From: Bradyrhizobium macuxiense
GTDB taxonomy: Bacteria > Pseudomonadota > Alphaproteobacteria > Rhizobiales > Xanthobacteraceae
DNA length: 64,000 nt
Direction of reading: 5' to 3'
NCBI RefSeq assembly: GCF_007993935.1
Contig: NZ_VITY01000010.1
Location: 1 to 64,000 of the forward strand
Part shown: positions 1 through 64,000 of the stretch, piece by piece
How the letters are laid out: each line of letters opens with the position of its first letter
How positions within the stretch are numbered: the stretch's first letter is position 1
Made by a program: the position numbers and the translations under genes
The notes under the pieces: generated by a model
What the model saw: the letters and a program-made list of their open reading frames with translations, nothing else
Database searches by the model: none
What the model was told of the DNA's origin: nothing

Positions 1-64
1 AGAACGGCCTATAATCCTCTCGTAGGACCTCTCGAGCACGGTCTGCCCCCACACGCTTCTCCAT
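1..64 (-). CDS. 5' end of an unidentified gene, cut by the window edge
   Basis: On the minus strand a clean AGGAGG Shine-Dalgarno box lies 5 bases before an ATG at 64. The frame stays open for 21 codons (MEKRVGADRAREVLREDY...) to the window edge. Another frame across the same bases has a more typical GC-rich third position but no well-placed start, so the frame is not certain. Too little is present to name a product. Confidence 0.35.
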   Translation of the reverse strand, partial: MEKRVGADRAREVLREDYRPF

Positions 65-114
65 CGCAACCTCCTTTGCTGGAGTGTTGCGACGAGCGGT
101 TGAATCCGCCCTGG

Positions 115-137
115 ATCGCCCGGTCGAGCCGGGCGAT
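115..137. repeat. Short palindrome (REP-like hairpin)
   Basis: A perfect 9-bp inverted repeat (ATCGCCCGG / CCGGGCGAT) around a 5-base loop. It lies in the gap between the divided gene at the window start and the 3' end of the acyl-CoA dehydrogenase. No T-run follows, so it is more likely a REP-type element than an intrinsic terminator. Confidence 0.5.
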
Positions 138-198
138 GACAGTGTGTTGTGTGGCGACGGCGCTGTGCGGCGCTGTTACGCGGCGCTGACGCGTCGGC

Positions 199-1338
199 TT
201 AGTAGCCTTTGCCGCTGGCGAGCTGGTCGGTGTGGAAATTGCTGTCGCCGAACAGCTCCTGGCAGACGCGGGCGCGCTTCATGAAGAAGCCGATGTCGAA
301 CTGGTCGGTCATGCCCATGCCGCCGTGCATCTGCACGCCCTCCTGCACGGCGAGCGTGGCGGTGGTGCCGGCCCGCGCCTTTGCCACCGCGACCGCGGTG
401 GCGGCCTTCTCGGCATCCGTATCGAGCGCCTGCAGCGCCTTCAACACGGCGGCGCGGGTGATCTCGATATCGATGTAGAGCTGGGCGGCGCGGTGCTGCA
501 GCGCCTGGAATTCGCCGATCGCCTTACCGAACTGCTTGCGCTCCTTCAGGTAGGTCACGGTGCGGCCGAACACCTCGTCGGAGAGACCGACCATTTCGGA
601 CGCGACCGCGCCACGGCCGATATTGAGCACGCCCTCGAGCAGCCCAAAGCCCTGATCGACCTCGCCGAGCACGCTGTCGGCATTGACCTCGACATTGTCG
701 AACACGATGCGCGCCGCGTTGTGCGAATCGACCATCGCGGTGCGCTCGACCGCGAGGCCCTTCGCCTTGGGATCGACCAGGAACAGCGTCAGCCCGTTCT
801 TGTCGCCGGCACTGCCCGCGCTGCGCGCCGCGACGATCAGAAGATCCGCGGTGTGGCCATCGACCACGAACGCCTTGTCGCCGGACAGCTTGAAACCGTT
901 GCCGGAGCGCGTCGCCTGCAACTTGGTCTGCAGCGGCCGATGCTTGGCACCCTCATCGATCGCGAGCGCCGCGAGCAGCGAGCCGTTGGCGATCTTCGGC
1001 AGATGCTGCGCCTTCTGCGCTTCGCTGCCGCCGCGCGCCAGCGCCGACGCCGCGAGCACCGAGGTCGAAAGGAACGGCGACGGCATCAAGGTGCGGCCGA
1101 TCTCCTCCATGACGATGCCGGCTTCGACGCAGCCGAGCCCGCTGCCGCCGAACTGGTCCGGCACCAGCAGGCCGGAGAAGCCCATCTCGGCAAAGGTTGT
1201 CCAGAGCTCGCGCGAGAAGCCGGTGGTGTCCTTGGCATCGCGCAGGCCGCGCAGATGCGCCACCGGCGCCTTGTCGCTGATGAGACCGCGCGCACTGTCG
1301 CGCAGCATGGATTGTTCTTCGGTGAGGACGAGGGCCAT
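199..1338 (-). CDS. Acyl-CoA dehydrogenase, probable non-catalytic partner subunit
   Basis: 379 residues with the usual acyl-CoA dehydrogenase layout: N-terminal helices (about 1-115), a middle beta domain (120-220) and a C-terminal helical domain with a QMHGGMGMTDQFDIG-type segment near the end. The position where single-subunit enzymes carry the catalytic glutamate reads LFGDSNFH instead of an EGT/EGGTSE motif. This is seen in the catalytically incomplete subunit of two-gene, alpha2beta2 acyl-CoA dehydrogenases such as the mycobacterial FadE28/FadE29 type. The neighbour at 1471-2655 has the glutamate. Both lie on the minus strand, separated by a palindromic repeat. A heteromer is inference; family membership is certain. 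Confidence 0.93.
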   Translation of the reverse strand: MALVLTEEQSMLRDSARGLISDKAPVAHLRGLRDAKDTTGFSRELWTTFAEMGFSGLLVPDQFGGSGLGCVEAGIVMEEIGRTLMPSPFLSTSVLAASALARGGSEAQKAQHLPKIANGSLLAALAIDEGAKHRPLQTKLQATRSGNGFKLSGDKAFVVDGHTADLLIVAARSAGSAGDKNGLTLFLVDPKAKGLAVERTAMVDSHNAARIVFDNVEVNADSVLGEVDQGFGLLEGVLNIGRGAVASEMVGLSDEVFGRTVTYLKERKQFGKAIGEFQALQHRAAQLYIDIEITRAAVLKALQALDTDAEKAATAVAVAKARAGTTATLAVQEGVQMHGGMGMTDQFDIGFFMKRARVCQELFGDSNFHTDQLASGKGY

Positions 1339-1380
1339 GGAGAATCCGATCTAACGTTCTAAGCAGAAAATTTCCGAGTT

Positions 1381-1464
1381 CGTCATTCCGGGGCGATGCG
1401 ACAGCATCGAACCCGGAATCTCGAGGTTCCGGGTTCGTCGCTTCGCGACGCCCCGGAACGACGG
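1381..1464. repeat. Intergenic palindromic repeat element, CGTCATTCCGGGG type
   Basis: About 84 bp with inverted ends (CGTCATTCCGGGGCG at the left, the complementary CGCCCCGGAACGACG at the right) and inner complementary segments around CCCGGAATCTCGAGGTTCCGGG. It fills the gap between two co-oriented acyl-CoA dehydrogenase genes. It could act as an mRNA hairpin between them; that role is not shown by the sequence. Confidence 0.75.
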
Positions 1465-1470
1465 CAGCAA

Positions 1471-2655
1471 CTACGCCCCCGGCAGATCGAGGATGCGCTT
1501 GGCGACGATGCCGAGCATCACCTCCGAGGTGCCGCCCTCGATCGAGTTGGCCTTGGTGCGCAGCCAGGCGCGCGGGCGGGCGCCGCCGCGGGAGCGGTCG
1601 CTCTCCCATTCCAGCGCGTCGATGCCGCCGGCCGACATTAGGATCTCGTAGCGGCGCTTGTTGAGCTCGGTGCCGTAATATTTCATCGCCGAGGAGAATG
1701 CCGGATGCGACTGCCCGGCCTTGGCGAGATCGACCGCGCGCTCCGCGGCCGCGGCGAGCGCGGCCTCGTCGACCTCGAAATTCGCGATCTGGCTGCGCAG
1801 CTGCGCGTCATCGAGCTTGCCTTGCGCGTCCGCGCCGACCGAGTCGGCCGCGATCTGGCCGAGCGGACGGCCGACGCCGCGCTCGCCCATGCCCGAGATC
1901 ATCGCGCGCTCATGCTGCAGCAGATATTTCGCGACATCCCAGCCGCGATTGACGGTGCCGACGACATGCGACTTCGGCACGCGGACATTGTCGAAGAAGG
2001 TTTCGCAGAACGGCGAATAGCCGGAGATCAGCAGGATCGGCTTGGTCGATACGCCCTTCGACGTCATGTCGAAGAGAATGAAGCTGATGCCGTCGTGCTT
2101 CTTCGCGGCCGGATCGGTGCGCACCAGGCAGAAGATCCAGTCGGCATAGTTGGCGTAGGAGGTCCAGATCTTCTGGCCGTTGATGATGTAATCATCGCCG
2201 TCGCCGACCGCGCGGGTTTGCAGCGAGGCGAGGTCGGAGCCGGCGTTCGGCTCGGAATAGCCCTGGCACCAGCGGATCAGACCCGCTGTGATCTTCGGCA
2301 GATGCTCCCTCTTCTGCTCCTCGGTGCCGTATTTCAGCAGCGCCGGTCCGAGCATCGAGATGCCGAACGAGGTCAGCGGCTGGCGCGCCCCGATCGCCGC
2401 CATCTCCTGGCGCACGATCTTGGCTTCCTCGCCGTCGAGGCCGCCACCGCCATATTCCCGGGGCCAATGCGGCACGGTCCAGCCCTTGTCGCGCATCCGC
2501 TCGAACCAGACCCGCTGCGCGTCCGACGAGAATTTCGCGTTGCGGCCACCCCAGAAGGTGTCGCCATCCGAGGTCATCGGTTTGCGCATCTCCGCCGGGC
2601 AATTCTGCTCCAGCCAGGCGCGGGTCTCTGCGCGGAATTTCTCGAGGTCAGCCAT
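1471..2655 (-). CDS. Acyl-CoA dehydrogenase, catalytic type
   Basis: 394 residues, a flavoprotein oxidising an acyl-CoA to the enoyl-CoA. Flavin/substrate-site segments typical of the family are visible (RWCQGYSEPNAGSDLASL near residue 130, then KIWTSYANYADW). The C-terminus holds SIEGGTSE, with Glu373 at the position of the catalytic base of medium-chain acyl-CoA dehydrogenase. It lies upstream of the incomplete paralogue at 199-1338 on the same strand, so the two may be cotranscribed and form one enzyme. The substrate is not predictable; long side chains of steroid-like or branched compounds are processed by the best known two-subunit enzymes of this kind. Confidence 0.95.
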   Translation of the reverse strand: MADLEKFRAETRAWLEQNCPAEMRKPMTSDGDTFWGGRNAKFSSDAQRVWFERMRDKGWTVPHWPREYGGGGLDGEEAKIVRQEMAAIGARQPLTSFGISMLGPALLKYGTEEQKREHLPKITAGLIRWCQGYSEPNAGSDLASLQTRAVGDGDDYIINGQKIWTSYANYADWIFCLVRTDPAAKKHDGISFILFDMTSKGVSTKPILLISGYSPFCETFFDNVRVPKSHVVGTVNRGWDVAKYLLQHERAMISGMGERGVGRPLGQIAADSVGADAQGKLDDAQLRSQIANFEVDEAALAAAAERAVDLAKAGQSHPAFSSAMKYYGTELNKRRYEILMSAGGIDALEWESDRSRGGARPRAWLRTKANSIEGGTSEVMLGIVAKRILDLPGA

Positions 2656-2823
2656 GGTGCGTTTCCAGTCAAAATCGACGAATTGGATTCGACCTTAGAC
2701 CTACGCAGCCGCCGAATTCAATATGCCTCGCGGCCGCGCCATGCTCTGGCGTCGCTACTCAGCTTGCGCGATCGGGTGTATCGCCGAGAAGGGGTAACGA
2801 TTGAAAAACAAGAGGAAACGGAC

Positions 2824-3369
2824 ATGCGGCTGAAGCTGCTTTCGCCTAGCGAAATGAACGCCGCCCAGAAAGAAACCTACGACGAGTCGATCGCCGGCAA
2901 GCGCGGCGCGCCACCGGCGCCGATGATGGCCTGGCTGAACAGCCCGGAGATGGCACGGCACGCCACCCGGCTCGGCGAGGTGCTGCGCTTCGACACGATC
3001 TTTCCGCCAAAGCTGTCGGAGATCGCGATCCTCGTCACCGCGCGGCACTGGACCGCACATTACGAATGGTATGCCCACAAGCGCCTTGCGCTGAAGGGCG
3101 GCCTCGATCCGAAGATCATCGAGGACATTCGCGTGCGCCGGACGCCGACCTTCGACGACCCCAAGGCCAGGGTGATCTACGACGTCGCCAAGGCGCTGCA
3201 CGAAGGTCACGGCCTGCCCAAGGGACTGTATGACGAGGCGGTCGAGGTGCTGAGCCAGCGCGGCCTGGTCGAGGTGATCGGTCTCTGCGGCTACTACACC
3301 ATGGTGTCGATGACGCTGAACACGTTCGAGTTCCAGCTGCCCGGCGGCGAGCTGTCGGAGCTCTGCTAG
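2824..3369 (+). CDS. Carboxymuconolactone decarboxylase family protein
   Basis: 181 residues starting at the ATG after AAGAGGAAACGG; the open frame extends far upstream but that part is the antisense of the acyl-CoA dehydrogenase. The core ILVTARHWTAHYEWYAHKR followed by ALKGG matches the all-helical CMD fold (PF02627). There is no CxxC pair, so it is not an AhpD-type peroxidase. Members take part in aromatic ring catabolism, but many have no assigned reaction. It is divergent from the acyl-CoA dehydrogenases and is followed by a VOC protein. Confidence 0.88.
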   Translation: MRLKLLSPSEMNAAQKETYDESIAGKRGAPPAPMMAWLNSPEMARHATRLGEVLRFDTIFPPKLSEIAILVTARHWTAHYEWYAHKRLALKGGLDPKIIEDIRVRRTPTFDDPKARVIYDVAKALHEGHGLPKGLYDEAVEVLSQRGLVEVIGLCGYYTMVSMTLNTFEFQLPGGELSELC

Positions 3370-3505
3370 ACCCGGCCCGGCCGTGGCGCCTTTCGGAAAC
3401 GCTGCGTTTCCGGATGGATCGCTCCGGCCCCGGCAAATCCCGACTATATCAGGAGGTGAAGCCTTGCCCCCGATGGCACGGCATTGATGCCAACGGAGCC
3501 AGGTC

Positions 3506-4000
3506 ATGCCAGAAAATCCCCCCATCATCGCGGGCACGCGGATCGGGCATGTCCACCTCAAGGTCGCCGATCTCGAGCGGGCGCTCGGCTTCTATTGCGG
3601 CGTGCTCGGCTTCGAACTGCAGCAGCGGATGGGCGCGGACGCGGCCTTCATCTCGGCCGGCGGCTATCACCACCACATCGGCCTCAACACCTGGGAGAGC
3701 AAGGGCGGCCGTCCACCGCCGCCCGGCACCACCGGCCTGTTCCACACCGCCATTCTCTATCCGAGCCGCCCGGCGCTCGCCGACGCGCTGCATCGGGTGC
3801 TGTCGGCCGGCATCCAGCTCGACGGCGCCAGCGACCACGGCGTCAGCCAGGCGCTCTACCTGCGCGACCCCGACGAGAACGGCGTCGAGCTCTACTGGGA
3901 CCGGCCCGAAGCCGAATGGCCGCGCAGCGCCGACGGCAAGCTTTCGATGTTCACGCGGCGGCTGGATCTGGAGGAGCTGCTGAAGCAGCGTGCGGCGTAA
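3506..4000 (+). CDS. VOC-family dioxygenase/glyoxalase-like protein
   Basis: 164 residues with two beta-alpha-beta-beta-beta modules of the vicinal oxygen chelate fold. Probable metal ligands are His17 (GHVHLKVADLERA), His80 (GLFHTAILYPSR) and Glu128 (DENGVELYWDRP), the His-His-Glu triad of extradiol dioxygenases, closest in pattern to the CatE/YfiE group. It lies about 135 bases after the CMD-family gene on the same strand. A role in ring cleavage with that gene is plausible but not demonstrated. Confidence 0.88.
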   Translation: MPENPPIIAGTRIGHVHLKVADLERALGFYCGVLGFELQQRMGADAAFISAGGYHHHIGLNTWESKGGRPPPPGTTGLFHTAILYPSRPALADALHRVLSAGIQLDGASDHGVSQALYLRDPDENGVELYWDRPEAEWPRSADGKLSMFTRRLDLEELLKQRAA

Positions 4001-4021
4001 TTCCGCGATCCGGACAATTTC

Positions 4022-4108
4022 GTAGCCCGGATGCAGCGGAGCGAAATCCGGGGTTCACTCCACGAGGCAATACCGTTCCCGGATTTCGCTGCGCTTCATC
4101 CGGGCTAC
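4022..4108. repeat. Palindromic repeat, GTAGCCCGGATG family, copy 1
   Basis: About 87 bp with long complementary arms: GTAGCCCGGATGCAGCG at the left and CGCTGCGCTTCATCCGGGCTAC (its near complement) at the right. A second copy is at 16373-16458. Here it separates the convergent VOC and MFS genes, where a strong hairpin could serve as a bidirectional transcription barrier. Confidence 0.8.
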
Positions 4109-4111
4109 TTG

Positions 4112-5329
4112 CTACTTCGTTCCCTTCGTCATGATCGTCACCGCCGCGATCAGCTCGAGGCCGATGCAGCCGTAGAACGGCAGCGTGTAGCTGCCGGAGA
4201 GATCGTGCAGCAGGCCGACCACGCCGGGGCCGAACGCATAGGTGATCTGATTGATCGCCGTGATCAGGCTGACCAGCACGCCGAAGGCGCGCGGATCGAA
4301 TTCGCGCTGCACGATCAGCGCCGGCAGCGTGATCAGATTGCCGACCGAGAAGCCGAACAGCGCGCAGGCGGTGATCTGCACAAAGTCATTGTGCACGTTG
4401 ATGATGAGAGCGAGCGCGATCGCCTGGCTGACAAAGGACAGCGCCGACGCCAGCCGTTGGTTGAGCTGGTCGATCACGAAAGAAAAGGAGACGCGGCCGA
4501 CTACCGCCATCGCGGTCAGCAGCGCCATCGCTACCGTCGCACGCTCGCGGCCGATCACCTGGTCGAGATAGGCGATCAGATGCACGATGAAGCCGACCTG
4601 GGCGAACAACACCAGCGCGAAGGCAATCGAGACCGAGAGGAAGCGGATGTCGCGCAGCGCATTGGCGCGCACCTGGGTCGCCGACGGCGCATCGGTCGCA
4701 GCAGCCGTCACCGCGTGCAGATGCACCGGCGGCTGCCCGACGAAGATCAGGATGACCGGCACCATCACCACGATCAGCAAAGCCGCAGCCGCGATCATCG
4801 CTCCGGAGAAGCCAAAATAGCCGATCCCCGCCACCAACAGCGGGACGCCGACGATGCCGCCGAAGCTCGCGCCGTTCAGCGCCAGGCTGATCGCCATGCC
4901 GCGCTTCTTGTCGAACCACAGGCCGAGCGTGTTGGTGATGATGCCGAGGCTGGTGCCGGCCCAGCCGAACGCCAGCAGCGCATCGGCGAGATAGAGCTGC
5001 CACGGCGCGCGCACCTCGCCGATCGCAACCGCTGCGACCGCCATCGCGAAGGTACCGGCGATCAGGCAGCTGCGCGCGCCGAACGCCTTGATCGCCTCGC
5101 TGACAAAGGCGACCAGCGCAGCGCCGAACAGATAGAAGAACGTCGTGCCCGACGAGATCAGCGACGCCGGCCAGCCGTGCAGCCGCTGCAGCTCGGCGAC
5201 ATAGACGCTCTGCCCGTAGAAACCCAGCCCCCAACCGAAGGTCGCGAGCAGGAAGCAGACGACGACGATGCGCCAGCCTTCGTAACCGAGCGAGGATTCG
5301 TCAGGCAGCGTGGGTGAGGATGCGTCCAT
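4112..5329 (-). CDS. MFS transporter
   Basis: 405 residues, about 12 hydrophobic segments, first helix at about residues 19-40 (IVVVCFLLATFGWGLGFYG). The loop after helix 2 and the LWFDKKRGMAISLALNG segment match the monocarboxylate/oxalate-formate type of the major facilitator superfamily. An inner-membrane carrier for an organic acid is likely, given the adjacent catabolic genes; the substrate is not readable from the sequence. A second MFS gene follows upstream on the same strand after about 200 bases. Confidence 0.9.
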   Translation of the reverse strand: MDASSPTLPDESSLGYEGWRIVVVCFLLATFGWGLGFYGQSVYVAELQRLHGWPASLISSGTTFFYLFGAALVAFVSEAIKAFGARSCLIAGTFAMAVAAVAIGEVRAPWQLYLADALLAFGWAGTSLGIITNTLGLWFDKKRGMAISLALNGASFGGIVGVPLLVAGIGYFGFSGAMIAAAALLIVVMVPVILIFVGQPPVHLHAVTAAATDAPSATQVRANALRDIRFLSVSIAFALVLFAQVGFIVHLIAYLDQVIGRERATVAMALLTAMAVVGRVSFSFVIDQLNQRLASALSFVSQAIALALIINVHNDFVQITACALFGFSVGNLITLPALIVQREFDPRAFGVLVSLITAINQITYAFGPGVVGLLHDLSGSYTLPFYGCIGLELIAAVTIMTKGTK

Positions 5330-5440
5330 TTCTTGCTCTTGCTTCCGACATCGTCATGACCGGGTTTATCCGTTCTCACGATGTAAGGAGCCGTGCAAGC
5401 CGGTCACTTCGAAACGGATCGAAGTGTCAGCAATTGGCAG

Positions 5441-5524
5441 GAGCTTGATCCGGAAAAGTGCGAAGCGGTTTTCCCTCGCGACAAACGCGAAGCGATTGCG
5501 CGGAGATCATGCTCAAAACAAAGC
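5441..5524. repeat. Dispersed intergenic repeat, 'CTTGATCCGGAAAAGTG' type
   Basis: A segment between the two MFS genes containing CTTGATCCGGAAAAGTGCG, then CGCGACAAACGCGAAGCG with short self-complementary stretches. It resembles a repeat found widely in Bradyrhizobium intergenic DNA (recognised from memory, not searched). A related fragment with GTTTTCGAGCGAAGTGG lies at 60513-60570. Confidence 0.45.
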
Positions 5525-5525
5525 T

Positions 5526-6776
5526 TTAGATGCTTGGGTCCGGGATTTCTTCCACCGCACGCAATTTCGCGCGCCGCTTGGCGAATGAAGCGAACGAGAG
5601 CACGACGAGCCCGAGCAGAACAGGCGGAAACACCACCATGTTGACGGCGTTCCAGCCGTAATGCGCGAGCAGCTGGCCCGACGAGAACGAGCCGATCGCC
5701 ATCATGCCGAACACCAGGAAATCGTTGAACGCCTGCACCTTGTTGCGCTCCTGCGGCCGGTGCGTTTCCAGCACCAGCGCGGAGGCGCCGACGAACGCAA
5801 AATTCCAGCCGACGCCGAGCACGATCAGCGTGGCCCAGAAGTGCGGCGCCGTGATCCCGGACAGCCCGATCATCGCGGCCACCGCCTCCAGCGCCAGGCC
5901 GAGCGCAACGATGGCGGGCGCGCCGAACCGCGCGATCAGCGAGCCGGTGAAGAAGCTCGGGCCGTACATTGCCACGATGTGCCACTGGATGCCGAAATTG
6001 GAATCGCTGACCGACAGCCCGCACATCTTCATGGCGAGTGGCGCCGAGGTCATCACCAGGTTCATCATCGGATAGGCGATCACACCGCATAGTGCCGCGG
6101 CGATGAAGCGCGGTTGTTTGGCGATCTCGAGCAGGGGACGACCGCCGTGCAGATCCGCCGCCGCAGGCTTCGGTGCGTCGACGCCCGACAGCACCGCCAT
6201 CGCCACCAGCGCGACCAGCGCCTGCATCACGAAGGAGAACGCGAACAGATAGGGCGGCCAGATGTCCATGGTCCATTGCACGAGCTGCGGCCCGAGCACG
6301 CCGGCGAACACGCCGCCGGCCATCACCCAGGACACCGCCTTGGGCCGGAACGCGACACTGGCGCCGTCGGCCGCGGCAAAGCGATAGGACTGCGCGACGG
6401 CGCCGTAGAGCCCGCCGAGGAAGGTCGCGCCGCAGAACAGCCAGAACGATGAATGCAGGATCGCCCAGGCGCCGAGCGCGCCGGTGAGCGTGCCGCAGAA
6501 GGTGCCGACGATGAAGGCGACGCGCCGTCCATAGGCGCGCGAGATCGCGCCGGTCGGCAGCGTGCCCGCGGCAAGGCCGAGCACATACATCGAGAGCGGC
6601 ACCGTCGCGAGCGAGATATCGGGCGCCAGCGACGCGCCGACGATCGAGCCGGTGGCGAAGATCACGGCCGAATTGGCCCCGGTCAGCGCCTGCGCCGCCG
6701 CAAGCCGCCACACATTGCCGCGCGCCCGCGCGTCGTCGCTCGCCTCATCCGCAGCTGTCACGTCGATCATCGGCAA
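5526..6776 (-). CDS. MFS transporter
   Basis: 416 residues with about 12 predicted membrane helices. The first loop carries GAISRAYGRRVAFIVGTF, the position of the MFS motif A (GxxxDRxGRR-like). Length and topology are normal for a drug/metabolite exporter or sugar-type carrier. It shares orientation with the MFS gene at 4112-5329 but only distant sequence likeness. No adjacent regulator identifies the substrate. Confidence 0.9.
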   Translation of the reverse strand: MPMIDVTAADEASDDARARGNVWRLAAAQALTGANSAVIFATGSIVGASLAPDISLATVPLSMYVLGLAAGTLPTGAISRAYGRRVAFIVGTFCGTLTGALGAWAILHSSFWLFCGATFLGGLYGAVAQSYRFAAADGASVAFRPKAVSWVMAGGVFAGVLGPQLVQWTMDIWPPYLFAFSFVMQALVALVAMAVLSGVDAPKPAAADLHGGRPLLEIAKQPRFIAAALCGVIAYPMMNLVMTSAPLAMKMCGLSVSDSNFGIQWHIVAMYGPSFFTGSLIARFGAPAIVALGLALEAVAAMIGLSGITAPHFWATLIVLGVGWNFAFVGASALVLETHRPQERNKVQAFNDFLVFGMMAIGSFSSGQLLAHYGWNAVNMVVFPPVLLGLVVLSFASFAKRRAKLRAVEEIPDPSI

Positions 6777-7049
6777 TCCCGCGCTGAAGCCCCGGCGGGA
6801 GCCTCCAAATCGCGGGCACTATGGAGAGCGGGTGCCGGCCGATCAACCGGCGCAAACGGACGTAGGCCATGCGGGAGGCGCACGAGGGGACCCACAACTC
6901 CGGCGTCGTCCTGGCGAAAGCCAGGACCCATAACCACCGAATCCTGTTGTGAGAAGGATCGCGGCCCAGCTGCGTTCGACAACCAGCATCTGGGGTAATG
7001 GGTCCTGGCTTTCGCCAGGACGACGTCAGTGTATTCCAACGTGCGTCAC
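6777..7049. other. Gene-free gap holding a palindromic element
   Basis: 273 bases between the MFS start and the 3' end of the HicB-like gene. Apart from the repeat at 6905-7024 no gene, tRNA or convincing toxin (HicA) reading frame was found. Confidence 0.6.
6905..7024. repeat. MITE-like palindromic element, GTCGTCCTGGCGAAAG family, copy 1
   Basis: About 120 bp bounded by near-perfect inverted ends: GTCGTCCTGGCGAAAGCC at the left and GGCTTTCGCCAGGACGAC at the right. Inside are an ATAACCACCG arm and a GGGGTAATG arm around a variable centre. Three more copies lie at 19664-19783, 35778-35898 and 53703-53823; this one is flipped relative to 19664 and 53703. Confidence 0.88.
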
Positions 7050-7547
7050 TTATCGCGCCGGCTTCCTGCCCGGACGCTTCTCGGCGCGCAGCGCGCCGGT
7101 CTTGTGAACTTTGGAGCGCGGCGCGATCGGGGCGCCGCGCGGGTAGCCGCCCGGCCATTCGAGCGCAAGCGAGCTGGCAAAGCCGAAGAAGCTCGAACGG
7201 CTCATGCCGAGCTCGGCGGCGCGCTTGTCGATCCGCGTGATCAGGCTTTTCGGCAAGTAGACATTGACGCGCTCGGACGGATCGGGCGGATCGACGCCGA
7301 CCATGAAGAAGGCGGCGACGTCGGAGCCCTTCGGCGGAACGATCCGCTCGATCGGGGTCGGCTCCGGCAGCGCGTGGCCCTGCTCGACCCAGCCGTCCAC
7401 CGCCTGCGCCAACGCATGCTCGGCGCGCTCGATCGCCTCTTCCTGCGACTTGCCGCCGGCAACGCAGCCGGGAAAATCCGGAAACCATGCCCCGAACGCG
7501 CCGCGCGGTCCGCGCTCCAGCACGGCCGGATAGAGCCGTCTCTTCAT
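7050..7547 (-). CDS. hicB: HicB-family antitoxin-like protein without a HicA partner
   Basis: 165 residues. The N-terminal part (about 1-60) is the HicB partial RNase H-like fold: AWFPDFPGCVAGGKSQEEA followed by a long helix. Residues about 85-130 (VNVYLPKSLITRIDKRAAEL) read as a ribbon-helix-helix DNA-binding region. A basic tail follows (GRKPAR). In HicAB modules a small HicA RNase (about 60-80 residues) is next to hicB; none is visible on either side. The upstream gap has a three-part repeated operator (7570-7620), consistent with autoregulation. It may now work as a free-standing regulator. Confidence 0.85.
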   Translation of the reverse strand: MKRRLYPAVLERGPRGAFGAWFPDFPGCVAGGKSQEEAIERAEHALAQAVDGWVEQGHALPEPTPIERIVPPKGSDVAAFFMVGVDPPDPSERVNVYLPKSLITRIDKRAAELGMSRSSFFGFASSLALEWPGGYPRGAPIAPRSKVHKTGALRAEKRPGRKPAR

Positions 7548-7569
7548 TCTGGCCTCCGTCGTCCAGGTA

Positions 7570-7620
7570 TGCTATTTCACACACCTCGGTGTGTCAAATA
7601 ACACATTGTCAAATAGCACA
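7570..7620. promoter_or_regulatory. Probable HicB-like operator: three copies of a TATTT(G/C)ACA half-site
   Basis: Between the divergent hicB-like and PCMT-like genes. TGCTATTTCACACACC (7570-7585) faces GGTGTGTCAAATAACA (7588-7603) as a dyad with two mismatches, and a further direct copy, TTGTCAAATAGCACA, follows at 7606-7620. The start codons are at 7547 (minus) and 7639 (plus), so a bound protein would cover both promoters. Binding by the HicB-like protein is inference. Confidence 0.6.
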
Positions 7621-7638
7621 TTGAGAGGGAGCACCGCG

Positions 7639-8511
7639 ATGGACCCCCAAGCCGAACTCCGCATTGTCCGCGGAGCCTATGCCAAGCAGATCATGGCCGC
7701 CGCCAACATCGTCGATCCGCGCGTGGCGGCGGCTTTCGCCGCGATTCCGCGCGAAGACTTCGTCGGCCCCGGGCCATGGATGATGCTGAGGTGGTGGAGC
7801 CGCGACTATGTGCCGACGCCCGATGCGGATCCGGTCTATCTCTACACCAACGATCTGATCGCCTTGCGGCCCGAGCGCCGTCTCAACAACGGCCAGCCCT
7901 CGCTGCACGCCTATCTCATGCATCAGGCCGCGCCCTCCGCCGGTGAGCATGTGGTGCATATCGGAACCGGCACCGGCTATTACACCGCGATCCTTGCGCA
8001 TCTGGTCGGGCCGTCCGGACGCGTGACCGGGATCGAATACGACGGCGAGCTCGCAGCGCGCGCCCGCGCCAATCTCAAAGCTTGCGCCAATGTCGAGATC
8101 ATCGCAGGCGACGGCACGCTGGTCCCGTTCGATTCGGCCGACGTGATCTACGTCAATGCCGGTTGCACCCGACCCGCCGTGCGATGGCTCGACGGCCTCG
8201 CCGATGGCGGCCGCCTGATCCTGCCGCTGACGTCAGATGAGGGATTCAAGGGCGGCGCGCCGGAGCAGGTGGCGCGATCCGGCGCGGTGTTCCGGGTTCG
8301 GCGCGAGGGCGCAGGCTATCAGGCCGCCTGGATATCGCCGGTCGCGATCATTCCCTGCGACGGCGGCCGCGACGAGGCGTCGGAAAAGGTGTTGGCCGAA
8401 GCCTTCGCCAGCGGCGGCTGGCAGAAGGTGACGCGGCTTTATCGTGATGCTGAGCTTCCCGACGAGCGCTGCTGGCTGCGCGGCGACGGGTGGTGTTTGG
8501 CTTACGACTGA
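7639..8511 (+). CDS. Protein-L-isoaspartate O-methyltransferase-like protein
   Basis: 290 residues from the ATG preceded by GAGAGGGAG; the frame runs further upstream through the operator repeats and is unlikely to be used. The SAM motif I, HVVHIGTGTGYYTAILAHL, sits near residue 100, followed by the acidic post-I residue (GIEYD). N-terminal helix and PREDFVGPGPW match the PCMT family (PF01135). The protein is longer than E. coli Pcm (about 208) and has an extra C-terminal region, so a substrate other than isoaspartyl peptides is possible. Confidence 0.82.
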   Translation: MDPQAELRIVRGAYAKQIMAAANIVDPRVAAAFAAIPREDFVGPGPWMMLRWWSRDYVPTPDADPVYLYTNDLIALRPERRLNNGQPSLHAYLMHQAAPSAGEHVVHIGTGTGYYTAILAHLVGPSGRVTGIEYDGELAARARANLKACANVEIIAGDGTLVPFDSADVIYVNAGCTRPAVRWLDGLADGGRLILPLTSDEGFKGGAPEQVARSGAVFRVRREGAGYQAAWISPVAIIPCDGGRDEASEKVLAEAFASGGWQKVTRLYRDAELPDERCWLRGDGWCLAYD

Positions 8512-8522
8512 CGCGATGATCC

Positions 8523-8610
8523 GTAGGGCGGGTTAGCGTCAGCGTAACCCGCCGACGCTCTCTCCGGAGACCGCAAGATGGTGGATTACGCTTCGCTAAT
8601 CCACCCTACG
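8523..8610. repeat. Palindromic repeat, GTAGGGCGGGTTAGC type
   Basis: About 88 bp with opposed arms GTAGGGCGGGTTAGCGT and GCTAATCCACCCTAC, the latter the imperfect complement of the former, plus inner complementary parts. It sits between the convergent PCMT-like and DUF938 genes. Only one copy was seen in the window. Confidence 0.7.
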
Positions 8611-9280
8611 ATCGCACAAACATCAAGATCATGTTGTTGGCCGGCATCTCGAAGCTGCCTGCGAGCTTCAGCCCGACGCGCTCCGCGAGCGCCTCGACAT
8701 CGGCGATGTCGCGCACGCCCCACTCAGCATCGCGTTCACGCAGCGACGTATCGAACACGGCGTTGCTGAGCGCGGTGTGCTTGCCGCCGCGCTTGAACGG
8801 ACCGTAGAGGAACAGCCGGCCATCGGCGCGCAAATGCCTGGAGGCGCCGGCGAACAGGCCCTCGGCGACGCGCCACGGCGCGATGTGGATCACATTGGCG
8901 CAGAAGATCGCGAGCAGTTTGTCCGGACCGTTGCCGTCCGACGGTGCCGGCGACCAGGCCGGATCGGACAGATCGATGGGCTGCGGCGGCTGGATGTTGG
9001 CATGGGCGGCATGCGCGCGCCAGGCCTCGATGCTGCGCAGATGCGCGGTATGGAGGTCGCTCGGCCACCAGGTGATGTCGGGCGTCTGGCCGGCGAAATA
9101 GACCACATGCTGGCCGGTGCCGCTGCCGGCTTCCAGCACGTCGCCGGATTGGCCGGCGAGGTATTTCTTGAGGACCGCCCAGATCGGCTGGTGATTGCGG
9201 TGGAACGCCGCCGCGTCGAGCCGCCCGTCCGCCTCAACCGGGCTGCCGTCCTTACCAAACTCCACCACGAACTCCGCCAC
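8606..9280 (-). CDS. DUF938 family SAM-dependent methyltransferase
   Basis: 224 residues. Family features are the N-terminal FHRNHQPIWAVLKKYL segment, SAM motif I DVLEAGSGTGQHVVYFA (about 46-62) and the WWPSDLHTAHLRSI post-motif. The later NVIHIAPW and LFLYGPFKRGG segments are characteristic of DUF938 (PF06080). The substrate is unknown. It is convergent with the PCMT-like gene and divergent from the sox cluster. Confidence 0.88.
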   Translation of the reverse strand: MAEFVVEFGKDGSPVEADGRLDAAAFHRNHQPIWAVLKKYLAGQSGDVLEAGSGTGQHVVYFAGQTPDITWWPSDLHTAHLRSIEAWRAHAAHANIQPPQPIDLSDPAWSPAPSDGNGPDKLLAIFCANVIHIAPWRVAEGLFAGASRHLRADGRLFLYGPFKRGGKHTALSNAVFDTSLRERDAEWGVRDIADVEALAERVGLKLAGSFEMPANNMILMFVRS

Positions 9281-9614
9281 GCCGCTTCTCCTGTGTTAGC
9301 CGAATGTAGACGGTGCAACCGCAGTCGGCAAAATCGGAACCGAAAGGGCAACACTGTTGCTTCCCCTCATTCCGAGGTGCGAGCGGAGCGAGCCTCGAAG
9401 AATGCACGGCCACCGGTCGGGCCGTCGACCCTTCGAGACGGCCGCGTTGCGGCCTCCTCAGGGTGACGGGTGTTATCTCGTCTGTGCGGACCACCACGCT
9501 TCCATTAACCCCGTCGCAACGCGCCTATTCTCCGTGTTGCCAGCCGATGGCCTTTGTGCTTTCCACTCTTTATATTGCGATGGGATCATCGAGATTGAAG
9601 CCCGGGAAACGTCC
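9281..9614. other. Leader region of the sox cluster
   Basis: 334 bases without a credible gene. The first third carries a palindromic repeat (9367-9470). The rest is less GC-rich, with TTTATATTG about 45 bases before the soxX start, which could be part of a promoter; no matching -35 box at normal spacing was found. No SoxR-like repressor gene is present in the window. Confidence 0.45.
9367..9470. repeat. Palindromic element, CTCCTCAGGGTGACGG family, copy 1
   Basis: About 104 bp: left part GAGCGAGCCTCGAAGAATGC, centre CACGGCCACCGGTCGGGCCGT, right part CTTCGAGACG...CTCCTCAGGGTGACGG. Other copies at 15049-15210, 37269-37370 and 58496-58620 share the CTCGAAG/CTTCGAG pair and the terminal CTCAGGGTGACGG or its complement. 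Confidence 0.82.
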
Positions 9615-9962
9615 TTGATCGCCACTTTCGTTAAGCCAGCCTTCGTCCTGGCGCTGCTGGCGGGCGCCGCCATGGCCGCGCCCGCGCAGGCCCAATCCGC
9701 CGCCGAGGGACAAAAGCTCGCCTTCGACCGCGGCAAGGGCAACTGCCTGACCTGCCATGTCATCAAGGGCGGCGACTTGCCCGGCACCATCGGCCCCGAA
9801 TTGACCGGCCTCAAGGCGAAATACAGCCGCGACGAATTGATCGCGATCGTGACCGACGAGACCAAGCGCAACCCGCAGACCGTGATGCCGCCGTTCGGCC
9901 GAAACCGGATCTTGAGCGAGAAGGAAATCAACGCGGTGGTGAACTTCCTGCAGACGCTGTGA
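9615..9962 (+). CDS. soxX: SoxX, monohaem cytochrome c subunit of the SoxAX thiosulfate-binding enzyme
   Basis: 115 residues from a TTG start; no ATG is available in frame, so the start is a choice based on the signal peptide (TFVKPAFVLALLAGAAMAAP, cleavage after AQA near residue 26). The haem site CLTCH is Cys44-Cys47-His48 and the distal ligand is probably Met91 in TVMPPFG, as in SoxX. SoxAX is periplasmic and oxidatively joins thiosulfate to the SoxY carrier cysteine. First gene of soxXYZAKB, 32 bases before soxY. Confidence 0.93.
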   Translation: MIATFVKPAFVLALLAGAAMAAPAQAQSAAEGQKLAFDRGKGNCLTCHVIKGGDLPGTIGPELTGLKAKYSRDELIAIVTDETKRNPQTVMPPFGRNRILSEKEINAVVNFLQTL

Positions 9963-9994
9963 CGCGGCGACATCAGCTTGAGGAGATTTTTTCG

Positions 9995-10489
9995 ATGAAC
10001 ATCACGACCAGCGAATTTCTTGCGAACCGCCGCCTGGTGCTGAAGGGCGCGGGTGTCGCCGCGCTGATCGGCCTTGGCGTCATTCCGTTCGACGTGCCGC
10101 AGGCGCTCGCCGCCGCCAACGACAAATATCCGGAAGAGGCGTTCAAGCAGAAGAACGAGGCTGACGCGATCAAGGCGCTCTATGGCAAGACCGCCGAGCC
10201 CTCGGACAAGGTCAAGATGGACGCGCCCGAGATCGCCGAGAACGGCGCCGTGGTGCCGATTTCGGCCACCACGACGCTATCGGACGTCACCTCGATCGCG
10301 TTCCTGGTGAGCGAGAACCCGATCTCGCTGATCGCGTCCTACAAGATCCCGGCCGGCACGCTGCCGAGCGTCGCCAACCGCATCAAGATGGCCAAGACCA
10401 GCAACGTCACCGTGATCGTCGAGGCCGGCGGCAGGCTCTACAGCGCAAGCAAGGAAATCAAGGTCACCGTCGGCGGCTGCGGCGGCTGA
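9995..10489 (+). CDS. soxY: SoxY, covalent sulfur carrier
   Basis: 164 residues. A twin-arginine-type leader is visible (NRRLVLKGAGVAALIGLG, cleavage near ALAA, about residue 39). The protein ends in GGCGG, with Cys162 on the flexible C-terminal arm that carries thiosulfate-derived sulfur. The ATG follows GAGGAG. SoxY pairs with SoxZ (next gene, 22 bases on) and is the substrate of SoxAX and SoxB. Confidence 0.97.
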   Translation: MNITTSEFLANRRLVLKGAGVAALIGLGVIPFDVPQALAAANDKYPEEAFKQKNEADAIKALYGKTAEPSDKVKMDAPEIAENGAVVPISATTTLSDVTSIAFLVSENPISLIASYKIPAGTLPSVANRIKMAKTSNVTVIVEAGGRLYSASKEIKVTVGGCGG

Positions 10490-10511
10490 ATTCAATTAAA
10501 GGATAATACCG

Positions 10512-10823
10512 ATGGCATCGAGCATTCGCGTGCGCGCCACCTCGAACGGCGACACCACCGAGGTTCAGGCGCTGATCCAGCATCCGATGGATTCCGGTTT
10601 CGTCAAGGACGCCAAGGGTGAGATCATTCCGCCGCATTTCATCCAGGTGCTGACCTTCGAGTATGACGGCAAGCCGGTGTTCGTCGCCGACTGGGGCGGC
10701 GGCGTGTCGAAGGACCCCTACGTCAAGTTCGCCTTCAAGGGCGGCAAGAAGGGCGACGATCTGAAGGTCAGCTGGGTCGACAACAAGGGCGCGACCGACA
10801 CGACCACGGCGAAGATACAATGA
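10512..10823 (+). CDS. soxZ: SoxZ, partner of SoxY
   Basis: 103 residues, no signal peptide; it is exported with SoxY through the SoxY Tat signal in known systems. Family sequence features are the SIRVRATSNGDTTEVQALI start, HPMDSGFVKDAKGEIIPPHFI and the immunoglobulin-like strands to the end (SWVDNKGATDTTTAKI). Its stop overlaps the soxA start (ATGA), indicating translational coupling. Confidence 0.97.
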   Translation: MASSIRVRATSNGDTTEVQALIQHPMDSGFVKDAKGEIIPPHFIQVLTFEYDGKPVFVADWGGGVSKDPYVKFAFKGGKKGDDLKVSWVDNKGATDTTTAKIQ

Positions 10824-11668
10824 CGCGGCGCCTCGCAGCCATCGCGACGCTCGCGCTCGGCATGCTGGCGCTTGCGCCGGCGCACGCGGCCGACAGCGTC
10901 GATCCCGCCGCCGACAAGGCCGCGTTCCAGAAATTCTTCACCACCAAATTCCCCAAGCTCAAGCTCGAGGATTTCGTCAACGGTCCCTATTCGATGAATG
11001 AGGACCTGCACAAGCAGTGGGAAGAGAAGGAGCAGTTTCCGCCCTACGAGTTCTCGCTCGAAGCCGGCAAGGAGATGTTCTCGACGCCGTTCAAGAACGG
11101 CAAAACCTACGCCGATTGCTTCCCGAACAAGGGCATCGGCATCCGCCAGAACTATCCCTATTTCGACGAGAAGGAAGGCAAGGTCGTCACGCTCGAGCTC
11201 GCGCTCAATCGCTGCCGCGAGGCCAATGGCGAGGCGCCGTTCTCCTATGTGAAGGACGACATGGCGGCGCTGACCGCCTACATGGCCTTCACCTCGCGCG
11301 GCAAGCCGATGGACATCAAGATCCCGAACGATCCGCGCGCGCTTGATGCCTATCAGAAGGGCAAGGAGTATTTCTACACCCGCCGCGGCCAGCTCAATTT
11401 CTCCTGCGCCACCTGCCACATCCAGAGCCCGGGCGAACGGATCCGCGCCGAGGTGCTGGCGCCGGCGCTCGGTATCCTGAACGCGATGCCGATCTACCGT
11501 TCGGAATGGAGCGGCATGGGCACCACCAGCCGCCGCTTCACCACCTGCAACAGCCAGATCCGCGGCGTGCCGCTCAATCCGCAGGACGACGAGTACCGCA
11601 ACCTCGAATATTATTTGTCCTATGTCAGCAATGGCCTGCCGATTTCGGGTCCGGGAGCACGGCCATGA
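10820..11668 (+). CDS. soxA: SoxA, monohaem-type L-cysteine S-thiosulfotransferase subunit
   Basis: 282 residues with a Sec signal (residues 1 to about 23, ending AHA). The C-terminal haem site is CATCH (Cys196, Cys199, His200). The catalytic cysteine that ligates the haem and is found as a persulfide in known SoxA is Cys243 in RRFTTCNSQIRGV. In the N-terminal domain the first haem site of dihaem SoxA is absent: only ADCFPN and NRCREANG cysteines remain, which could form the disulfide seen in monohaem SoxA. Overlaps soxZ and soxK by 4 bases. Confidence 0.96.
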   Translation: MTRRLAAIATLALGMLALAPAHAADSVDPAADKAAFQKFFTTKFPKLKLEDFVNGPYSMNEDLHKQWEEKEQFPPYEFSLEAGKEMFSTPFKNGKTYADCFPNKGIGIRQNYPYFDEKEGKVVTLELALNRCREANGEAPFSYVKDDMAALTAYMAFTSRGKPMDIKIPNDPRALDAYQKGKEYFYTRRGQLNFSCATCHIQSPGERIRAEVLAPALGILNAMPIYRSEWSGMGTTSRRFTTCNSQIRGVPLNPQDDEYRNLEYYLSYVSNGLPISGPGARP

Positions 11669-11979
11669 GGGCTGCCATCAAAGCGATCTTTGCTGCGTCA
11701 GCCCTGCTGCTCGCAACTGCAACCGGCGCCCTCGCCGCCTCCGAAGCCGACTACAAGGCGGCCTATGCCGCGGCTGAAGCCGCCAACAAGGAAGCCGGCT
11801 CCCTGCGCAACCAGTGGACCACCACGGCTTCGACGCTCGCCGCCGCAAAAAAGGCCGGTGAGGCTGGTGATTTCGACACCGCAGTCGCCCAGGCCAAGGA
11901 GGCCGAGGCGCTGGCAAAGGCATCGATCTTCCAGGCCACCAGCGAAAAGGAACGCTGGAAGGACATGGAAGTTCGTTGA
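11665..11979 (+). CDS. soxK: SoxK / SAXB, SoxAX-binding protein
   Basis: 104 residues: a Sec signal (IKAIFAASALLLATATGALA, cleavage near 24), then an alanine/lysine-rich helical chain (YKAAYAAAEAANKEAGSLRN to the KERWKDMEVR end), likely a helical bundle. The position between soxA and soxB and the size match SoxK/SAXB, which in Chlorobaculum tepidum binds SoxAX and raises its activity. The sequence is low in complexity, so the name rests partly on gene order. The ATGA overlap with soxA supports a shared transcript. Confidence 0.8.
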   Translation: MRAAIKAIFAASALLLATATGALAASEADYKAAYAAAEAANKEAGSLRNQWTTTASTLAAAKKAGEAGDFDTAVAQAKEAEALAKASIFQATSEKERWKDMEVR

Positions 11980-12013
11980 CACTCAAGAGTTAGGGACGCG
12001 CAGGCGGATGGGT

Positions 12014-12182
12014 TCCCTCCTCCCTTGCGGGGGAGGGTTAGGGAGAGGGGTAAGCCGCACGGGCGGTGTTCGTGGCTTACCCCTCTCTCCAACTCTCCCC
12101 CGACGCAAGTCGGGCCTGCCCGACTTGCGCGAATTTACGATGCGCAACCGGGGTAGACCCCGGTTGCGCGGGGAGAGAGCCC
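12014..12182. repeat. Long palindromic element between soxK and soxB (CCCTC..GGGGGAGGG type)
   Basis: About 170 bp of nested inverted repeats: GAGAGGGGTAAGCC faces GGCTTACCCCTCTC, CGCAAGTCGGGC faces GCCCGACTTGCG, and CAACCGGGGT faces ACCCCGGTTG. It interrupts an otherwise tightly packed sox operon and may weaken or separate soxB expression. Related elements are at 17328-17453 and 28542-28697. Confidence 0.8.
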
Positions 12183-12223
12183 TGCCACCGTCCGCGTGGC
12201 CACGAACCGATGTCGTGAGAGTA

Positions 12224-13972
12224 ATGATCATCCGCCGCCGGGATTTCCTGAGAGCTTCGGCCGCCGCGACGCTCGTGGCCGGCCTGCCCCGCCTCGCGCG
12301 CAGCGCCGATACCGCCAGCGTCTACGACCTCGAGCGCTTCGGCAACGCCCGCATCCTGCATTTGACCGACACCCATGCGCAGCTGAAGCCGGTGTTCTTC
12401 CGCGAGCCCGGCGTCAATATCGGCGTCGGCGCGATGGCCGGCCAGCCGCCGCACCTGGTCGGCAAGGCGTTCCTCGACCGCTTTGGCATCCGGCCCGACA
12501 GCGCCGACGCCTATGCCTTTACCTGCGTCGAGTTCGAGAAGGCCGCCGGCCGCTTCGGCCGGCTCGGCGGCTTTGCCCATCTGAAGACGCTGGTCGACAA
12601 GCTGCGCGCCGATGTCGGCGAGAAGCGCTCGATCCTGCTCGACGGCGGCGACCTCTGGCAGGGCACCGGCCTTGCCAATGCGATGAACGGCGCCGACATG
12701 GTGGAGGCCGCCAATCTGCTCGGCATCGAGGCGATGACCGGGCACTGGGAATTCACCTATGGCGAGCAGGTGCTGCGCGACAATCTCTCGCGCTTCAAGG
12801 GCGAGTTCCTGGCGCAGAACGTGTTCCTGACCGAGGAAGCCGCGTTCAACGACGCCAAGGCGTTCGATCCGGCCTCGGGGCGGGTGTTCAAGCCGTCGAT
12901 CATCAAGGAGATCGGCGGCCATCGCGTCGCGATCATCGGCCAGGCCTTCCCCTATGTGCCGATCGCGCACCCCAAGCGCTTTGTCCCGGACTGGAAATTC
13001 GGCATCCGCGACGACGAGCTGCAAAAGCTGGTCGACGGCCACCGCAACAACGACAAGGTCGAGGCGGTGATCCTGCTGTCGCATAACGGCATGGATGTCG
13101 ACCTCAAGCTCGCCGGCCGCATCACCGGCATCGACGTCATCCTCGGCGGCCATACCCATGACGCGATCCCGATTCCGATCACGGTGACCAATGCCGGCGG
13201 CGTCACGCTGGTCACCAATGCGGGCTCCAACGGCAAGTTCATCGGCGTGCTCGATCTCGACCTCGCCAAAGGCAAGGTCGCCAATATCCGCTACCGCCTG
13301 CTGCCTGTTTTCGCCGAGCTGTTGAAGCCCGATCCGGCGATGCAGGCGCTGATCGACAAGATGCGCGATCCGCATGTCGACGAATGGAGCGACAAGCTCG
13401 GCACCGCCGACCGGCTGCTTTACCGCCGCGGTAATTTCTCCGGCACTGTCGACCAGCTGATCTGCGATGCGCTGCTGAACGAGCTCAACGCCGAGATCGC
13501 GCTATCACCCGGCTTCCGCTGGGGCCTCACCACGCTGGCCGGCCAGCCGATCACCATGGAAGACGTGCTGTCGGAGACCGCGATCACCTATCCCGAGACC
13601 TACGTCGCGACGATGACCGGCAGCCAGATCAAGGACGTGCTGGAAGACGTCTGCGACAATCTGTTCAACGCCGATCCCTACTATCAGCAGGGCGGCGACA
13701 TGGTCCGCGTCGGCGGCCTCGCCTACACCTGCTCGCCCGGCGAGAGCGTCGGCAAGCGCATCTCCGAGCTGAAGCTCGGCAACGGCAAGCATCTCGAGGC
13801 CGGCAAGCACTACAAGGTGGCAGGCTGGGCCTCGGTCAATCAGCAGAACGGCGCGCCGGTCTGGGACGTCGTCGCCAAGCATCTGCGCGCCGGCCGGCCG
13901 CCGAACCGCGACGAGCCCGGCGTGACGCTGAAAGGCGTCGACGACAATTTGGGTATTGCGAGGCACGGATGA
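12224..13972 (+). CDS. soxB: SoxB, thiosulfohydrolase
   Basis: 582 residues from the ATG before IIRRRDFLRASAAATLVAG, a twin-arginine leader. The frame upstream of this ATG is the palindromic repeat. The N-terminal metallophosphoesterase half has the dimanganese ligands, for example LTDTHAQL (Asp49, His51), LLDGGDLWQG, GHWEFTYG (the place of GNHE) and GGHTHDAIP. The 5'-nucleotidase C-terminal half follows from about residue 370. SoxB hydrolyses SoxY-bound thiosulfonate to release sulfate. The length is normal for SoxB. Confidence 0.97.
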   Translation: MIIRRRDFLRASAAATLVAGLPRLARSADTASVYDLERFGNARILHLTDTHAQLKPVFFREPGVNIGVGAMAGQPPHLVGKAFLDRFGIRPDSADAYAFTCVEFEKAAGRFGRLGGFAHLKTLVDKLRADVGEKRSILLDGGDLWQGTGLANAMNGADMVEAANLLGIEAMTGHWEFTYGEQVLRDNLSRFKGEFLAQNVFLTEEAAFNDAKAFDPASGRVFKPSIIKEIGGHRVAIIGQAFPYVPIAHPKRFVPDWKFGIRDDELQKLVDGHRNNDKVEAVILLSHNGMDVDLKLAGRITGIDVILGGHTHDAIPIPITVTNAGGVTLVTNAGSNGKFIGVLDLDLAKGKVANIRYRLLPVFAELLKPDPAMQALIDKMRDPHVDEWSDKLGTADRLLYRRGNFSGTVDQLICDALLNELNAEIALSPGFRWGLTTLAGQPITMEDVLSETAITYPETYVATMTGSQIKDVLEDVCDNLFNADPYYQQGGDMVRVGGLAYTCSPGESVGKRISELKLGNGKHLEAGKHYKVAGWASVNQQNGAPVWDVVAKHLRAGRPPNRDEPGVTLKGVDDNLGIARHG

Positions 13973-14424
13973 CGCGGCGCGCGCTCATCGCGGCGTTTGG
14001 CCTTGCGGCGCTCGCGCTGGCGACGCCGCTCGCCCGCGCCCAGCTCGCGCCGTTGCAGGACAAGCCGTTCGCCGAGCACAAGGTCGTGCTGCAGCTGTCC
14101 GACAACGATCCGAAGAAGCAGGGCCTCGTCCTCAGCGTCGCCAGCAATCTGATGAAGCACTACGACCCCGACAAGGTCGCGGTCGAGATCGTTGCCTTCG
14201 GCCCCGGCATCGACCTGCTCAGGCCCGACAATGCCAACCGCAAGCTGGTCGAGAGCCTGGTCGCGCAGGGCGCGCGGGTCGACATCTGCCTCAACACCGT
14301 CGACACCATCGAGCGCGACACCGGCAAGCGGCCGGACTACATCGCCGCCGCCACGCCTGTGCAGGTCGGCGTCGCACAAATCCTGCTCTTGACCGAGAAC
14401 GGCTACACGCTGGTCCGTCCGTAA
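13969..14424 (+). CDS. Exported DsrE-family protein 1
   Basis: 151 residues, signal peptide 1 to about 24 (LIAAFGLAALALATPLARA). The rest is a DsrE/F-like alpha/beta fold: KVVLQLSDNDPKKQGLVLSV, VEIVAFGPGIDLLRPDN and QILLLTENGYTLVRP. A single cysteine (VDICLNTVD) is at the loop where sulfur-transfer DsrE proteins have their reactive Cys. It overlaps soxB by 4 bases, so it is cotranslated with the thiosulfate system. A periplasmic sulfur-transfer role is inference. Confidence 0.85.
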   Translation: MTRRALIAAFGLAALALATPLARAQLAPLQDKPFAEHKVVLQLSDNDPKKQGLVLSVASNLMKHYDPDKVAVEIVAFGPGIDLLRPDNANRKLVESLVAQGARVDICLNTVDTIERDTGKRPDYIAAATPVQVGVAQILLLTENGYTLVRP

Positions 14425-14433
14425 CACCCCTAC

Positions 14434-14519
14434 CGTCATTGCGAGCGAAGCGAAGCAATCCATGTTTCGTCGCAGGGATAGAATGGATTGCTTCGTCGCT
14501 TCGCTCCTCGCAATGACGG
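14434..14519. repeat. Palindromic repeat, CGTCATTGCGAGCGAAGCG type
   Basis: About 86 bp. The left arm CGTCATTGCGAGCGAAGCGA is the complement of the right arm TCGCTTCGCTCCTCGCAATG apart from one insertion; the inner pair is AGCAATCCAT/ATGGATTGCT. It sits between the two DsrE-like genes. One copy in the window. Confidence 0.8.
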
Positions 14520-14552
14520 GTTAACAGCGGAGCCTCTTCAAGTGAGCTTCCC

Positions 14553-14996
14553 ATGCTTCGCCGTTTCGCCGCCGCCGCGCTGTTTTCGCTTGCCTTCGCA
14601 GCGAGCGCACTCGCCGCCGACAAGCCGCATCGCATCGCGATCCAGGTCGACCAGAACGATCCGCAGGTCATGAATCTCGCGCTCAACAACGCGACCAACG
14701 TGATCGAATACTACCGTGCGAAGAACGAGGACGTGGAGATCGACATCGTCACCTACGGTCCCGGCCTGCACATGCTGCGCAGCGATACCTCGCCGGTGCA
14801 GGACCGCATCAGGCGGCTGAAGGATTTCGTCTTCCCCGGCAAGATCCAGTTCTCTGCCTGCGGCAACACCAGGCAGGGCATGGAGAAGGCCGAAGGCCAC
14901 GCGATCTCAGTCGTCCCCGACGCCACCATCGTACCGTCGGGGGTGGTGCATCTGATGGAGCTGCAGGAGCAGGGCTGGAGTTACGTGAGGCCGTAG
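14553..14996 (+). CDS. Exported DsrE-family protein 2
   Basis: 147 residues, signal peptide 1-22 (FAAAALFSLAFAASALAA). The fold and order of motifs parallel the preceding gene (HRIAIQVDQNDPQVMNLAL, VEIDIVTYGPGLHMLRSD, LQEQGWSYVRP), so the two are diverged duplicates. Its cysteine is in FSACGNTRQGM, the form most often seen in DsrE-like proteins. The pair at the end of the sox operon could take sulfane sulfur from SoxY; this is inference from position. Confidence 0.85.
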   Translation: MLRRFAAAALFSLAFAASALAADKPHRIAIQVDQNDPQVMNLALNNATNVIEYYRAKNEDVEIDIVTYGPGLHMLRSDTSPVQDRIRRLKDFVFPGKIQFSACGNTRQGMEKAEGHAISVVPDATIVPSGVVHLMELQEQGWSYVRP

Positions 14997-15327
14997 GCGG
15001 CTTCTCTTATTGGTTTGCCGCGTCAGCCCCGCGCCCGAAATACGATCCGTCACCCCGCGCAACGGCTTTGCCGTTGTCGCTGGAGGAGCGCGCAGCGCGT
15101 CTCGAAGGGTGCACGGCCCCACCGCCTCCACACGCCGATAGCTTCGCGGAAACTGCCGGGCCGTCCACCCTTCGAGACGGCCGCTACGCAGCCTCCTCAG
15201 GGTGACGGGGGGTAGATTGGAAGGCGACGGATACGGAGTCGCACGGGGATGGATTTGCTTTGAATGCACCCCATCTATGGAATAATATCCTCCCTGTGAC
15301 TCGACCCGGAGAACAGGTAAAGCCGTC
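14997..15327. other. Gene-free gap after the sox cluster
   Basis: 331 bases: palindromic repeat at 15049-15210, then a less GC-rich stretch (GAATGCACCCCATCTATGGAATAATATCCTCC) that may hold the promoter of the persulfide dioxygenase gene. No coding sequence found. Confidence 0.5.
15049..15210. repeat. Palindromic element, CTCCTCAGGGTGACGG family, copy 2
   Basis: About 162 bp, longer than its relatives. Left part GGAGGAGCGCGCAGCGCG and CTCGAAGGGTGCACGGCC; right part GGGCCGTCCACCCTTCGAG and CTCCTCAGGGTGACGGG. Extra inner sequence (CACCGCCTCCACACGCCGATAG) separates the arms. Confidence 0.8.
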
Positions 15328-16368
15328 ATGATCTTTCGCCAGCTCTTCGACAGCGTGTCCGGCACCTACAGCTATCTGCTCGCGAGCCGCGCCGGCGGCG
15401 AGGCGTTGATCCTCGATCCCGTGCTGGAGAAGGCCGACCGCTACTGCAAGCTGCTGCAGGAACTCGACCTCAGGCTTGTGAAGGCCGTCGATACCCATTT
15501 GCACGCCGATCACGTCACCGGCCTCGGCGAGCTGCGCGACCGCACCCAGTGCATCACCATCATGGGCGAGCAGAGCAAGGCCGACGTGGTGTCGATGCGC
15601 GTCTCCGACGGCGACAGAGTGACGATCGAGGGCCTTTGCCTCGAGGCGATGTACACGCCCGGCCACACCGACGATTCGTATAGCTACCTGATGGGCGACC
15701 GCGTCTTCACCGGCGACACGCTGCTGATCCGCGGCACCGGCCGCACTGATTTCCAGAACGGCAGCGCGCGGGCGCAGTACGATTCGATCTTCAATCGCCT
15801 CTTGAGGTTGCCCGAGGAGACCATGGTGTTCCCCGCGCATGACTACAAGGGCGACACCGTCTCCACGATCGGCGAGGAGAAGCGCTACAATCCGCGGCTG
15901 CAGGTGAAATCGATCGACGACTATGTCGAGCTGATGAACAACCTCAATTTGCCGAACCCAAAGCTGATGGACGTCGTGGTGCCCGCCAACATGCATGTCG
16001 GCCTGCACCAGGACGAGCTCGCCAAGGAAGGCCTTGCCCTCAATGCGCGCGACGCCATCGCAAGCCTTGGCCGGCCCGATATCCTGCTGGTCGATTTGCG
16101 CGAGAGCGCTGAACGCGCCAAGCACGGCACGCTCGCCGGCGCCATGCACGCGCCCTATCCGGGGATTTGCGCTACCTTGCAGCCCGGCGGCATGCTGCGC
16201 GAAGTCGCCGCCGCGACCGGCCGCCGCGTCGTGTTCTTCTGCGCCTTCGGCGAGCGCTCCGCGATGGCGGTGGCCGCCGCGAAGAAGGCGGGGCTGGCGA
16301 ATACAGCGCATATCGAAGGCGGCATCGACGCCTGGAAGAAGGCCGGCGGGCCTGTCGTGATGGGATGA
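15328..16368 (+). CDS. Persulfide dioxygenase-rhodanese fusion (ETHE1-like MBL plus rhodanese)
   Basis: 346 residues. Residues about 1-235 are a metallo-beta-lactamase fold with THLHADH (His57, His59, Asp61, His62), His113 in PGHTDDSYSY, GDTLLIRGTGRTDFQ and PAHDYKG: the single-iron ETHE1/Blh pattern. Residues about 250-346 are a rhodanese domain with active-site Cys305 in FCAFGERSAMA. Known enzymes of this type oxidise glutathione persulfide to sulfite. The gene is next to sox genes that lack soxCD here, so it may handle sulfane sulfur left after SoxB. The AHHH regulatory pairing is not visible. Confidence 0.9.
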   Translation: MIFRQLFDSVSGTYSYLLASRAGGEALILDPVLEKADRYCKLLQELDLRLVKAVDTHLHADHVTGLGELRDRTQCITIMGEQSKADVVSMRVSDGDRVTIEGLCLEAMYTPGHTDDSYSYLMGDRVFTGDTLLIRGTGRTDFQNGSARAQYDSIFNRLLRLPEETMVFPAHDYKGDTVSTIGEEKRYNPRLQVKSIDDYVELMNNLNLPNPKLMDVVVPANMHVGLHQDELAKEGLALNARDAIASLGRPDILLVDLRESAERAKHGTLAGAMHAPYPGICATLQPGGMLREVAAATGRRVVFFCAFGERSAMAVAAAKKAGLANTAHIEGGIDAWKKAGGPVVMG

Positions 16369-16372
16369 TCTT

Positions 16373-16458
16373 GTAGCCCGGATGGAGCGCAGCGCAATCC
16401 GGGATTCTCGAAGCCTGCGCGGCTGGTCCCGGATTGCGCTTCGCTCCATCCGGGCTAC
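16373..16458. repeat. Palindromic repeat, GTAGCCCGGATG family, copy 2
   Basis: About 86 bp: GTAGCCCGGATGGAGCG(CA) at the left matches the complement of the right arm CGCTCCATCCGGGCTAC. The inner CCGGGATTCTCG and CCCGGATTGCG segments pair as well. It separates the convergent persulfide dioxygenase and binding-protein genes, a placement like copy 1. Confidence 0.85.
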
Positions 16459-16463
16459 GCAGT

Positions 16464-17300
16464 TTACCGCGTCACGCGCCGCAATTCTTCCGTCAACCGG
16501 TCAAGCGCCTCCGCCAGCATCACACCGCCGCACACCGTGAGCCGCTCCGGCAGCACGATGCGCTTGTTCTCCGGATAGAAGCGTTCCAGCGCCGGATGCA
16601 GCAGGAAGGCGCGGCCTTCATCCTCGGCGCGATCGCCGGCCTCCGACACCAGGATGAAATCCGGCCGCAGCTTGACGATCGCCTCCAGCGAAGCAAACCC
16701 GCCCGCGCCAAGGCCGAGCTCGCCGGCCGCATTGGTCAGTCCCGTCGCCGTCAGCAACGAGCTGATGAGGCTGCTGTCACCGGAGACAAAGCCACGCCGC
16801 TCCAGCGGCAGCACGCGATAGTGATGCGCGCTCGCTACCGTCCGCGCTCGGGCGATGGCCGCATCGAGGCGCGCGATCTCGGCCTCTGCCCGGTCCGGAT
16901 GCTGCAGCACGTCGCCCATTGCCCGGATCTGGTCCCTCACCTCGTCCAGCGTGCGCGGCACGGTGAATTCGACCAGATGCAACCCATGGGCCTTGAGCAA
17001 GTCGCGGGTCGCGCGCTTGTCGAACAGGCTGACGACGACGAGATCGGGCTTGAGCAGCAGCACATCCTCGGCCCCGCCGGACAGGCGCGGATAGTTTCGT
17101 GCCTTCTCTGCGGCCCAGGATTGCCAGGCGTCGCGCGCGAAGCGGCTGAGACCGAGGATCTGGTCCGGATCGGCCAGCGACAGCACGAGTTGGTCGCTGC
17201 ACACATTCATCGAGACGATGCGTGGTCCGGCGGCGAGCGAGGCGCTGGCTGAGATGAGCCACACCAGCATTGAGAGCATCAGGGTAAGCGAAGGTGACAC
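16464..17300 (-). CDS. ABC transporter periplasmic binding protein, BtuF/FecB class
   Basis: 278 residues if started at the GTG at 17300; an ATG at 17279 gives 271. The open frame goes further but through the repeat at 17328-17453. The hydrophobic leader ends SASASLAAG. The two-lobe class III binding-protein pattern is clear: RIVSMNVCSDQLVLSLADPD, ILGLSRFARD, DLVVVSLFDKRA, and a long linker helix near the middle. With the ATPase and permease upstream on the same strand it forms a cobalamin, haem or siderophore importer; the ligand is not decidable. Confidence 0.85.
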   Translation of the reverse strand: MSPSLTLMLSMLVWLISASASLAAGPRIVSMNVCSDQLVLSLADPDQILGLSRFARDAWQSWAAEKARNYPRLSGGAEDVLLLKPDLVVVSLFDKRATRDLLKAHGLHLVEFTVPRTLDEVRDQIRAMGDVLQHPDRAEAEIARLDAAIARARTVASAHHYRVLPLERRGFVSGDSSLISSLLTATGLTNAAGELGLGAGGFASLEAIVKLRPDFILVSEAGDRAEDEGRAFLLHPALERFYPENKRIVLPERLTVCGGVMLAEALDRLTEELRRVTR

Positions 17301-17327
17301 AAGATGGTGCCCGCGCGAGAGCTGCGC

Positions 17328-17453
17328 CCCCTCTCCCGCTTGCGGGGGAGGGTTGGGGTGGGGGTCGTGCCGCAATGGACACTCCTTAGATGGAGAGAGC
17401 CCCCACCCGCCGCGCTCTTCGAGCGCAGCGACCTCCCCCGCAAGCGGGAGAGG
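17328..17453. repeat. Palindromic element inside the ABC importer operon
   Basis: About 126 bp: CCCTCTCCCGCTTGCGGGGG at the left is the complement of CCTCCCCCGCAAGCGGGAGAG at the right, with inner GGGTGGGGGT/GCCCCCACCC pairing. It lies between the ATPase gene and the binding-protein gene. Same broad type as 12014-12182 and 28542-28697. Confidence 0.82.
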
Positions 17454-17482
17454 TGAAGCGAACGCGCGGAGGCGCCAGCGCA

Positions 17483-18256
17483 TCAGATGTCCGCCCACGG
17501 CACGATGACGGCTTCACGCTGAAATTCGGCGCGGTAGGCGTTGACCCGAAACACGCTCGCGAGCACGCTCTCCGACAATGCTTCAGTCGGCGCGCCCTGC
17601 GCCGCCAGCCGCCCCTCCGACAGCACCAGCACATGATCGGCAAAGCGCGCCGCGAGCCCGAGATCGTGGGTCACCACAATGACCAGCACGCCGGTGTCGG
17701 CAACATTGCGCAGCTTCTGCATCACGTCGATCTGGTGGCGCGGATCGAGCGAGGCGGTGGGCTCGTCGGCGAGGATGACCGGCGCCTCCACCGCGAGCAC
17801 CCGGGCCAGTGCGACGCGGCTGCGCTCGCCGCCGGAGAGCTCGGTGACGCGGCGATCGCTGAACGCCTCGACATCGACAGCCCGCATCGCCCGCAGCACC
17901 GCCTCCACATCCGCCTGCGACAGACGCGCCGGATCGGTCGCGCCATGCGGATAGCGGCCGAGCGCGACGATGTCGCGCGCCGGCAACGGCCAATGCGCCA
18001 TATGGCCCTGCGGCAGATAGGCGAAGCGCTTGGCGCGCTCGCGCAAGGGCAGCGATGCCAGCGCGTCGCCGCCAATCCTGATCTCGCCGTCGGACGGGAT
18101 CAGCCCGGCGAGCGCGCGCAGCAGCGTGGTCTTGCCGGCGCCGTTCGGCCCGACCAACGCGACCAGATGGCCCGCAGCGAGCGACAGCGAGATCTCGTGC
18201 AGCACCTTGCGGCTGCCGAGCGACGCATTGAGGTCGGTGGCAGAGAGCAGCGTCAT
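17483..18256 (-). CDS. ABC transporter ATP-binding protein, FecE/BtuD class
   Basis: 257 residues. Walker A is GPNGAGKTT (about 36-44), the Q-loop region is YLPQGHMAHWPL, the signature is LSGGERSRVALAR, Walker B is VILADEPTASLD and the switch is VTHDLGLAA. It belongs to the iron-siderophore/cobalamin/haem subclass. Its start overlaps the end of the permease gene by 4 bases. Confidence 0.95.
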   Translation of the reverse strand: MTLLSATDLNASLGSRKVLHEISLSLAAGHLVALVGPNGAGKTTLLRALAGLIPSDGEIRIGGDALASLPLRERAKRFAYLPQGHMAHWPLPARDIVALGRYPHGATDPARLSQADVEAVLRAMRAVDVEAFSDRRVTELSGGERSRVALARVLAVEAPVILADEPTASLDPRHQIDVMQKLRNVADTGVLVIVVTHDLGLAARFADHVLVLSEGRLAAQGAPTEALSESVLASVFRVNAYRAEFQREAVIVPWADI

Positions 18257-19305
18257 GCCACGCCTCCGCCAAGCGCGCGGCGTTCGCGCATGATGAGATA
18301 GAGGAAGAACGGCACGCCGATGATCGAGGTCAGCACGCCGACCTTGATGTCCGAGGTCGAGGGGATGATGCGCACCGCGATATCGGCGGCGAGCAGCAAC
18401 GTCGCGCCGGTGAGCGCGCTCGGCACCAAGAGCCGCCCCGGATCGTGGCCGATCACCGGACGCATCAGGTGCGGCGCGACGAGACCGATGAAGCCGATCG
18501 TGCCGGTCACCGCGACCGCACCGCCGACGCCGAGCGCAACGCCGGTGATGACGAAGAGCCGCAGCCGTCCGACGTCGACGCCGAGGCTCTGCGCGGCTTC
18601 CTCGCCGAGCGTCAGCGCGCGGAACGCGCTCGCCTGGCTCAGCAGGATGGCACCGCCCGCGATGATGAAGGGCAGCGCCAGCGCCACGTGCTGAAAGCTG
18701 CGGTCCTCCAGCGAGCCGAGCAGCCAGAACGCGATCTCCAGCACCACGAAGGGATTGCTCGAGAGGTTCATCACCAGCGCCGTCGCAGCTCCCGCGAAGC
18801 TCGAGATCGCGAGCCCCGCGAGGATCAGGATCAACAGCCCGGCATTGCGGCCGGCGATCGCAAGCAGCGCGAACACCGAGCCGAACGCGCCGATGATCGC
18901 CACCACCGGCAGCGCGTAGGAGCGCACATCGGCGAGGCCGAGCGCGATCACCAGCACCGCGCCGAATGCCGCCGATTGCGGCGCGCCGAACAGCGACGGC
19001 GAGGCCAGCGGATTGCGCAGCAGGCCCTGCAGCGCCGCGCCCGATAGTCCGAGAATGCCGCCGATCGCGAACGCCAGAATGGTGCGCGGCAGGCGGATCT
19101 CGCGCACGATCACCTGCGCCACGTCGCTGCCGCCGCCGAACAGCGCCTCAATCACCGCAAACGGCGACAGCCGCACCGGCCCGATGCCGAGCGAGAGCAC
19201 CAGCAGCAGGACCACGAGCGCGAGCAGCGCCGCGGTGGCGCCCCACCGGCGCCGCGCTGCGACCTCGGCCGCCAAGGCAAAATCCTGCACGCTCATTGGA
19301 TCCAT
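18253..19305 (-). CDS. ABC transporter permease, FecCD family
   Basis: 350 residues from the ATG at 19305, which follows TAAGAGC; a TTG at 19329 would add eight residues. About ten membrane helices. The diagnostic GLLRNPLASPSLFGAPQSAAFG segment after helix 3 and GFIGLVAPHLMRPVIGHDP near residue 270 mark the BtuC/FhuB/FecC family. No cobalamin riboswitch box was recognised in the 170 bases upstream, so cobalamin is not favoured over haem or siderophore. Confidence 0.94.
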   Translation of the reverse strand: MDPMSVQDFALAAEVAARRRWGATAALLALVVLLLVLSLGIGPVRLSPFAVIEALFGGGSDVAQVIVREIRLPRTILAFAIGGILGLSGAALQGLLRNPLASPSLFGAPQSAAFGAVLVIALGLADVRSYALPVVAIIGAFGSVFALLAIAGRNAGLLILILAGLAISSFAGAATALVMNLSSNPFVVLEIAFWLLGSLEDRSFQHVALALPFIIAGGAILLSQASAFRALTLGEEAAQSLGVDVGRLRLFVITGVALGVGGAVAVTGTIGFIGLVAPHLMRPVIGHDPGRLLVPSALTGATLLLAADIAVRIIPSTSDIKVGVLTSIIGVPFFLYLIMRERRALGGGVA

Positions 19306-19476
19306 GCTCTTACAGCGATCAGCAGACAAGCGATACTCGGCAAAAGCCGTGGCCGGCGCGATAGTCTGAGCTACCGGCGCGGCGGGTGTGACGCGCCGCG
19401 CCTCCTCTCACATTACATGCGCCCGCAAACTGGAGTAGTGTTGCGGCAGACGATTTGACCCGCGCAGGGGAAACGC

Positions 19477-19650
19477 ATGGCCAAGGCTGGAAAGAAGAGC
19501 AAGGGCAGCGCCGGGAGCAACGACAAGTTCGACGACAAGTCGAAAAAGCCTCCGCCGCCCGCAGCATCGCAGGACGACGATTATTACGAGGATGGCGATA
19601 TCGCCACGCCGAAGCTCGACCGCTACGGCAATGACGACGAGCCGTTGTAG
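19477..19650 (+). CDS. Small charged hypothetical protein, 57 residues
   Basis: The ATG at 19477 follows CAGGGGAAACGC, a good ribosome site, and the frame runs 57 codons to TAG. The product begins MAKAGKKSKGSAGSNDKFDD, has a PPPP stretch in the middle and an acidic second half (DDDYYEDGD, ending DRYGNDDEPL). The lysine-rich front and aspartate-rich back suggest a disordered protein. No membrane segment or cysteine. GC-rich codon use fits the neighbours. Function unknown; it is divergent from the importer operon. Confidence 0.6.
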   Translation: MAKAGKKSKGSAGSNDKFDDKSKKPPPPAASQDDDYYEDGDIATPKLDRYGNDDEPL

Positions 19651-19663
19651 GGCTAGCCACGAT

Positions 19664-19783
19664 GTCGTCCTGGCGAAAGCCAGGACCCATTACCCCTGAA
19701 GCGCACTGTTGCGTAAGGTGCCGCCCCAGCATGCCGCCAAACTTGCTGCGGTGGTTATGGGTCCCGGCTTTCGCCGGGACGAC
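19664..19783. repeat. MITE-like palindromic element, GTCGTCCTGGCGAAAG family, copy 2
   Basis: 120 bp: GTCGTCCTGGCGAAAGCC and CATTACCCC at the left, GGTGGTTATGGGTCCCGGC and GCCGGGACGAC at the right. The last 29 bases form the 3' end of the ATP-grasp gene on the opposite strand, which therefore ends within the element. Confidence 0.88.
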
Positions 19784-21044
19784 GTGCTGAGGGATCGTGC
19801 AAAAAATCCTCGCCCTCGATCTTTGCAATACTCCCGCGATCGAGCAGATGCGCGCCAAAGCCGCCGCGGGCCAGCGATGCGGCGATCGGCGGCGAGGCCA
19901 GCAGCAGCGCGGCCGTCATCCCGAGCGGCACGGCGCTGAGCCAATCGAGCCGGAGCGGCGTCAATTCCTCGGCGCTTCCCCGATAGAGCCCTTCGCCCGC
20001 GGCGATGCGGCCGCACTCCCGGATCAGGTCGCGCCGCGTGCCGTCGCGCGATGCGCTGCCGAGCAGCGCCTGCATCGCAAGATGCGTCCGCACGCCGGCG
20101 CGGCTCTCCCCCAGCGGCGCCGGCGTCTCGCCGAGCGAGAGGCGCAGCAAGAGATCGACCAGATCGGTGCCGGACTGGTACGCGTTCATGGGCTCGACCA
20201 GCCGCGGATTGCAGTCGATCAACAGCGGCGTTGCGCTGTCGAGCGGCATGATGACATCAACCGAGAGCGCGCCGTGCCAGCCGAGATGCGCACCGATCCT
20301 CTCGAGCGCGGCGCCGATCGCCGGCCGGCTCACGCTCTCCTTGATCGCCTCGCCGCCGCCGACGCCGGCCGCAATCTGCCGGTAGGCGTGGAAGCCAATG
20401 AGCGTGCCGTGGCAGAACACCGACTGCGCCTTCTCGACCGTGCCGGTGATGAGATCCTGCACCAGCACCTCGCCGGCAAGATCGCCGGCGGATTCGAGGT
20501 CATACAGCGCGCGGTTGAGATCGCCGGCATCACGCACGAACCAGACGCCGCGGCTCGCGGTCCCGACCGAGGTCTTGACCACGGATGGAAACCGCAGGCC
20601 GTCGCGCAGCTCCTCGGCCGAGCGCACGATCCGGGTCGGCGGCTGCGGCAGGCCGAGCTGATCGAGCAGCCGACTGAAACCGGCCTTGCTGTGCACTTCG
20701 CGATAGGAGGCGAAATCCGGCAGCGCGAGGCCGGCATGCGATGTCAGCCGCGCCGCGGCACGGGCGAACAGGAAGCCCTGCTCATGGGTCGGCAGCAGCA
20801 CGTCGAAATGCCGCGACGTCAGCAGGCGCTCGACGAAGCCGAGGTAGCCGGCCGGATCCGACCGCAGCGGCGGACAATGGTGGTATTTGCGGACAAAGCG
20901 GGAATAGCGGGCCAGGCACCAGCGCGAGGGATCGCAGACCTCGACGTGATGGCCGGCCAGCCCCAGGATCGTGATCGCCTCGCGGCCGGAGGTGCTGGAG
21001 CCCTCCGACATCAGCACGCGGAGCGGCTTTTTGGCGTCGATCAT
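19755..21044 (-). CDS. ATP-grasp domain protein of unknown substrate
   Basis: 429 residues. The N-terminal part is a pre-ATP-grasp Rossmann-like domain (RVLMSEGSSTSGREAITIL). The ATP-grasp core includes FPSVVKTSVGTASRGVWFV (about 155-175) and the metal-binding LLIDCNPRLVEPMNAYQSG (about 270-290). ATP-grasp enzymes join a carboxylate to an amine or similar group through an acyl phosphate. No biosynthetic partner genes are adjacent. The last nine residues (RRPGESRDP) are coded by the palindromic repeat at 19664-19783, so the original C-terminus may have been altered by insertion. Confidence 0.85.
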   Translation of the reverse strand: MIDAKKPLRVLMSEGSSTSGREAITILGLAGHHVEVCDPSRWCLARYSRFVRKYHHCPPLRSDPAGYLGFVERLLTSRHFDVLLPTHEQGFLFARAAARLTSHAGLALPDFASYREVHSKAGFSRLLDQLGLPQPPTRIVRSAEELRDGLRFPSVVKTSVGTASRGVWFVRDAGDLNRALYDLESAGDLAGEVLVQDLITGTVEKAQSVFCHGTLIGFHAYRQIAAGVGGGEAIKESVSRPAIGAALERIGAHLGWHGALSVDVIMPLDSATPLLIDCNPRLVEPMNAYQSGTDLVDLLLRLSLGETPAPLGESRAGVRTHLAMQALLGSASRDGTRRDLIRECGRIAAGEGLYRGSAEELTPLRLDWLSAVPLGMTAALLLASPPIAASLARGGFGAHLLDRGSIAKIEGEDFLHDPSARRPGESRDP

Positions 21045-21273
21045 GGCCGATCATCACCGCGCGGCCACACTTTGTCGCCGCCTTTAATGCCGCATGTGTC
21101 GATCCGGCACGCCCGCGCCGGGGGCAGCCATGCGCCTGCGTTCATGGACAATTAGCGGCCAGCCTCTATTTTCGGCCCCCCCTGCCGGGCTTTGCTTCTT
21201 ATTTGACGCGTTTTCTTTACGCGAACCGGCACCACGTCGCTCGAAAACGCTATGGAATAGGGTTGTATCAGCA

Positions 21274-22506
21274 ATGGTCGATATCCTGGCCGCACCGCAG
21301 CAAGCGAAAGCCGACAGCGCGCTGCGCACCCTGACCGGGATTTCGGTCGCCCATTGGGTCAGCCATTTCCATATCTTCGTGCTGCCGATGCTGTTCCCGT
21401 TCCTGAAGCAGCAGCTCGGCGTCGGCTATGTCGAACTCGGATTCGCGCTGACGGTGTTTGCGGTGGTCTCGGGCCTGACCCAGGCGCCGATCGGCTACCT
21501 GGCCGACCATATCGGCGCGCGCAAGATCCTGCTGATCGGGCTGACCGTCGGCGGCTGCGCGCTGATCGGGCTCGGCCTGCATCTGAGCTACACGTCGCTG
21601 ATCGTCTGCGCCGTGCTGCTCGGCCTCGCCAACAGCGTCTATCATCCGGCCGACTACGCGATCCTTTCGGCCCATATGGACGAGGCGCGGATGGGCCGCG
21701 CCTTCTCGATCCACACCTTCGCCGGCTTCCTCGGCGGCGCGGTGGCGCCTGCGATCATGGCAGCGCTTGTCGCCTCGATCCGCGGCCCCGGCGCGCTGAT
21801 CGTGGCCGGCGCGGTCGGACCGCTGGTGGCGCTGTTCCTGATCGTGCTCGGCATTCCCGATGCCGGCGCCAACAAGAACAAGCCAAAGGACGATGCGGCG
21901 CCGAAGGCCAGCGTGGTCACGCCGGCGCTGATGGTGCTGACCGCGTTCTTCACGCTGCTCAGCCTGTCGACCTCCGGCATCAACAATTTCGGCGTGGTCG
22001 CGCTGATGGGCGGTTACGGCGCATCGTTCTCGACCGCCAACATCGCGCTGACCGCGTTCCTCGGCGCCAGCGCCGCGGGCGTGCTCGCCGGCGGCTATCT
22101 CGCCGACTGGACCCATCGCCACAGCCAGCTCGCCGCGGCCTGCTTCGCGGTCAATGCCGTGCTGGTGCTGCTGATCGCGCTGATGAACCTGCCGCCGGTG
22201 GTGCTGACGCTCGCGATGGGGCTTGCCGGATTCCTCGGCGGCGTGATCGCGCCGTCGCGCGACATGATGGTGCGCAACGCCGCGCCTCCCGGCGCCGCCG
22301 GCCGCGCCTTCGGCATCGTCTCAACCGGCTTCAACTTCGGCGGCATCGTCAGCCCGCTGCTGTTCGGCTGGATCATGGACCAGCACATGCCGCACTGGGT
22401 GTTCGGCGCGTCGGTGGTGTTCATGGTGCTGACCGTGTTGCTCGCGTCGGTCACCGAGCACAAGCCGCAGGCCTCCGCGGGTGCAATCCAGGCCAAGGCG
22501 CGTTAG
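21274..22506 (+). CDS. MFS transporter, fosmidomycin-resistance/Fsr-like
   Basis: 410 residues from the ATG at 21274; the upstream open frame lacks protein character. Twelve predicted helices. The start (TLTGISVAHWVSHFHIFVLP) and GYLADHIGARKILLIG loop resemble the Fsr group of major facilitator carriers. The ribosome site is weak (GGTTGTATCAGCA). Exporter or organic-anion role; the substrate is not evident. Convergent with the CYTH-CHAD gene, 3 bases apart. Confidence 0.88.
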   Translation: MVDILAAPQQAKADSALRTLTGISVAHWVSHFHIFVLPMLFPFLKQQLGVGYVELGFALTVFAVVSGLTQAPIGYLADHIGARKILLIGLTVGGCALIGLGLHLSYTSLIVCAVLLGLANSVYHPADYAILSAHMDEARMGRAFSIHTFAGFLGGAVAPAIMAALVASIRGPGALIVAGAVGPLVALFLIVLGIPDAGANKNKPKDDAAPKASVVTPALMVLTAFFTLLSLSTSGINNFGVVALMGGYGASFSTANIALTAFLGASAAGVLAGGYLADWTHRHSQLAAACFAVNAVLVLLIALMNLPPVVLTLAMGLAGFLGGVIAPSRDMMVRNAAPPGAAGRAFGIVSTGFNFGGIVSPLLFGWIMDQHMPHWVFGASVVFMVLTVLLASVTEHKPQASAGAIQAKAR

Positions 22507-22509
22507 GAC

Positions 22510-24099
22510 TCACCGGCCCCAGAATACGGGCGTCGTCTTGAACCGCCGCCAACTCTTGCGCAGCGTTTTTGCCACCGCGATCTGATCGCGGGCCAGCCAG
22601 CCGGCCATCGCGCCGATGCCGAGATGCAGCGCAGGTTGGTCGTCCTGCGCGATGGTGTGGAGCAGCACGCGCGTGCTGCCAATGTCGCACACCCGCCCGA
22701 GGCTGTTCTGCAGCCCGGCGAGCCGCTTCACGTAGCGCTTCGCCGGCGCGTGGGCGGCGTAAAGCGGCAGGAAGAACTCCGCCGCATAGCGCAACTTCTT
22801 GAGGTTGATCCTCAGATTGTGCTGCGCGTGGATATCGAGCCGCCGGAAGCGCGCACCACGCTTCAACGTCTTGCGATGCAACCGCTGCAGAATTCGATCG
22901 GCAAGCACCGGCATCGGCTGCGACAGGATCGCCAGCGCTTCGCTGTCGATCTCGTTGCGCCAGCTGCGACGCTCCACCAGCTGCCCCAGCGAGAGCAGAA
23001 AGCGGCTGCAACGGGGATCGGCCAGGACGCCATGCAAGGCGCCGTAGCTCGACTTCTGACGCTGTTCGACCGCCTGGCGGAGGCCATCGAGATCGATATC
23101 CGGAACCGCTTTGACCAGGCGGGTGATCGTCGTTTCGGCGAACACGTCCCAATCCCGAGCCTTGCCGAGCTGCCGCATCAGCCATCTTGCTTCGGCGTTG
23201 ACGGTCAGAAATGCCGGCGATGGAATGTCGCGCCGGAACAGCGCGCAGATCGTCCGCAAGCGCCGCAACGCCACGCGCATCTGGTGCACGCCTTCGGGGT
23301 CGGTCCCCTGCTCGGCCACCGCGTGATTTTTCAGGAGATGATGCCAGCACGAGCCCACCAGCAGTGCGATGACGTCGTCAACCACAAGCTCCGCGGTGAT
23401 GCCCGACAACTCGGCCTTCACTGCGGATGGCGCGACATCGAACGCCAGCGCATAGCCGCGCTCCGCCTTGCTTCGCGTGCCGATCTGCAGCGGCGCCGCG
23501 TCGAGCAGCTGCGTACCGAGATCGAACAGGACGCCGGCATTGCCGCTCTTCAGTTCGATCTCGATTTCCGACAGCACCTCCTGGCGCGAAGCGGCCTCGA
23601 TCGTTCCCTCGTCGAATACGACTTCAACCGACGCATCGGGCAGATCGAGCTGTCGGGCGTGCCGGCGCACCTTCGTCTCGAAAACCGGCACCAGCGCATC
23701 GTTGCCCAGCGTCGCAACGGGATCACCGACCTCGTCGGCGGGAAATAGCGTAAGATCGGGGGTCATGCCCTCAACAGGCATCTCCCATTGGCGCCGCATC
23801 AGGGGCTGCGCGGCATTGGGGGGAAGCTTCAGCGTCTGGATGAAGCTCTTGCCGCTGTGGCGGACGCGCAACGACATGCCATGCTGAAACAGCAGGCGTT
23901 CGGCCGTGTCGTAATACACCGTTTCCAGCCGGTGATATGCGCCGCGATTGCGCGCATGCTGCACGATGCACGGCGCCTCGCGTAGCTTCTCGAGGCTTCC
24001 TTGCGGCGCAAGGAGCTTGAGCTCGAATTCCGTCTGATCGCCATGCCCGACAGCAATGGCAGTGCCCGCATCGGTCACGACCGGCCGCCGTCCATTCAA
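22510..24099 (-). CDS. CYTH and CHAD domain protein
   Basis: 529 residues. An N-terminal CYTH (triphosphate tunnel) domain starts EFELKLL (about 24-30), the ExExK-like signature, and runs to about residue 215, with a YYDTAERLLFQHGMSLRVR strand pair. A CHAD domain follows (about 235-510) with conserved histidine/arginine helices: GVHQMRVALRRLRT and LRINLKKLRYAAEFF. CYTH enzymes act on triphosphorylated substrates and CHAD binds polyphosphate, so a polyphosphate-linked role is likely. No ppk or ppx gene is nearby. Confidence 0.92.
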   Translation of the reverse strand: MNGRRPVVTDAGTAIAVGHGDQTEFELKLLAPQGSLEKLREAPCIVQHARNRGAYHRLETVYYDTAERLLFQHGMSLRVRHSGKSFIQTLKLPPNAAQPLMRRQWEMPVEGMTPDLTLFPADEVGDPVATLGNDALVPVFETKVRRHARQLDLPDASVEVVFDEGTIEAASRQEVLSEIEIELKSGNAGVLFDLGTQLLDAAPLQIGTRSKAERGYALAFDVAPSAVKAELSGITAELVVDDVIALLVGSCWHHLLKNHAVAEQGTDPEGVHQMRVALRRLRTICALFRRDIPSPAFLTVNAEARWLMRQLGKARDWDVFAETTITRLVKAVPDIDLDGLRQAVEQRQKSSYGALHGVLADPRCSRFLLSLGQLVERRSWRNEIDSEALAILSQPMPVLADRILQRLHRKTLKRGARFRRLDIHAQHNLRINLKKLRYAAEFFLPLYAAHAPAKRYVKRLAGLQNSLGRVCDIGSTRVLLHTIAQDDQPALHLGIGAMAGWLARDQIAVAKTLRKSWRRFKTTPVFWGR

Positions 24100-24279
24100 T
24101 GATATCGCCCCCGGTTTTGTTTATGAAGGTTTCATGACATTGGCAAGGCGCACCGTCGTATCGCAGCGTGCATTTAGCTGCGTATTTAATCTAAAATTAC
24201 CCGGTCAAGTTGTTTGTGGCTACTGCGCCAGCCAAAGGGCGAGGGAAGCCCGCCGCGCGCAGCGTCGTACACGACGCAT

Positions 24280-24744
24280 TCATCCCGATCGTCGCGACAG
24301 GACCTGCTTCAACAGCGGCTCGATCCGCGACAGCTCATCGAGATGCACCGCAGACAGTTCGGCGAGATGATCGGCGGCAAGGCCGGTTAGTTTCAGCAGC
24401 ACCCGGCGCTGGTCGGCGGGATCGAGCACGCGCTCGACCAGCCCGGCTTCGGCGAGGCGATCGACCAGCTCGACCGTGGTGTGGTGGCGAAGCCGCAGCC
24501 GCTCGGCGAGGTCGCCGATCGTGACCGGACCGCCGCCCGGATAGCCCCGGATCGCCAGCAAGGCCTGATGCTGCCGCGGCGTCAGGCCCGCGGCCTTCGC
24601 GGCATCCTGGCTGAATTCCAGAAATCGGCGGATCAAATAGCGGAATTGCGACAGCGCCTCGTAATCGGCCTGGCTGGGAACCCGTTTTCGGGCCTTGATC
24701 GGGGATTTGGCCGGCGATTTCGAGGGTCTCTTCATCGCTGCCAT
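24280..24744 (-). CDS. MarR-family transcriptional regulator
   Basis: 154 residues from the ATG at 24744, which has GGGAGG 5 bases upstream; a TTG upstream in frame is less likely. The winged helix is clear: LTPRQHQALLAIRGYPGGG, then VTIGDLAERLRLRHHTTVEL (recognition region) and RVLDPADQRRVLLKLT (wing). The N-terminus is lysine-rich (KRPSKSPAKSPIKARKR). It is divergent from the ClC channel gene with a palindrome between them, the usual layout for a local repressor. Confidence 0.92.
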   Translation of the reverse strand: MAAMKRPSKSPAKSPIKARKRVPSQADYEALSQFRYLIRRFLEFSQDAAKAAGLTPRQHQALLAIRGYPGGGPVTIGDLAERLRLRHHTTVELVDRLAEAGLVERVLDPADQRRVLLKLTGLAADHLAELSAVHLDELSRIEPLLKQVLSRRSG

Positions 24745-24765
24745 TCGATCCTCCCGCTTGTAATT

Positions 24766-24782
24766 ATATCGCAATACGATAT
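24766..24782. promoter_or_regulatory. Probable MarR operator, 17-bp palindrome
   Basis: ATATCG-CAATA-CGATAT, a perfect dyad with AT-rich arms inside GC-rich DNA. It sits 22 bases upstream of the marR start and reaches the first possible start (24781) of the channel gene. MarR dimers bind palindromes of this size. A bound dimer would occlude both divergent promoters. Binding is inference. Confidence 0.65.
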
Positions 24783-24822
24783 GACGCGCCCGTCCACTTC
24801 ACACGCGAGCCTTACGCCACCG

Positions 24823-26643
24823 ATGAGCGTCATTTCCACCAAATCGAGCGCCGCTGCCAAGACCAGCGCCAAGACCAGTGCCAAGATCGGCGACAAGGCG
24901 AGCCACCTCTTGAGCGACTTCACCACCGATCCGCGCGTCGTGGTGATCTCGGCGATCGCCGTGTTTGTCTCCGCCGCCGGCGTGCTGGCCGGCGCTGGCC
25001 TGCTGGAGCTGATCAAGCTCGCTACCAACATCGCCTATTTCGGCAAGTTCAGCTTCGCCGACCTGAAATTGCAGAACTCGCCGCTCGGCCTCTGGACCGT
25101 GCTGGTGCCGGTCGCGGGCTCGCTGATCATCGGCCTGATGGCGCGCTTCGGCAGCGAGAAGATCCGCGGGCACGGCATCCCGGAAGCCATCGAAGCCATC
25201 CTGCTCGGCCGTTCGCGGCTCGATCCCAAGGTGGCGATCCTGAAGCCGTTGTCGTCGGCGATCTCGATCGGCACCGGCGGCCCGTTCGGCGCCGAGGGCC
25301 CGATCATCATGACCGGCGGCGCGATCGGCTCGCTGATCGCGCAGATGCTCCCGGTGACGGACAACGAGCGCAAGACCCTGCTGGTGGCCGGCGCCGCCGC
25401 CGGCATGACCACCGTGTTCGGAACGCCGATCGCGGCGATCATGCTCGCGGTCGAACTGCTGCTGTTCGAATGGACGCCGCGCAGCTTCATTCCCGTCACC
25501 GTCGCCGCCGTGGTGGCGGCGGTCGGGCGCACCTTCCTGCACATGCCGGCGCCGCTGTTTCCGTTCACGGGCAGTGTCGACATCTCGGTGCTGCAGCTCG
25601 GCGCCTGGATGCTGATCGGAATCCTCTCCGGGCTGCTGTCGGGCGTGCTCACCCAGCTGGTTTACGGATTCGAGGACCTGTTCCTGAAGCTGCCGATCCA
25701 CTGGATGTGGTGGCCGCTGATCGGCGGTCTGGTCGTCGGCCTCGGCGGCCTGATCGAGCCGCAGGCGCTCGGCGTCGGCTATGACAACCTCGCGTCGATG
25801 CTGAGCGGCGACGTGGTGCTGAAGGCCGCGCTATTGCTGCTTGTGGTGAAGGCCGTGATCTGGTCGGTCGCGCTCGGCTCCGGCACGTCGGGCGGCGTGC
25901 TGGCGCCGCTGCTGATCATGGGCGGCGCGATGGGCACGGCACTGAGCGGCTATTTGCCGGCCGCAAGCCCGGGCTTCTGGGCACTGCTGGCGATGGCGGC
26001 GACGATGGGCGGCACGATGCGCTCGCCCTTGACCGCGACCTTCTTCGCGGTCGAGCTCACCGGCAACACCCATGTGCTGCTGCCGCTGATCGCGGCCTGC
26101 TGCTGCGCGCACGGCGTCACGGTGCTGCTGATGCGGCGCTCGATCCTCACCGAGAAGGTGGCGCGGCGCGGCCACCATCTGGTGCGCGAGTATCGCGTCG
26201 ATCCGTTCGCGCTGACGCGCGTGCGCGACGTCATGACCAGGGCGGTCGAGACGGTCGCCGATACCATGACGCTGCACGGCGCGGCCGCCTTCCTGACCAA
26301 CCCGAAGACCGGCCATCCGAGCTTCCCCGTTGTCGATGCCAACCAACACGTGCTCGGGGTGATCGACCCACCGTCGGTGCTGCGCTGGCGCCGCGCCGGC
26401 AAGCATCGCACCGCGACGCTCAAGCAGCTGCTGGCCGGCAGCAAGATCACGGTCGCCTACCCGGACGAATATCTCGACCGGCTCGCCGACCGCCTGATGC
26501 AGGTCAATGTCTCGCATCTGCCTGTGATCTCGCGCGAGGACCAGCGCCTGGTCGGCTATATCGGCTGGAAGGACCTGATGCGCGTGCGCGCCAGGTTGCA
26601 GGCCGAGGAGACCCAGAAGACAGCGTTCTTCGGCGCGCGCTAG
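24823..26643 (+). CDS. ClC-family chloride channel/antiporter with two CBS domains
   Basis: 606 residues from ATG 24823; an ATG at 24781 (620 residues) lies in the operator and seems less likely. Selectivity-filter motifs are visible: GHGIPEAIEA (GSGIP place), GTGGPFGAEGP with the gating glutamate retained (Glu158), and GTSGGVLAPLLIMGGA (GxFxP place). Two CBS domains follow the membrane part (about 465-600: VRDVMTRAVETV and SKITVAYPDEYLDRL). The retained glutamate allows either channel or H+/Cl- exchange. Regulated in all likelihood by the adjacent MarR protein. Confidence 0.94.
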   Translation: MSVISTKSSAAAKTSAKTSAKIGDKASHLLSDFTTDPRVVVISAIAVFVSAAGVLAGAGLLELIKLATNIAYFGKFSFADLKLQNSPLGLWTVLVPVAGSLIIGLMARFGSEKIRGHGIPEAIEAILLGRSRLDPKVAILKPLSSAISIGTGGPFGAEGPIIMTGGAIGSLIAQMLPVTDNERKTLLVAGAAAGMTTVFGTPIAAIMLAVELLLFEWTPRSFIPVTVAAVVAAVGRTFLHMPAPLFPFTGSVDISVLQLGAWMLIGILSGLLSGVLTQLVYGFEDLFLKLPIHWMWWPLIGGLVVGLGGLIEPQALGVGYDNLASMLSGDVVLKAALLLLVVKAVIWSVALGSGTSGGVLAPLLIMGGAMGTALSGYLPAASPGFWALLAMAATMGGTMRSPLTATFFAVELTGNTHVLLPLIAACCCAHGVTVLLMRRSILTEKVARRGHHLVREYRVDPFALTRVRDVMTRAVETVADTMTLHGAAAFLTNPKTGHPSFPVVDANQHVLGVIDPPSVLRWRRAGKHRTATLKQLLAGSKITVAYPDEYLDRLADRLMQVNVSHLPVISREDQRLVGYIGWKDLMRVRARLQAEETQKTAFFGAR

Positions 26644-26805
26644 CCCCGCGGCGGCTTGCCTGGCGGGAACAAATTTCCGCCGGGCGGCAACGCCAAGGCG
26701 CGACGAACTGCCAGCGCATCCCAGAGCTTCATCGGCGATGGTTGACAGCATCAAGGGCTCACCCATGATGCCGGACAATCAAAAACAGCCTTGGGATGAA
26801 ATGCC

Positions 26806-28524
26806 ATGACCTCGACCCCAGACCTCGTGATCCGCGGCGGTAACATTGCCGATGGCAAGGGCGGCGATCTCTATGAAGCCGATGTCGCGATCTCCGGCGG
26901 CAAGATCACCGAGGTCGGCAAGGTCTCCGCCAAGGGCAAGGAAGAGATCGACGCGCGCGGCAAGCTCGTCGCCCCGGGCTTCGTCGACGTCCACACCCAT
27001 TACGACGGCCAGGTGACCTGGAGTCAGGACATCACGCCCTCGTCGCAGAACGGCGTCACGACAGCGATCATGGGCAATTGCGGCGTCGGCTTCGCACCGT
27101 GCCGGCCGAGCGACCACAACAGACTGATCCAGCTGATGGAAGGCGTCGAGGACATTCCGGAGCCGGTGCTCTCCGCCGGCATTCCCTGGGCGTGGGAGAG
27201 TTTCCCCGACTACATGGAATGGCTGTCGAAGCGCAATTTCGACATGGATATCGGCGCGCAACTGCCGCACGCCGCGCTGCGCGTCTATGTGATGGGCGAG
27301 CGCGGCGCGCGCCGCGATCCGGCAACGCCGGAGGACAACAAACAGATGGCGGCGCTCGCCGGCGACGCGGTGCGATCGGGCGCGCTCGGTTTCTCGACCT
27401 CGCGCACGCTCAATCATCGCACCTCGACCGGCGACTACACGCCGACGCTGAAAGCGGGCGAGGATGAACTGACCGCGATCGCCGGCGCGATGCACGGCGT
27501 CGGCCGCAGCGTGCTGCAATTCGTGCTCGACCAGAGCACCGTCCACGAAGACCTGCCGATGATGTTGCGGGTCGCCGAGAACACCAAATGCCCGATCTCG
27601 TTCTCGGTCGCCCAGGCCGACAAGGCGCCGCGGCGCTGGCGGCAGACCATGGACACCATCAATGAAGCCGCCGCCCGCGGCCTGTCGATTACGACCCAGA
27701 TCGCGGCGCGGCCGGTCGGGCTGCTGCTCGGGCTCGAATTGTCGCGCAACCCGTTCCAGACCCATCCGAGCTACCGTGAGATCGCGAAGTTGCCGCTGAC
27801 CGAGCGGCTGGCGCATCTGCGCCGGCCTGAGGTGCGCGCCGCGATCCTGCGCGAGAGCGCGACGGCGACCGACGATCCGCTGTTCTTCCGGCCGAACTAC
27901 GACAAGATGTATCTGCTCGGTAATCCGCCGGACTACGAGCAACCGCCGGAGAACGCGCTGGGCCCGCAGGCGCGCCGCCAGGGCCGGCAGCCGGAAGAGC
28001 TCGCCTATGACGCGATGCTGACCGACGAAGGCCGCGGCATGCTCTATGTGCCGTTCCTGAATTATGCCGACGGCAATCTCGATGCCGTGCACGAGATGCT
28101 GCGCGAACCCAGCGCCGTGCCGGGCCTGTCCGACGGCGGCGCGCATTGCGGCATCATCTGCGATGCCAGCTTCCCGACCTATCTCCTGACGCACTGGACC
28201 CGCGACCGCCGCCGCGGCGAGAAGCTGTCGATCCCGTTCGTGATCGCGGCGCAGTCGCGCAAGACCGCGCTGTCGGTCGGCCTCACCGATCGCGGCGTGA
28301 TCGCGCCGGGCTTCAAGGCCGACGTCAATGTGATCGACTACGACCGGCTGCATCTGCATCCGCCGAAGGTGCATTACGACCTCCCGGTCGGCGGCCGCCG
28401 CCTCTTGCAGCAGGTCGACGGCTACGACGCCACCATCGTGTCGGGTGTCGTGACCCAACGCGACGGCAAGGCCACCGGCGCACGCCCGGGCAGGCTGGTC
28501 CGTGGCGCGCGGGGATTGAATTGA
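26806..28524 (+). CDS. N-acyl-D-amino-acid deacylase family amidohydrolase
   Basis: 572 residues. It starts [14 protein letters not shown] and has the metal site [15 protein letters not shown] (HxH near 64-66), with [16 protein letters not shown] next, both typical of D-aminoacylase/N-acyl-D-amino-acid deacylase. Further features are RNLNHRT-type [32 protein letters not shown] near residue 445, and the closing [19 protein letters not shown]. It hydrolyses an N-acyl bond of D-amino acids or a related cyclic amide. An MFS carrier gene faces it across a palindromic element. Confidence 0.9.
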
Positions 28525-28541
28525 GATAGAGGCCGCGACGC

Positions 28542-28697
28542 ACCCTCCCCTGGAGGGGAGGGTCGGATCACGTTGAGCGCAGCGAAATGTGAGACGGGGT
28601 GGGGTGATCTCTCAACACGGGCAGTGCCCGAATGGAGAGATCACCCCACCCCGCCGCGCATTTCATTCGCGTCGACCCTCCCCCTCCAGAGGAGGGT
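28542..28697. repeat. Long palindromic element between convergent genes
   Basis: About 156 bp: ACCCTCCCCTGGAGGGGAGGGTC at the left faces GACCCTCCCCCTCCAGAGGAGG at the right, and GGGGTGGGGTGATCTCTC faces GAGAGATCACCCCACCCC around the CGGGCAGTGCCCG centre. It lies between the deacylase and MFS gene ends and would make a very stable hairpin in either transcript. Confidence 0.85.
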
Positions 28698-28711
28698 AAG
28701 GCGAGCATGCC

Positions 28712-30034
28712 CTACGTCGGCGACATTGCGCCCTTGATCGTGTCCGCGGGCTGAGCCTGCCCGGTCAGCCGCGCGCGCTCGGTGTTCGGCCACAGCAGCA
28801 ACAGCCCGAGCAGGCCGGAGCCCACCATGATCGCGGCGTTGATGGTGAAGCCGGACATGTAGCCCGCCATCGGCGTCGCCGCGTGCTGGATCACACTGCC
28901 CATCACCATCGGCGCCAGGATGCCGGAGATCGTGTACAGCGCACCGTAGATCGCGATGATCGCGCCGCGCTGCGACACCGGCGTGAACTCGCCGAGCATC
29001 GGCGGACACACCACATAGATCGAGCCGCACAGGCCGGAGCCGATCACCAGCAACGCGATCATCAGCCCGCCCTGCGGCGCGTAGGGCAAGGTCGCTAGAA
29101 TGGCGCCGCCGATGATCAGGGGCACCGAGCCGAGCACGCCGCGCGCGCCACGGGTGGTGAAGCCGCGCGCCAGCATCAACTGCGAGATCCAGCCGGTCAG
29201 GATCACGATCGTCGCGCCGAAGATCCAGGGCAGGATCGAGACAAAGCCGGCCTGCTGCTGCGAGAAGCCAAGTCCCTCGATGATGAAGGACGTGAACCAG
29301 GTCAACCCGAGCGACAGCGCCCAATAGGCGCCGAAGGTCGCGATCACGCAGCCGACGAAGGTGCGCGAGGTCAACAGCTTCCAGTAGGGAATCCGCGGCT
29401 CGTCGGCGACGACAGCAGTCGTCGACACCAGCGGCCCTTCCTTGCCGAGCGCGAACCAGGCGACGGTCCAGAGCAGGCCGACGATGCCGAGCGCGCCAAA
29501 GGCATGATGCCAGCTGTGATTGACGATGATCCAGTTCAGCGCGGGCACCGCGAGGATCACGCCGAACGCCGAGCCCTGCGACAGGATCGCGGTCGGTAGC
29601 GTGCGCTTCTCGTCCGGAAACCATTTGTAGATCGCGTGCGCAGCGACCGAGAAGGCCGGCCCCTCGCCGGCGCCGAGGATGATGCGGCAGATCGTGAGCG
29701 TCGTGAGGCTGACGGTGCCGATCATCGGAAATTGCGCGAGCGACCAGATCACCGCCAGGATCAGCAGCACCCAGCGCGTATCAACGCGGTTGACAATGAA
29801 CCCGACCACGATCGCCGAGATCGAGAACAGATAGAAGAAGGCCGAGCCAAGATCGCCGAACTGCTCCGGGGTGAGGCCCATCTCCTTCCTGATCGGCACG
29901 CCGGCTAGCCCGACCACGATCTTGTCCGCAAAGTTCACCACCATGAACAGGAAAAGGAGGAAGGTGATGGTCCAGGCGCCCTTCGGCGTCCCGGTCCCCT
30001 TCGACGTCCCCATGGGCGTCGGTTGCGTCGTCAT
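28712..30034 (-). CDS. MFS transporter, anion/cation symporter-like
   Basis: 440 residues from the ATG at 30034, which has GGGGAG 6 bases upstream; the frame upstream of it lacks coding character. Twelve helices, beginning WTITFLLFLFMVVNFADKIV; this NFADK/R start and the LGAGEGPAFSVAAHAIYKWF segment are typical of the ACS (anion:cation symporter) family of organic-acid carriers. The substrate is unknown; the convergent deacylase may act on its cargo. Confidence 0.9.
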   Translation of the reverse strand: MTTQPTPMGTSKGTGTPKGAWTITFLLFLFMVVNFADKIVVGLAGVPIRKEMGLTPEQFGDLGSAFFYLFSISAIVVGFIVNRVDTRWVLLILAVIWSLAQFPMIGTVSLTTLTICRIILGAGEGPAFSVAAHAIYKWFPDEKRTLPTAILSQGSAFGVILAVPALNWIIVNHSWHHAFGALGIVGLLWTVAWFALGKEGPLVSTTAVVADEPRIPYWKLLTSRTFVGCVIATFGAYWALSLGLTWFTSFIIEGLGFSQQQAGFVSILPWIFGATIVILTGWISQLMLARGFTTRGARGVLGSVPLIIGGAILATLPYAPQGGLMIALLVIGSGLCGSIYVVCPPMLGEFTPVSQRGAIIAIYGALYTISGILAPMVMGSVIQHAATPMAGYMSGFTINAAIMVGSGLLGLLLLWPNTERARLTGQAQPADTIKGAMSPT

Positions 30035-30270
30035 GTCTGGCTCCCCGTCGTTTCGTTTTTTGGCTTCGTAAGATCGGCCCCAATCGGCGATGCTAGCCAC
30101 GCCTCGCCGGGCAACGCAACAACGCATTTTCCCGGGGTCGCACGACCCCGCACAGCTGTAACGGCCGATCACGATCGCGTCGGCGCGGCCGCGAAGCGGT
30201 GATCTGTCATGGAGGCGCTGCTATGCTCGGGGACAGCAAAAGCCAAGGTTATCAAAGGTTGGGTTATTTC
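30035..30270. other. Divergent promoter region with a GC palindrome
   Basis: 236 bases between the MFS gene and the exported methyltransferase gene. It contains a perfect dyad, CGGGGTCG-CA-CGACCCCG (30133-30150), not followed by a T-run on either strand. No gene found. An upstream ATG at 30223 would lengthen the methyltransferase by 16 residues but hides the signal peptide. Confidence 0.4.
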
Positions 30271-31032
30271 ATGAACAGATTGATGCTTCGCTCGGTCGCC
30301 TGCGCTGCGCTCGCGACCGCCACGCTGCTCGCCATGCCCGCTGTCCGCGCAGACGACGCCGCCAGTCCCGACTACGCCGCGATCGTCGCCGCGCCCGATC
30401 GCAGCGACGCGGATCGCCAGGTCGATCAGCGCCGCCTGCCGGCCAAGATGCTGGCCTTTGCCGGCGTCAAGCCCGGCATGACCATCCTCGACATGGCGGC
30501 GAGCGCCGGCTACAGCACCGAATTATTGGCGCGCACCGTCGCCCCGTCGGGCAAGGTCTACGCCCAGGATTCGGCTGCGGTGCTCGAGCGCTTCGTCAAG
30601 GACAAGTTCGACACCCGCGCGAAGTCGCCCGCGATGAAGAACGTGATCCACGTGGTGCGGGACTATGACGACCCGATCCCGCCCGACGTCAAAAACCTCG
30701 ACATGATCACCTTCTTCTTTTTCTATCACGACATCAGCTATCTGCCGGTCGATCGCGCCGCGATGAACAAGAAGATGTTCGCCGCGCTGAAGCCGGGCGG
30801 CTACCTCGTCATCGCGGACCACTCGGCCAAGCCGGGCGACGGCACCAATGTCGCCAAGACACTGCACCGGATCGAGGAGAGCACCTTGAAGCAGGAGATC
30901 GAGGCGGCCGGCTTCAAGCTGGTGGCCGAGGGCGATTTCCTGCATCATGCAGAGGACCCGAAGGACATTCCCGTCTTCAAGGCCCCGGTGCCGATCGACG
31001 AGTTCGTCCTGAAATACCAGAAGCCGCAATGA
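30271..31032 (+). CDS. Exported class I methyltransferase-like protein
   Basis: 253 residues from ATG 30271. Signal peptide 1 to about 26 (LRSVACAALATATLLAMPAV). The mature part has a SAM-binding region (VKPGMTILDMAASAGYSTEL, with AAS in place of the usual GxG), then VYAQDSAAVLERF, and LKPGGYLVIADHSAKPGDG. Family members with the same leader are annotated as periplasmic methyltransferases; SAM in the periplasm is unexpected, so a different ligand or role is possible. Its stop overlaps the ribosome site of the next ABC gene. Confidence 0.82.
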   Translation: MNRLMLRSVACAALATATLLAMPAVRADDAASPDYAAIVAAPDRSDADRQVDQRRLPAKMLAFAGVKPGMTILDMAASAGYSTELLARTVAPSGKVYAQDSAAVLERFVKDKFDTRAKSPAMKNVIHVVRDYDDPIPPDVKNLDMITFFFFYHDISYLPVDRAAMNKKMFAALKPGGYLVIADHSAKPGDGTNVAKTLHRIEESTLKQEIEAAGFKLVAEGDFLHHAEDPKDIPVFKAPVPIDEFVLKYQKPQ

Positions 31033-31068
31033 GGCACCGCCATCGCTCCACCTGACCAGACCGCCGCG

Positions 31069-31722
31069 GTGCTTCGCGTCACCGGCCTGACCAAGAGTTA
31101 CCGCTCTGCCGGGGAAGACGTCGCCGTGCTGCGCGGCGTCGACCTCACTGTCGCGACCGGCGAGAGCGTGGCGCTGACCGGCGAGTCGGGCAGCGGCAAA
31201 AGCACGCTGCTGCATCTGATCGCAGGGTTAGATGCCGCCGACGGCGGCGAGATCGCCCTCGCCGATATCAACGTCTCCGGGCTCAACGACGCGGGCCGCG
31301 CCGAATTGCGCCGCGACCGGCTCGGCCTCGTGTTCCAGCAGTTCAATTTGATCCCGAGTCTGTCGGTCGCGGACAATCTCGTGTTCCAGTCGCGCATCGC
31401 CGGCCGCCACGATGCCGCCTGGCATGACGAGCTGGTCGAGCGTCTCGGCTTGAAAAACCTGCTCAGGCGCTATCCCGAGCAATTGTCCGGCGGCCAGCAG
31501 CAGCGCGTCGCGATCGGCCGCGCGCTGGCGCCGAAGCCGCTGCTGCTGCTCGCCGACGAGCCGACCGGCAATCTCGACGAGGACACCGCCGACGAGGTGC
31601 TGCATCTCGCGCGCGATCTGGTTGCTCGCACCGGCTGCGGCTTCCTGATGGTCACCCACAGCGCGCGCCTCGCCGCGACGCTCGATCGCCAGGTCAACCT
31701 GCATGCCGGAGTCATTGCGTGA
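31069..31722 (+). CDS. LolD/MacB-type ABC transporter ATPase
   Basis: 217 residues from a GTG at 31069; the frame continues upstream and an ATC codon at 31042 has TGAGG 7-8 bases before it, so a rare start there (nine more residues) is possible. Walker A TGESGSGKSTLL, Q-loop FQQFNLIPS, signature LSGGQQQRVAIGRAL, Walker B LLLLADEPTGNLD and MVTHS switch are all intact. This subclass drives FtsX-type permeases such as the next gene, which overlaps it by 4 bases. Confidence 0.94.
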   Translation: MLRVTGLTKSYRSAGEDVAVLRGVDLTVATGESVALTGESGSGKSTLLHLIAGLDAADGGEIALADINVSGLNDAGRAELRRDRLGLVFQQFNLIPSLSVADNLVFQSRIAGRHDAAWHDELVERLGLKNLLRRYPEQLSGGQQQRVAIGRALAPKPLLLLADEPTGNLDEDTADEVLHLARDLVARTGCGFLMVTHSARLAATLDRQVNLHAGVIA

Positions 31723-34178
31723 GGCGCCCATTGTGGATCCTCGCCGTGCTGCTCAGCCATTGGCGGCGACATCCGATGCAGCTCGCGACGCTTTTGATCG
31801 GGCTGATCTCGGCGACCGCGCTGTGGAGCGGCGTGCAGGCGCTGAACCAGCAGGCCCGCATCGCCTATGACCGCGCCGCCGCGACCTTCGGCGGCTCGCG
31901 CACCGCGATGCTCGTAAGCAAAGACAGCACCACCTTTCCGCAACAGCTGTTCGTCGATCTGCGCCGCGCCGGCTGGCCGGTGTCGCCGATGCTGGAGGGC
32001 CGCGTCCAGATCGATGGGCGCAGCTTCCGGCTGCTCGGCGTCGAGCCGGTGACGCTGCCCTCCGAGGTCGGCAACGCGCCGGCGGTCGGACGCGGCAGCC
32101 TGCAAGCCTTCGTCACGCCGCCCGGCGAAATGCTGGTGGCGGGCGAGACGCTGCGCGACCTCGGCCTCAAGGAAGGCGACCGGCCACAAGCCAATGGCAC
32201 GAGCCTGCCGCCGCTGCGCGTGCAGGCCGAGCTGGCGCCCGGCGCGCTGGTGGTCGATATCGGCATCGCGCAGGACATTCTGAAAATGCCCGGCCAGGTG
32301 GCGCGCCTCCTGGTCGGCAAATCCAAGGCGCCGCATGCGACGCTGGAAAGCGTAGCGGGTGACAAGCTGCGTCTGGTCGAACCGAGCGCGGAGAGCGATC
32401 TCGAACGCCTCACCGACAGCTTCCACCTCAACCTCACCGCGTTCGGCCTGCTGTCGTTCTTTGTCGGCCTGTTCATCGTCAATTCCGCGATCGGCCTCGC
32501 CTTCGAGCAGCGGCTGCCGATGCTGCGCACCTTGCGCGCTTGCGGGGTCTCGGCGCGGCTGCTCAACACCGTGCTGGTCATCGAGCTGGTGTCGCTGGCG
32601 CTGGTCGCCGGGCTGATCGGCCTGGTCTGCGGTTACGTCATCGCGGCGGCCTTGCTGCCCGATGTCGCGGCGTCGCTGCGCGGGCTCTATGGCGCGCAGA
32701 TTCCCGGCCAGCTTTCGCTGAAACCCGTCTGGTGGTTCGCCGGCATCGCCATCAGCATTCTCGGCGCGCTGGCCGCCGCGGCCGCCAGCCTTGCCAAGGC
32801 GATCCGGATGCCGGTGCTGGCAACCGCGCAGCCGCAGGCCTGGCAGCAGGCGCAGCGGCGCTGGCTGATGTTCCAGAGCGCGGCGGCGCTCGCGGTGTTC
32901 GCGGTCGCAGCAGTGCTCATTCAGTTCGGCGATTCCCTGATCGCGGGCTTTGCCGTGCTGGCCGCATTGATGCTCGGGGCGGCATTGATCCTGCCGATGG
33001 TGCTGCAGATCGCGCTCGCGCTCGGCCAGCGCAGCGCGCGCGCGCCGGTCGGCATCTGGTTCTGGGCCGACAGCCGGCAGCAATTGTCCGGCCTGTCGCT
33101 GGCGCTGATGGCGCTGCTGCTCGCGCTCGCCGTCAATGTCGGCGTCGGCACAATGGTGGAGAGTTTTAGCCGCACCTTCCTGGTCTGGCTCGACGGAAGG
33201 CTTGCCGCCGACGTCTATATCAGCGCCGCCAGCGACGCGCAGGCCAAGCAGATCAAGGCCTGGCTGCACGACCGGCCCGAAGTTGAGGCGATCCTGCCCG
33301 GCGGCCGTGCCGACACCCAGCTTGGCGGGGCGCCGATCGAGGTGCTCGGTCTGCCCGATCACGCCACCTATCGCGACAACTGGCCATTGCTCGAGAGCAC
33401 CGCGAATGCCTGGGTCAGGCTGCGTCCCGGCGACACCTGCCTCGTCAGCGAGCAGCTGTCACGGCGGATGAAGCTTGCGATCGGCGATCACATCGAGGTG
33501 CCCGCGCCCGGCGGCAACTGGCCGCTCGAGATCGTCGGCATCTATGCCGATTACGGCAACCCCAAGGGCCAGATCGCGGTCAACTTCGCGGCGCTGACGC
33601 GCCGCTTCCCGCAGACGCCGCAGACCCGGCTCGGGCTCCGCGTCGCACCGGACGAGATCGCGCCGCTGATCACGGCGTTGCAGGCGAAATTCGGCCTCGA
33701 CGACCGCAACGTCGCCGACCAGGCGACGATGAAGCGGGAGTCGAAGCGGGTGTTCAACCGCACCTTCTCGGTGACCGCGGCGCTCAACGCCTTCACGCTC
33801 GGCGTCGCCGGCATCGCGCTGCTGACCAGCCTGCTCACGCTGGCCAATTCGCGGCTGCCGCAGCTGGCGCCGCTATGGGCGATCGGCCTGACGCGGCGGC
33901 GGCTCGCGGCGCTCGAACTGTTGAAGACCATGGCGGTCGCGCTGATCACCGCGCTGTTCGCGCTGCCGCTCGGCCTGCTGGTGGCGTGGTGCCTGCTTGC
34001 GATCGTCAACGTCAAGGCGTTCGGCTGGCGGCTGCCGTTCCACGTCTTCCCGTTGCAACTGATCGAGCTGCTCGCGGTGGCGATGGCCGCAGCGCTCTGT
34101 GCCGCGGCGCTGCCGGTTGCTAGACTGGCCCGCATGCAGCCGGCCACCCTGATCCGGACCTTCGTCAATGAGCGCTAG
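31719..34178 (+). CDS. FtsX-like ABC permease, fused two-module form
   Basis: 819 residues from a GTG that overlaps the ATPase stop. One helix at about 7-30, then a large exposed domain, FtsX-type helices at about 245-345 (FGLLSFFVGLFIVNSAIGLAF...), a second set at about 375-490, a second exposed domain (about 490-680), and last helices at about 690-810. The double layout is that of YbbP/AttFG-like permeases. With the ATPase and the AttH-like gene that follows it matches an attEFGH-type operon, which in some bacteria is thought to move a lipid or antimicrobial compound. The direction of transport is not shown. Confidence 0.9.
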   Translation: MRRPLWILAVLLSHWRRHPMQLATLLIGLISATALWSGVQALNQQARIAYDRAAATFGGSRTAMLVSKDSTTFPQQLFVDLRRAGWPVSPMLEGRVQIDGRSFRLLGVEPVTLPSEVGNAPAVGRGSLQAFVTPPGEMLVAGETLRDLGLKEGDRPQANGTSLPPLRVQAELAPGALVVDIGIAQDILKMPGQVARLLVGKSKAPHATLESVAGDKLRLVEPSAESDLERLTDSFHLNLTAFGLLSFFVGLFIVNSAIGLAFEQRLPMLRTLRACGVSARLLNTVLVIELVSLALVAGLIGLVCGYVIAAALLPDVAASLRGLYGAQIPGQLSLKPVWWFAGIAISILGALAAAAASLAKAIRMPVLATAQPQAWQQAQRRWLMFQSAAALAVFAVAAVLIQFGDSLIAGFAVLAALMLGAALILPMVLQIALALGQRSARAPVGIWFWADSRQQLSGLSLALMALLLALAVNVGVGTMVESFSRTFLVWLDGRLAADVYISAASDAQAKQIKAWLHDRPEVEAILPGGRADTQLGGAPIEVLGLPDHATYRDNWPLLESTANAWVRLRPGDTCLVSEQLSRRMKLAIGDHIEVPAPGGNWPLEIVGIYADYGNPKGQIAVNFAALTRRFPQTPQTRLGLRVAPDEIAPLITALQAKFGLDDRNVADQATMKRESKRVFNRTFSVTAALNAFTLGVAGIALLTSLLTLANSRLPQLAPLWAIGLTRRRLAALELLKTMAVALITALFALPLGLLVAWCLLAIVNVKAFGWRLPFHVFPLQLIELLAVAMAAALCAAALPVARLARMQPATLIRTFVNER

Positions 34179-35253
34179 CGGCACCATCACGCGGCGCGCC
34201 TTTGCCGGCGGCGCATTGGCGCTTGCGCTGACCGGCAAGACGTTCGCGCAGGGCTTTGCCGGGCTGGGCGAGCATGCCGAAGGCTTTGCCGCCGTCACGC
34301 CGGGCAAGCCGTTCATTTTCCCCGTCGATCACGGCCCGCATCCGGAGTTCCGGATCGAATGGTGGTACGTCACCGCGAATTTGTCGGATGCCGGCGGCGC
34401 GGCCTATGGCGCGCAATGGACGCTGTTCCGTCAGGCCATGAAGCCGGGCGGGCCGAGCGAAGGCTGGGCCAATCAGCAGGTATGGATGGGCCATGCCGCC
34501 GTCACCAGCGCCACCACGCATCGCTTCAGCGAGACGTTTGCGCGCGGCGGCGTCGGGCAGGCCGGTGTGGAGGCGCCCCCGTTCCGTGCCTGGATCGACG
34601 CCTGGGAGATGCAGGGACTGAACGACTTCGATGCGCAACGTGTCGCGCCGCTCGAGTTGAAGGCCTCGGCCGCCGACTTCTCAACTGCGCTCCGGCTCGA
34701 CGCCGATCGCGCGCTGGTGCTGCAGGGCGACCATGGCTACAGCCGCAAGTCGGATCGCGGACAGGCCTCCTATTACTACAGCCAGCCGTTCTACAAGGCG
34801 TCCGGCCGCATCGTGATCGACGACAGGCCGGTCGACGTCACCGGCGTCGCCTGGATGGACCGCGAATGGAGCAGCCAGCCCTTGGCGGCGGATCAAACCG
34901 GCTGGGACTGGTTCTCGCTGCACCTGCCCGGCGACGAGAAGCTGATGCTGTACCGGCTGCGCCAGAAGGACGGCCGCGAAAACCTGTTCGGCAACTGGAT
35001 CACGCCGGATGGCCGCTCGGCCGAGATCGCCGCCAGTGGCAACAGCATCACGCCGACGGCGACCGCGGAGATCGACGGCCGCAAGCTGCCGACCTCGTGG
35101 CGCGTCGCTCTGCCGGCGCGCGGCCTGGCCATCGAAACCACGCCGGTCAATCCGAAGGCCTGGATGGGAACCAGTTTCCCCTATTGGGAAGGCCCGATCC
35201 GCTTTACAGGCAGCCATGCCGGAATCGGCTATCTTGAGATGACGGGATACTAG
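34168..35253 (+). CDS. AttH / CrtC-like lipocalin-domain protein
   Basis: 361 residues with a twin-arginine-like leader (ITRRAFAGGALALALTGKTFA). The AttH domain (related to carotenoid 1,2-hydratase) is recognised by HPEFRIEWWYVTANL (about 52-66), GAQWTLFRQAM, MGHAAVT, SYYYSQPFYKASG and VAWMDREWSSQPL (about 228-240). It overlaps the permease gene by 11 bases, so it is made with the transporter and probably carries or modifies the substrate in the periplasm. The true substrate is unknown; no carotenoid genes are nearby. Confidence 0.9.
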   Translation: MSASGTITRRAFAGGALALALTGKTFAQGFAGLGEHAEGFAAVTPGKPFIFPVDHGPHPEFRIEWWYVTANLSDAGGAAYGAQWTLFRQAMKPGGPSEGWANQQVWMGHAAVTSATTHRFSETFARGGVGQAGVEAPPFRAWIDAWEMQGLNDFDAQRVAPLELKASAADFSTALRLDADRALVLQGDHGYSRKSDRGQASYYYSQPFYKASGRIVIDDRPVDVTGVAWMDREWSSQPLAADQTGWDWFSLHLPGDEKLMLYRLRQKDGRENLFGNWITPDGRSAEIAASGNSITPTATAEIDGRKLPTSWRVALPARGLAIETTPVNPKAWMGTSFPYWEGPIRFTGSHAGIGYLEMTGY

Positions 35254-35360
35254 GACGTCGACGGAAGATCGGCGCCGCCCAAAACAGCCCTGCCTGTCAC
35301 ACCGCGCGGCGCAGCCGCGTCATGACATCGGGGCCAGCAGGACAAGAGGACACGCCTGAC

Positions 35361-35750
35361 ATGTACCACTACACGGCCATCGTCACCTGCCTTGCCGTTG
35401 CGTTCTACTTCTTCACCTCGACGCAGGTCGCACGCGCCCGCGTCACCTATGGCGTCAAATTGCCGGCGATTTCAGGCAATCCGGATTTCGAGCGCATCTT
35501 CCGCATCCAGATGAACACGCTGGAGTGGATGCCGATCTTCCTGCCGTCGCTCTGGCTGTTCGCGATCTATGTCGGCGATGCCGCGGCGGCGGCAATCGGC
35601 GCGATCTGGGTGGTCGGCCGCATAGTCTACTTCATCGGCTATCGCGAGGCGGTGGCGAAACGCAGCCCCGGCTTCGCCATCCAGGCGGTAGCCTCGATCG
35701 TCCTGTGGGTCGGCGCGATCGGCGGCGCGGCGTGGCGGCTGGCGCATTGA
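35361..35750 (+). CDS. MAPEG-family membrane protein
   Basis: 129 residues with four hydrophobic helices (first at 4-22, YTAIVTCLAVAFYFFTSTQ). RIQMNTLEWMPIFLPSLWLF matches the family's conserved helix-2 region (ERxxRxxxNxxE-like) and RIVYFIGYREAVAKRSPGF the later loop. The family includes glutathione S-transferase-like and eicosanoid enzymes; bacterial members are poorly defined. It stands alone, about 107 bases after attH. Confidence 0.85.
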   Translation: MYHYTAIVTCLAVAFYFFTSTQVARARVTYGVKLPAISGNPDFERIFRIQMNTLEWMPIFLPSLWLFAIYVGDAAAAAIGAIWVVGRIVYFIGYREAVAKRSPGFAIQAVASIVLWVGAIGGAAWRLAH

Positions 35751-35777
35751 AGGCGCGATCGCGCCACAAGCACTTCC

Positions 35778-35898
35778 GTCGTCCTGGCGAAGGCCAGGAC
35801 CCCATAACCACAGGGCCGAGTTTTGCGATGGCTGGGGCTCCAGCCTTGCGCAACAACCGAGTGCGGTGGTTATGGGTCCCTGCTTTCGCAGGGACGAC
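35778..35898. repeat. MITE-like palindromic element, GTCGTCCTGGCGAAAG family, copy 3
   Basis: About 121 bp: GTCGTCCTGGCGAAGGCC and CCATAACCAC at the left; GGTGGTTATGGGTCC and GCAGGGACGAC at the right. The centre differs from other copies (AGTTTTGCGATGGCTGGGG). It separates the convergent MAPEG and Liv-type binding-protein genes. Confidence 0.87.
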
Positions 35899-35940
35899 AC
35901 CTGTGTTGTTCCACGAGCTACGTGATACGTCAGCTCCGCG

Positions 35941-37131
35941 TCACTTGGTCAGCGGGCAGCCGCTTTCCTTGGCGGTGAAGAAAGCCTTGTCGCCGGGCAC
36001 CACGGCGAGCTGCTTGTAGTAATCCCACGGCTTCTTCGACTCCGAGGGCTTCTTGACCTCGAACAGATAGAGGTCGTGCACCATGCGGCCGTTCGCGAGC
36101 ACCTTGCCCTTGGCGAAGGCGTCATCGACCGGGAGCTCCTTCAGCTTGGCCGCGACCGCATCGCTGTCCTTGGTGCCGGCGGCCTTGACCGCCTTGAGGT
36201 AGCTCAGCGTCGCCGAATAGGTGCCGGCATGGATCATGCTCGGCATCCGGCTGGTGCGCTTGAAGAAGCGCTCGGAGAAGGCGCGCGAGGCATCGTCGTG
36301 ATCCCAGTAGAAGCCCTCGGTGAGCACGAGGCCCTGCGCCGCCTCGAGGCCGAGACCGTGCACCTCCGACAGCGTCATCAGCAGGCCGGCAAGCTTCTGG
36401 CCGCCGCGCACGATACCGAACTCGGCCGCCTGCTTGATCGAGTTGGTGGTGTCGAGGCCGGCATTGGCGAGCCCGATGATCTTCGCCTTCGAGCTCTGCG
36501 CCTGCAGCAGGAAGGACGAGAAGTCCGACGAGTTGAGCGGCACGCGGACCGAGCCGACCACCTTGCCGCCCTTCGACGCGACGATGTCGCTGGTGTCCTT
36601 TTCCAGCGCGTAGCCGAAGGCGTAGTCGGCGGTCAGGAAGAACCAGGTGTTGCCGCCCGCTTCCGTCAGCGCGCCGCCGGTCCCAACTGCGAGCGCGCGG
36701 GTGTCATAGGCCCAATGGAAGCTGTACGGCGTACAGGCGTCGCCTGAGATGCGTGAGGTCGCCGCGCCGACCACGATGTCGATCTTCTTCTTTTCCTTCG
36801 ACAGCTCCTGCACCGCGAGCGCGACCGATGAGGTGGTGAGCTCGGTGATCATGTCGACGTTCTCGACCTCGTACCAGCGCCGCGCGATCGCGGTCGCAAG
36901 ATCCGGCTTGTTCTGATGGTCGGCGGTCACGATCTCGATCTTCTGGCCCAGCACCTCGCCGCCGAAATCCTCAACCGCCATGCGCGCCGCTTCGAGCGAA
37001 TACTTTCCGCCGTAATCGGCGTAGACGCCGGACTGGTCGTTCAGGATGCCGATCTTGACGCCCTGGGCCATCGCCGGCGCCGCCAGCATCAGGCTGCATG
37101 CCGCGACCGCGGCCAAAAATCCCGACTTCAT
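35941..37131 (-). CDS. Branched-chain amino-acid-type ABC substrate-binding protein
   Basis: 396 residues from the ATG at 37131 (GGGAGAGC upstream). Signal peptide 1-22 (FLAAVAACSLMLAAPAMA). The mature chain starts VKIGILNDQSGVYADYGGK and carries AARMAVEDFGGEVLG, the standard opening of LivJ/LivK-like periplasmic proteins (Peripla_BP_6). No permease or ATPase of that class is in the window, so it is an orphan binding protein here; catabolic amide or aromatic acids are common ligands in this group. Confidence 0.9.
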   Translation of the reverse strand: MKSGFLAAVAACSLMLAAPAMAQGVKIGILNDQSGVYADYGGKYSLEAARMAVEDFGGEVLGQKIEIVTADHQNKPDLATAIARRWYEVENVDMITELTTSSVALAVQELSKEKKKIDIVVGAATSRISGDACTPYSFHWAYDTRALAVGTGGALTEAGGNTWFFLTADYAFGYALEKDTSDIVASKGGKVVGSVRVPLNSSDFSSFLLQAQSSKAKIIGLANAGLDTTNSIKQAAEFGIVRGGQKLAGLLMTLSEVHGLGLEAAQGLVLTEGFYWDHDDASRAFSERFFKRTSRMPSMIHAGTYSATLSYLKAVKAAGTKDSDAVAAKLKELPVDDAFAKGKVLANGRMVHDLYLFEVKKPSESKKPWDYYKQLAVVPGDKAFFTAKESGCPLTK

Positions 37132-37268
37132 TGTTATGCTCTCCCAGCAGTTTCTCATCAGGAAAAATCGGCGCGACATTATTTTATAACCCCGCGCCTG
37201 CCCATCTCTTTCCGTCTCTGTCCGATCAGCCAAAAGTATGGGCTCTCCGCACGCGCAACACTTCCCCC

Positions 37269-37370
37269 GTCATCCTGATGTGCGAGCGGAGCGAGCCTCG
37301 AAGGATGAACGGCCACCAGTGGGGCCGTGCACCCTTCGAGACGCACGTTCCGCGCTCCTCAGGGTGACGG
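37269..37370. repeat. Palindromic element, CTCCTCAGGGTGACGG family, copy 3
   Basis: About 102 bp: GAGCGAGCCTCGAAGGATG at the left, GGGGCCGTGCACCCTTCGAG and CGCTCCTCAGGGTGACGG at the right. It lies between the Liv-type gene and the end of the RND pump gene. Confidence 0.83.
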
Positions 37371-37396
37371 AGATAAGCTCCGCGGTTTTCGCGCCA

Positions 37397-40300
37397 CTAC
37401 CCCGCCACGGCCGCCGTTTCCTTCGGCTTGCCCTCGTTCTTTCCTTCCGCGAGGTTGCGCACCACCATGTAGAAGATCGGGGTGAAGACCAGGCCGAACA
37501 GCGTGACGCCGAGCATGCCGAAGAACACGGCGACGCCGACCGCCTGGCGCATTTCCGAGCCCGAGCCGGTCGACAGCACCAGCGGCAGCACGCCGAGGAT
37601 AAAGGCGAACGACGTCATCAGGATCGGCCGCAGGCGGAGCCGGCAGGCCTCGATCACCGCCTCCAGCCGCGGCCGGCCCTCGAGCTCGATGTCGCGCGCG
37701 AACTCGACGATCAGGATCGCGTTCTTGGCGGCGAGGCCCACCAGCACCACGAAGCCGATCTGGGTCAAGATGTTGACGTCCTGGCCCATGATGCGCACGC
37801 CGATCGTGGCCGCGAACAGGCACATCGGCACGATCAGGATCACCGCGAACGGCAATGTCCAGCTGCCATACTGCGCAGCGAGCACCAGATAGACGAACAG
37901 CACGCAGATCGGGAACACGTAGAGGCCCGCATTGGCACCGTTGACCTGCTGGTAGGACAGGTCGGTCCACTCGAACGAGAAGCCCGACGGCAGCGTCTCG
38001 TCGGCGAGCTTCTTGATGGTGTTGAGCGCCGTCGTCGAGCTGACGCCCGGCGCAGGCTCACCCTGCAGCTCGGAGGCCGAGTACAGATTGTAGCGTGCGA
38101 CGCGGTCGGGACCTGAGATGTTCTTGAAGTCCACGACGCTGCCGAGCATCACCATGTCGCCGTTGGCGTTGCGGGTGCGCAGCCGCGCAAGATCGGTGGT
38201 CTCCTTGCGGAACGGCAGATCGGCCTGTGCCGTGACGTGATAGGTGCGCCCGAACAGGTTGAAGTCGTTGACATAGGTCGAGCCGAAATAGGTCTCGATC
38301 GTGTCGGTGATGTTGGCGATCGGGACGCCAAGCTTCTGCGCCTTCACGCGATCGATATCGACGAACAATTGCGGCGTGTTCGCGGAGAACGGCGAGAACA
38401 CCGAGGTCAGGCTCGGCGACTTGCGCGCGGCCAGCACCAGTTCATCGGTCGCGGATGCCAGCAGTTCGGGCCCGCGCCCCTGCCGGTCCTGGACGCGGAT
38501 CGTGAAGCCGCCGCCGGTGCCGATGCCGGGCACGGCCGGCGGCGGAATCACGATGATGAAAGCGCCCTGGATCACCGACAGCCGCTTGCGCAGCTCGGCC
38601 GTAATCGCGGTCGCCGTCAGCCCCTTCTTCAGGCGCGCCTCCGGCTCGTCGAACACCGGGAACAGCGCCGCGGCGTTGCCCGCCTGGGTGCGTGTCGCGC
38701 CGGAGAAGCCGGCGAAGGCCGCGACGCGAACGATGCCCGGCGTGTCCAGCGCGATCCGCTCGATCTCGCGCACCACAGCCGTGGTCCGCGCCAGCGACGC
38801 GGCGCCCGGCAGCTGCGCCGAGATGATGACGTAGCCGCGATCCTGCGCCGGGATAAAGCCCTGCGAGGTGGTCGCGAGCAGCCAGCCGGCGCCGCCGATT
38901 AGCGCGAGGTAGATCGCGAGCATCACCACCGTATGCCGGATCACGAAGTCGGCGACGGCCGCATAGCCGTGCGCCAGCCGGTCGAACACGCGGTTGAACA
39001 GCGCAGTGAAGCTGTCCCAGCCGCGGGCGATGATGTTCCAGCGCGCCGGCGGCCGCTTCTCCTCGTGCGGGACCAGGATCTGCGAGGCCAGCGCCGGTGA
39101 CAGCGTCAGCGAGCAGAAGCAGGAGATCGCGGTCGCGACCGCGATCGTCACGGCGAATTGCTGGAAGAACTGCCCGGAGATGCCGCCGAGGAAGGCGGTC
39201 GGCACGAACACGGCGCACAGCACCAGCGCGATCGAGACCAGCGCGCCGCCGACCTCCTCCATGGTCTTGAGCGCAGCGTCGCGCCTGGACATGCCGTGCT
39301 CGAGATGCCGCTCGACATTCTCGACCACGACGATGGCGTCGTCGACCACGATGCCGACCGCGAGCACCAGGCCGAACAGCGTCAGATTATTGATCGAGAA
39401 GCCGAGCGCGGCCATCACCGCGAAGGTGCCGACCAGCGACACCGGGATCGCGATGATCGGGATGATCGCAGGCCGCCAGCCCTGCAGGAACACCAGCACC
39501 ACGATGACGACGAGCGCCATCGCCTCGTAGATCGTCTTGATCAGCTCATGGACCGATTGGGCGATGAATTCGGTCGGGTTGTAGCCGATGTTGTAGTCGA
39601 GCCCCTTCGGGAAGCTCGCCTTCATCCGCTCCATCGTGTCGGAAATGCTCTTGGCGGTGGCGAGCGCGTTCGATCCCGGCCGCTGCGTCACCAGCAGCGC
39701 GACCGCGGATTTGCGCAGCAGGAAGCTGTTGGTGGCGTAGGACAGCGCACCGAGCTCGACGCGGGCGACGTCGCGCAGCCGCACGGTGCGGCCGTCGGAG
39801 CCGGCCTTCACCACGATGTCCTCGAACTGCCTGATGTCCTTGAGGCGGCCGGTGAACACGAGGTTCGGCTGGAAGGCGCGGTCGGCGATCGGCGGCTCGG
39901 CGATCTGGCCGCCCGCGATCTGCAGGTTCTGCGCCCGGATCGCCGCCAGCACCTCGGTCGAGGTCAGACCGAGATTGGCGATCCGGTCGGGATCGAGCCA
40001 CAGCCGCATCGAGTAGTCACGCGCGCCGAACATCTGGATGTCGCCGACGCCGTCGAGCCGCAACAACTGGTCGCGGACCTGCAGCAGCGCGTAGTTGGAA
40101 ATATAGAGCTGGTCGAACGTGTCGTCGGGCGACAGCATGAACACGACCATCAGGATGTCGGGCGAGTTCTTGCGCGTGGTCACGCCGTTGCGTTGCACCT
40201 CCTCGGGCAGCCGCGGCTGCGCGATCGCGACGCGGTTCTGCACCAGCACCTGGGCCTTGTCGAGGTCGGTGCCGAGCTTGAAGGTCGCGGTGATGGTGAG

Positions 40301-40567
40301 CTGGCCGTTCGAGGTCGCCTGGCTGTAGAGATACAGCATGTCCTCGACGCCGTTGATCTCCTGCTCGATCGGAGCTGCGACGGTGTCGGACACGGTCTGC
40401 GCCGAGGCACCCGGATATTGCGTGGTGACGACGACGGTCGGCGGCACCACCTGCGGATACTCCGAGACCGGCAGCGTCGGATAGGCAATCGCGCCGACGA
40501 TCAGCAGCACGATCGACAGCACCATCGCGAGGATGGGCTGGTTGATGGAGAGCCTGCCGAGATTCAT
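37397..40567 (-). CDS. RND efflux pump inner-membrane subunit (AcrB/HAE1 family)
   Basis: 1056 residues, normal for the family. The start NLGRLSINQPILAMVLSIVLL is helix 1; the porter domain follows. Helix 4 carries the proton-relay aspartates in GIVVDDAIVVVENVERH (near residue 405). The closing helices end with the family segment GGMLGVTLFGLVFTPIFYM-like VFFGMLGVTLFGLVFTPIFY. It trimerises in the inner membrane and exports hydrophobic drugs with the adaptor encoded just upstream (4-base overlap). No TolC-type outer-membrane gene is next to it. Confidence 0.96.
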   Translation of the reverse strand: MNLGRLSINQPILAMVLSIVLLIVGAIAYPTLPVSEYPQVVPPTVVVTTQYPGASAQTVSDTVAAPIEQEINGVEDMLYLYSQATSNGQLTITATFKLGTDLDKAQVLVQNRVAIAQPRLPEEVQRNGVTTRKNSPDILMVVFMLSPDDTFDQLYISNYALLQVRDQLLRLDGVGDIQMFGARDYSMRLWLDPDRIANLGLTSTEVLAAIRAQNLQIAGGQIAEPPIADRAFQPNLVFTGRLKDIRQFEDIVVKAGSDGRTVRLRDVARVELGALSYATNSFLLRKSAVALLVTQRPGSNALATAKSISDTMERMKASFPKGLDYNIGYNPTEFIAQSVHELIKTIYEAMALVVIVVLVFLQGWRPAIIPIIAIPVSLVGTFAVMAALGFSINNLTLFGLVLAVGIVVDDAIVVVENVERHLEHGMSRRDAALKTMEEVGGALVSIALVLCAVFVPTAFLGGISGQFFQQFAVTIAVATAISCFCSLTLSPALASQILVPHEEKRPPARWNIIARGWDSFTALFNRVFDRLAHGYAAVADFVIRHTVVMLAIYLALIGGAGWLLATTSQGFIPAQDRGYVIISAQLPGAASLARTTAVVREIERIALDTPGIVRVAAFAGFSGATRTQAGNAAALFPVFDEPEARLKKGLTATAITAELRKRLSVIQGAFIIVIPPPAVPGIGTGGGFTIRVQDRQGRGPELLASATDELVLAARKSPSLTSVFSPFSANTPQLFVDIDRVKAQKLGVPIANITDTIETYFGSTYVNDFNLFGRTYHVTAQADLPFRKETTDLARLRTRNANGDMVMLGSVVDFKNISGPDRVARYNLYSASELQGEPAPGVSSTTALNTIKKLADETLPSGFSFEWTDLSYQQVNGANAGLYVFPICVLFVYLVLAAQYGSWTLPFAVILIVPMCLFAATIGVRIMGQDVNILTQIGFVVLVGLAAKNAILIVEFARDIELEGRPRLEAVIEACRLRLRPILMTSFAFILGVLPLVLSTGSGSEMRQAVGVAVFFGMLGVTLFGLVFTPIFYMVVRNLAEGKNEGKPKETAAVAG

Positions 40568-41856
40568 GGCTTCGCACCTGCCGCGGGCTTGTCTGCTGCC
40601 GCGGGCTTGTCGCCGGCCGGCGCCTTGGTGTCGGCCGGAGCCGCCTGCGCCATCTTCGGCGTCACCTTGGCGCCGACGCGGGCGCGCTGCAGCCCGTCGA
40701 CGATCACATGGTCCTCAGGCTTGAGGCCCTCGCGGATCACGCGCAGGCCCTCATCGAGCGGACCGAGCTCGACGGTCCGCGCTTCCACCGTGTTGTCGTC
40801 CTTGACCACGAATACGATCTTGCGCGACTGGTCGGTGGCGATCGCGGTATCCGGGATCAGCAGCGCCTCGTAGGGCGAGGAGCCGATCAAGCGAACGCGG
40901 CCGAACTGGCCGGGCAGGATCGAAAGATCCTTGTTCGGGATCACCGCGCGGCTGCGCAGCGTTGCGGTGGAGACGTCGAGGCGGTTGTCGAGGAAGTCCA
41001 TCTTGCCCTCATGCGAGGGCTTGGTCTCGCCGGTCAGCGTCACCTGCACCGGGTTCGCGGTGTCGCGCGAGCTCGGCCGCCGGCCTTCGAACCACAGCTT
41101 GCTGTTGCGCTGATAGGTGGCCTCGTCGACGTCGAAATAGATGTAGATCGGGTCGAGCGACACGATCGAGGTCAGCAGCGTCGCGCCGCCCTCGCTGCCC
41201 TGCACCAGGTTGCCCGGGGTCACCAGATGCCGGCTGACGCGGCCGGTGATCGGCGCCAGCACGTGGGTGAATTCGACGTTGAGCTGCGCTGCCTTCAGCG
41301 TGCCTTCGGCCTGCGTCTCGGCGGCACGCGCCGCCTGCAGCGCCTGGCGGCGCTGGTCGACGACCTGCTCCGAGACCGCGCTGGTCTGCACCAGGTTCAA
41401 CCCGCGCTCGAGATCGCGCTTGGCAAGCTCCCCCTTGGCGCGCGCGTCGGCGAGCTGGCCTTCGGCCTGCAGCACCACCGCCTCGAACGGCCGCGGGTCG
41501 ATGATGTAGAGCAGATCGCCGGCATGGACGATCGCACCATCCTTGAACTCGACGCTGTTGACGAAGCCGCCGACGCGGGCGCGGACCTGAACCTCCTCGA
41601 TCGCCTCGAACCGGCCGGTGAATTCGTCCCAATCGGTGACGGTGCGCTTGACCGGCTGCGCGACGGTCACCGGCGGCGCCGGCGGCGCGGCCTGCGATTG
41701 CGCGCTCTTGTTGTCGCAGCCACCGAGCGTCAGCGCGGCCAGCAGGCCGAGCGGCGCAAGGCCGCGCCAAAGGCCGAGCGATGCATGGCGGCGAAGCGAA
41801 TGAGGCCCGACGCCGGTCACCGGAGCCGGACGCTCCGCTCTGTCAATCGAACTCAA
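40564..41856 (-). CDS. RND efflux periplasmic adaptor lipoprotein (AcrA-like)
   Basis: 430 residues if translation begins at the TTG at 41856, which has GGGGGAG about 7 bases upstream; a TTG at 41937 would add 27 residues with no good ribosome site. The leader ends in a lipobox LTLGGC, so the mature protein is probably anchored at that Cys. The lipoyl/barrel-sandwich half (VRARVGGFVNSVEFKDGAIV) and helical hairpin follow, then the beta-barrel (RVRLIGSSPYEALLIPD). The tail is Ala/Pro/Lys-rich (APAGDKPAAADKPAAGAKP), likely disordered. Confidence 0.93.
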   Translation of the reverse strand: MSSIDRAERPAPVTGVGPHSLRRHASLGLWRGLAPLGLLAALTLGGCDNKSAQSQAAPPAPPVTVAQPVKRTVTDWDEFTGRFEAIEEVQVRARVGGFVNSVEFKDGAIVHAGDLLYIIDPRPFEAVVLQAEGQLADARAKGELAKRDLERGLNLVQTSAVSEQVVDQRRQALQAARAAETQAEGTLKAAQLNVEFTHVLAPITGRVSRHLVTPGNLVQGSEGGATLLTSIVSLDPIYIYFDVDEATYQRNSKLWFEGRRPSSRDTANPVQVTLTGETKPSHEGKMDFLDNRLDVSTATLRSRAVIPNKDLSILPGQFGRVRLIGSSPYEALLIPDTAIATDQSRKIVFVVKDDNTVEARTVELGPLDEGLRVIREGLKPEDHVIVDGLQRARVGAKVTPKMAQAAPADTKAPAGDKPAAADKPAAGAKP

Positions 41857-42434
41857 TTCACTCTCCCCCAAATGACCACGAAGCACGCCGACCAAAGCAG
41901 GGCTACGAAAGTCGCAATTGAATTTGCGGTGATTCAACGCTGATGGACCACCGCGATGCCGCGGCAGCGGACGTCACAGATGTAGCCGCACCCCAGTCTG
42001 TTCAAGATGGCCGCCGGATCAAGCAAATAGTTGCGGAGTCTGAAAGCCTTACGACACGCTCGCGAAACCGTGACGACGAAAAGGGGCAGATTCGCTGGCC
42101 TATCCGAGGCGCGAGGTCACAGACAGATCGTCCGGAATCAATCACAACGCGAATTTGCTTCACAGATTCGTCACACCGCCCCCGATTCGACTTTTGGCAC
42201 AGAAGCCTCCGCACCGCAGCCGGCAAGACCGGCCGGGTTCCGTCACTCTACCTCCCGCTGCACGGCAGAAATCATCATTAACGGCGCGGTTGTCATCCCG
42301 ACACACATTGACACTCGGAAATATCGCCAATACGGTCATGGTTGCCAAAGCATGAATTTTGTTGGCCGGCCGCATTTTTCTCGAACATTCATTGTGTTTT
42401 GTCGCGGCGCGAGTGTGTGAAGGCGACTACGTAA
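41857..42434. other. Divergent intergenic region between the RND operon and the giant adhesin gene
   Basis: Part of a 766-base gap. It is lower in GC than the flanking genes (runs such as GACGAAAAGGGGCAG, CATCATTAACGGCG). Short open frames on both strands look random in codon use. No tRNA, riboswitch or repeat of the families seen elsewhere was recognised. It should hold the promoters of both flanking units. Confidence 0.5.
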
Positions 42435-42584
42435 ATGGCAAGCGCATTTGACCTTGCTGATGTCACGGCTCCGCGGGCATCGCGGTTTTCCCATGTTGCA
42501 GGCGACTCGGTGCCAACCCCGGTCGCGGGCGGTCAACTTCAACGTGTGAACGGCTTCACACGTCATCGTCCCCAACAATTGTAA
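42435..42584 (+). CDS. Possible 49-residue small protein upstream of the giant adhesin
   Basis: ATG at 42435 to TAA at 42584, product MASAFDLADVTAPRASRFSH and on to RHRPQQL. It shares the strand of the giant gene and ends 38 bases before it. There is no clear ribosome site (GACTACGTAA upstream) and the palindrome at 42542-42563 lies inside its 3' end, so it may be chance. Confidence 0.25.
   Translation: MASAFDLADVTAPRASRFSHVAGDSVPTPVAGGQLQRVNGFTRHRPQQL
42542..42563. promoter_or_regulatory. 22-bp perfect palindrome before the giant adhesin gene
   Basis: ACGTGTGAA-CGGC-TTCACACGT, centred about 70 bases before the adhesin start. No T-run follows. It could be an operator or an mRNA hairpin. The outer ACGTGT/ACACGT arms recur in a shorter palindrome before the DUF6916 gene (53511-53529). 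Confidence 0.55.
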
Positions 42585-42622
42585 TTTATTGATCGGCTTC
42601 CACGCCGGTCGCAGGAGCGCTC

Positions 42623-45600
42623 ATGACGACCATACCTGCCTATACAATCGGTGGTTTAACGCGTCCCGAGCTTCACCTCGATCCGAGCGGAAATATCGTT
42701 CTGGATCCGGCCGCACAGGCATTCGCCGACACGTATGGTCTGCAATATCTCTACATCGGCTGCCCTCCCGGCACGCCATGGCCGCCGGTGTCCGGCTTCC
42801 TGGCGCCGCCGACCGATGCCAATTCCGGCACCAACACGGTCGTTGAAGGCGCTGCAGTCAACACGACGGTCGGTGTCACCGCGCATAGCGACAGCCTGAT
42901 CGGCCTTCCGGTCACCTATTCGTTGACCTCCGATTCCTCCCATGGCGGTTTCAAGGTCGATCCGAACACCGGTGTGGTAACGGTCTCCGATCCCACCAAG
43001 GTCGACTTCGAAAGCTCCGGCGGAAGCTACATCGTCAATGTGCAGGCAACCGACGGCATCTTCGTCGCGTCGCAGAGCTTCACGATCGCGGTCAGCAACG
43101 CGCCGCCGTCGACACCGGTCGACAGCAACGCCGCCGCCAACGCCGTCAACGAAGGCGCCGCCGTCAATACCCTGGTCGGCATCACCGCATCGTCGGCCGA
43201 CGTCAACGGCCCCGGCGTCACCTATTCGCTGACGGCGGATTCCTCCAACGGCGGCTTCAAGATCGATCCCACGACCGGCATCGTCACTGTCGCCAATTCC
43301 GCCAAGATCGACTTCGAGACCGCGCCGAGCCATGCCTATACCATCACCGTGCAGGCCAGCGACGGCCATGGCGGCATCAGCTCGCAGAGCTTTACGATCA
43401 ATGTCAACGACGTTCCGGTCTCCACGCCGGTCGACGTCAATCCCGCCGCCAACAGCGTCGTCGAGGGCGCCGCCGCCGACGCGCTGGTCGGCATCACCGC
43501 GTCCGCGGTCGATCCGAACGGTCCGGCAACCACCTACTCGCTGACCGGCGATACCTCCGGCGGCGGTTTCAAGATCGATCCCAATACCGGTGTCGTCACC
43601 GTCGCCGATCCGACCAAGCTCGACTACGAGAGCGCGCCCGGCCACGCCTATACCATCACGGTGCACGCAACCGCCGGCGCGACCTCGTCGACGCAGACCT
43701 TCACCATCGGCGTCACCGACGCACCGCCGTCGGCACCGACCGATACCGATGTCACGGCCAACTCGGTGGCCGAAGGCGCTGCCGTCGGCACCGTGGTCGG
43801 GATCACCGCGCATTCGACTGACATCAACGGCGGCGCCGTGACCTATTCGCTGGTCGGCGATGCCCATGGCTTCACCATCGACGCCGCGACCGGCGTCGTC
43901 ACCGTCGCCGATCCCACTAAGATCGATTTCGAAACCGCACCCGGCCACGCCTACACCATCACCGCGCAAGCCAGCGATGGCACGCTGACCAGCACGCAGA
44001 ATTTCACCATCGCCGTCACCGATGTCGCGCCGTCGACCCCGGTCGACAGCAACGCCGCCGCCAACACCGTAGTCGAAGGCGCAGCTGCCGGCACCACGGT
44101 CGGCGTCACCACATCGTCGACCGACGTCAACGGTCCGGCCGTGACCTATTCGCTGACCGGCGACACCTCCGGCGGCGGCTTTACCATCAACGCCACGACC
44201 GGCGTCATCACGGTCGCCGATCCGACCAAGCTCGACTTTGAGGCCAGCGCCCCAGGCCATTCCTACACCGTGACCGCACAGGCCAGCGACGGCACGCTGA
44301 CGAGCTCGCAGACCTTCACCATCGCGGTCACCGATGCGCCGCCGTCGGCACCGGTCGATACCGATTCCACCGTCAACGCAGTTGCCGAAGGCGCCGCCGC
44401 CGGCACCACGGTCGGCGTCACCGCGTCCTCAACCGACGTCAACGGTCCGCCGGTGACCTATGCGCTGATCGGCGACACCTCCGGCGGCGGCTTCACCATC
44501 AATGCCACGACCGGCGTCATCACCGTCGCCGATCCCACCAAGATCGATTTTGAGACCAGCGGCGCCGGCCATTCCTACACGGTGACGGCGCAGGCCAGCG
44601 ACGGCCTGCAAGCCAGCTCGCAGACCTTCACCATCGCCGTCACCGACGTCGCACCGTCGACCCCGGTCGACGTCGACGTCGGCGCCAACACGGTCACTGA
44701 AGGCGCGGCCGCGGGCAGCACCGTCGGCATCACTGCGTCGGCGATCGACATCAACGGCCCGGCGGTGACCTATTCGCTGGTCGGCGACACCTCGGGCGGC
44801 GGCTTCACCATCAACGCCACCACCGGCGTCGTCACCGTCGCCGATCCTACCAAGATCGACTACGAGACCAGCGGCGCGACCCACAGCTACACCATCACCG
44901 CGCAGGCCAGCGACGGTACGCTCGCGACCTCGCAGACCTTCACCATCGCCGTCACCGACGCCGCGCCGTCGACTCCGATCGACAGCGATGTCACCGCCAA
45001 CAGCGTCGTCGAAGGCGCGGCGGCCGGCACCACGGTCGGCGTCACCGCATCGTCGACCGACGTCAACGGTCCCGCCGTGACCTATTCCCTGATCGGGGAC
45101 ACCTCGGGCGGCGGCTTCACCATCAACGCGACAACGGGCGTCATCACCGTCGCCGATCCGACCAAGCTCGACTACGAGAGCAGCGGCCCAACCCATACCT
45201 ACACGGTGACCGCGCAGGCCAGCGACGGCACGCTGTCGAGCTCGCAGGCCTTCACCATCGCCGTCGCCGACGTCGCGCCGTCGACCCCGGTCGACAGCGA
45301 CGTCGCCCCCAATTCGATCGCCGAAGGCGCCGCCAACGGCTCAACCGTCGGCATCACCGCGTCGGCGATCGACGTCAACGGCCCGGCCGTGACCTATGCG
45401 CTGACCGGCGACACCTCCGGCGGCGGCTTCACCATCAACGCAACGACAGGTGTGATCACCGTCGCCGACTCCACCAAGCTCGACTACGAAACCGCTCCCG
45501 GCCATGCCTATACCGTGACGGCGACGGCCAGCGACGGCACGCTGACCAGCTCGCAGACATTCACGATCGGCGTCACCGACGTCGCACCGTCGACCCCGGT

Positions 45601-48600
45601 CGACAGCGACGTCAGCGCCAACCGGGTCGCGGTCGGCGCTCCGGCAGGCAGCTATGTCCACCTGACGGCGTCCTCGACCGACGTGAACGGCCCAGCCGTG
45701 ACCTATTCGCTGGTCAACGACACCTCCGGCGGCGGCTTCGCCATCGATCCGAACACCGGCAAGGTCACGGTCGCCGATCCCAGCAAGATCGTCTTCAATC
45801 CCGCCAGCCCCTCCTATGACGTCACGGTCGATTCAAGCGACGGGACGCTGCACAGCCAGCAGACCTTCACCATCAGCGTCGTCGTCGACCAGGCGCCGGT
45901 CGTCACCGCCGGCCACACGCTGAACTACACCGAGAACCAGGCTGCGACCGTCATCGATTCGACGATCACGGTGACCGACGCCGACGACGCCAACCTGGCA
46001 TCCGCGACGGTGCAGATCACCGGCGGCTACATCAACGGCGAGGACATTCTCGGCTTCACCAACCAGAACGGCATCAGCGGCGTGTTCGACGCCGCGACGG
46101 GCACGCTGACGCTGACGGGCTCCTCCAGCGTCGCCAACTACCAGGCCGCGCTGGCCTCGGTGACCTATTTCGACAACAGTGACAACCCGTCGGGCGCGCC
46201 GCGCACCGTCACGATCACCGCCAATGACGGCACGCTCGACAGCTCGCCGGTCACCGACACCATCAACGTCACGCCGGTCAACGACCCGCCCGTGGTCACG
46301 GCCGGCCACACGCTGAATTACACCGAGAACCAGGCCGCGACCGCGTTCGACCCGGCGATCACCGTGTCCGACGTCGACAACACCACGCTGGCCGGCGCGA
46401 CGGTGCAGATCACCGGCAACTACGCCAACGGCCAGGACGTGCTCGGCTTCACCAACCAGAACGGCATCACGGGATCGTTCGACGCCGCGACCGGAACGCT
46501 GACGCTGACCGGCACCTCCAGCGTCGCCAACTACCAGGCCGCGCTGGCCTCGGTGACCTATTTCAACACCAGCGATAACCCGTCGGGCCTGGCCCGCACC
46601 GTCACGATAACAGCCAATGACGGCTCGGCGAACTCCACGGCAGTCACCGACACCATCAACGTCACCCCGGTCGACGATGCACCGGTGACATCAGCCGGCG
46701 GCACGCTGAACTACATCGAGAACCAGGCCGCGAGCGTGATCGACGCATCGGTCAACGTCACCGACGTCGATAGCGCCAACATGAGCAGCGCGACAGTAGC
46801 GATCACCGGCGGCTTCGCCGCGGGTCAGGACGTGCTGGGCTTCGTCAACCAGAACGGCATCACCGGCTCGTACAATGCCGCGATCGGCGTGCTGACGCTG
46901 ACCGGCTCCTCGAGCGTCGCCAACTACAAAGCCGCGCTCGATTCCATCACCTATTTCAACTCGAGCGACAACCCCTCCGGGGCGGATCGCACCGTCAGCT
47001 TCACGGTCAATGACGGCTCGCTGGACAGCAATATTTCGACCTCGACCATCCACGTCACGCCGGTCAACGACGCGCCGGTGATTTCCTTCGGCGCCATCAC
47101 CGGCTTCACCGAGCCGCCGAACGGCACGCCGGCGGCGAACTCGACGCCGGTCACGATCACACCGAACCTGACGATCACCGACGCCGAAGGCAACAACCTG
47201 ACCGATGCGACCTTCGTGCTGAACAATCTGAAGCCGTTGGACGCGCTCTCGATCGCGGGGCATGCCGGCAGCAGTGGCGATATCGGCGGAATCCACTTCG
47301 ACATCACCAGCACGGCCGGCACCGAGACGATCAGCTTCACCGGCACCGACACGCTCGCGCACTACAATGCGGCGCTCGACCTGATCCAGTTCAACAACAC
47401 CAGCGAAAATCCCGACACCACCGCGCGGTCCTATACTTTGACCGTGCACGACGACGGCGGCACCGCCAATGGAGGCAACGACACCGGGACGGGATCGACG
47501 ACCGGAAGCGTCACCGCGGTGGACGATGCGCCGACCGCGACGGTGCCGGCGGACAATTCGATCGGCACCGCGATCTCGCACACCAATCTCGCGATATCAG
47601 GCCTGTCGGTCGCCGACGTCGATTCCGACCCCAGCACCGTCACCGCGACGATAAGCTCGGGTCATGCGGCGCTGTCGTTCGATACTTCGGGGCTCTCGAG
47701 CTTCACCAACAACGGCAGCCACACCGTCACGCTCACCGGCACCATCGCACAGGTCAACACCGCGCTGGCAACGCTGACCTACAACAGCGACGACGGCTTC
47801 ACCGGCACCGACACCGTCACGCTGAATGTCAACGATAACGGCCACACCGGTACCGGCGGGCCGCTCTCATCGGGCAATCAGACCTTCCATGTCGGTGTCG
47901 TCCCCCAAGTGTTCTACATCGACAACTCGGCCGCGGGCAGCCACAACCTCGGCACCCAGGCCGACCCCTACACCTCGATCGCCGCCTTCAACGCGGCGAA
48001 TCCGGCCGGCTCCGGCGACTACGTCGTGCTGGAGCATGGCACCGGCACCTACAGCGAAGCCAACGGCATCAATCTCGCCAACGGCGTCAATCTGATCGGC
48101 GGCAGCCACACCCTGCAATTCACCAATCCGGTGACCGGGCAGGTGGTCACCGCCAACACCGGTTCCGGCACCGATCCGGTGATCCATGTCACCGGCGCCG
48201 ACAACGGCATCGACCTGCTCGGCACGTCGGGCCACACCATCACCGGCGTCAGCATCGACACCTCGGCCGGTACTGGCATCGGCATCAGCGACGACGGCAA
48301 CAATGTCGGCACCGTCACGATGTCCGACATCGTGATCAAGACGGCCAGCGGCGCCGGCATGAACTTCACCCATGGCGGCACCATCACCGTCACCGGCACC
48401 TCCAACTCCATCACGTCGACGACCGGCACTGCGCTCGACGTCGTCAACACGAACATCGGCAGCTCGGGCCTCACCTTCCACGACATCTCCGCCAACGGTG
48501 CGGCCAACGGCATCATCCTCAACAACACCGGCACCGGCGCGGGCAATGGCGGCCTGACCGTGACCGGCGACGGTTCGACCGCAGGTTCAGGCGGCACCAT

Positions 48601-50758
48601 TCAGAACAACGTGCAGGGCGCGCTGTTCACCAACACCAAGGCGCTGTCGCTGTCCTACATGAACTTCACCAATCCCGACAGCGGCGAGGGAACGGTGAAC
48701 AATGCCGACGACGCGACGTTCAACAGTGGAGCCGATGCCGGCATCAACATGAATGGCGTGTCGGGCGTGACGTTCGACCACCTCAACGTCAACGGCAATG
48801 GCGGCGCCGGTGGCGTCCAGACCGGCATCAACGGCATCAACGTCTCCAATCTGACGATCAGCAACAGCTCGGTCGTGGGCTTCGGCGACGAGGTCCAGGA
48901 AGGCAATGTCAGGCTCTTCAACCTCAGCGGCACCTCCAACATCACCAACTCGACCTTCGGCTTCGTGCCCGGCGATGCCACCGCGGGCGAGAATCTGGTC
49001 GATATCCGCAACAACACCGGCACCCTGACGCTCAACGTCACCGGCAGCACGTTCCACAATACCGCGGACTCCACCAACGGGTCGGATGGCCTGCAGATGA
49101 CCAGCACCGGTTCGGCGGTCATCAATCTCAACGTCTCGGACAGCACGTTCACCAACCTGAAAACGGCCGGCATCGACACCTTTGCCCGCGGCACGTCAAC
49201 GATGAACGTCAACATCACCGATGGCGGCGTGCCGGGCGACGGCAACAGCTTCACGCCGGGATCGGTGGCCAGCCGCGCCGTCGGACTGAACGCCCAGGAT
49301 ACCGCGCATCTGAACTTCAACATCGACCGCAACACCAACCTGGTCGGCTATGGCGGGCCGGTCGTCGAGATTTTCGGCATCAACAGCGCCGTGATCAACG
49401 GCCATGTCGACAACAACACCAACATTGCCAACAACGGCACCACCAACCGGGCCGGCAGCCCGCTCGATTTCGACATCGAGGACAACGCCACCGCGTCGAT
49501 CGAAGCCAGCGGCAACTCCATCAACAACGCCGGTCAGGATGCGGGCATCGTCGCGTTCGCGGAAGGCGATGGCGGCACCACCAACAACAAGGCTTCGCTC
49601 GACCTCACCTTGGCGAACAACCTGATCGCCATGACGGGCGCCAACCTCAACGCCAATTCGTTCAACGACGGCATCCTGCTGGTGCCCGGCGCCAACGCCA
49701 ATGACGCCACCACCATCACCGCCAACATCCACAACAATACGGTGACGGGAATCACGGGCCCCAACGGCAACGTGGCTTTCGTCAACGAGAACACCGGCGG
49801 CGCCGGCTCACACCTCTATCTCGAGGGATTCACGACCGACACCAACACGACCTGGAACGCCAACGGCAACACGCCGCAGAACTCCACGCTCGAGGCTAAC
49901 TCGCCCGGTTCCGGCGTCATTCCCATCGGCCATAATGGTGGGCACACGATCCTGCCGTCCAATCCCACCGCGCTGTTCGCCGCGGCCGGCGGCGTGGCGA
50001 GCGCGAACGGCAGCACGGGCGAGATGAATCTCACCCAGGCGGAACTCAACAAGATTGTCGCCGCCGCGATCGCCGACTGGGCCGCCGCCGGGCTTTCTCC
50101 CGACAAGGTCGCCCAGCTGCAACATGTCACCTACGACGTCGCCGACATCACGTCGGGCTGGCTCGGCCAGTCGACGGCCGGGCACGTCACCATTGACATC
50201 AGTGCTGACGGGCACGGCTGGTTCGTCGATCCAACTCCGGGTGACAATTTCGAATTCGCTCACGCCATATCCGCGTCCACACTGGTCACCGATCCCACCA
50301 CGGCGGCTGCCGGTCATATGGACCTGCTCACCACCGTTATCCATGAAATGGGCGAGCAGCTTGGTCTGGAGGACAAGTTTGCTCCGAGCGATCAAGGCAC
50401 GCTGATGTACGCCTTCCTGGAGACAGGCGTACGGCTGTTGCCGACCGCCGCGGACGCCGCCAGGGCCAGCGCCGCCTCGGAGCTCACGATGCCGACGCAA
50501 AGTGTTACATCCGCGAATCAGCAGGGGACCGGCGCACCGGCGATCAACAATCGCGACAGCTTCGACTTCTCGTCGTTGACTTCGACGTCGCAAAGCGGCT
50601 CAGGGCAGTTGGGTCTCGGCGCGAACACGCAGACCTTGTCGGATCTTTTCAGCCAACATTCCGATGCCGCCACCCCGTGGTGGACCGGCCACGAGACGGT
50701 GTTGGCGGCCATGGGCGGAACGATCGACAATCATACGCATCATGACCTGGTGATCTGA
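42623..50758 (+). CDS. Giant cadherin-repeat/beta-helix surface protein with terminal metzincin-like domain
   Basis: 2711 residues, no Sec signal; the C-terminus (HHDLVI) and lack of a leader suggest type I secretion, though no secretion genes are near. Order: a 60-residue head; ten cadherin-like repeats of about 103 residues (61-1092) with NEGAA, DVNGPAVTYSL, DPTKLDYE and ASDGTL motifs; three 131-residue repeats with a LNYTENQAA start (1093-1485); two degenerate repeats (1486 to about 1762); a beta-helix region with N/T/G ladder repeats (about 1763-2467); and a metzincin-like domain (about 2468-2620) with HEMGEQLGLED at 2574-2584. The second zinc histidine of HExxHxxGxxD is Glu2578 here. Almost no cysteine. 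Probable role: adhesion or biofilm matrix. Confidence 0.92.
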   Translation: MTTIPAYTIGGLTRPELHLDPSGNIVLDPAAQAFADTYGLQYLYIGCPPGTPWPPVSGFLAPPTDANSGTNTVVEGAAVNTTVGVTAHSDSLIGLPVTYSLTSDSSHGGFKVDPNTGVVTVSDPTKVDFESSGGSYIVNVQATDGIFVASQSFTIAVSNAPPSTPVDSNAAANAVNEGAAVNTLVGITASSADVNGPGVTYSLTADSSNGGFKIDPTTGIVTVANSAKIDFETAPSHAYTITVQASDGHGGISSQSFTINVNDVPVSTPVDVNPAANSVVEGAAADALVGITASAVDPNGPATTYSLTGDTSGGGFKIDPNTGVVTVADPTKLDYESAPGHAYTITVHATAGATSSTQTFTIGVTDAPPSAPTDTDVTANSVAEGAAVGTVVGITAHSTDINGGAVTYSLVGDAHGFTIDAATGVVTVADPTKIDFETAPGHAYTITAQASDGTLTSTQNFTIAVTDVAPSTPVDSNAAANTVVEGAAAGTTVGVTTSSTDVNGPAVTYSLTGDTSGGGFTINATTGVITVADPTKLDFEASAPGHSYTVTAQASDGTLTSSQTFTIAVTDAPPSAPVDTDSTVNAVAEGAAAGTTVGVTASSTDVNGPPVTYALIGDTSGGGFTINATTGVITVADPTKIDFETSGAGHSYTVTAQASDGLQASSQTFTIAVTDVAPSTPVDVDVGANTVTEGAAAGSTVGITASAIDINGPAVTYSLVGDTSGGGFTINATTGVVTVADPTKIDYETSGATHSYTITAQASDGTLATSQTFTIAVTDAAPSTPIDSDVTANSVVEGAAAGTTVGVTASSTDVNGPAVTYSLIGDTSGGGFTINATTGVITVADPTKLDYESSGPTHTYTVTAQASDGTLSSSQAFTIAVADVAPSTPVDSDVAPNSIAEGAANGSTVGITASAIDVNGPAVTYALTGDTSGGGFTINATTGVITVADSTKLDYETAPGHAYTVTATASDGTLTSSQTFTIGVTDVAPSTPVDSDVSANRVAVGAPAGSYVHLTASSTDVNGPAVTYSLVNDTSGGGFAIDPNTGKVTVADPSKIVFNPASPSYDVTVDSSDGTLHSQQTFTISVVVDQAPVVTAGHTLNYTENQAATVIDSTITVTDADDANLASATVQITGGYINGEDILGFTNQNGISGVFDAATGTLTLTGSSSVANYQAALASVTYFDNSDNPSGAPRTVTITANDGTLDSSPVTDTINVTPVNDPPVVTAGHTLNYTENQAATAFDPAITVSDVDNTTLAGATVQITGNYANGQDVLGFTNQNGITGSFDAATGTLTLTGTSSVANYQAALASVTYFNTSDNPSGLARTVTITANDGSANSTAVTDTINVTPVDDAPVTSAGGTLNYIENQAASVIDASVNVTDVDSANMSSATVAITGGFAAGQDVLGFVNQNGITGSYNAAIGVLTLTGSSSVANYKAALDSITYFNSSDNPSGADRTVSFTVNDGSLDSNISTSTIHVTPVNDAPVISFGAITGFTEPPNGTPAANSTPVTITPNLTITDAEGNNLTDATFVLNNLKPLDALSIAGHAGSSGDIGGIHFDITSTAGTETISFTGTDTLAHYNAALDLIQFNNTSENPDTTARSYTLTVHDDGGTANGGNDTGTGSTTGSVTAVDDAPTATVPADNSIGTAISHTNLAISGLSVADVDSDPSTVTATISSGHAALSFDTSGLSSFTNNGSHTVTLTGTIAQVNTALATLTYNSDDGFTGTDTVTLNVNDNGHTGTGGPLSSGNQTFHVGVVPQVFYIDNSAAGSHNLGTQADPYTSIAAFNAANPAGSGDYVVLEHGTGTYSEANGINLANGVNLIGGSHTLQFTNPVTGQVVTANTGSGTDPVIHVTGADNGIDLLGTSGHTITGVSIDTSAGTGIGISDDGNNVGTVTMSDIVIKTASGAGMNFTHGGTITVTGTSNSITSTTGTALDVVNTNIGSSGLTFHDISANGAANGIILNNTGTGAGNGGLTVTGDGSTAGSGGTIQNNVQGALFTNTKALSLSYMNFTNPDSGEGTVNNADDATFNSGADAGINMNGVSGVTFDHLNVNGNGGAGGVQTGINGINVSNLTISNSSVVGFGDEVQEGNVRLFNLSGTSNITNSTFGFVPGDATAGENLVDIRNNTGTLTLNVTGSTFHNTADSTNGSDGLQMTSTGSAVINLNVSDSTFTNLKTAGIDTFARGTSTMNVNITDGGVPGDGNSFTPGSVASRAVGLNAQDTAHLNFNIDRNTNLVGYGGPVVEIFGINSAVINGHVDNNTNIANNGTTNRAGSPLDFDIEDNATASIEASGNSINNAGQDAGIVAFAEGDGGTTNNKASLDLTLANNLIAMTGANLNANSFNDGILLVPGANANDATTITANIHNNTVTGITGPNGNVAFVNENTGGAGSHLYLEGFTTDTNTTWNANGNTPQNSTLEANSPGSGVIPIGHNGGHTILPSNPTALFAAAGGVASANGSTGEMNLTQAELNKIVAAAIADWAAAGLSPDKVAQLQHVTYDVADITSGWLGQSTAGHVTIDISADGHGWFVDPTPGDNFEFAHAISASTLVTDPTTAAAGHMDLLTTVIHEMGEQLGLEDKFAPSDQGTLMYAFLETGVRLLPTAADAARASAASELTMPTQSVTSANQQGTGAPAINNRDSFDFSSLTSTSQSGSGQLGLGANTQTLSDLFSQHSDAATPWWTGHETVLAAMGGTIDNHTHHDLVI
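42803..45898 (+). repeat. Ten tandem cadherin-like repeats in the giant gene
   Basis: Each unit is about 310 bases. Units 5-9 (from about 44040) are very alike at DNA level: GGCGGCGGCTTCACCATCAA and ATCACCGTCGCCGATCC recur almost unchanged, mainly varying in third positions. Units 1-4 and 10 are more diverged; unit 10 has lost the EGAA motif (VAVGAPAGS). The pattern fits expansion of the central units by unequal crossing-over. Confidence 0.85.
45899..47077 (+). repeat. Three tandem 131-residue repeats
   Basis: Unit starts are at 45899, 46292 and 46685, each exactly 393 bases. Shared motifs include LNYTENQAA (LNYIENQAA in the third), FTNQNGI(S/T)G, GTLTLTGSSSVANYQAAL and NPSG..RTVTITANDG. They correspond to the VCBS/cadherin-like repeats of large bacterial surface proteins. 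A fourth, diverged unit follows from 47078. Confidence 0.88.
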
Positions 50759-50779
50759 TCCGGCATCCTGCCGACGACA

Positions 50780-50819
50780 ACGACGCCTGCCGAACCTGTT
50801 CGGCAGGCGTCGTCTTTTT
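50780..50819 (+). terminator. Strong intrinsic terminator after the giant gene
   Basis: A perfect 15-bp stem (ACGACGCCTGCCGAA / TTCGGCAGGCGTCGT) with a CCTG loop, followed by CTTTTT, 22 bases after the stop codon. The best intrinsic terminator seen in the window. It separates the giant gene from the tail-collar genes. Confidence 0.9.
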
Positions 50820-50987
50820 GCTGCTGAAATTCTTGCAGAAACATTCAGACTAGAACGGCGTCAATCACCAAATCATGATGCCCGCGCTCCTCATGTCCGA
50901 TTCGTGCCAGCGATGCCGCTGCGTCGATTGCCGCGACCGGCTCACGCAGCAAACAAAAAAATCGCAAAGGATCGACAATCGCTGAGG

Positions 50988-51015
50988 TTGCACTTGCTGC
51001 AAAACACGCTATCGT
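50988..51015 (+). promoter_or_regulatory. Possible sigma-70-type promoter of the tail-collar operon
   Basis: TTGCAC (50988-50993) and TATCGT (51010-51015) with 16-base spacing, about 70 bases before the first tail-collar start. The region 50820-51086 is less GC-rich than the genes (CAAACAAAAAAATCGCAAAG) and holds no credible gene. Matches to the consensus are partial. Confidence 0.35.
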
Positions 51016-51086
51016 GCAGACCTTATCGACGCGACGTCATTCTCTCGAATTTTTCACAAATCGTAAGACATATTGGCGGAGGACCT

Positions 51087-51587
51087 ATGGCCGACCCGTT
51101 TCTCGCCGAAATCCGCATGATGTCGTTCAACTTCCCGCCCAAGGGCTGGGCGTTCTGCAACGGGCAGCTGCTCCCGATCAATCAGAATCAGGCACTGTTC
51201 TCGTTGCTGGGGACGACCTTCGGCGGAGATGGACGCGTCAACTTCGGGCTACCCGATCTGCAAGGTCGCGTTCCGATCAGCATGGGAAGCCATACGCTCG
51301 GCGAGAAGGCAGGCGAGCAGTCGCATACGCTGACGCTCGGCGAGATGGCGCAGCACACGCACCTGGCGAGCGGATCCAGCACCACTGCAGGAGTCGACTT
51401 GCCGGGCGGCAATCTGTTGGGCAATTCCTCGCCGAACCTGCTCTACGGCCCCGCATCGAACCTGTCCGCTTTGAATCCGGCGACCATCAGCAATGTCGGC
51501 GGCAGTCAGGCGCATCTCAACATGCAGCCGTACCTGACGATCAATTTCAGCATCGCCCTGCAGGGCATTTTCCCGTCCCAGAATTGA
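51087..51587 (+). CDS. Phage tail collar domain protein (microcystin-dependent-protein family), paralogue 1
   Basis: 166 residues from ATG 51087 with GGAGG upstream. The tail-collar domain (PF07484) spans about residues 6-60: EIRMMSFNFPPKGWAFCNGQ, LLPINQNQALFSLLGTTFGG and NFGLPDLQGRVPISMG. The second half has LTLGEMAQHTH and ends YLTINFSIALQGIFPSQN. No signal peptide. The same layout in the next two genes shows triplication. COG4675 proteins have no settled function; no tail, baseplate or lysis genes are nearby. Confidence 0.92.
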   Translation: MADPFLAEIRMMSFNFPPKGWAFCNGQLLPINQNQALFSLLGTTFGGDGRVNFGLPDLQGRVPISMGSHTLGEKAGEQSHTLTLGEMAQHTHLASGSSTTAGVDLPGGNLLGNSSPNLLYGPASNLSALNPATISNVGGSQAHLNMQPYLTINFSIALQGIFPSQN

Positions 51588-51597
51588 GGAGGCGCTG

Positions 51598-52101
51598 GTG
51601 GCACAGCCATATGTGGGCGAAATTCGCATGTTCGCCGGCAATTTCGCGCCGGCCGGTTGGATGTTCTGCGACGGCAACCTCTTGCCGATCTCGGAATACG
51701 AGACGCTCTTCAATCTGATCGGAACCACTTACGGTGGCGACGGCCAAAATACATTCGCACTGCCGGATCTGCGCGGACGCGTTCCGATCCATATCGGCTC
51801 GGGCTTTCCGATCGCGGCGAGCGGCGGCGCCGAGAATGTGACCCTGACGGTCAGTCAGATCCCGCAGCACGGCCACGCCTTCCTCGGCTCGACCGGCACC
51901 GCCAACTCGCCAAATCCCGCGAACAACGTCGTGGGCAGGTCTCCGCAGGAGAAGGTGTTTATCAGCGCCACTCCCACCGTGCCGATGGCAACCCAGTTCC
52001 TCGCCAGCACGGGGGGCAGTCAGCCGCACGACAATTTTCAGCCTTATCTATGCGTCGACTTCATCATTTCGCTTTTCGGCATATTCCCGAGCCAGACCTA
52101 G
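51598..52101 (+). CDS. Phage tail collar domain protein (microcystin-dependent-protein family), paralogue 2
   Basis: 167 residues from a GTG with GAGGAGG upstream. Motifs: EIRMFAGNFAPAGWMFCDGN, LLPISEYETLFNLIGTTYGG, FALPDLRGRVPIHIG, VSQIPQHGH and the end YLCVDFIISLFGIFPSQT. It differs most in the middle loop (NPANNVVGRSPQEKVF), the region expected to be surface exposed. Ten bases after paralogue 1, so one transcript. Confidence 0.92.
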   Translation: MAQPYVGEIRMFAGNFAPAGWMFCDGNLLPISEYETLFNLIGTTYGGDGQNTFALPDLRGRVPIHIGSGFPIAASGGAENVTLTVSQIPQHGHAFLGSTGTANSPNPANNVVGRSPQEKVFISATPTVPMATQFLASTGGSQPHDNFQPYLCVDFIISLFGIFPSQT

Positions 52102-52113
52102 GAGCGCGACAAC

Positions 52114-52638
52114 ATGGCTGATCCCTTCGTCGCCGAGATCCGCATTTTCGGTTTCAATTTCGCGCCAGTGGGCTGGGCATTCTGCGCCGGACAGATTCTG
52201 CCGATCTCGCAGAACACCGCGCTGTTCTCGTTGCTCGGCACCACCTATGGAGGTGACGGCAAGAGCAACTTCGCCCTGCCCAACATGGCCGGAAGAGCGC
52301 CGATGCATCCGGGTCAGGGCCCCGGCCTTTCACTCCATGACCTCGGCGAGACCGGCGGCGAGGAAACGGTCAGCCTGCTGCAGACGGAAATCCCCAGCCA
52401 TACCCACACGGTTCAGAGTGTGCCGGCCAACCTCCCGGCCAACTCCGACATTCCCACCAACAATTCATTCGGCAAGTCTGCGCAGGGCAATGCCTATACG
52501 GCCCCCGCAAATACGGTCACCATGTCTGCGCAGGAAGTGGGGCTGTCCGGCAACAGCCAGCCGCACAACAACATGCAGCCTTACCTTACCTTGAACTTCT
52601 GCATTGCGCTGCAGGGTGTTTACCCGCCGAGAAGCTGA
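52114..52638 (+). CDS. Phage tail collar domain protein (microcystin-dependent-protein family), paralogue 3
   Basis: 174 residues. Motifs: EIRIFGFNFAPVGWAFCAGQ, ILPISQNTALFSLLGTTYGG, FALPNMAGRAPMHPG, TEIPSHTHTVQ and the end YLTLNFCIALQGVYPPRS. The C-terminal YLxxxFxIxLxGxxP motif is kept in all three copies and may be the assembly surface. It lies 12 bases after paralogue 2 and 7 bases before the GNAT gene. Confidence 0.92.
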   Translation: MADPFVAEIRIFGFNFAPVGWAFCAGQILPISQNTALFSLLGTTYGGDGKSNFALPNMAGRAPMHPGQGPGLSLHDLGETGGEETVSLLQTEIPSHTHTVQSVPANLPANSDIPTNNSFGKSAQGNAYTAPANTVTMSAQEVGLSGNSQPHNNMQPYLTLNFCIALQGVYPPRS

Positions 52639-52645
52639 GGCCGTC

Positions 52646-53209
52646 TTGGCGTTCGAGGTGCCCGTAGCCGCGTCTGCAGCACCTGCGTTCGGCTGGGCGC
52701 GTGCGGCCAACTCCGGTTGCTGCTTTCGCCGCCTGGCGGAGGCCGATCTGCCGTTCCTCGGCCGGCTCTATGCCTCGACACGCATCGAGGAACTGGCGCC
52801 GGTGCCGTGGAGCGAGGCGGACAAGGCGGCCTTTCTCGACCAGCAATTCCGCGCCCAGCACGCGCATTACCAGCAATATTATCCGAACGCCGATTGGCTG
52901 GTGATCGCGCGCGCGGATGAGGACATCGGCCGATTCTATATCGAGCGCTGGCCGAGCCAGCACCGCATCATCGACATCGCCTTCATGCCGGCGCATCGCG
53001 GCAAGGGCTATGGCGAGGCGTTGCTGCGCGATGCGATCGACGAGGCGGCTTATGCCGGCAAGGACGTCTCGATCCATGTCGAGAAGCTCAACCCGGCGAT
53101 GCGGCTCTACCGCCGGCTCGGCTTCGTCACCGAGGAAGACAAGGGCGTCTACGATCTGATGCGCTGGCGTGCAGGCCGAGAAACCGAGCGTCAGGTGAAG
53201 ATCGCCTGA
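52646..53209 (+). CDS. GNAT-family N-acetyltransferase of the tail-collar operon
   Basis: 187 residues if the TTG at 52646 is the start (TGAGG about 6 bases upstream); a TTG at 52604 would overlap paralogue 3. Acetyl-CoA-binding motif A is FMPAHRGKGYGEALLRDAI (RGKGYG near 125), then LNPAMRLYRRLGFV, the classic motif B. It closes the collar operon. GNAT enzymes are found beside COG4675 genes in other genomes (recalled, not searched), so it may acetylate the collar proteins. Confidence 0.88.
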   Translation: MAFEVPVAASAAPAFGWARAANSGCCFRRLAEADLPFLGRLYASTRIEELAPVPWSEADKAAFLDQQFRAQHAHYQQYYPNADWLVIARADEDIGRFYIERWPSQHRIIDIAFMPAHRGKGYGEALLRDAIDEAAYAGKDVSIHVEKLNPAMRLYRRLGFVTEEDKGVYDLMRWRAGRETERQVKIA

Positions 53210-53490
53210 TAGCCGTTGCCGTCGCCGAGCGGGCCGATCGGCACCAGGAAGATCTCGATCACCCCGAGCGCGGGATGCCGCACCGGATAGATCGCCTGCG
53301 GCAGCCATGCGCCCTTCGGCCCGACAAACAGCAGCGAGAACGCACCGCCCGGCCGGCCGCTGTTGCCCGCAGGCTCGACCTTGGCGAGCTTCAACTCGAC
53401 GACGCGATCCGCCGCCTGCATCTCGAACCCGGCATCCTGGTGCGGGGTGAAATCATCAATATGCAGCTTCGCGAGATCGACGGTGGTCAT
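53191..53490 (-). CDS. DUF6916 family protein
   Basis: 99 residues from the ATG at 53490; the frame upstream of it is non-coding. Features: TPHQDAGFEMQ, VVELKLAKVEP, FSLLFVGPKGAWLPQAIYPV and LGVIEIFLVPIGPLGDGNGY, a compact beta-rich protein with no signal peptide. I recall this family as a genomic companion of tail-collar proteins. It overlaps the GNAT gene end by 19 bases, convergently. The close packing suggests shared function with the collar operon. Confidence 0.75.
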   Translation of the reverse strand: MTTVDLAKLHIDDFTPHQDAGFEMQAADRVVELKLAKVEPAGNSGRPGGAFSLLFVGPKGAWLPQAIYPVRHPALGVIEIFLVPIGPLGDGNGYQAIFT

Positions 53491-53510
53491 GCGCACGTCC
53501 CTGTTGCTGT

Positions 53511-53529
53511 CGACGTGTAACACACGTCG
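53511..53529. promoter_or_regulatory. 19-bp palindrome before the DUF6916 gene
   Basis: CGACGTGT-AAC-ACACGTCG, perfect 8-bp arms, ending 21 bases upstream of the DUF6916 start. The ACGTGT/ACACGT half-sites match the outer arms of the palindrome before the giant adhesin gene (42542-42563), with different spacing (3 versus 10 bases). Possible operator for a shared regulator. Confidence 0.45.
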
Positions 53530-53702
53530 TGACGATGCGGTCAAGGTTTCTGCCGGACGCCCGCTCGCGCCGTCATGCGCGATCGGCACCCGGCTCTCCT
53601 TGCGCCCTCTGCGAGAGGAGAGGACAAGTAAACGCAAGACTCAGGCAAATCATGTCGCGAGAATCCGGACGTATGATTCACCGGCGGTGCGACAAACTCG
53701 GC

Positions 53703-53823
53703 GTCGTCCTGGCGAAAGCCAGGACCCATTACCCCAACCGAGCATCGCTGCGCGACGCTGGAGCCACAATCCCGTTCATCACCGAACGCGGTGGTTATGG
53801 GTCCTGGCTTTCGCCAGGACGAC
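53703..53823. repeat. MITE-like palindromic element, GTCGTCCTGGCGAAAG family, copy 4
   Basis: About 121 bp: GTCGTCCTGGCGAAAGCC and CATTACCCC at the left, CGCGGTGGTTATGGGTCC and GGCTTTCGCCAGGACGAC at the right. The centre differs from the other copies. Same orientation as copy 2. Confidence 0.88.
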
Positions 53824-53943
53824 GGCGGTGGATGCGGAGCCTTCGACCGTGCAACCGAGGTCCCTGATGACGGCCCCGCTTTCCTCCGCTAACCTCCGCC
53901 CAAACGACCGCCGGCAAGGCGGACCATTTTGAGGGAGAGGCGC

Positions 53944-55098
53944 GTGCATCGAGGCCGTGTCGTATTCGGCGCCATGGACGAGGTCGTGTTCGGGCGGCCC
54001 GCCCGTGAGGCCATCGTCGAGCAACTGGACCGGTTAGGCGCACAGCGCGCCTTCCTGATGGTATCGGGAACGCTGAACCGCGAGACCGACGAAATCGAAA
54101 AAATCCGCGAGGCGCTTGGGTCCCGCTGCGTCGGCACCTTCGACAAGATGCCGGCGCATACGCCGCGCGCCGCGGTCATCGCGGCAACCGAACAGGCGCG
54201 CGATGCGAAGGCCGACCTGATCGTCACCGTCGGCGGCGGCTCGATCACCGACGGCGCCAAGGCCGTGCAGCTATGCCTCGCCAACAATGTCACGACATCC
54301 GACGGCATCGATACGATCCGCACCCGTGGCGGCGTCTCGCCCGAGATGAATCCGCCGGCCGTGCGCCAGATCAGCGTGCCGACCACGATCGCGGGCGGCG
54401 AGTTCTCGTCGATCGCGGGTGTCACCAACGAGGCCAAGCGGCAGAAGGAGATGCTGCGCCATCCGCTGGTGATGCCGCGCGCCACCATCCTCGATCCGGA
54501 TATCTCGGTGCACACGCCGGACTGGCTGTTCCTGTCGACCGGCATCCGCGCGGTCGATCATTGCGTCGAGGGCATCTGCTCGCGCGAGGCGCATCCTTAC
54601 GGCGATGCGCAGGCGATCAAGGGGCTGGAGATGCTGGCGGCCGGCCTGCCGCGGGTGAAGGCCAACCCGAAGGACATTTCAGCACGGATGGATTGCCAGA
54701 TCGGCACCTGGCTCTCGACCGGTCCGCTCGCCTCCGGCGTGCCGATGGGCGCGAGCCACGGCATCGGCTACGTGCTCGGCGCCGAATTCGACGTGCCGCA
54801 CGGCTACACCTCATGCGTGATGCTGCCGGCGGTGATGCGCTGGAACAAGCGCGACAATACCGACCGCCAGGCACTGGTCGCGGCCGCGATGGGCCATCCG
54901 GGCGCCGACGCAGGCGACGTGCTCGACCGCTTCATCCGCGACCTCGGCATGCCGCGCAGCCTCAAGGAGGTGCAGGTCGGCGCCGAACATTTCGACCGCA
55001 TCGCGGCGGGAGCGATGCGCACGCCCTGGGTGCCGCGCAATCCGCGCAAGATCGACAGCCCGTCCCAGGTCCGCGAGATTCTGGTGATGGCCGCCTAG
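53944..55098 (+). CDS. Iron-containing alcohol dehydrogenase, maleylacetate-reductase-like
   Basis: 384 residues from the GTG at 53944 (GGGAGAGG upstream). The NAD(P)-binding half has LIVTVGGGSITDGAKAVQL (about 95-113); the metal-binding half has GIRAVDHCVEGICSREAHP and PMGASHGIGYVLGAEFDVPH (near 265-280), supplying the iron-ligand histidines of the type III dehydrogenases. ISVPTTIAGGEFSSIAG is closest to the maleylacetate reductase subgroup. It is followed by an acyl-CoA synthetase 39 bases on, so an oxidation-then-activation step is possible. Confidence 0.9.
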   Translation: MHRGRVVFGAMDEVVFGRPAREAIVEQLDRLGAQRAFLMVSGTLNRETDEIEKIREALGSRCVGTFDKMPAHTPRAAVIAATEQARDAKADLIVTVGGGSITDGAKAVQLCLANNVTTSDGIDTIRTRGGVSPEMNPPAVRQISVPTTIAGGEFSSIAGVTNEAKRQKEMLRHPLVMPRATILDPDISVHTPDWLFLSTGIRAVDHCVEGICSREAHPYGDAQAIKGLEMLAAGLPRVKANPKDISARMDCQIGTWLSTGPLASGVPMGASHGIGYVLGAEFDVPHGYTSCVMLPAVMRWNKRDNTDRQALVAAAMGHPGADAGDVLDRFIRDLGMPRSLKEVQVGAEHFDRIAAGAMRTPWVPRNPRKIDSPSQVREILVMAA

Positions 55099-55137
55099 AA
55101 CAAAATCGAGTCGCGAGTGAGGGGGAAATAGAGCTCA

Positions 55138-56688
55138 ATGTACACCGGCAAGCATGCTTACCTGCGCCCGCTGCAACCCGCCTTCATCATGGCCGGGACC
55201 GGCGAGATCGTCACCTATCGCGAGCTCGAGGCGCGCAACAACCGTCTCGCACATCTGTTCCGCAAGCAGGGCCTGCAACGGCTCGACCACTATTCGATCT
55301 TCATGGAGAACAACAACCACTACCTCGAGGCCTGCGGCGCCGGCGAGCGCGCAGGGCTCTATTATACCTGCGTCAACTCCTACCTCACCGCCGGTGAGCT
55401 CGCCTACATCCTGACCAACAGCCAGTCGCGGATCCTGATCACCTCGAAGCTGAAGCTCGACATCGCGCGTGAGGCGCTGAAGGAGTGCCCGCAGGTCGAG
55501 CTCTGCATCGTGGTCGACGGCGACAGTGAAAGTGATCGCATCGTCGGCTTGCTGCAGGCCACCGCGGGCCTGCCGTCGACGCCGATCGCAGACGAATATG
55601 CCGGCACCGCGATGCTCTATTCCTCCGGCACCACCGGCCGACCCAAGGGCATCGTGCGTCCGCTGCCCGAGCAGCCGCCGTCGCTGAACCTGCCGCTGTT
55701 CGATTTCCTGACCAAGCTCTGGCACTACCGCGAGGGCATGGTCTACCTCTCGCCGGCGCCGCTCTATCACTCGGCGCCGCAGGCCGCAGTCAATCTGACC
55801 ATCCGGATGGGCGGCACCGTCGTCATCATGGAGAGCTTCGATCCCGAGCGCTATCTGGCGCTGGTCGAGAAATGGGGCATCACCCACAGCCAGCTGGTGC
55901 CGACGATGTTCTCGCGCCTGCTGAAGCTGCCCGAGGAGGTGCACACCCGCTACGACCTGTCGACGCTCGAGATCGCGATCCATGCCGCCGCGCCCTGCCC
56001 GGCGCTGGTCAAGGACGACATGATCAAATGGTGGGGCCCGATCATCCACGAATATTACGGCGCGACCGAGGGCCTCGGCTTCACCGCCTGCAACAGCGAG
56101 GAATGGCTCGCGCATCGCGGCACCGTCGGCAGGGTCTTGCTCGGCGACCTGCATATCCTCGACGAGAACATGCAGCCTTGCCCGAAGGGCACGCCGGGCA
56201 CGGTGTGGTTCAAGACCGCCACGCCGTTCGAATATTTCAACGATCCGGCCAAGACCAGCGAGGCGCGCTCGGCCGACGGCAGCATGAGCACGGTCGGTGA
56301 CGTCGGCTATGTCGACGACGACAACTTCCTCTATCTCACCGATCGCGCCACCTTCATGATCATTTCCGGCGGCGTGAACATCTACCCGCAGGAATGCGAG
56401 AACCTGCTGATCACCCACCCCAAGGTCGCGGATGCCGCGGTGTTCGGCGTACCCAATGTCGATCTCGGCGAGGAGGTGAAGGCGGTGGTGCAGCCGGCCG
56501 AGGGCATCGCGCCGGGGCCGGAGCTGGCCGAGGAGCTGATCGCCTTCTGCGCAGGCTCGCTGTCGCGCCAGAAGGTGCCGCGCTCGGTGGATTTCGAGGC
56601 CGAGCTGCCGCGGCTGCCGACCGGGAAGCTCTACAAGCGCCTGCTGCGCGACCGCTATTGGGGCAACAAGACCTCGCGGATCGTCTGA
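55138..56688 (+). CDS. AMP-forming acyl-CoA synthetase
   Basis: 516 residues. The ATP-binding loop is YSSGTTGRPKGIVRP (from Tyr161), the adenylate motif is YYGATEGLGFTACN (about 305) and the hinge region is VGYVDDDNFLYLTDR. The C-terminal catalytic lysine is Lys497 in LPTGKLYKRLL. It activates a carboxylate to its acyl-CoA thioester. The ATG follows GAGGGGGAAATAGAGCTCA. It shares orientation with the dehydrogenase; the acid substrate is not predictable. Confidence 0.94.
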   Translation: MYTGKHAYLRPLQPAFIMAGTGEIVTYRELEARNNRLAHLFRKQGLQRLDHYSIFMENNNHYLEACGAGERAGLYYTCVNSYLTAGELAYILTNSQSRILITSKLKLDIAREALKECPQVELCIVVDGDSESDRIVGLLQATAGLPSTPIADEYAGTAMLYSSGTTGRPKGIVRPLPEQPPSLNLPLFDFLTKLWHYREGMVYLSPAPLYHSAPQAAVNLTIRMGGTVVIMESFDPERYLALVEKWGITHSQLVPTMFSRLLKLPEEVHTRYDLSTLEIAIHAAAPCPALVKDDMIKWWGPIIHEYYGATEGLGFTACNSEEWLAHRGTVGRVLLGDLHILDENMQPCPKGTPGTVWFKTATPFEYFNDPAKTSEARSADGSMSTVGDVGYVDDDNFLYLTDRATFMIISGGVNIYPQECENLLITHPKVADAAVFGVPNVDLGEEVKAVVQPAEGIAPGPELAEELIAFCAGSLSRQKVPRSVDFEAELPRLPTGKLYKRLLRDRYWGNKTSRIV

Positions 56689-56811
56689 GCCCAGCGATGC
56701 GGCCGGTGGCGCTGATCCAGTCGGGCAAGCGCTGCAGCGTAACGGACTCGCACGCCGCGCTGATTTGGCGTTATGCTCTGCGATCGCAAGCCAGCTTCGC
56801 CGGAGGCCGCC

Positions 56812-57510
56812 ATGCCGTCGCCCCAGCCGCGCGAGCCGGAGCCGGCACAGGCCGGCAGGCTCGAATTCACTGCCGCCGAGATCGGCGCGCTCGCCCACCT
56901 CTATCGCGGCGAGGTCTACCGAAGCACGGTCTGGCGCACCCGCCTCGACAGCTCGACCAACTGGGCTGTCGTCACCACCGGAATCGCGCTGTCGGCCACC
57001 TACAGCAACGCGGAGGCCTCGCCCCTGCCGATGGTGCTGGTCGGCCTGCTGGTCACCGTCTTCCTGCTGTTCGAGGCGCGGCGCTACCGCTACTTCAATG
57101 TCTGGCGCGCTCGCGCCCGGCTGCTCGAAACCGATTTCTACGCGCCGATGATCCGCGGCGAAGATCCATCGCCAAATGCGGCCTGGACCGAGCTGCTGGC
57201 CAACGATTATCGCCGCCCCAGCTACCACATCAGCTTTGCCCGCGCGGTCGGCCGGCGGCTGCGCCGAACCTATGGCTGGATCTTCGCGATCCAGGCCATC
57301 GCCTATTACGGCAAGCTGGCGATCCATCCTTTGCCACTCACCGAGATGAGCGCAATCTGGGACCGCGCCTCGATCGGCCCGATTCCCGGAACCATCGTCG
57401 TTCTCGCCGGCGTCGCCTTCCACTCCAGCTGGGCGCTGTTCGCCTTCGTCACGCAACGCATGGAGGTCGCCGACCGGCGCGCACGGCACAATCTGATTGC
57501 AATGGGGTGA
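56812..57510 (+). CDS. DUF2270 family membrane protein
   Basis: 232 residues from the ATG at 56812, which has GGAGG 4 bases upstream (an earlier ATG at 56773 is less well placed). Family block: ALAHLYRGEVYRSTVWRTRL, then SSTNWAVVTTGIALSATYSN. Membrane helices at about 45-63, 70-88, 163-180 and 195-215. Function unknown. It sits between the acyl-CoA synthetase and the dioxygenase but is separated from both by about 80-125 bases. Confidence 0.88.
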   Translation: MPSPQPREPEPAQAGRLEFTAAEIGALAHLYRGEVYRSTVWRTRLDSSTNWAVVTTGIALSATYSNAEASPLPMVLVGLLVTVFLLFEARRYRYFNVWRARARLLETDFYAPMIRGEDPSPNAAWTELLANDYRRPSYHISFARAVGRRLRRTYGWIFAIQAIAYYGKLAIHPLPLTEMSAIWDRASIGPIPGTIVVLAGVAFHSSWALFAFVTQRMEVADRRARHNLIAMG

Positions 57511-57589
57511 GGCGGCGCGAGCCGCGTTGCCGGTGGCGGGCTTTTCCCCTAACGTCGCTTCAACAAGAAAAATCAGGGAGGACCTGCCG

Positions 57590-58477
57590 ATGGAAGTGAT
57601 CCCACTGCGCGAGGGGTTCGGAGCCGAGCTGCGCGGCGTCACGCTGTCTGACGTTGCCGCCAGCGATACCGCCTATGCGGCGGTGCGCGCGGCGTTCGAG
57701 GAATACTCCGTGCTGGTGTTCCGCGGTCAGGAGGTCAGCGACGACATCCAGCTCGCCTTCTCGCGCCGCTTCGGTCCGCCCGAGACGACCAAGGTCGGAT
57801 CGATGGGCACCGGCTCGCATTTCGTGATCCTCTCGACCTTCGGGCCCGACGGCAAGGTGGTTCCATCCGACCATCGGCAGCAGTTGCGCGCCAAGGCCAA
57901 CCAGCTCTGGCACACCGATTCCTCCTTCAAGCGCGTGCCGGCGCTGACCTCGATCCTGTCGGCGCGCATCATCCCCGAACATGGCGGCGAGACCGAATTC
58001 GCCTCGATGCGGCTTGCCTTCGAGCGGCTCGACAAGGACACGGCGAAGCGGCTGGAGAATTCGTTCGCCTGGCATTCCTACGCGCATTCGCGCAGCAAGG
58101 TCGCCGCCGGGCTCGCAACGACAGAGGAAGTCGACGCACTGCCGCCGGTATGCTGGCGCATGGTGTGGCGCAATCCGGTCAACGGCCGCGGCGCACTGTA
58201 TCTCGCCTCCCATGCCTATGGCGTCGAGGGCATGGATGCCGAGGCCGGCAAGGCGCTGATCGAGCAGCTGACTGAAGCCGCGACCGCGCCCGGCGTCAGC
58301 TATCTGCATCAATGGAAGCAGGGCGACGTCGTAATGTGGGACAACCGCGCCACCATGCATCGCGGCCGCCCCTGGCCGGCGCACGAAGGCCGCCTGATGA
58401 TCCGCACCACGATCTCGGCCACCGAGGCCGACGGCGTGGCGAGCGTCAGCCCGCCCTCATCGCAAGCGGCGGAGTGA
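57590..58477 (+). CDS. TauD/TfdA-family Fe(II)/2-oxoglutarate dioxygenase
   Basis: 295 residues from ATG 57590 (AGGGAGGACC upstream). The iron site is WHTDSSF (His108, Asp110) with the distal His257 in TMHRGRPWPAHEGRLMIR, whose last arginine binds 2-oxoglutarate. GAELRGVTLSD and VLVFRGQEVSDD are family start motifs. The enzyme hydroxylates a substrate next to a heteroatom; TfdA-like members cleave aryloxyacetates and taurine-like ones release sulfite. The next operon is a peptide-type importer. Confidence 0.92.
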   Translation: MEVIPLREGFGAELRGVTLSDVAASDTAYAAVRAAFEEYSVLVFRGQEVSDDIQLAFSRRFGPPETTKVGSMGTGSHFVILSTFGPDGKVVPSDHRQQLRAKANQLWHTDSSFKRVPALTSILSARIIPEHGGETEFASMRLAFERLDKDTAKRLENSFAWHSYAHSRSKVAAGLATTEEVDALPPVCWRMVWRNPVNGRGALYLASHAYGVEGMDAEAGKALIEQLTEAATAPGVSYLHQWKQGDVVMWDNRATMHRGRPWPAHEGRLMIRTTISATEADGVASVSPPSSQAAE

Positions 58478-58916
58478 GGTGAATGCTCCCTCACCGTCAT
58501 CCTGAGGAGCGCGAAGCGCGTCTCGAAGGATGTACGGCCCGGCTCGTGGCCGTGCATCCTTCGAGGCTCGCTCCGCTCGCACCTCCAGCGACAAAGGCGA
58601 AGCCTTTGCGCGGGGATGACGGGGAGAGCTGAGAGCGCGCGGATAACATCGGCGACAAACTGTCGCTGATTGCAGTCTGCTTCACGTCACATGTATCGGC
58701 ATTAGCAATCGAAATCGAACGAAGATTTATCACTGCATAGCAAAACAACCGGAGTTCCCCACAATCACTGTCAATATTCCCGGTCCGTGGAAATTTTAAT
58801 GTCCCCGCGTCATCCGAATTGCCAATCCTTGCCCGGCCCGCGCCGGTTGCCCGACAGGCTCACCGTGGTATCGTCGATGCCAATCGGCCATTGAGACCGA
58901 CATGTGGGAGGGGACC
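58478..58916. other. Gene-free region before the peptide ABC operon
   Basis: 439 bases: palindromic repeat at 58496-58620, then an AT-richer stretch with CGAAGATTTATCACTGCATAG and GGAAATTTTAATGTCC that probably contains the promoter. No gene or riboswitch recognised. Confidence 0.5.
58496..58620. repeat. Palindromic element, CTCCTCAGGGTGACGG family, copy 4
   Basis: About 125 bp in the orientation opposite to the other copies: GTCATCCTGAGGAGCGCG and CTCGAAGGATG at the left, GTGCATCCTTCGAGGCTCG and CGGGGATGAC at the right, with an extra GACAAAGGCGAAGCCTTTG hairpin near the end. Confidence 0.82.
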
Positions 58917-60512
58917 ATGCGGAGCGTGCAAGCGCTGGCCGTCGCGGTGTTGTCTGTGTTGACCATCAGCGACGTTTCACGCGCAGCCGAGCCGAAATCG
59001 GGCGGCATCTTCAGGATCTATCACCGCGACAGTCCCGGCAGCGCCTCGATCCACGAGGGCGCGACCTATTCGGTGAACATTCCGTTCATGCCGATCTTCA
59101 ACAACCTCGTCATCTTCGATCAGCACATCGCCCAGAACAGCGCCAGCACGATCCGGCCCGAGCTTGCGGAGAGCTGGGCCTGGAGCGGCGACAACAAGAC
59201 GCTGACCTTCAAGCTGCGCAAGGACGTGAAATGGCATGACGGCAAGCCGTTCACCGCGGCCGATGTCAAATGCACCTTCGACATGCTGATGGGCAAGTCG
59301 CAGCAGAAGTTCCGGCAGAATCCGCGCAAATCCTGGTACGACCAGGTCGAGGAGGTGACCACCAACGGCGACTATGAGGCATCGTTCAAGTTGAAGCGGC
59401 CGCAGCCCGCGCTGTTGTCGCTGCTCGCCTCGGGCTATTCGCCGGTCTATCCCTGCCACGTCTCGCCGGCGGAAATGCGCACCAAGCCGATCGGCACCGG
59501 CCCGTTCAAGTTCGTCGAGTTCAAGGCCAACGAATCGATCAAGCTCACCAAGAACCCCGACTACTTCAAGAAGGGCCTGCCCTATCTCGACGGCATCGAG
59601 TTCACCATCATCCCGAACCGCTCGACGGCGATCCTCGGCTTCGTCTCGGGCAAGTTCGACATGACATTCCCGACCGAGGTCTCGATCCCGCTGCTCAAGG
59701 ACGTCAAATCGCAGGACCCGACGGCGGTCTGTGTGGTGGAACCGAACAACGTCTCCACCAACATCATCATCAATTCGACCGCGCCGCCGTTCAACAATCT
59801 CGACATCCGCCGCGCGCTGGCGCTGGCGCTCGATCGCAAGGCGTTCATCCAGATCATGTTCGAGGGCCAGGGCGACATCGGCGGCACCATGGAGCCGGCG
59901 CCGGATGGCCTGTGGGCGATGCCAAAGGACATGCTTGAATCGATTCCCGGCTACGGCCCCGACGTCGAGAAGAACCGCGAGGAAGCCCGCAAACTGATGC
60001 AGAAGGCGGGCTATGGCCCGGACAAACACCTTCAGATCAAGGTGTCGACCCGCAACATCGCGGTCTACCGCGATCCCGCGATCATCCTGATCGACCAGAT
60101 CAAGAGCATCTATATCGACGCCGAGCTCGACGTCGTCGACACTGCGCAATGGTTCCCGAAGATCGCCCGCAAGGACTATTCGCTCGGCCTCAACCTGACC
60201 GGCAACGCCGTCGACGAGCCCGACCAGTCCTTCTACGAGAACTATGCCTGCGGCTCGGAGCGCAACTACACCAATTATTGCAACAAGGACATCGAGAAGC
60301 TGTTCGACCAGCAATCCGAGGAGACCAACCTCGACAAGCGAAAGAAGCTGGTGTGGGAGATCGACAAGAAGCTGCAGGAAGACGTCGCGCGGCCGATTAT
60401 CTTCCACGCTCGCACCGGCACCTGCTGGAAACCCTACGTGAAGAATGTCACGATCATGTCCAACAGCTCCTATAACGGCTATCGCTACGAAGACGTCTGG
60501 CTGGATAAATAG
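58917..60512 (+). CDS. Peptide/nickel-type ABC substrate-binding protein (family 5)
   Basis: 531 residues from the ATG at 58917, with GGGAGGGG just upstream; an ATG at 58902 lies inside that ribosome site. Signal peptide about 1-22 (ending DVSRAAEP). SBP_bac_5 features: LRPELAESW-like IRPELAESWAWSGDNKTLTF, LRKDVKWHDGKPFTAADVK (about 103-121), IGTGPFKFVEF and NLDIRRALALALDRKAF. It binds a peptide or similar ligand for the permeases that follow. Confidence 0.95.
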   Translation: MRSVQALAVAVLSVLTISDVSRAAEPKSGGIFRIYHRDSPGSASIHEGATYSVNIPFMPIFNNLVIFDQHIAQNSASTIRPELAESWAWSGDNKTLTFKLRKDVKWHDGKPFTAADVKCTFDMLMGKSQQKFRQNPRKSWYDQVEEVTTNGDYEASFKLKRPQPALLSLLASGYSPVYPCHVSPAEMRTKPIGTGPFKFVEFKANESIKLTKNPDYFKKGLPYLDGIEFTIIPNRSTAILGFVSGKFDMTFPTEVSIPLLKDVKSQDPTAVCVVEPNNVSTNIIINSTAPPFNNLDIRRALALALDRKAFIQIMFEGQGDIGGTMEPAPDGLWAMPKDMLESIPGYGPDVEKNREEARKLMQKAGYGPDKHLQIKVSTRNIAVYRDPAIILIDQIKSIYIDAELDVVDTAQWFPKIARKDYSLGLNLTGNAVDEPDQSFYENYACGSERNYTNYCNKDIEKLFDQQSEETNLDKRKKLVWEIDKKLQEDVARPIIFHARTGTCWKPYVKNVTIMSNSSYNGYRYEDVWLDK

Positions 60513-60570
60513 GCATAGCGTTTTCGAGCGAAGTGGATACCGGTTCGCGTCAAGAAAACGCGTAAAAAAA
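60513..60570. repeat. Dispersed intergenic repeat fragment, 'GCGTTTTCGAGCGAAGTGG' type
   Basis: Contains GCGTTTTCGAGCGAAGTGGA and GGTTCGCGTCAAGAAAACGC, which pair imperfectly at GCGTTTTC/GAAAACGC. It resembles the repeat between the two MFS genes. Located between the binding-protein and first permease genes. Confidence 0.45.
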
Positions 60571-60606
60571 CATCGCCACAGACGAGGGATCAGGGAGAGA
60601 GCCAGG

Positions 60607-61554
60607 GTGTTTGCCTATATCGTGCGGCGGCTGTTCCTGATGCTCGTGACCCTGTTCGGGATCTCGGTCATCATCTTCGTGCTGTTGCGCGTCGTTCCCG
60701 GCAACATCGTCGACATTCTGTTCGATGCCGCAGGCTTCGTCGATCCCGCCGACAAGGCCAATCTCGAGCGCGAGCTCGGCCTGAGCCAGCCGATCGTGAT
60801 TCAGTATCTGCACTGGATCGGCGGCCTACTGCACGGCGATCTCGGCTATTCCTACGTCTCGGAGAAGCCGGCGCTGGAGGAGATCCTGCCGCGGATTCCG
60901 ATCACCGCGCGGCTCGCGGGACTGGCGCTCTTGTTCTCCGCCTCGATCGGCATCCCGCTCGGCGTGATCAGCGCCGTGCACCAGGGCTCCAAGCTCGATT
61001 ATGCGCTGCGCGTCGTCAGCCTCAGCGGGCTGTCGCTGCCGTCATTCTGGCTCGGCCTATTGGTCCTGATGGCGTCGGTCTCGCTGTTCGGCACCATGCC
61101 GATCTTCAACCCGAACCCGAAGACCTGGCTCGAGGCGATCACCATCTATGCGGTGCCGGCGATGGCGGTCGGCTTCCGCAGCGCGGCGCTGACCATGCGG
61201 ATCACCCGCTCCTCGATGCTGGAAATCCTGCGCCAGGACTACATCCGCACCGCGCGCGCCAAGGGCGCCTCCGAAGCCTCGGTGAACTATCACCACGCGC
61301 TGAAGAACGCCGTGCTGCCGGTCATCACCGTGATCGGCATCGAGGCCGCATTCCTGATCGGTGGCTTGATCGTGACCGAGACCGTGTTCAACATTCCCGG
61401 CATCGCCCGCTTCCTGGTCGAGGCGCTGCGATGGCGTGATTACCCGATCGTGCAGAACCTCGTGATGTTCATCGCCGTCGTCGTCGTGGTCGTGAATTTT
61501 ATCGTCGACATGTTGTATGCGGCAATCGACCCGCGCATCCGGTTCGGAGACTAA
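60607..61554 (+). CDS. Peptide-type ABC transporter permease (DppB class)
   Basis: 315 residues from the GTG at 60607 (CAGGGAGAGAGCC upstream). Six helices, opening FAYIVRRLFLMLVTLFGISV. The EAA-type loop is YIRTARAKGASEASVNYHHA (about 212-231), the contact with the ATPases. Ends YAAIDPRIRFGD as usual in DppB. Three bases before the dppC-type gene. Confidence 0.95.
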   Translation: MFAYIVRRLFLMLVTLFGISVIIFVLLRVVPGNIVDILFDAAGFVDPADKANLERELGLSQPIVIQYLHWIGGLLHGDLGYSYVSEKPALEEILPRIPITARLAGLALLFSASIGIPLGVISAVHQGSKLDYALRVVSLSGLSLPSFWLGLLVLMASVSLFGTMPIFNPNPKTWLEAITIYAVPAMAVGFRSAALTMRITRSSMLEILRQDYIRTARAKGASEASVNYHHALKNAVLPVITVIGIEAAFLIGGLIVTETVFNIPGIARFLVEALRWRDYPIVQNLVMFIAVVVVVVNFIVDMLYAAIDPRIRFGD

Positions 61555-61557
61555 CCG

Positions 61558-62450
61558 ATGGCGACGATCAATTTCGACAGCGAATTGCGGCGCGCCGGAG
61601 CCAACGCCACCGGCGGCTGGGGACGGCTGGCGTTCCTCGCGCAGCGCCATGTGCTCGGCACGGTCGGCCTCATCATCATGCTGCTGTTCGTGCTGACCGC
61701 GATCTTTGCCGATCTGATTAGCCGCTACGATCCGCTCACCGTCGATTCAGCGCACCGGCTCGCCCCGCCCTCCATGCTGCACTGGTTCGGCACCGATTCC
61801 TTCGGCCGCGACGTCTGGAGCCGCATCATCCACGGCGCGCGGATATCGCTTGCGGTCGGGATCGGCTCCACGACACTCGGCGCCACGCTCGGCGTGATCG
61901 TGGGCCTCGCCTCCGGATATCTATCCGGCTGGGTCGATCTCGTGTTCCAGCGGGTGACCGACATCCTGCAATCGCTGCCGCTGCTGGTGCTCGCGCTGGT
62001 CATGACCGCGGCGCTCGGCCCGTCGCTGCCGAACGTGATCCTTGCGATCGCGATTCCCTTGATCCCGACCGTGGCGCGCGTGATCCGCGCCAACACGCTG
62101 GCGCTGCGCGAACAGCCGTTCGTGGAAGCGGCCAAGTCGATCGGCATGAGCGAGATGCGGATCGCGCTGCGCCATGTGCTGCCGAACACCATCGCGCCGC
62201 TGATCGTGCTCGCGACCGCGCAGCTCGGCTCGACCATCCTGACCGAGGCATCGCTGTCGTTCCTCGGCCTCGGTATCCCCGAGCCCTATCCGTCCTGGGG
62301 CCGCATGCTGTCGGAATCCGCCGCCGAATATGTCCGCACCGCGCCATGGCTCGTGATCTTCCCCGGCATCGCGATCAGCCTTGCGGTGTTCGGCACCAAT
62401 CTGTTCGGCGACGCGCTGCGGGATATCCTCGATCCGAGGCAGCGCGGCTG

Positions 62451-62451
<1 letters not shown>
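61558..62451 (+). CDS. Peptide-type ABC transporter permease (DppC class)
   Basis: 297 residues. N-terminal cytoplasmic stretch and helix 1 ([20 protein letters not shown]), the periplasmic DppC motif [20 protein letters not shown] (about 79-98), and the EAA loop [20 protein letters not shown]. Ends [16 protein letters not shown], a standard ending. Its stop codon shares one base with the next start (TGATG). Confidence 0.96.
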
Positions 62452-63460
<1,009 letters not shown>

Positions 63461-63464
<4 letters not shown>

Positions 63465-64000
63465 CCGAGCAGCGCCCGCTCCTCGAAGTCACCGATCTCG
63501 TCAAGCACTACGCGGTGCGCGGCGGCGTGCTGCGCCGACAGGTCGGCACCGTACACGCGGTCGACGGCGTCAGCTTTTCGCTCGGCGCCGGCGAGACGCT
63601 TGGCCTGGTCGGCGAATCCGGCTGCGGCAAGTCGACCGTGGCGCGCACCGTGCTGCGGCTGATCGAGCCGACCAGCGGCGCGATCAGGCTCGACGGCGAG
63701 GATATCGCGCCGCTCAGCAAGACCGCGCTGCGGCCGTACCGCCGCTCGATGCAGATCGTGTTCCAGGATCCGTTCGCCTCGCTGAATCCGCGCATGACGG
63801 CCGGCGATATCGTCGGCGAACCCCTGACTGTCCATGGCATCGCGACCGGCGCGAAGAAGCAGGAGCGCGTCGCAGAGCTGTTCCAGCAGGTCGGCCTCCG
63901 GCCCGACCAGATGAAGAATTTTCCGCATCAGTTTTCCGGCGGCCAGCGCCAGCGCATCTGCATCGCGCGCGCGCTGTCGCTCGGGCCGCGGCTGATCGTC
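63461..64000 (+). CDS. Peptide-type ABC transporter ATPase (DppF/OppF class), partial
   Basis: The first 180 codons only; the gene runs off the window. It starts [20 protein letters not shown], with Walker [18 protein letters not shown]-loop [13 protein letters not shown] and signature [15 protein letters not shown], all in order and uninterrupted. The ATGA overlap with the preceding gene and matching class make it the second ATPase of the same importer. Confidence 0.95.

Follow-up and report, generated by a model that had tools for sequence, protein, structure and literature searches.

The sox cluster of Bradyrhizobium macuxiense described here belongs to a second type of sox locus that is widespread in Bradyrhizobium. 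In this cluster soxB is followed by genes for two DsrE-like proteins and a persulfide dioxygenase-rhodanese fusion. It lies in the window, the whole stretch of 64,000 nucleotides that was analysed (contig NZ_VITY01000010.1). We suggest that the locus provides an additional exit, independent of SoxCD, for sulfur bound to SoxY, a reading to which we give an even chance. It is supported by the presence of the fusion gene at every locus copy that reaches its position, by the intact motifs of the encoded protein, by a YeeE-type transporter gene in the genome, and by an island in another genus of the same family where the DsrE pair stands next to such a transporter gene.

Organization of the locus

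The initial annotation had described a soxXYZAKB set. This stood for SoxX, SoxY, SoxZ, SoxA and SoxB, which were called with NCBIfam equivalog models, each above its cut-off and all on the plus strand (Table 1); the soxX start codon was chosen by codon-usage gene picking. The soxK label is one of position, since the small protein had no Pfam match at E 0.1, and the same place is occupied in related loci. SoxY ends in VTVGGCGG, with the GGCGG arm present and a single cysteine, Cys162. Judged by these models, the core Sox parts (soxXA, soxYZ and soxB) look intact and of the true thiosulfate types. No soxCD was found among the genes scanned at 8606-16368, and no soxR, S, V or W was recognised among the genes there.

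Table 1. Features of the sox locus and the evidence for each call.
Feature	Position	Strand	Evidence
soxX, c-type cytochrome, one CxxCH (CLTCH, residue 44)	9615..9962	+	TIGR04485 88.1 bits, cut-off 61
soxY, sulfur carrier	9995..10489	+	TIGR04488 156.2 bits, cut-off 125
soxZ	10512..10823	+	TIGR04490 130 bits, cut-off 76
soxA, one CxxCH (CATCH at 196)	10820..11668	+	TIGR04484 230.7 bits, cut-off 110
Small protein at soxK position, hydrophobic N-terminus	11665..11979	+	name by position only
Inverted repeat, soxK/soxB interval	12028..12102	.	29-nt arms, 90% complementary
soxB, thiosulfohydrolase	12224..13972	+	TIGR04486 824.8 bits, cut-off 550
DsrE1, DsrE-fold protein, export-like N-terminus, one conserved Cys (C107)	13969..14424	+	AF2 model, Foldseek, hydropathy
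DsrE2, DsrE-like, export-like N-terminus, one Cys (C103)	14553..14996	+	PF02635 22.7 bits, equal to cut-off
Inverted repeat, DsrE2/fusion interval	15098..15179	.	22-nt arms, 95% complementary
Persulfide dioxygenase (~residues 1-227) and rhodanese (242-339)	15328..16368	+	PF00753, PF00581
Inverted repeat 3' of fusion gene	16373..16458	.	32-nt arms, 97% complementary

As first described, soxB is directly coupled to DsrE1: the soxB stop and the DsrE1 start share ATGA, a 4-base overlap. An ATGA occurs at, or a few bases from, the soxB stop in 35 of 40 related loci; in 25 of these 40 the closest possible start codon overlaps soxB by the same four bases. DsrE1 had no match in Pfam or NCBIfam. Its AF2 model (pLDDT 86.6) matched MTH1491 in Foldseek (1l1s, E 1.1e-9, TM 0.92 on the target), with weaker matches to DsrEFH and TusBCD, so the predicted structure confirmed a DsrE fold. 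C107 was invariant across 21 aligned rows. DsrE2 is 35% identical to DsrE1, in keeping with its description as a diverged copy, and can be called DsrE-like in that it just reaches the Pfam DsrE cut-off. Both proteins look exported by N-terminal hydropathy, so that, for the claimed exported DsrE-like protein, the fold is borne out by the model while export is a prediction from the hydrophobic N-terminus.

The ETHE1/rhodanese assignment of the fusion protein held up, with best PDB matches to 4ysb, BpPRF (5ve3/5ve4) and human ETHE1 (4chl). The MBL part aligned with BpPRF at E 7e-63, the rhodanese halves lying outside the best aligned stretch. HxHxDH at 57, GHT at 112 and TGD at 128 are presumably the MBL iron-binding motifs of the dioxygenase, and CAFGER at 305 (CxxGxR) the rhodanese cysteine loop. 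By hydropathy the protein has no export-like N-terminus. Across 40 loci its gene starts 74-1921 bases behind DsrE1 and does not overlap the operon. This separation, and the inverted repeat before the fusion gene, were counted against the proposed exit.

Conservation and variation in Bradyrhizobium

In 117 genomes, drawn evenly from the genus, DsrE1 lies next to soxB at 91 of 137 SoxB matches over the cut-off, a count that includes pieces of split genes, and DsrE1 scores above 200 bits in 93 of the 117. Among the 131 locus copies that were scored (two partly overlapping sets, and so not independent genomes), 129 have the fusion gene, and the contigs of the remaining two end before its position. 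It was also present in all 52 loci of this type in one fetched set, hand-chosen rather than random, of which 12 lack DsrE1. The fetched loci cover 12 of the 16 DsrE1-less matches, the others being G026, G064, G096 and G097.

A SoxC gene lies about 3.2 kb upstream at 24 of the 91 soxB-DsrE1 matches, the linked soxCD of the jicamae/lablabi group preceding soxX, and the fusion gene was kept in 27 of 27 chosen loci with linked soxCD. The classical cluster likewise has a DsrE-like gene behind its soxC (20 soxB matches). We therefore rejected the idea that DsrE1 and DsrE2 replace SoxCD, and the same holds for the fusion gene. SoxC over the cut-off is missing from 17 of the 117 genomes. By SoxB match, it is missing for 12 of 91 with DsrE1 and 5 of 16 without it (p 0.13), G030 being excluded from the latter set because its SoxB match is a contig-end piece and its DsrE1 is on another contig; there is no association either way between DsrE1 and the absence of SoxC. 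When soxCD was compared with DsrE1 or DsrE2 along the tree, only two independent pairs were available, and the test had no power.

On a quick SoxB tree of 118 distinct rows, including the window, DsrE1 and DsrE2 presence each changed at least nine times, a count that may be inflated by the 32 of 115 inner branches that are starred. DsrE2 presence was scored on identity and a bit threshold, which may err for fragments. Read mostly as losses, these changes suggest that neither gene is essential, and they too were counted against the exit.

Such a pattern, with the fusion gene retained with or without linked soxCD while DsrE1 and DsrE2 are often gained or lost, would also suit a safety valve, in which the PDO-rhodanese and DsrE proteins clear or buffer stray Sox persulfide and SoxCD, sulfur excretion or tetrathionate takes the bulk. 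In Cupriavidus pinatubonensis JMP134, according to the available part of the report, thiosulfate oxidation in a mutant lacking both pdo genes matched that of the wild type; once soxCD had been removed, PDO, together with glutathione, mattered for sulfane sulfur oxidation (PMC9959259). Yet there is no linked soxC here to handle the bulk, and retention of the fusion gene in every copy examined is strong for a mere valve. We consider this explanation unlikely, though worth keeping in mind.

An orphan soxC-soxD pair elsewhere in the genome

The initial annotation had named soxCD elsewhere in the genome, under the same control, as evidence against its reading; a soxC-soxD-like pair on contig C1 (~702.9-704.7 kb) bears on this point. 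Its SoxC scores 628 bits against a cut-off of 420 and is followed by a one-haem SoxD-like cytochrome, so the description "without soxCD" is right for the cluster and wrong for the genome. The best PDB match of this orphan SoxC is 2xts (3e-105), which we take to be Paracoccus SoxCD, and a one-haem SoxD-like partner is also present in the linked and classical clusters examined. It is possible that the pair acts in trans, giving a split but complete Sox system with a periplasmic cycle as in Paracoccus and with the DsrE and PDO proteins as helpers; the scores, the one-haem partner and the linked soxCD of the jicamae/lablabi group all fit this.

The orphan SoxC nevertheless falls in a clade of 31 rows (support 100/100) that takes in the SoxC of G037, G072 and G080, three near-complete genomes in which no SoxB passed the cut-off, and members of the clade co-exist with linked soxCD in five genomes (G019, G025, G028, G031 and G044). 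These two observations point to a separate paralogue that is not tied to soxB. No sulfur gene was recognised by eye beside the orphan soxC, and its neighbours, some of them named by eye from translated starts, are common to close relatives and partly to G037, G072 and G080, with little sharing elsewhere. A P450-like gene, also named by eye, was considered as a sulfur marker and rejected, since just 5 of the 40 loci examined have it close to soxC. By its phylogeny, the orphan pair may not belong to this sox system, and action in trans seems to us rather improbable.

A proposed route for SoxY-bound sulfur

Known cytoplasmic routes for sulfane sulfur were not seen in the genome. The best DsrA match reached 43.5 bits against a cut-off of 392.85, and a search for sHdr HdrB-type CCG proteins returned two CCG domains, both in one glcF-like gene beside a GlcE-like gene (labels assigned by eye); a dsr or shdr system elsewhere in the genome, for which the initial annotation had asked us to look, was thus rejected. 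SorA is present (690 bits, cut-off 600). Contig C2 carries a YeeE-type transporter gene whose 351-aa product has Cys28, Cys102 and Cys308 at the family cysteine positions. The SoxT/YeeE family is described, in the accessible text, as about 330-350 aa with three conserved cysteines (PMC11582611), and our match is to this family as a whole, with SoxT1, SoxT2 and TsuA taken together.

The YeeE gene is not linked to sox here, and no sulfur gene was recognised by eye among its neighbours, which was counted against the exit. Across the genus a YeeE match (E 1e-30) was found in 114 of 117 genomes, with at least 69% identity in 113; G035 (80% complete) has SoxB and a YeeE of only 36% identity. The genomes at least 90% complete that lack a match are G037, G072 and G080, exactly the three without SoxB over the cut-off. 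They form one clade, so the joint absence is perhaps one event. Outside the genus, G347, from another genus of the family, has consecutive YeeE, DsrE1 and DsrE2 genes in an island with soxY, soxZ, soxB and soxC. Its DsrE1 and DsrE2 are 61% and 65% identical to those of B. macuxiense, and its YeeE is 60% identical to the orthologue on C2. On the other side, a DsrE1/2-like gene was examined in 20 loci fetched from beyond Bradyrhizobium, and 12 of these show neither a sox nor a SoxW-like gene in the stretch.

In the exit that we propose, SoxXA would load thiosulfate onto SoxYZ and SoxB would cut off sulfate, as expected for these families, and the sulfane sulfur on SoxY would leave by a path independent of SoxCD. 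If periplasmic, the DsrE-fold proteins may accept it on their single cysteine, and the YeeE/YedE-type transporter encoded elsewhere may carry sulfur to the cytoplasm, where it would arrive in persulfide form at glutathione or at the rhodanese domain. The dioxygenase domain would, like the ETHE1 and BpPRF families, oxidise the persulfide to sulfite, which could be recycled to thiosulfate or pass to the SorA-type sulfite dehydrogenase encoded elsewhere. At loci with linked soxCD such an exit would work in addition to SoxCD; it may dominate where only the orphan SoxCD-like pair is present, as here. The original idea that sulfane sulfur is passed to carriers and then oxidised as persulfide in the cytoplasm is favoured by the fusion gene (129 of 129 copies that reach its position), the lack of a DsrA over the cut-off and of any CCG gene but the glcF-like one, the YeeE gene and the G347 island, but fails as a replacement of SoxCD.

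Comparison with known systems

The locus has the same true-type SoxXA, SoxYZ and SoxB as complete Sox (Paracoccus pantotrophus and Bradyrhizobium locus I, soxXYZABCD), from which it differs in lacking soxCD and in the added dioxygenase fusion gene; the classical Bradyrhizobium cluster, too, has its DsrE-like gene behind soxCD. BpPRF (5ve3-5ve5), which we take to be a Burkholderia fusion, has the same domain order as the protein found here, whose gene by contrast is tied to a sox locus. DsrEFH and TusBCD are cytoplasmic and have three subunits together, whereas here there are one or two genes with export-like N-termini.

Hyphomicrobium denitrificans, with truncated Sox, sHdr and SoxT, is alike in having Sox without linked soxCD, a YeeE-type transporter and a proposed cytoplasmic end step (PMC10451225; PMC11582611, in the portions available); here the only CCG gene is glcF-like and the end enzyme would be the dioxygenase. 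SoxT1A import is proposed there, and DsrE3C is described as cytoplasmic in the same available text (PMC11582611), in contrast to the export-like DsrE proteins of this locus. The Cupriavidus soxCD deletion resembles our proposal in that a persulfide dioxygenase oxidises the sulfane sulfur left by incomplete Sox, but it was engineered, whereas here a rhodanese fusion gene and DsrE-like genes are linked to sox naturally and across the genus. Two Sulfitobacter type strains have a 'DsrE family protein' gene directly behind soxB as here, but with soxC next; its function is left unknown in the available part of that paper (PMC11034169).

The remaining chemistry of the exit has precedents in Cupriavidus and Hyphomicrobium, and the new part would be the periplasmic DsrE step. 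For truncated Sox systems, the way in which SoxY-bound sulfur enters the cytoplasm is, in an excerpt of PMC10451225, 'still a mystery'. The locus supplies candidates for this hand-over, and a sister genus places the DsrE pair beside the transporter gene. Very tentatively, and with more doubt than confidence, we suggest that a periplasmic DsrE pair hands sulfur from SoxYZ to a YeeE importer that feeds a dedicated dioxygenase-rhodanese, a third natural Sox ending beside SoxCD and Dsr/sHdr that would be widespread in Bradyrhizobium.

Soil and crop roots harbour abundant Bradyrhizobium, and given how many of its genomes carry DsrE1, what becomes of thiosulfate in these places will depend on the ending that operates: sulfate, sulfite, a thiosulfate loop or H2S are possible. 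Natural variation offers ready-made comparisons, as DsrE1 is absent from many copies, soxCD is linked in one group, and some genomes have no SoxC over the cut-off.

A second soxY and other Sox-like parts

In B. diazoefficiens, the available text reports that soxY1 of locus I is needed for thiosulfate oxidation and that the second soxY is not (PMC5748708); we infer that soxY2 lies in this type of locus, and the finding was counted against the proposed exit. A literature search on thiosulfate oxidation in B. elkanii found nothing. The dispensable second soxY would fit a locus that serves some other purpose, such as sulfide clearing, handling of organosulfur-derived persulfide or sulfur signalling. 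We regard this as highly improbable, as SoxB and SoxY score above the cut-offs for the true thiosulfate types. A flavoprotein-soxXYZA-like cluster and a PQQ-type SoxYZ relay are also encoded in the B. macuxiense genome; they indicate that Sox-like parts are reused, which would be in keeping with another purpose.

Content and spread of the locus

The sox locus on contig C10 (positions 1-64000) of the 8.82-Mb, 48-contig B. macuxiense genome is real and ordinary for the genus, but its ending is under-described. SoxX, Y, Z, A and B passed curated cut-offs in a profile search of the window genes, and the cysteine arm and haem motifs expected of the cluster's Sox proteins are intact. DsrE1, the first of two DsrE-like proteins behind soxB, is 96% identical in B. 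acaciae and B. uaiense, and B. tropiciagri is among the nearest rows in the SoxB tree. The soxB-DsrE1 coupling described in the initial annotation proved common: in 35 of 40 loci an ATGA coincides with the soxB stop or lies close to it, and the nearest start candidate overlaps that stop by 4 bases in 25 of 40. Palindromic repeats in the cluster gaps may serve transcript termination or tuning.

Coordinates of the sox locus, its repeats and related gene sets
Feature	Location	Strand	Remarks
soxX, soxY, soxZ, soxA, small gene at soxK place, soxB, two DsrE-like genes, MBL-rhodanese fusion	9615-16368	plus	window
Palindromic repeats in several cluster gaps	12028-12102, 15098-15179, 16373-16458		repeat search of window
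Further palindromic repeats	9370-9470, 14440-14520		seen by eye in sequence
Second partial sox set: flavoprotein, SoxX, SoxY, SoxZ, SoxA	contig C2, L012:6472-9634		same genome
PQQ-type SoxYZ fusion carrier and SoxH-related zinc hydrolase	contig C7, L013:7939-9733		same genome; both over cut-off
Sister-genus (G347) sox island	L235:7897-18298		two YeeE genes flank DsrE1-DsrE2
Classical sox cluster	L058:4093-9242		

SoxB was over cut-off in 112 of 117 sampled Bradyrhizobium genomes, giving 137 matches, pieces of split genes included. In 91 of the 137, DsrE1 (>200 bits, within 400 bases) followed soxB; SoxC lay about 3.2 kb upstream for 24 of these and elsewhere in the genome for 55, and was over cut-off nowhere in the genome for 12. 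In another 20 matches soxC came directly after soxB, with a weaker DsrE-like gene some 2 kb further along; 9 had soxC behind and no DsrE-like gene listed, and 17 had neither DsrE1 nor soxC behind. Of the 138 loci that we fetched (L018-L155), six belong to other sox clusters (L058-L063). As far as the contigs extend, the genes run DUF938, a soxC-soxD pair in one group of loci, soxX-Y-Z-A-K-B, DsrE1, in some cases DsrE2, then the fusion gene and a btuF-like gene. Of 131 loci of this type that were scored, 129 contain the fusion, the other two contigs stopping before its position, whereas a quick tree built from 118 distinct SoxB rows needs at least 9 changes each for DsrE1 and DsrE2 (2 for linked soxC). 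Thus the constant partner of the sox locus is the dioxygenase, whose gene is co-inherited with it, and not the DsrE pair.

SoxC and other Sox-like sets elsewhere in the genome

The cluster had been described as lacking soxCD, which is true of the cluster itself but not of the genome: contig C1 encodes SoxC (628 bits, cut-off 420, genome-wide profile search) with a one-haem SoxD-like cytochrome behind it. In a tree of 74 SoxC rows with a SorA outgroup, this SoxC falls within an orphan clade of 31 rows (support 100/100). Since that clade takes in three genomes (G037, G072 and G080, 99-100% complete) with no SoxB over cut-off, and orphan SoxC coexists with linked soxCD in five other genomes, the orphan protein is an enzyme of the SoxC type that does not necessarily work for Sox. 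The three genomes keep the soxC-soxD-like pair (L179-L181) while missing the YeeE orthologue as well as SoxB, and constitute a natural test case for the role of orphan SoxC.

SorA is also encoded (690 bits, cut-off 600). The proposed check for dsr and shdr genes covered DsrA and CCG domains: for DsrA the best score was 43.5 bits against a cut-off of 392.85, and for sHdr two CCG domains turned up, both in one gene beside a gene that by eye is GlcE-like. At the partial set on C2, SoxX (71 bits, cut-off 61), SoxZ (89, 76), SoxA (236, 110) and a SoxY of the AACIE paralogue type (227, 172) accompany a flavoprotein weakly like sulfide:quinone reductase (87 bits, below cut-off); soxB is not among the genes listed there.

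The accessory proteins and a candidate transporter

DsrE1 had no match in Pfam or NCBIfam profile searches. It matches MTH1491 (phmmer E 2.6e-8), and its AlphaFold model (pLDDT 86.6, 21 aligned rows as input) resembles MTH1491 (TM 0.92 on target); DsrEFH and TusBCD are weaker structural matches. DsrE2, a 35% identical copy, scores at the Pfam DsrE cut-off; the initial call of two DsrE-like proteins is upheld. Both have an export-like N-terminal hydrophobic stretch, by hydropathy alone, and a single cysteine at the same alignment place. Sulfitobacter is on record with a DsrE-family gene that has soxB on one side and soxC on the other, grouped with genes of unknown function (PMC11034169).

The predicted ETHE1/rhodanese fusion was likewise borne out: residues ~1-227 match the persulfide dioxygenases 4ysb, BpPRF and human ETHE1, and a rhodanese carrying the loop CAFGER forms the C-terminus. 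The protein has no hydrophobic N-terminus and is therefore predicted to stay in the cytoplasm. Because its gene has inverted repeats on both sides, co-transcription with soxB is not assured.

A full-length YeeE gene (351 aa, cysteines at three family places) lies on C2 and a half-size pair on C12. The full-length protein was matched (E 1e-30) in 114 of 117 genomes, with identity of at least 69% in 113; the sole match in G035 (80% complete) is 36% identical. The three genomes without a match are the three SoxB-less ones among those at least 90% complete, a coincidence with a chance of 1 in 210,000 by plain counting, although G037, G072 and G080 form one clade and it may thus reflect one event. 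SoxB over cut-off is also missing from the remaining two genomes, G089 and G099 (87% and 81% complete), which do carry pieces of the YeeE gene.

More telling as a link to the transporter is the gene order in G347, from another genus of the same family: YeeE, DsrE1, DsrE2, a second YeeE, regulator, thioredoxin and CcdA-like genes, then soxY, soxZ, soxB and soxC. The YeeE, DsrE and sox labels are based on matches; the other three we take, from the look of the sequences, to be ArsR-like, thioredoxin-like and CcdA-like. The first of the two YeeE proteins in G347 and the full-length one on C2 share 60% identity. In a sample of the order, DsrE1/2-like matches came from 53 of 249 genomes, and 46 of the 53 belong to other genera. 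Of these 46, 20 were fetched: 5 have sox genes in the stretch, 3 more have a SoxW-like thioredoxin there, and the remaining 12, which include short contigs, have neither.

A possible exit for SoxY-bound sulfur

Sulfur could be handed from SoxY to DsrE1/DsrE2 and then pass through YeeE; once imported, it would reach the dioxygenase via glutathione or rhodanese and leave as sulfite, which might re-form thiosulfate or be oxidised by SorA. The dioxygenase step has a precedent in Cupriavidus after soxCD deletion, where PDO with glutathione oxidised sulfane sulfur and H2S escaped without PDO (PMC9959259). For import the precedent is the role proposed for Hyphomicrobium SoxT1A, in a paper that also cautions that the distribution of SoxT is at odds with a general import role (PMC11582611). 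For the periplasmic DsrE step, our literature search, covering listings and passages of the cited papers, found no precedent.

We consider this pathway plausible as an additional exit beside SoxCD. The ending first claimed does not hold as a SoxCD replacement, given linked soxC in 24 of 91 soxB-DsrE1 matches. We also rejected the gene set as an answer to SoxCD loss: the genome has no SoxC over cut-off for 12 of the 91 matches that carry DsrE1 and for 5 of the 16 lacking it (p 0.13; a SoxB piece at a contig end omitted).

In the classical cluster of L058, a DsrE-like gene lies behind soxD; the cluster also carries a hydrolase-like gene, YeeE-like genes and a further small gene that resembles, by eye, the Pfam-DsrE protein encoded on B. 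macuxiense contig C17.
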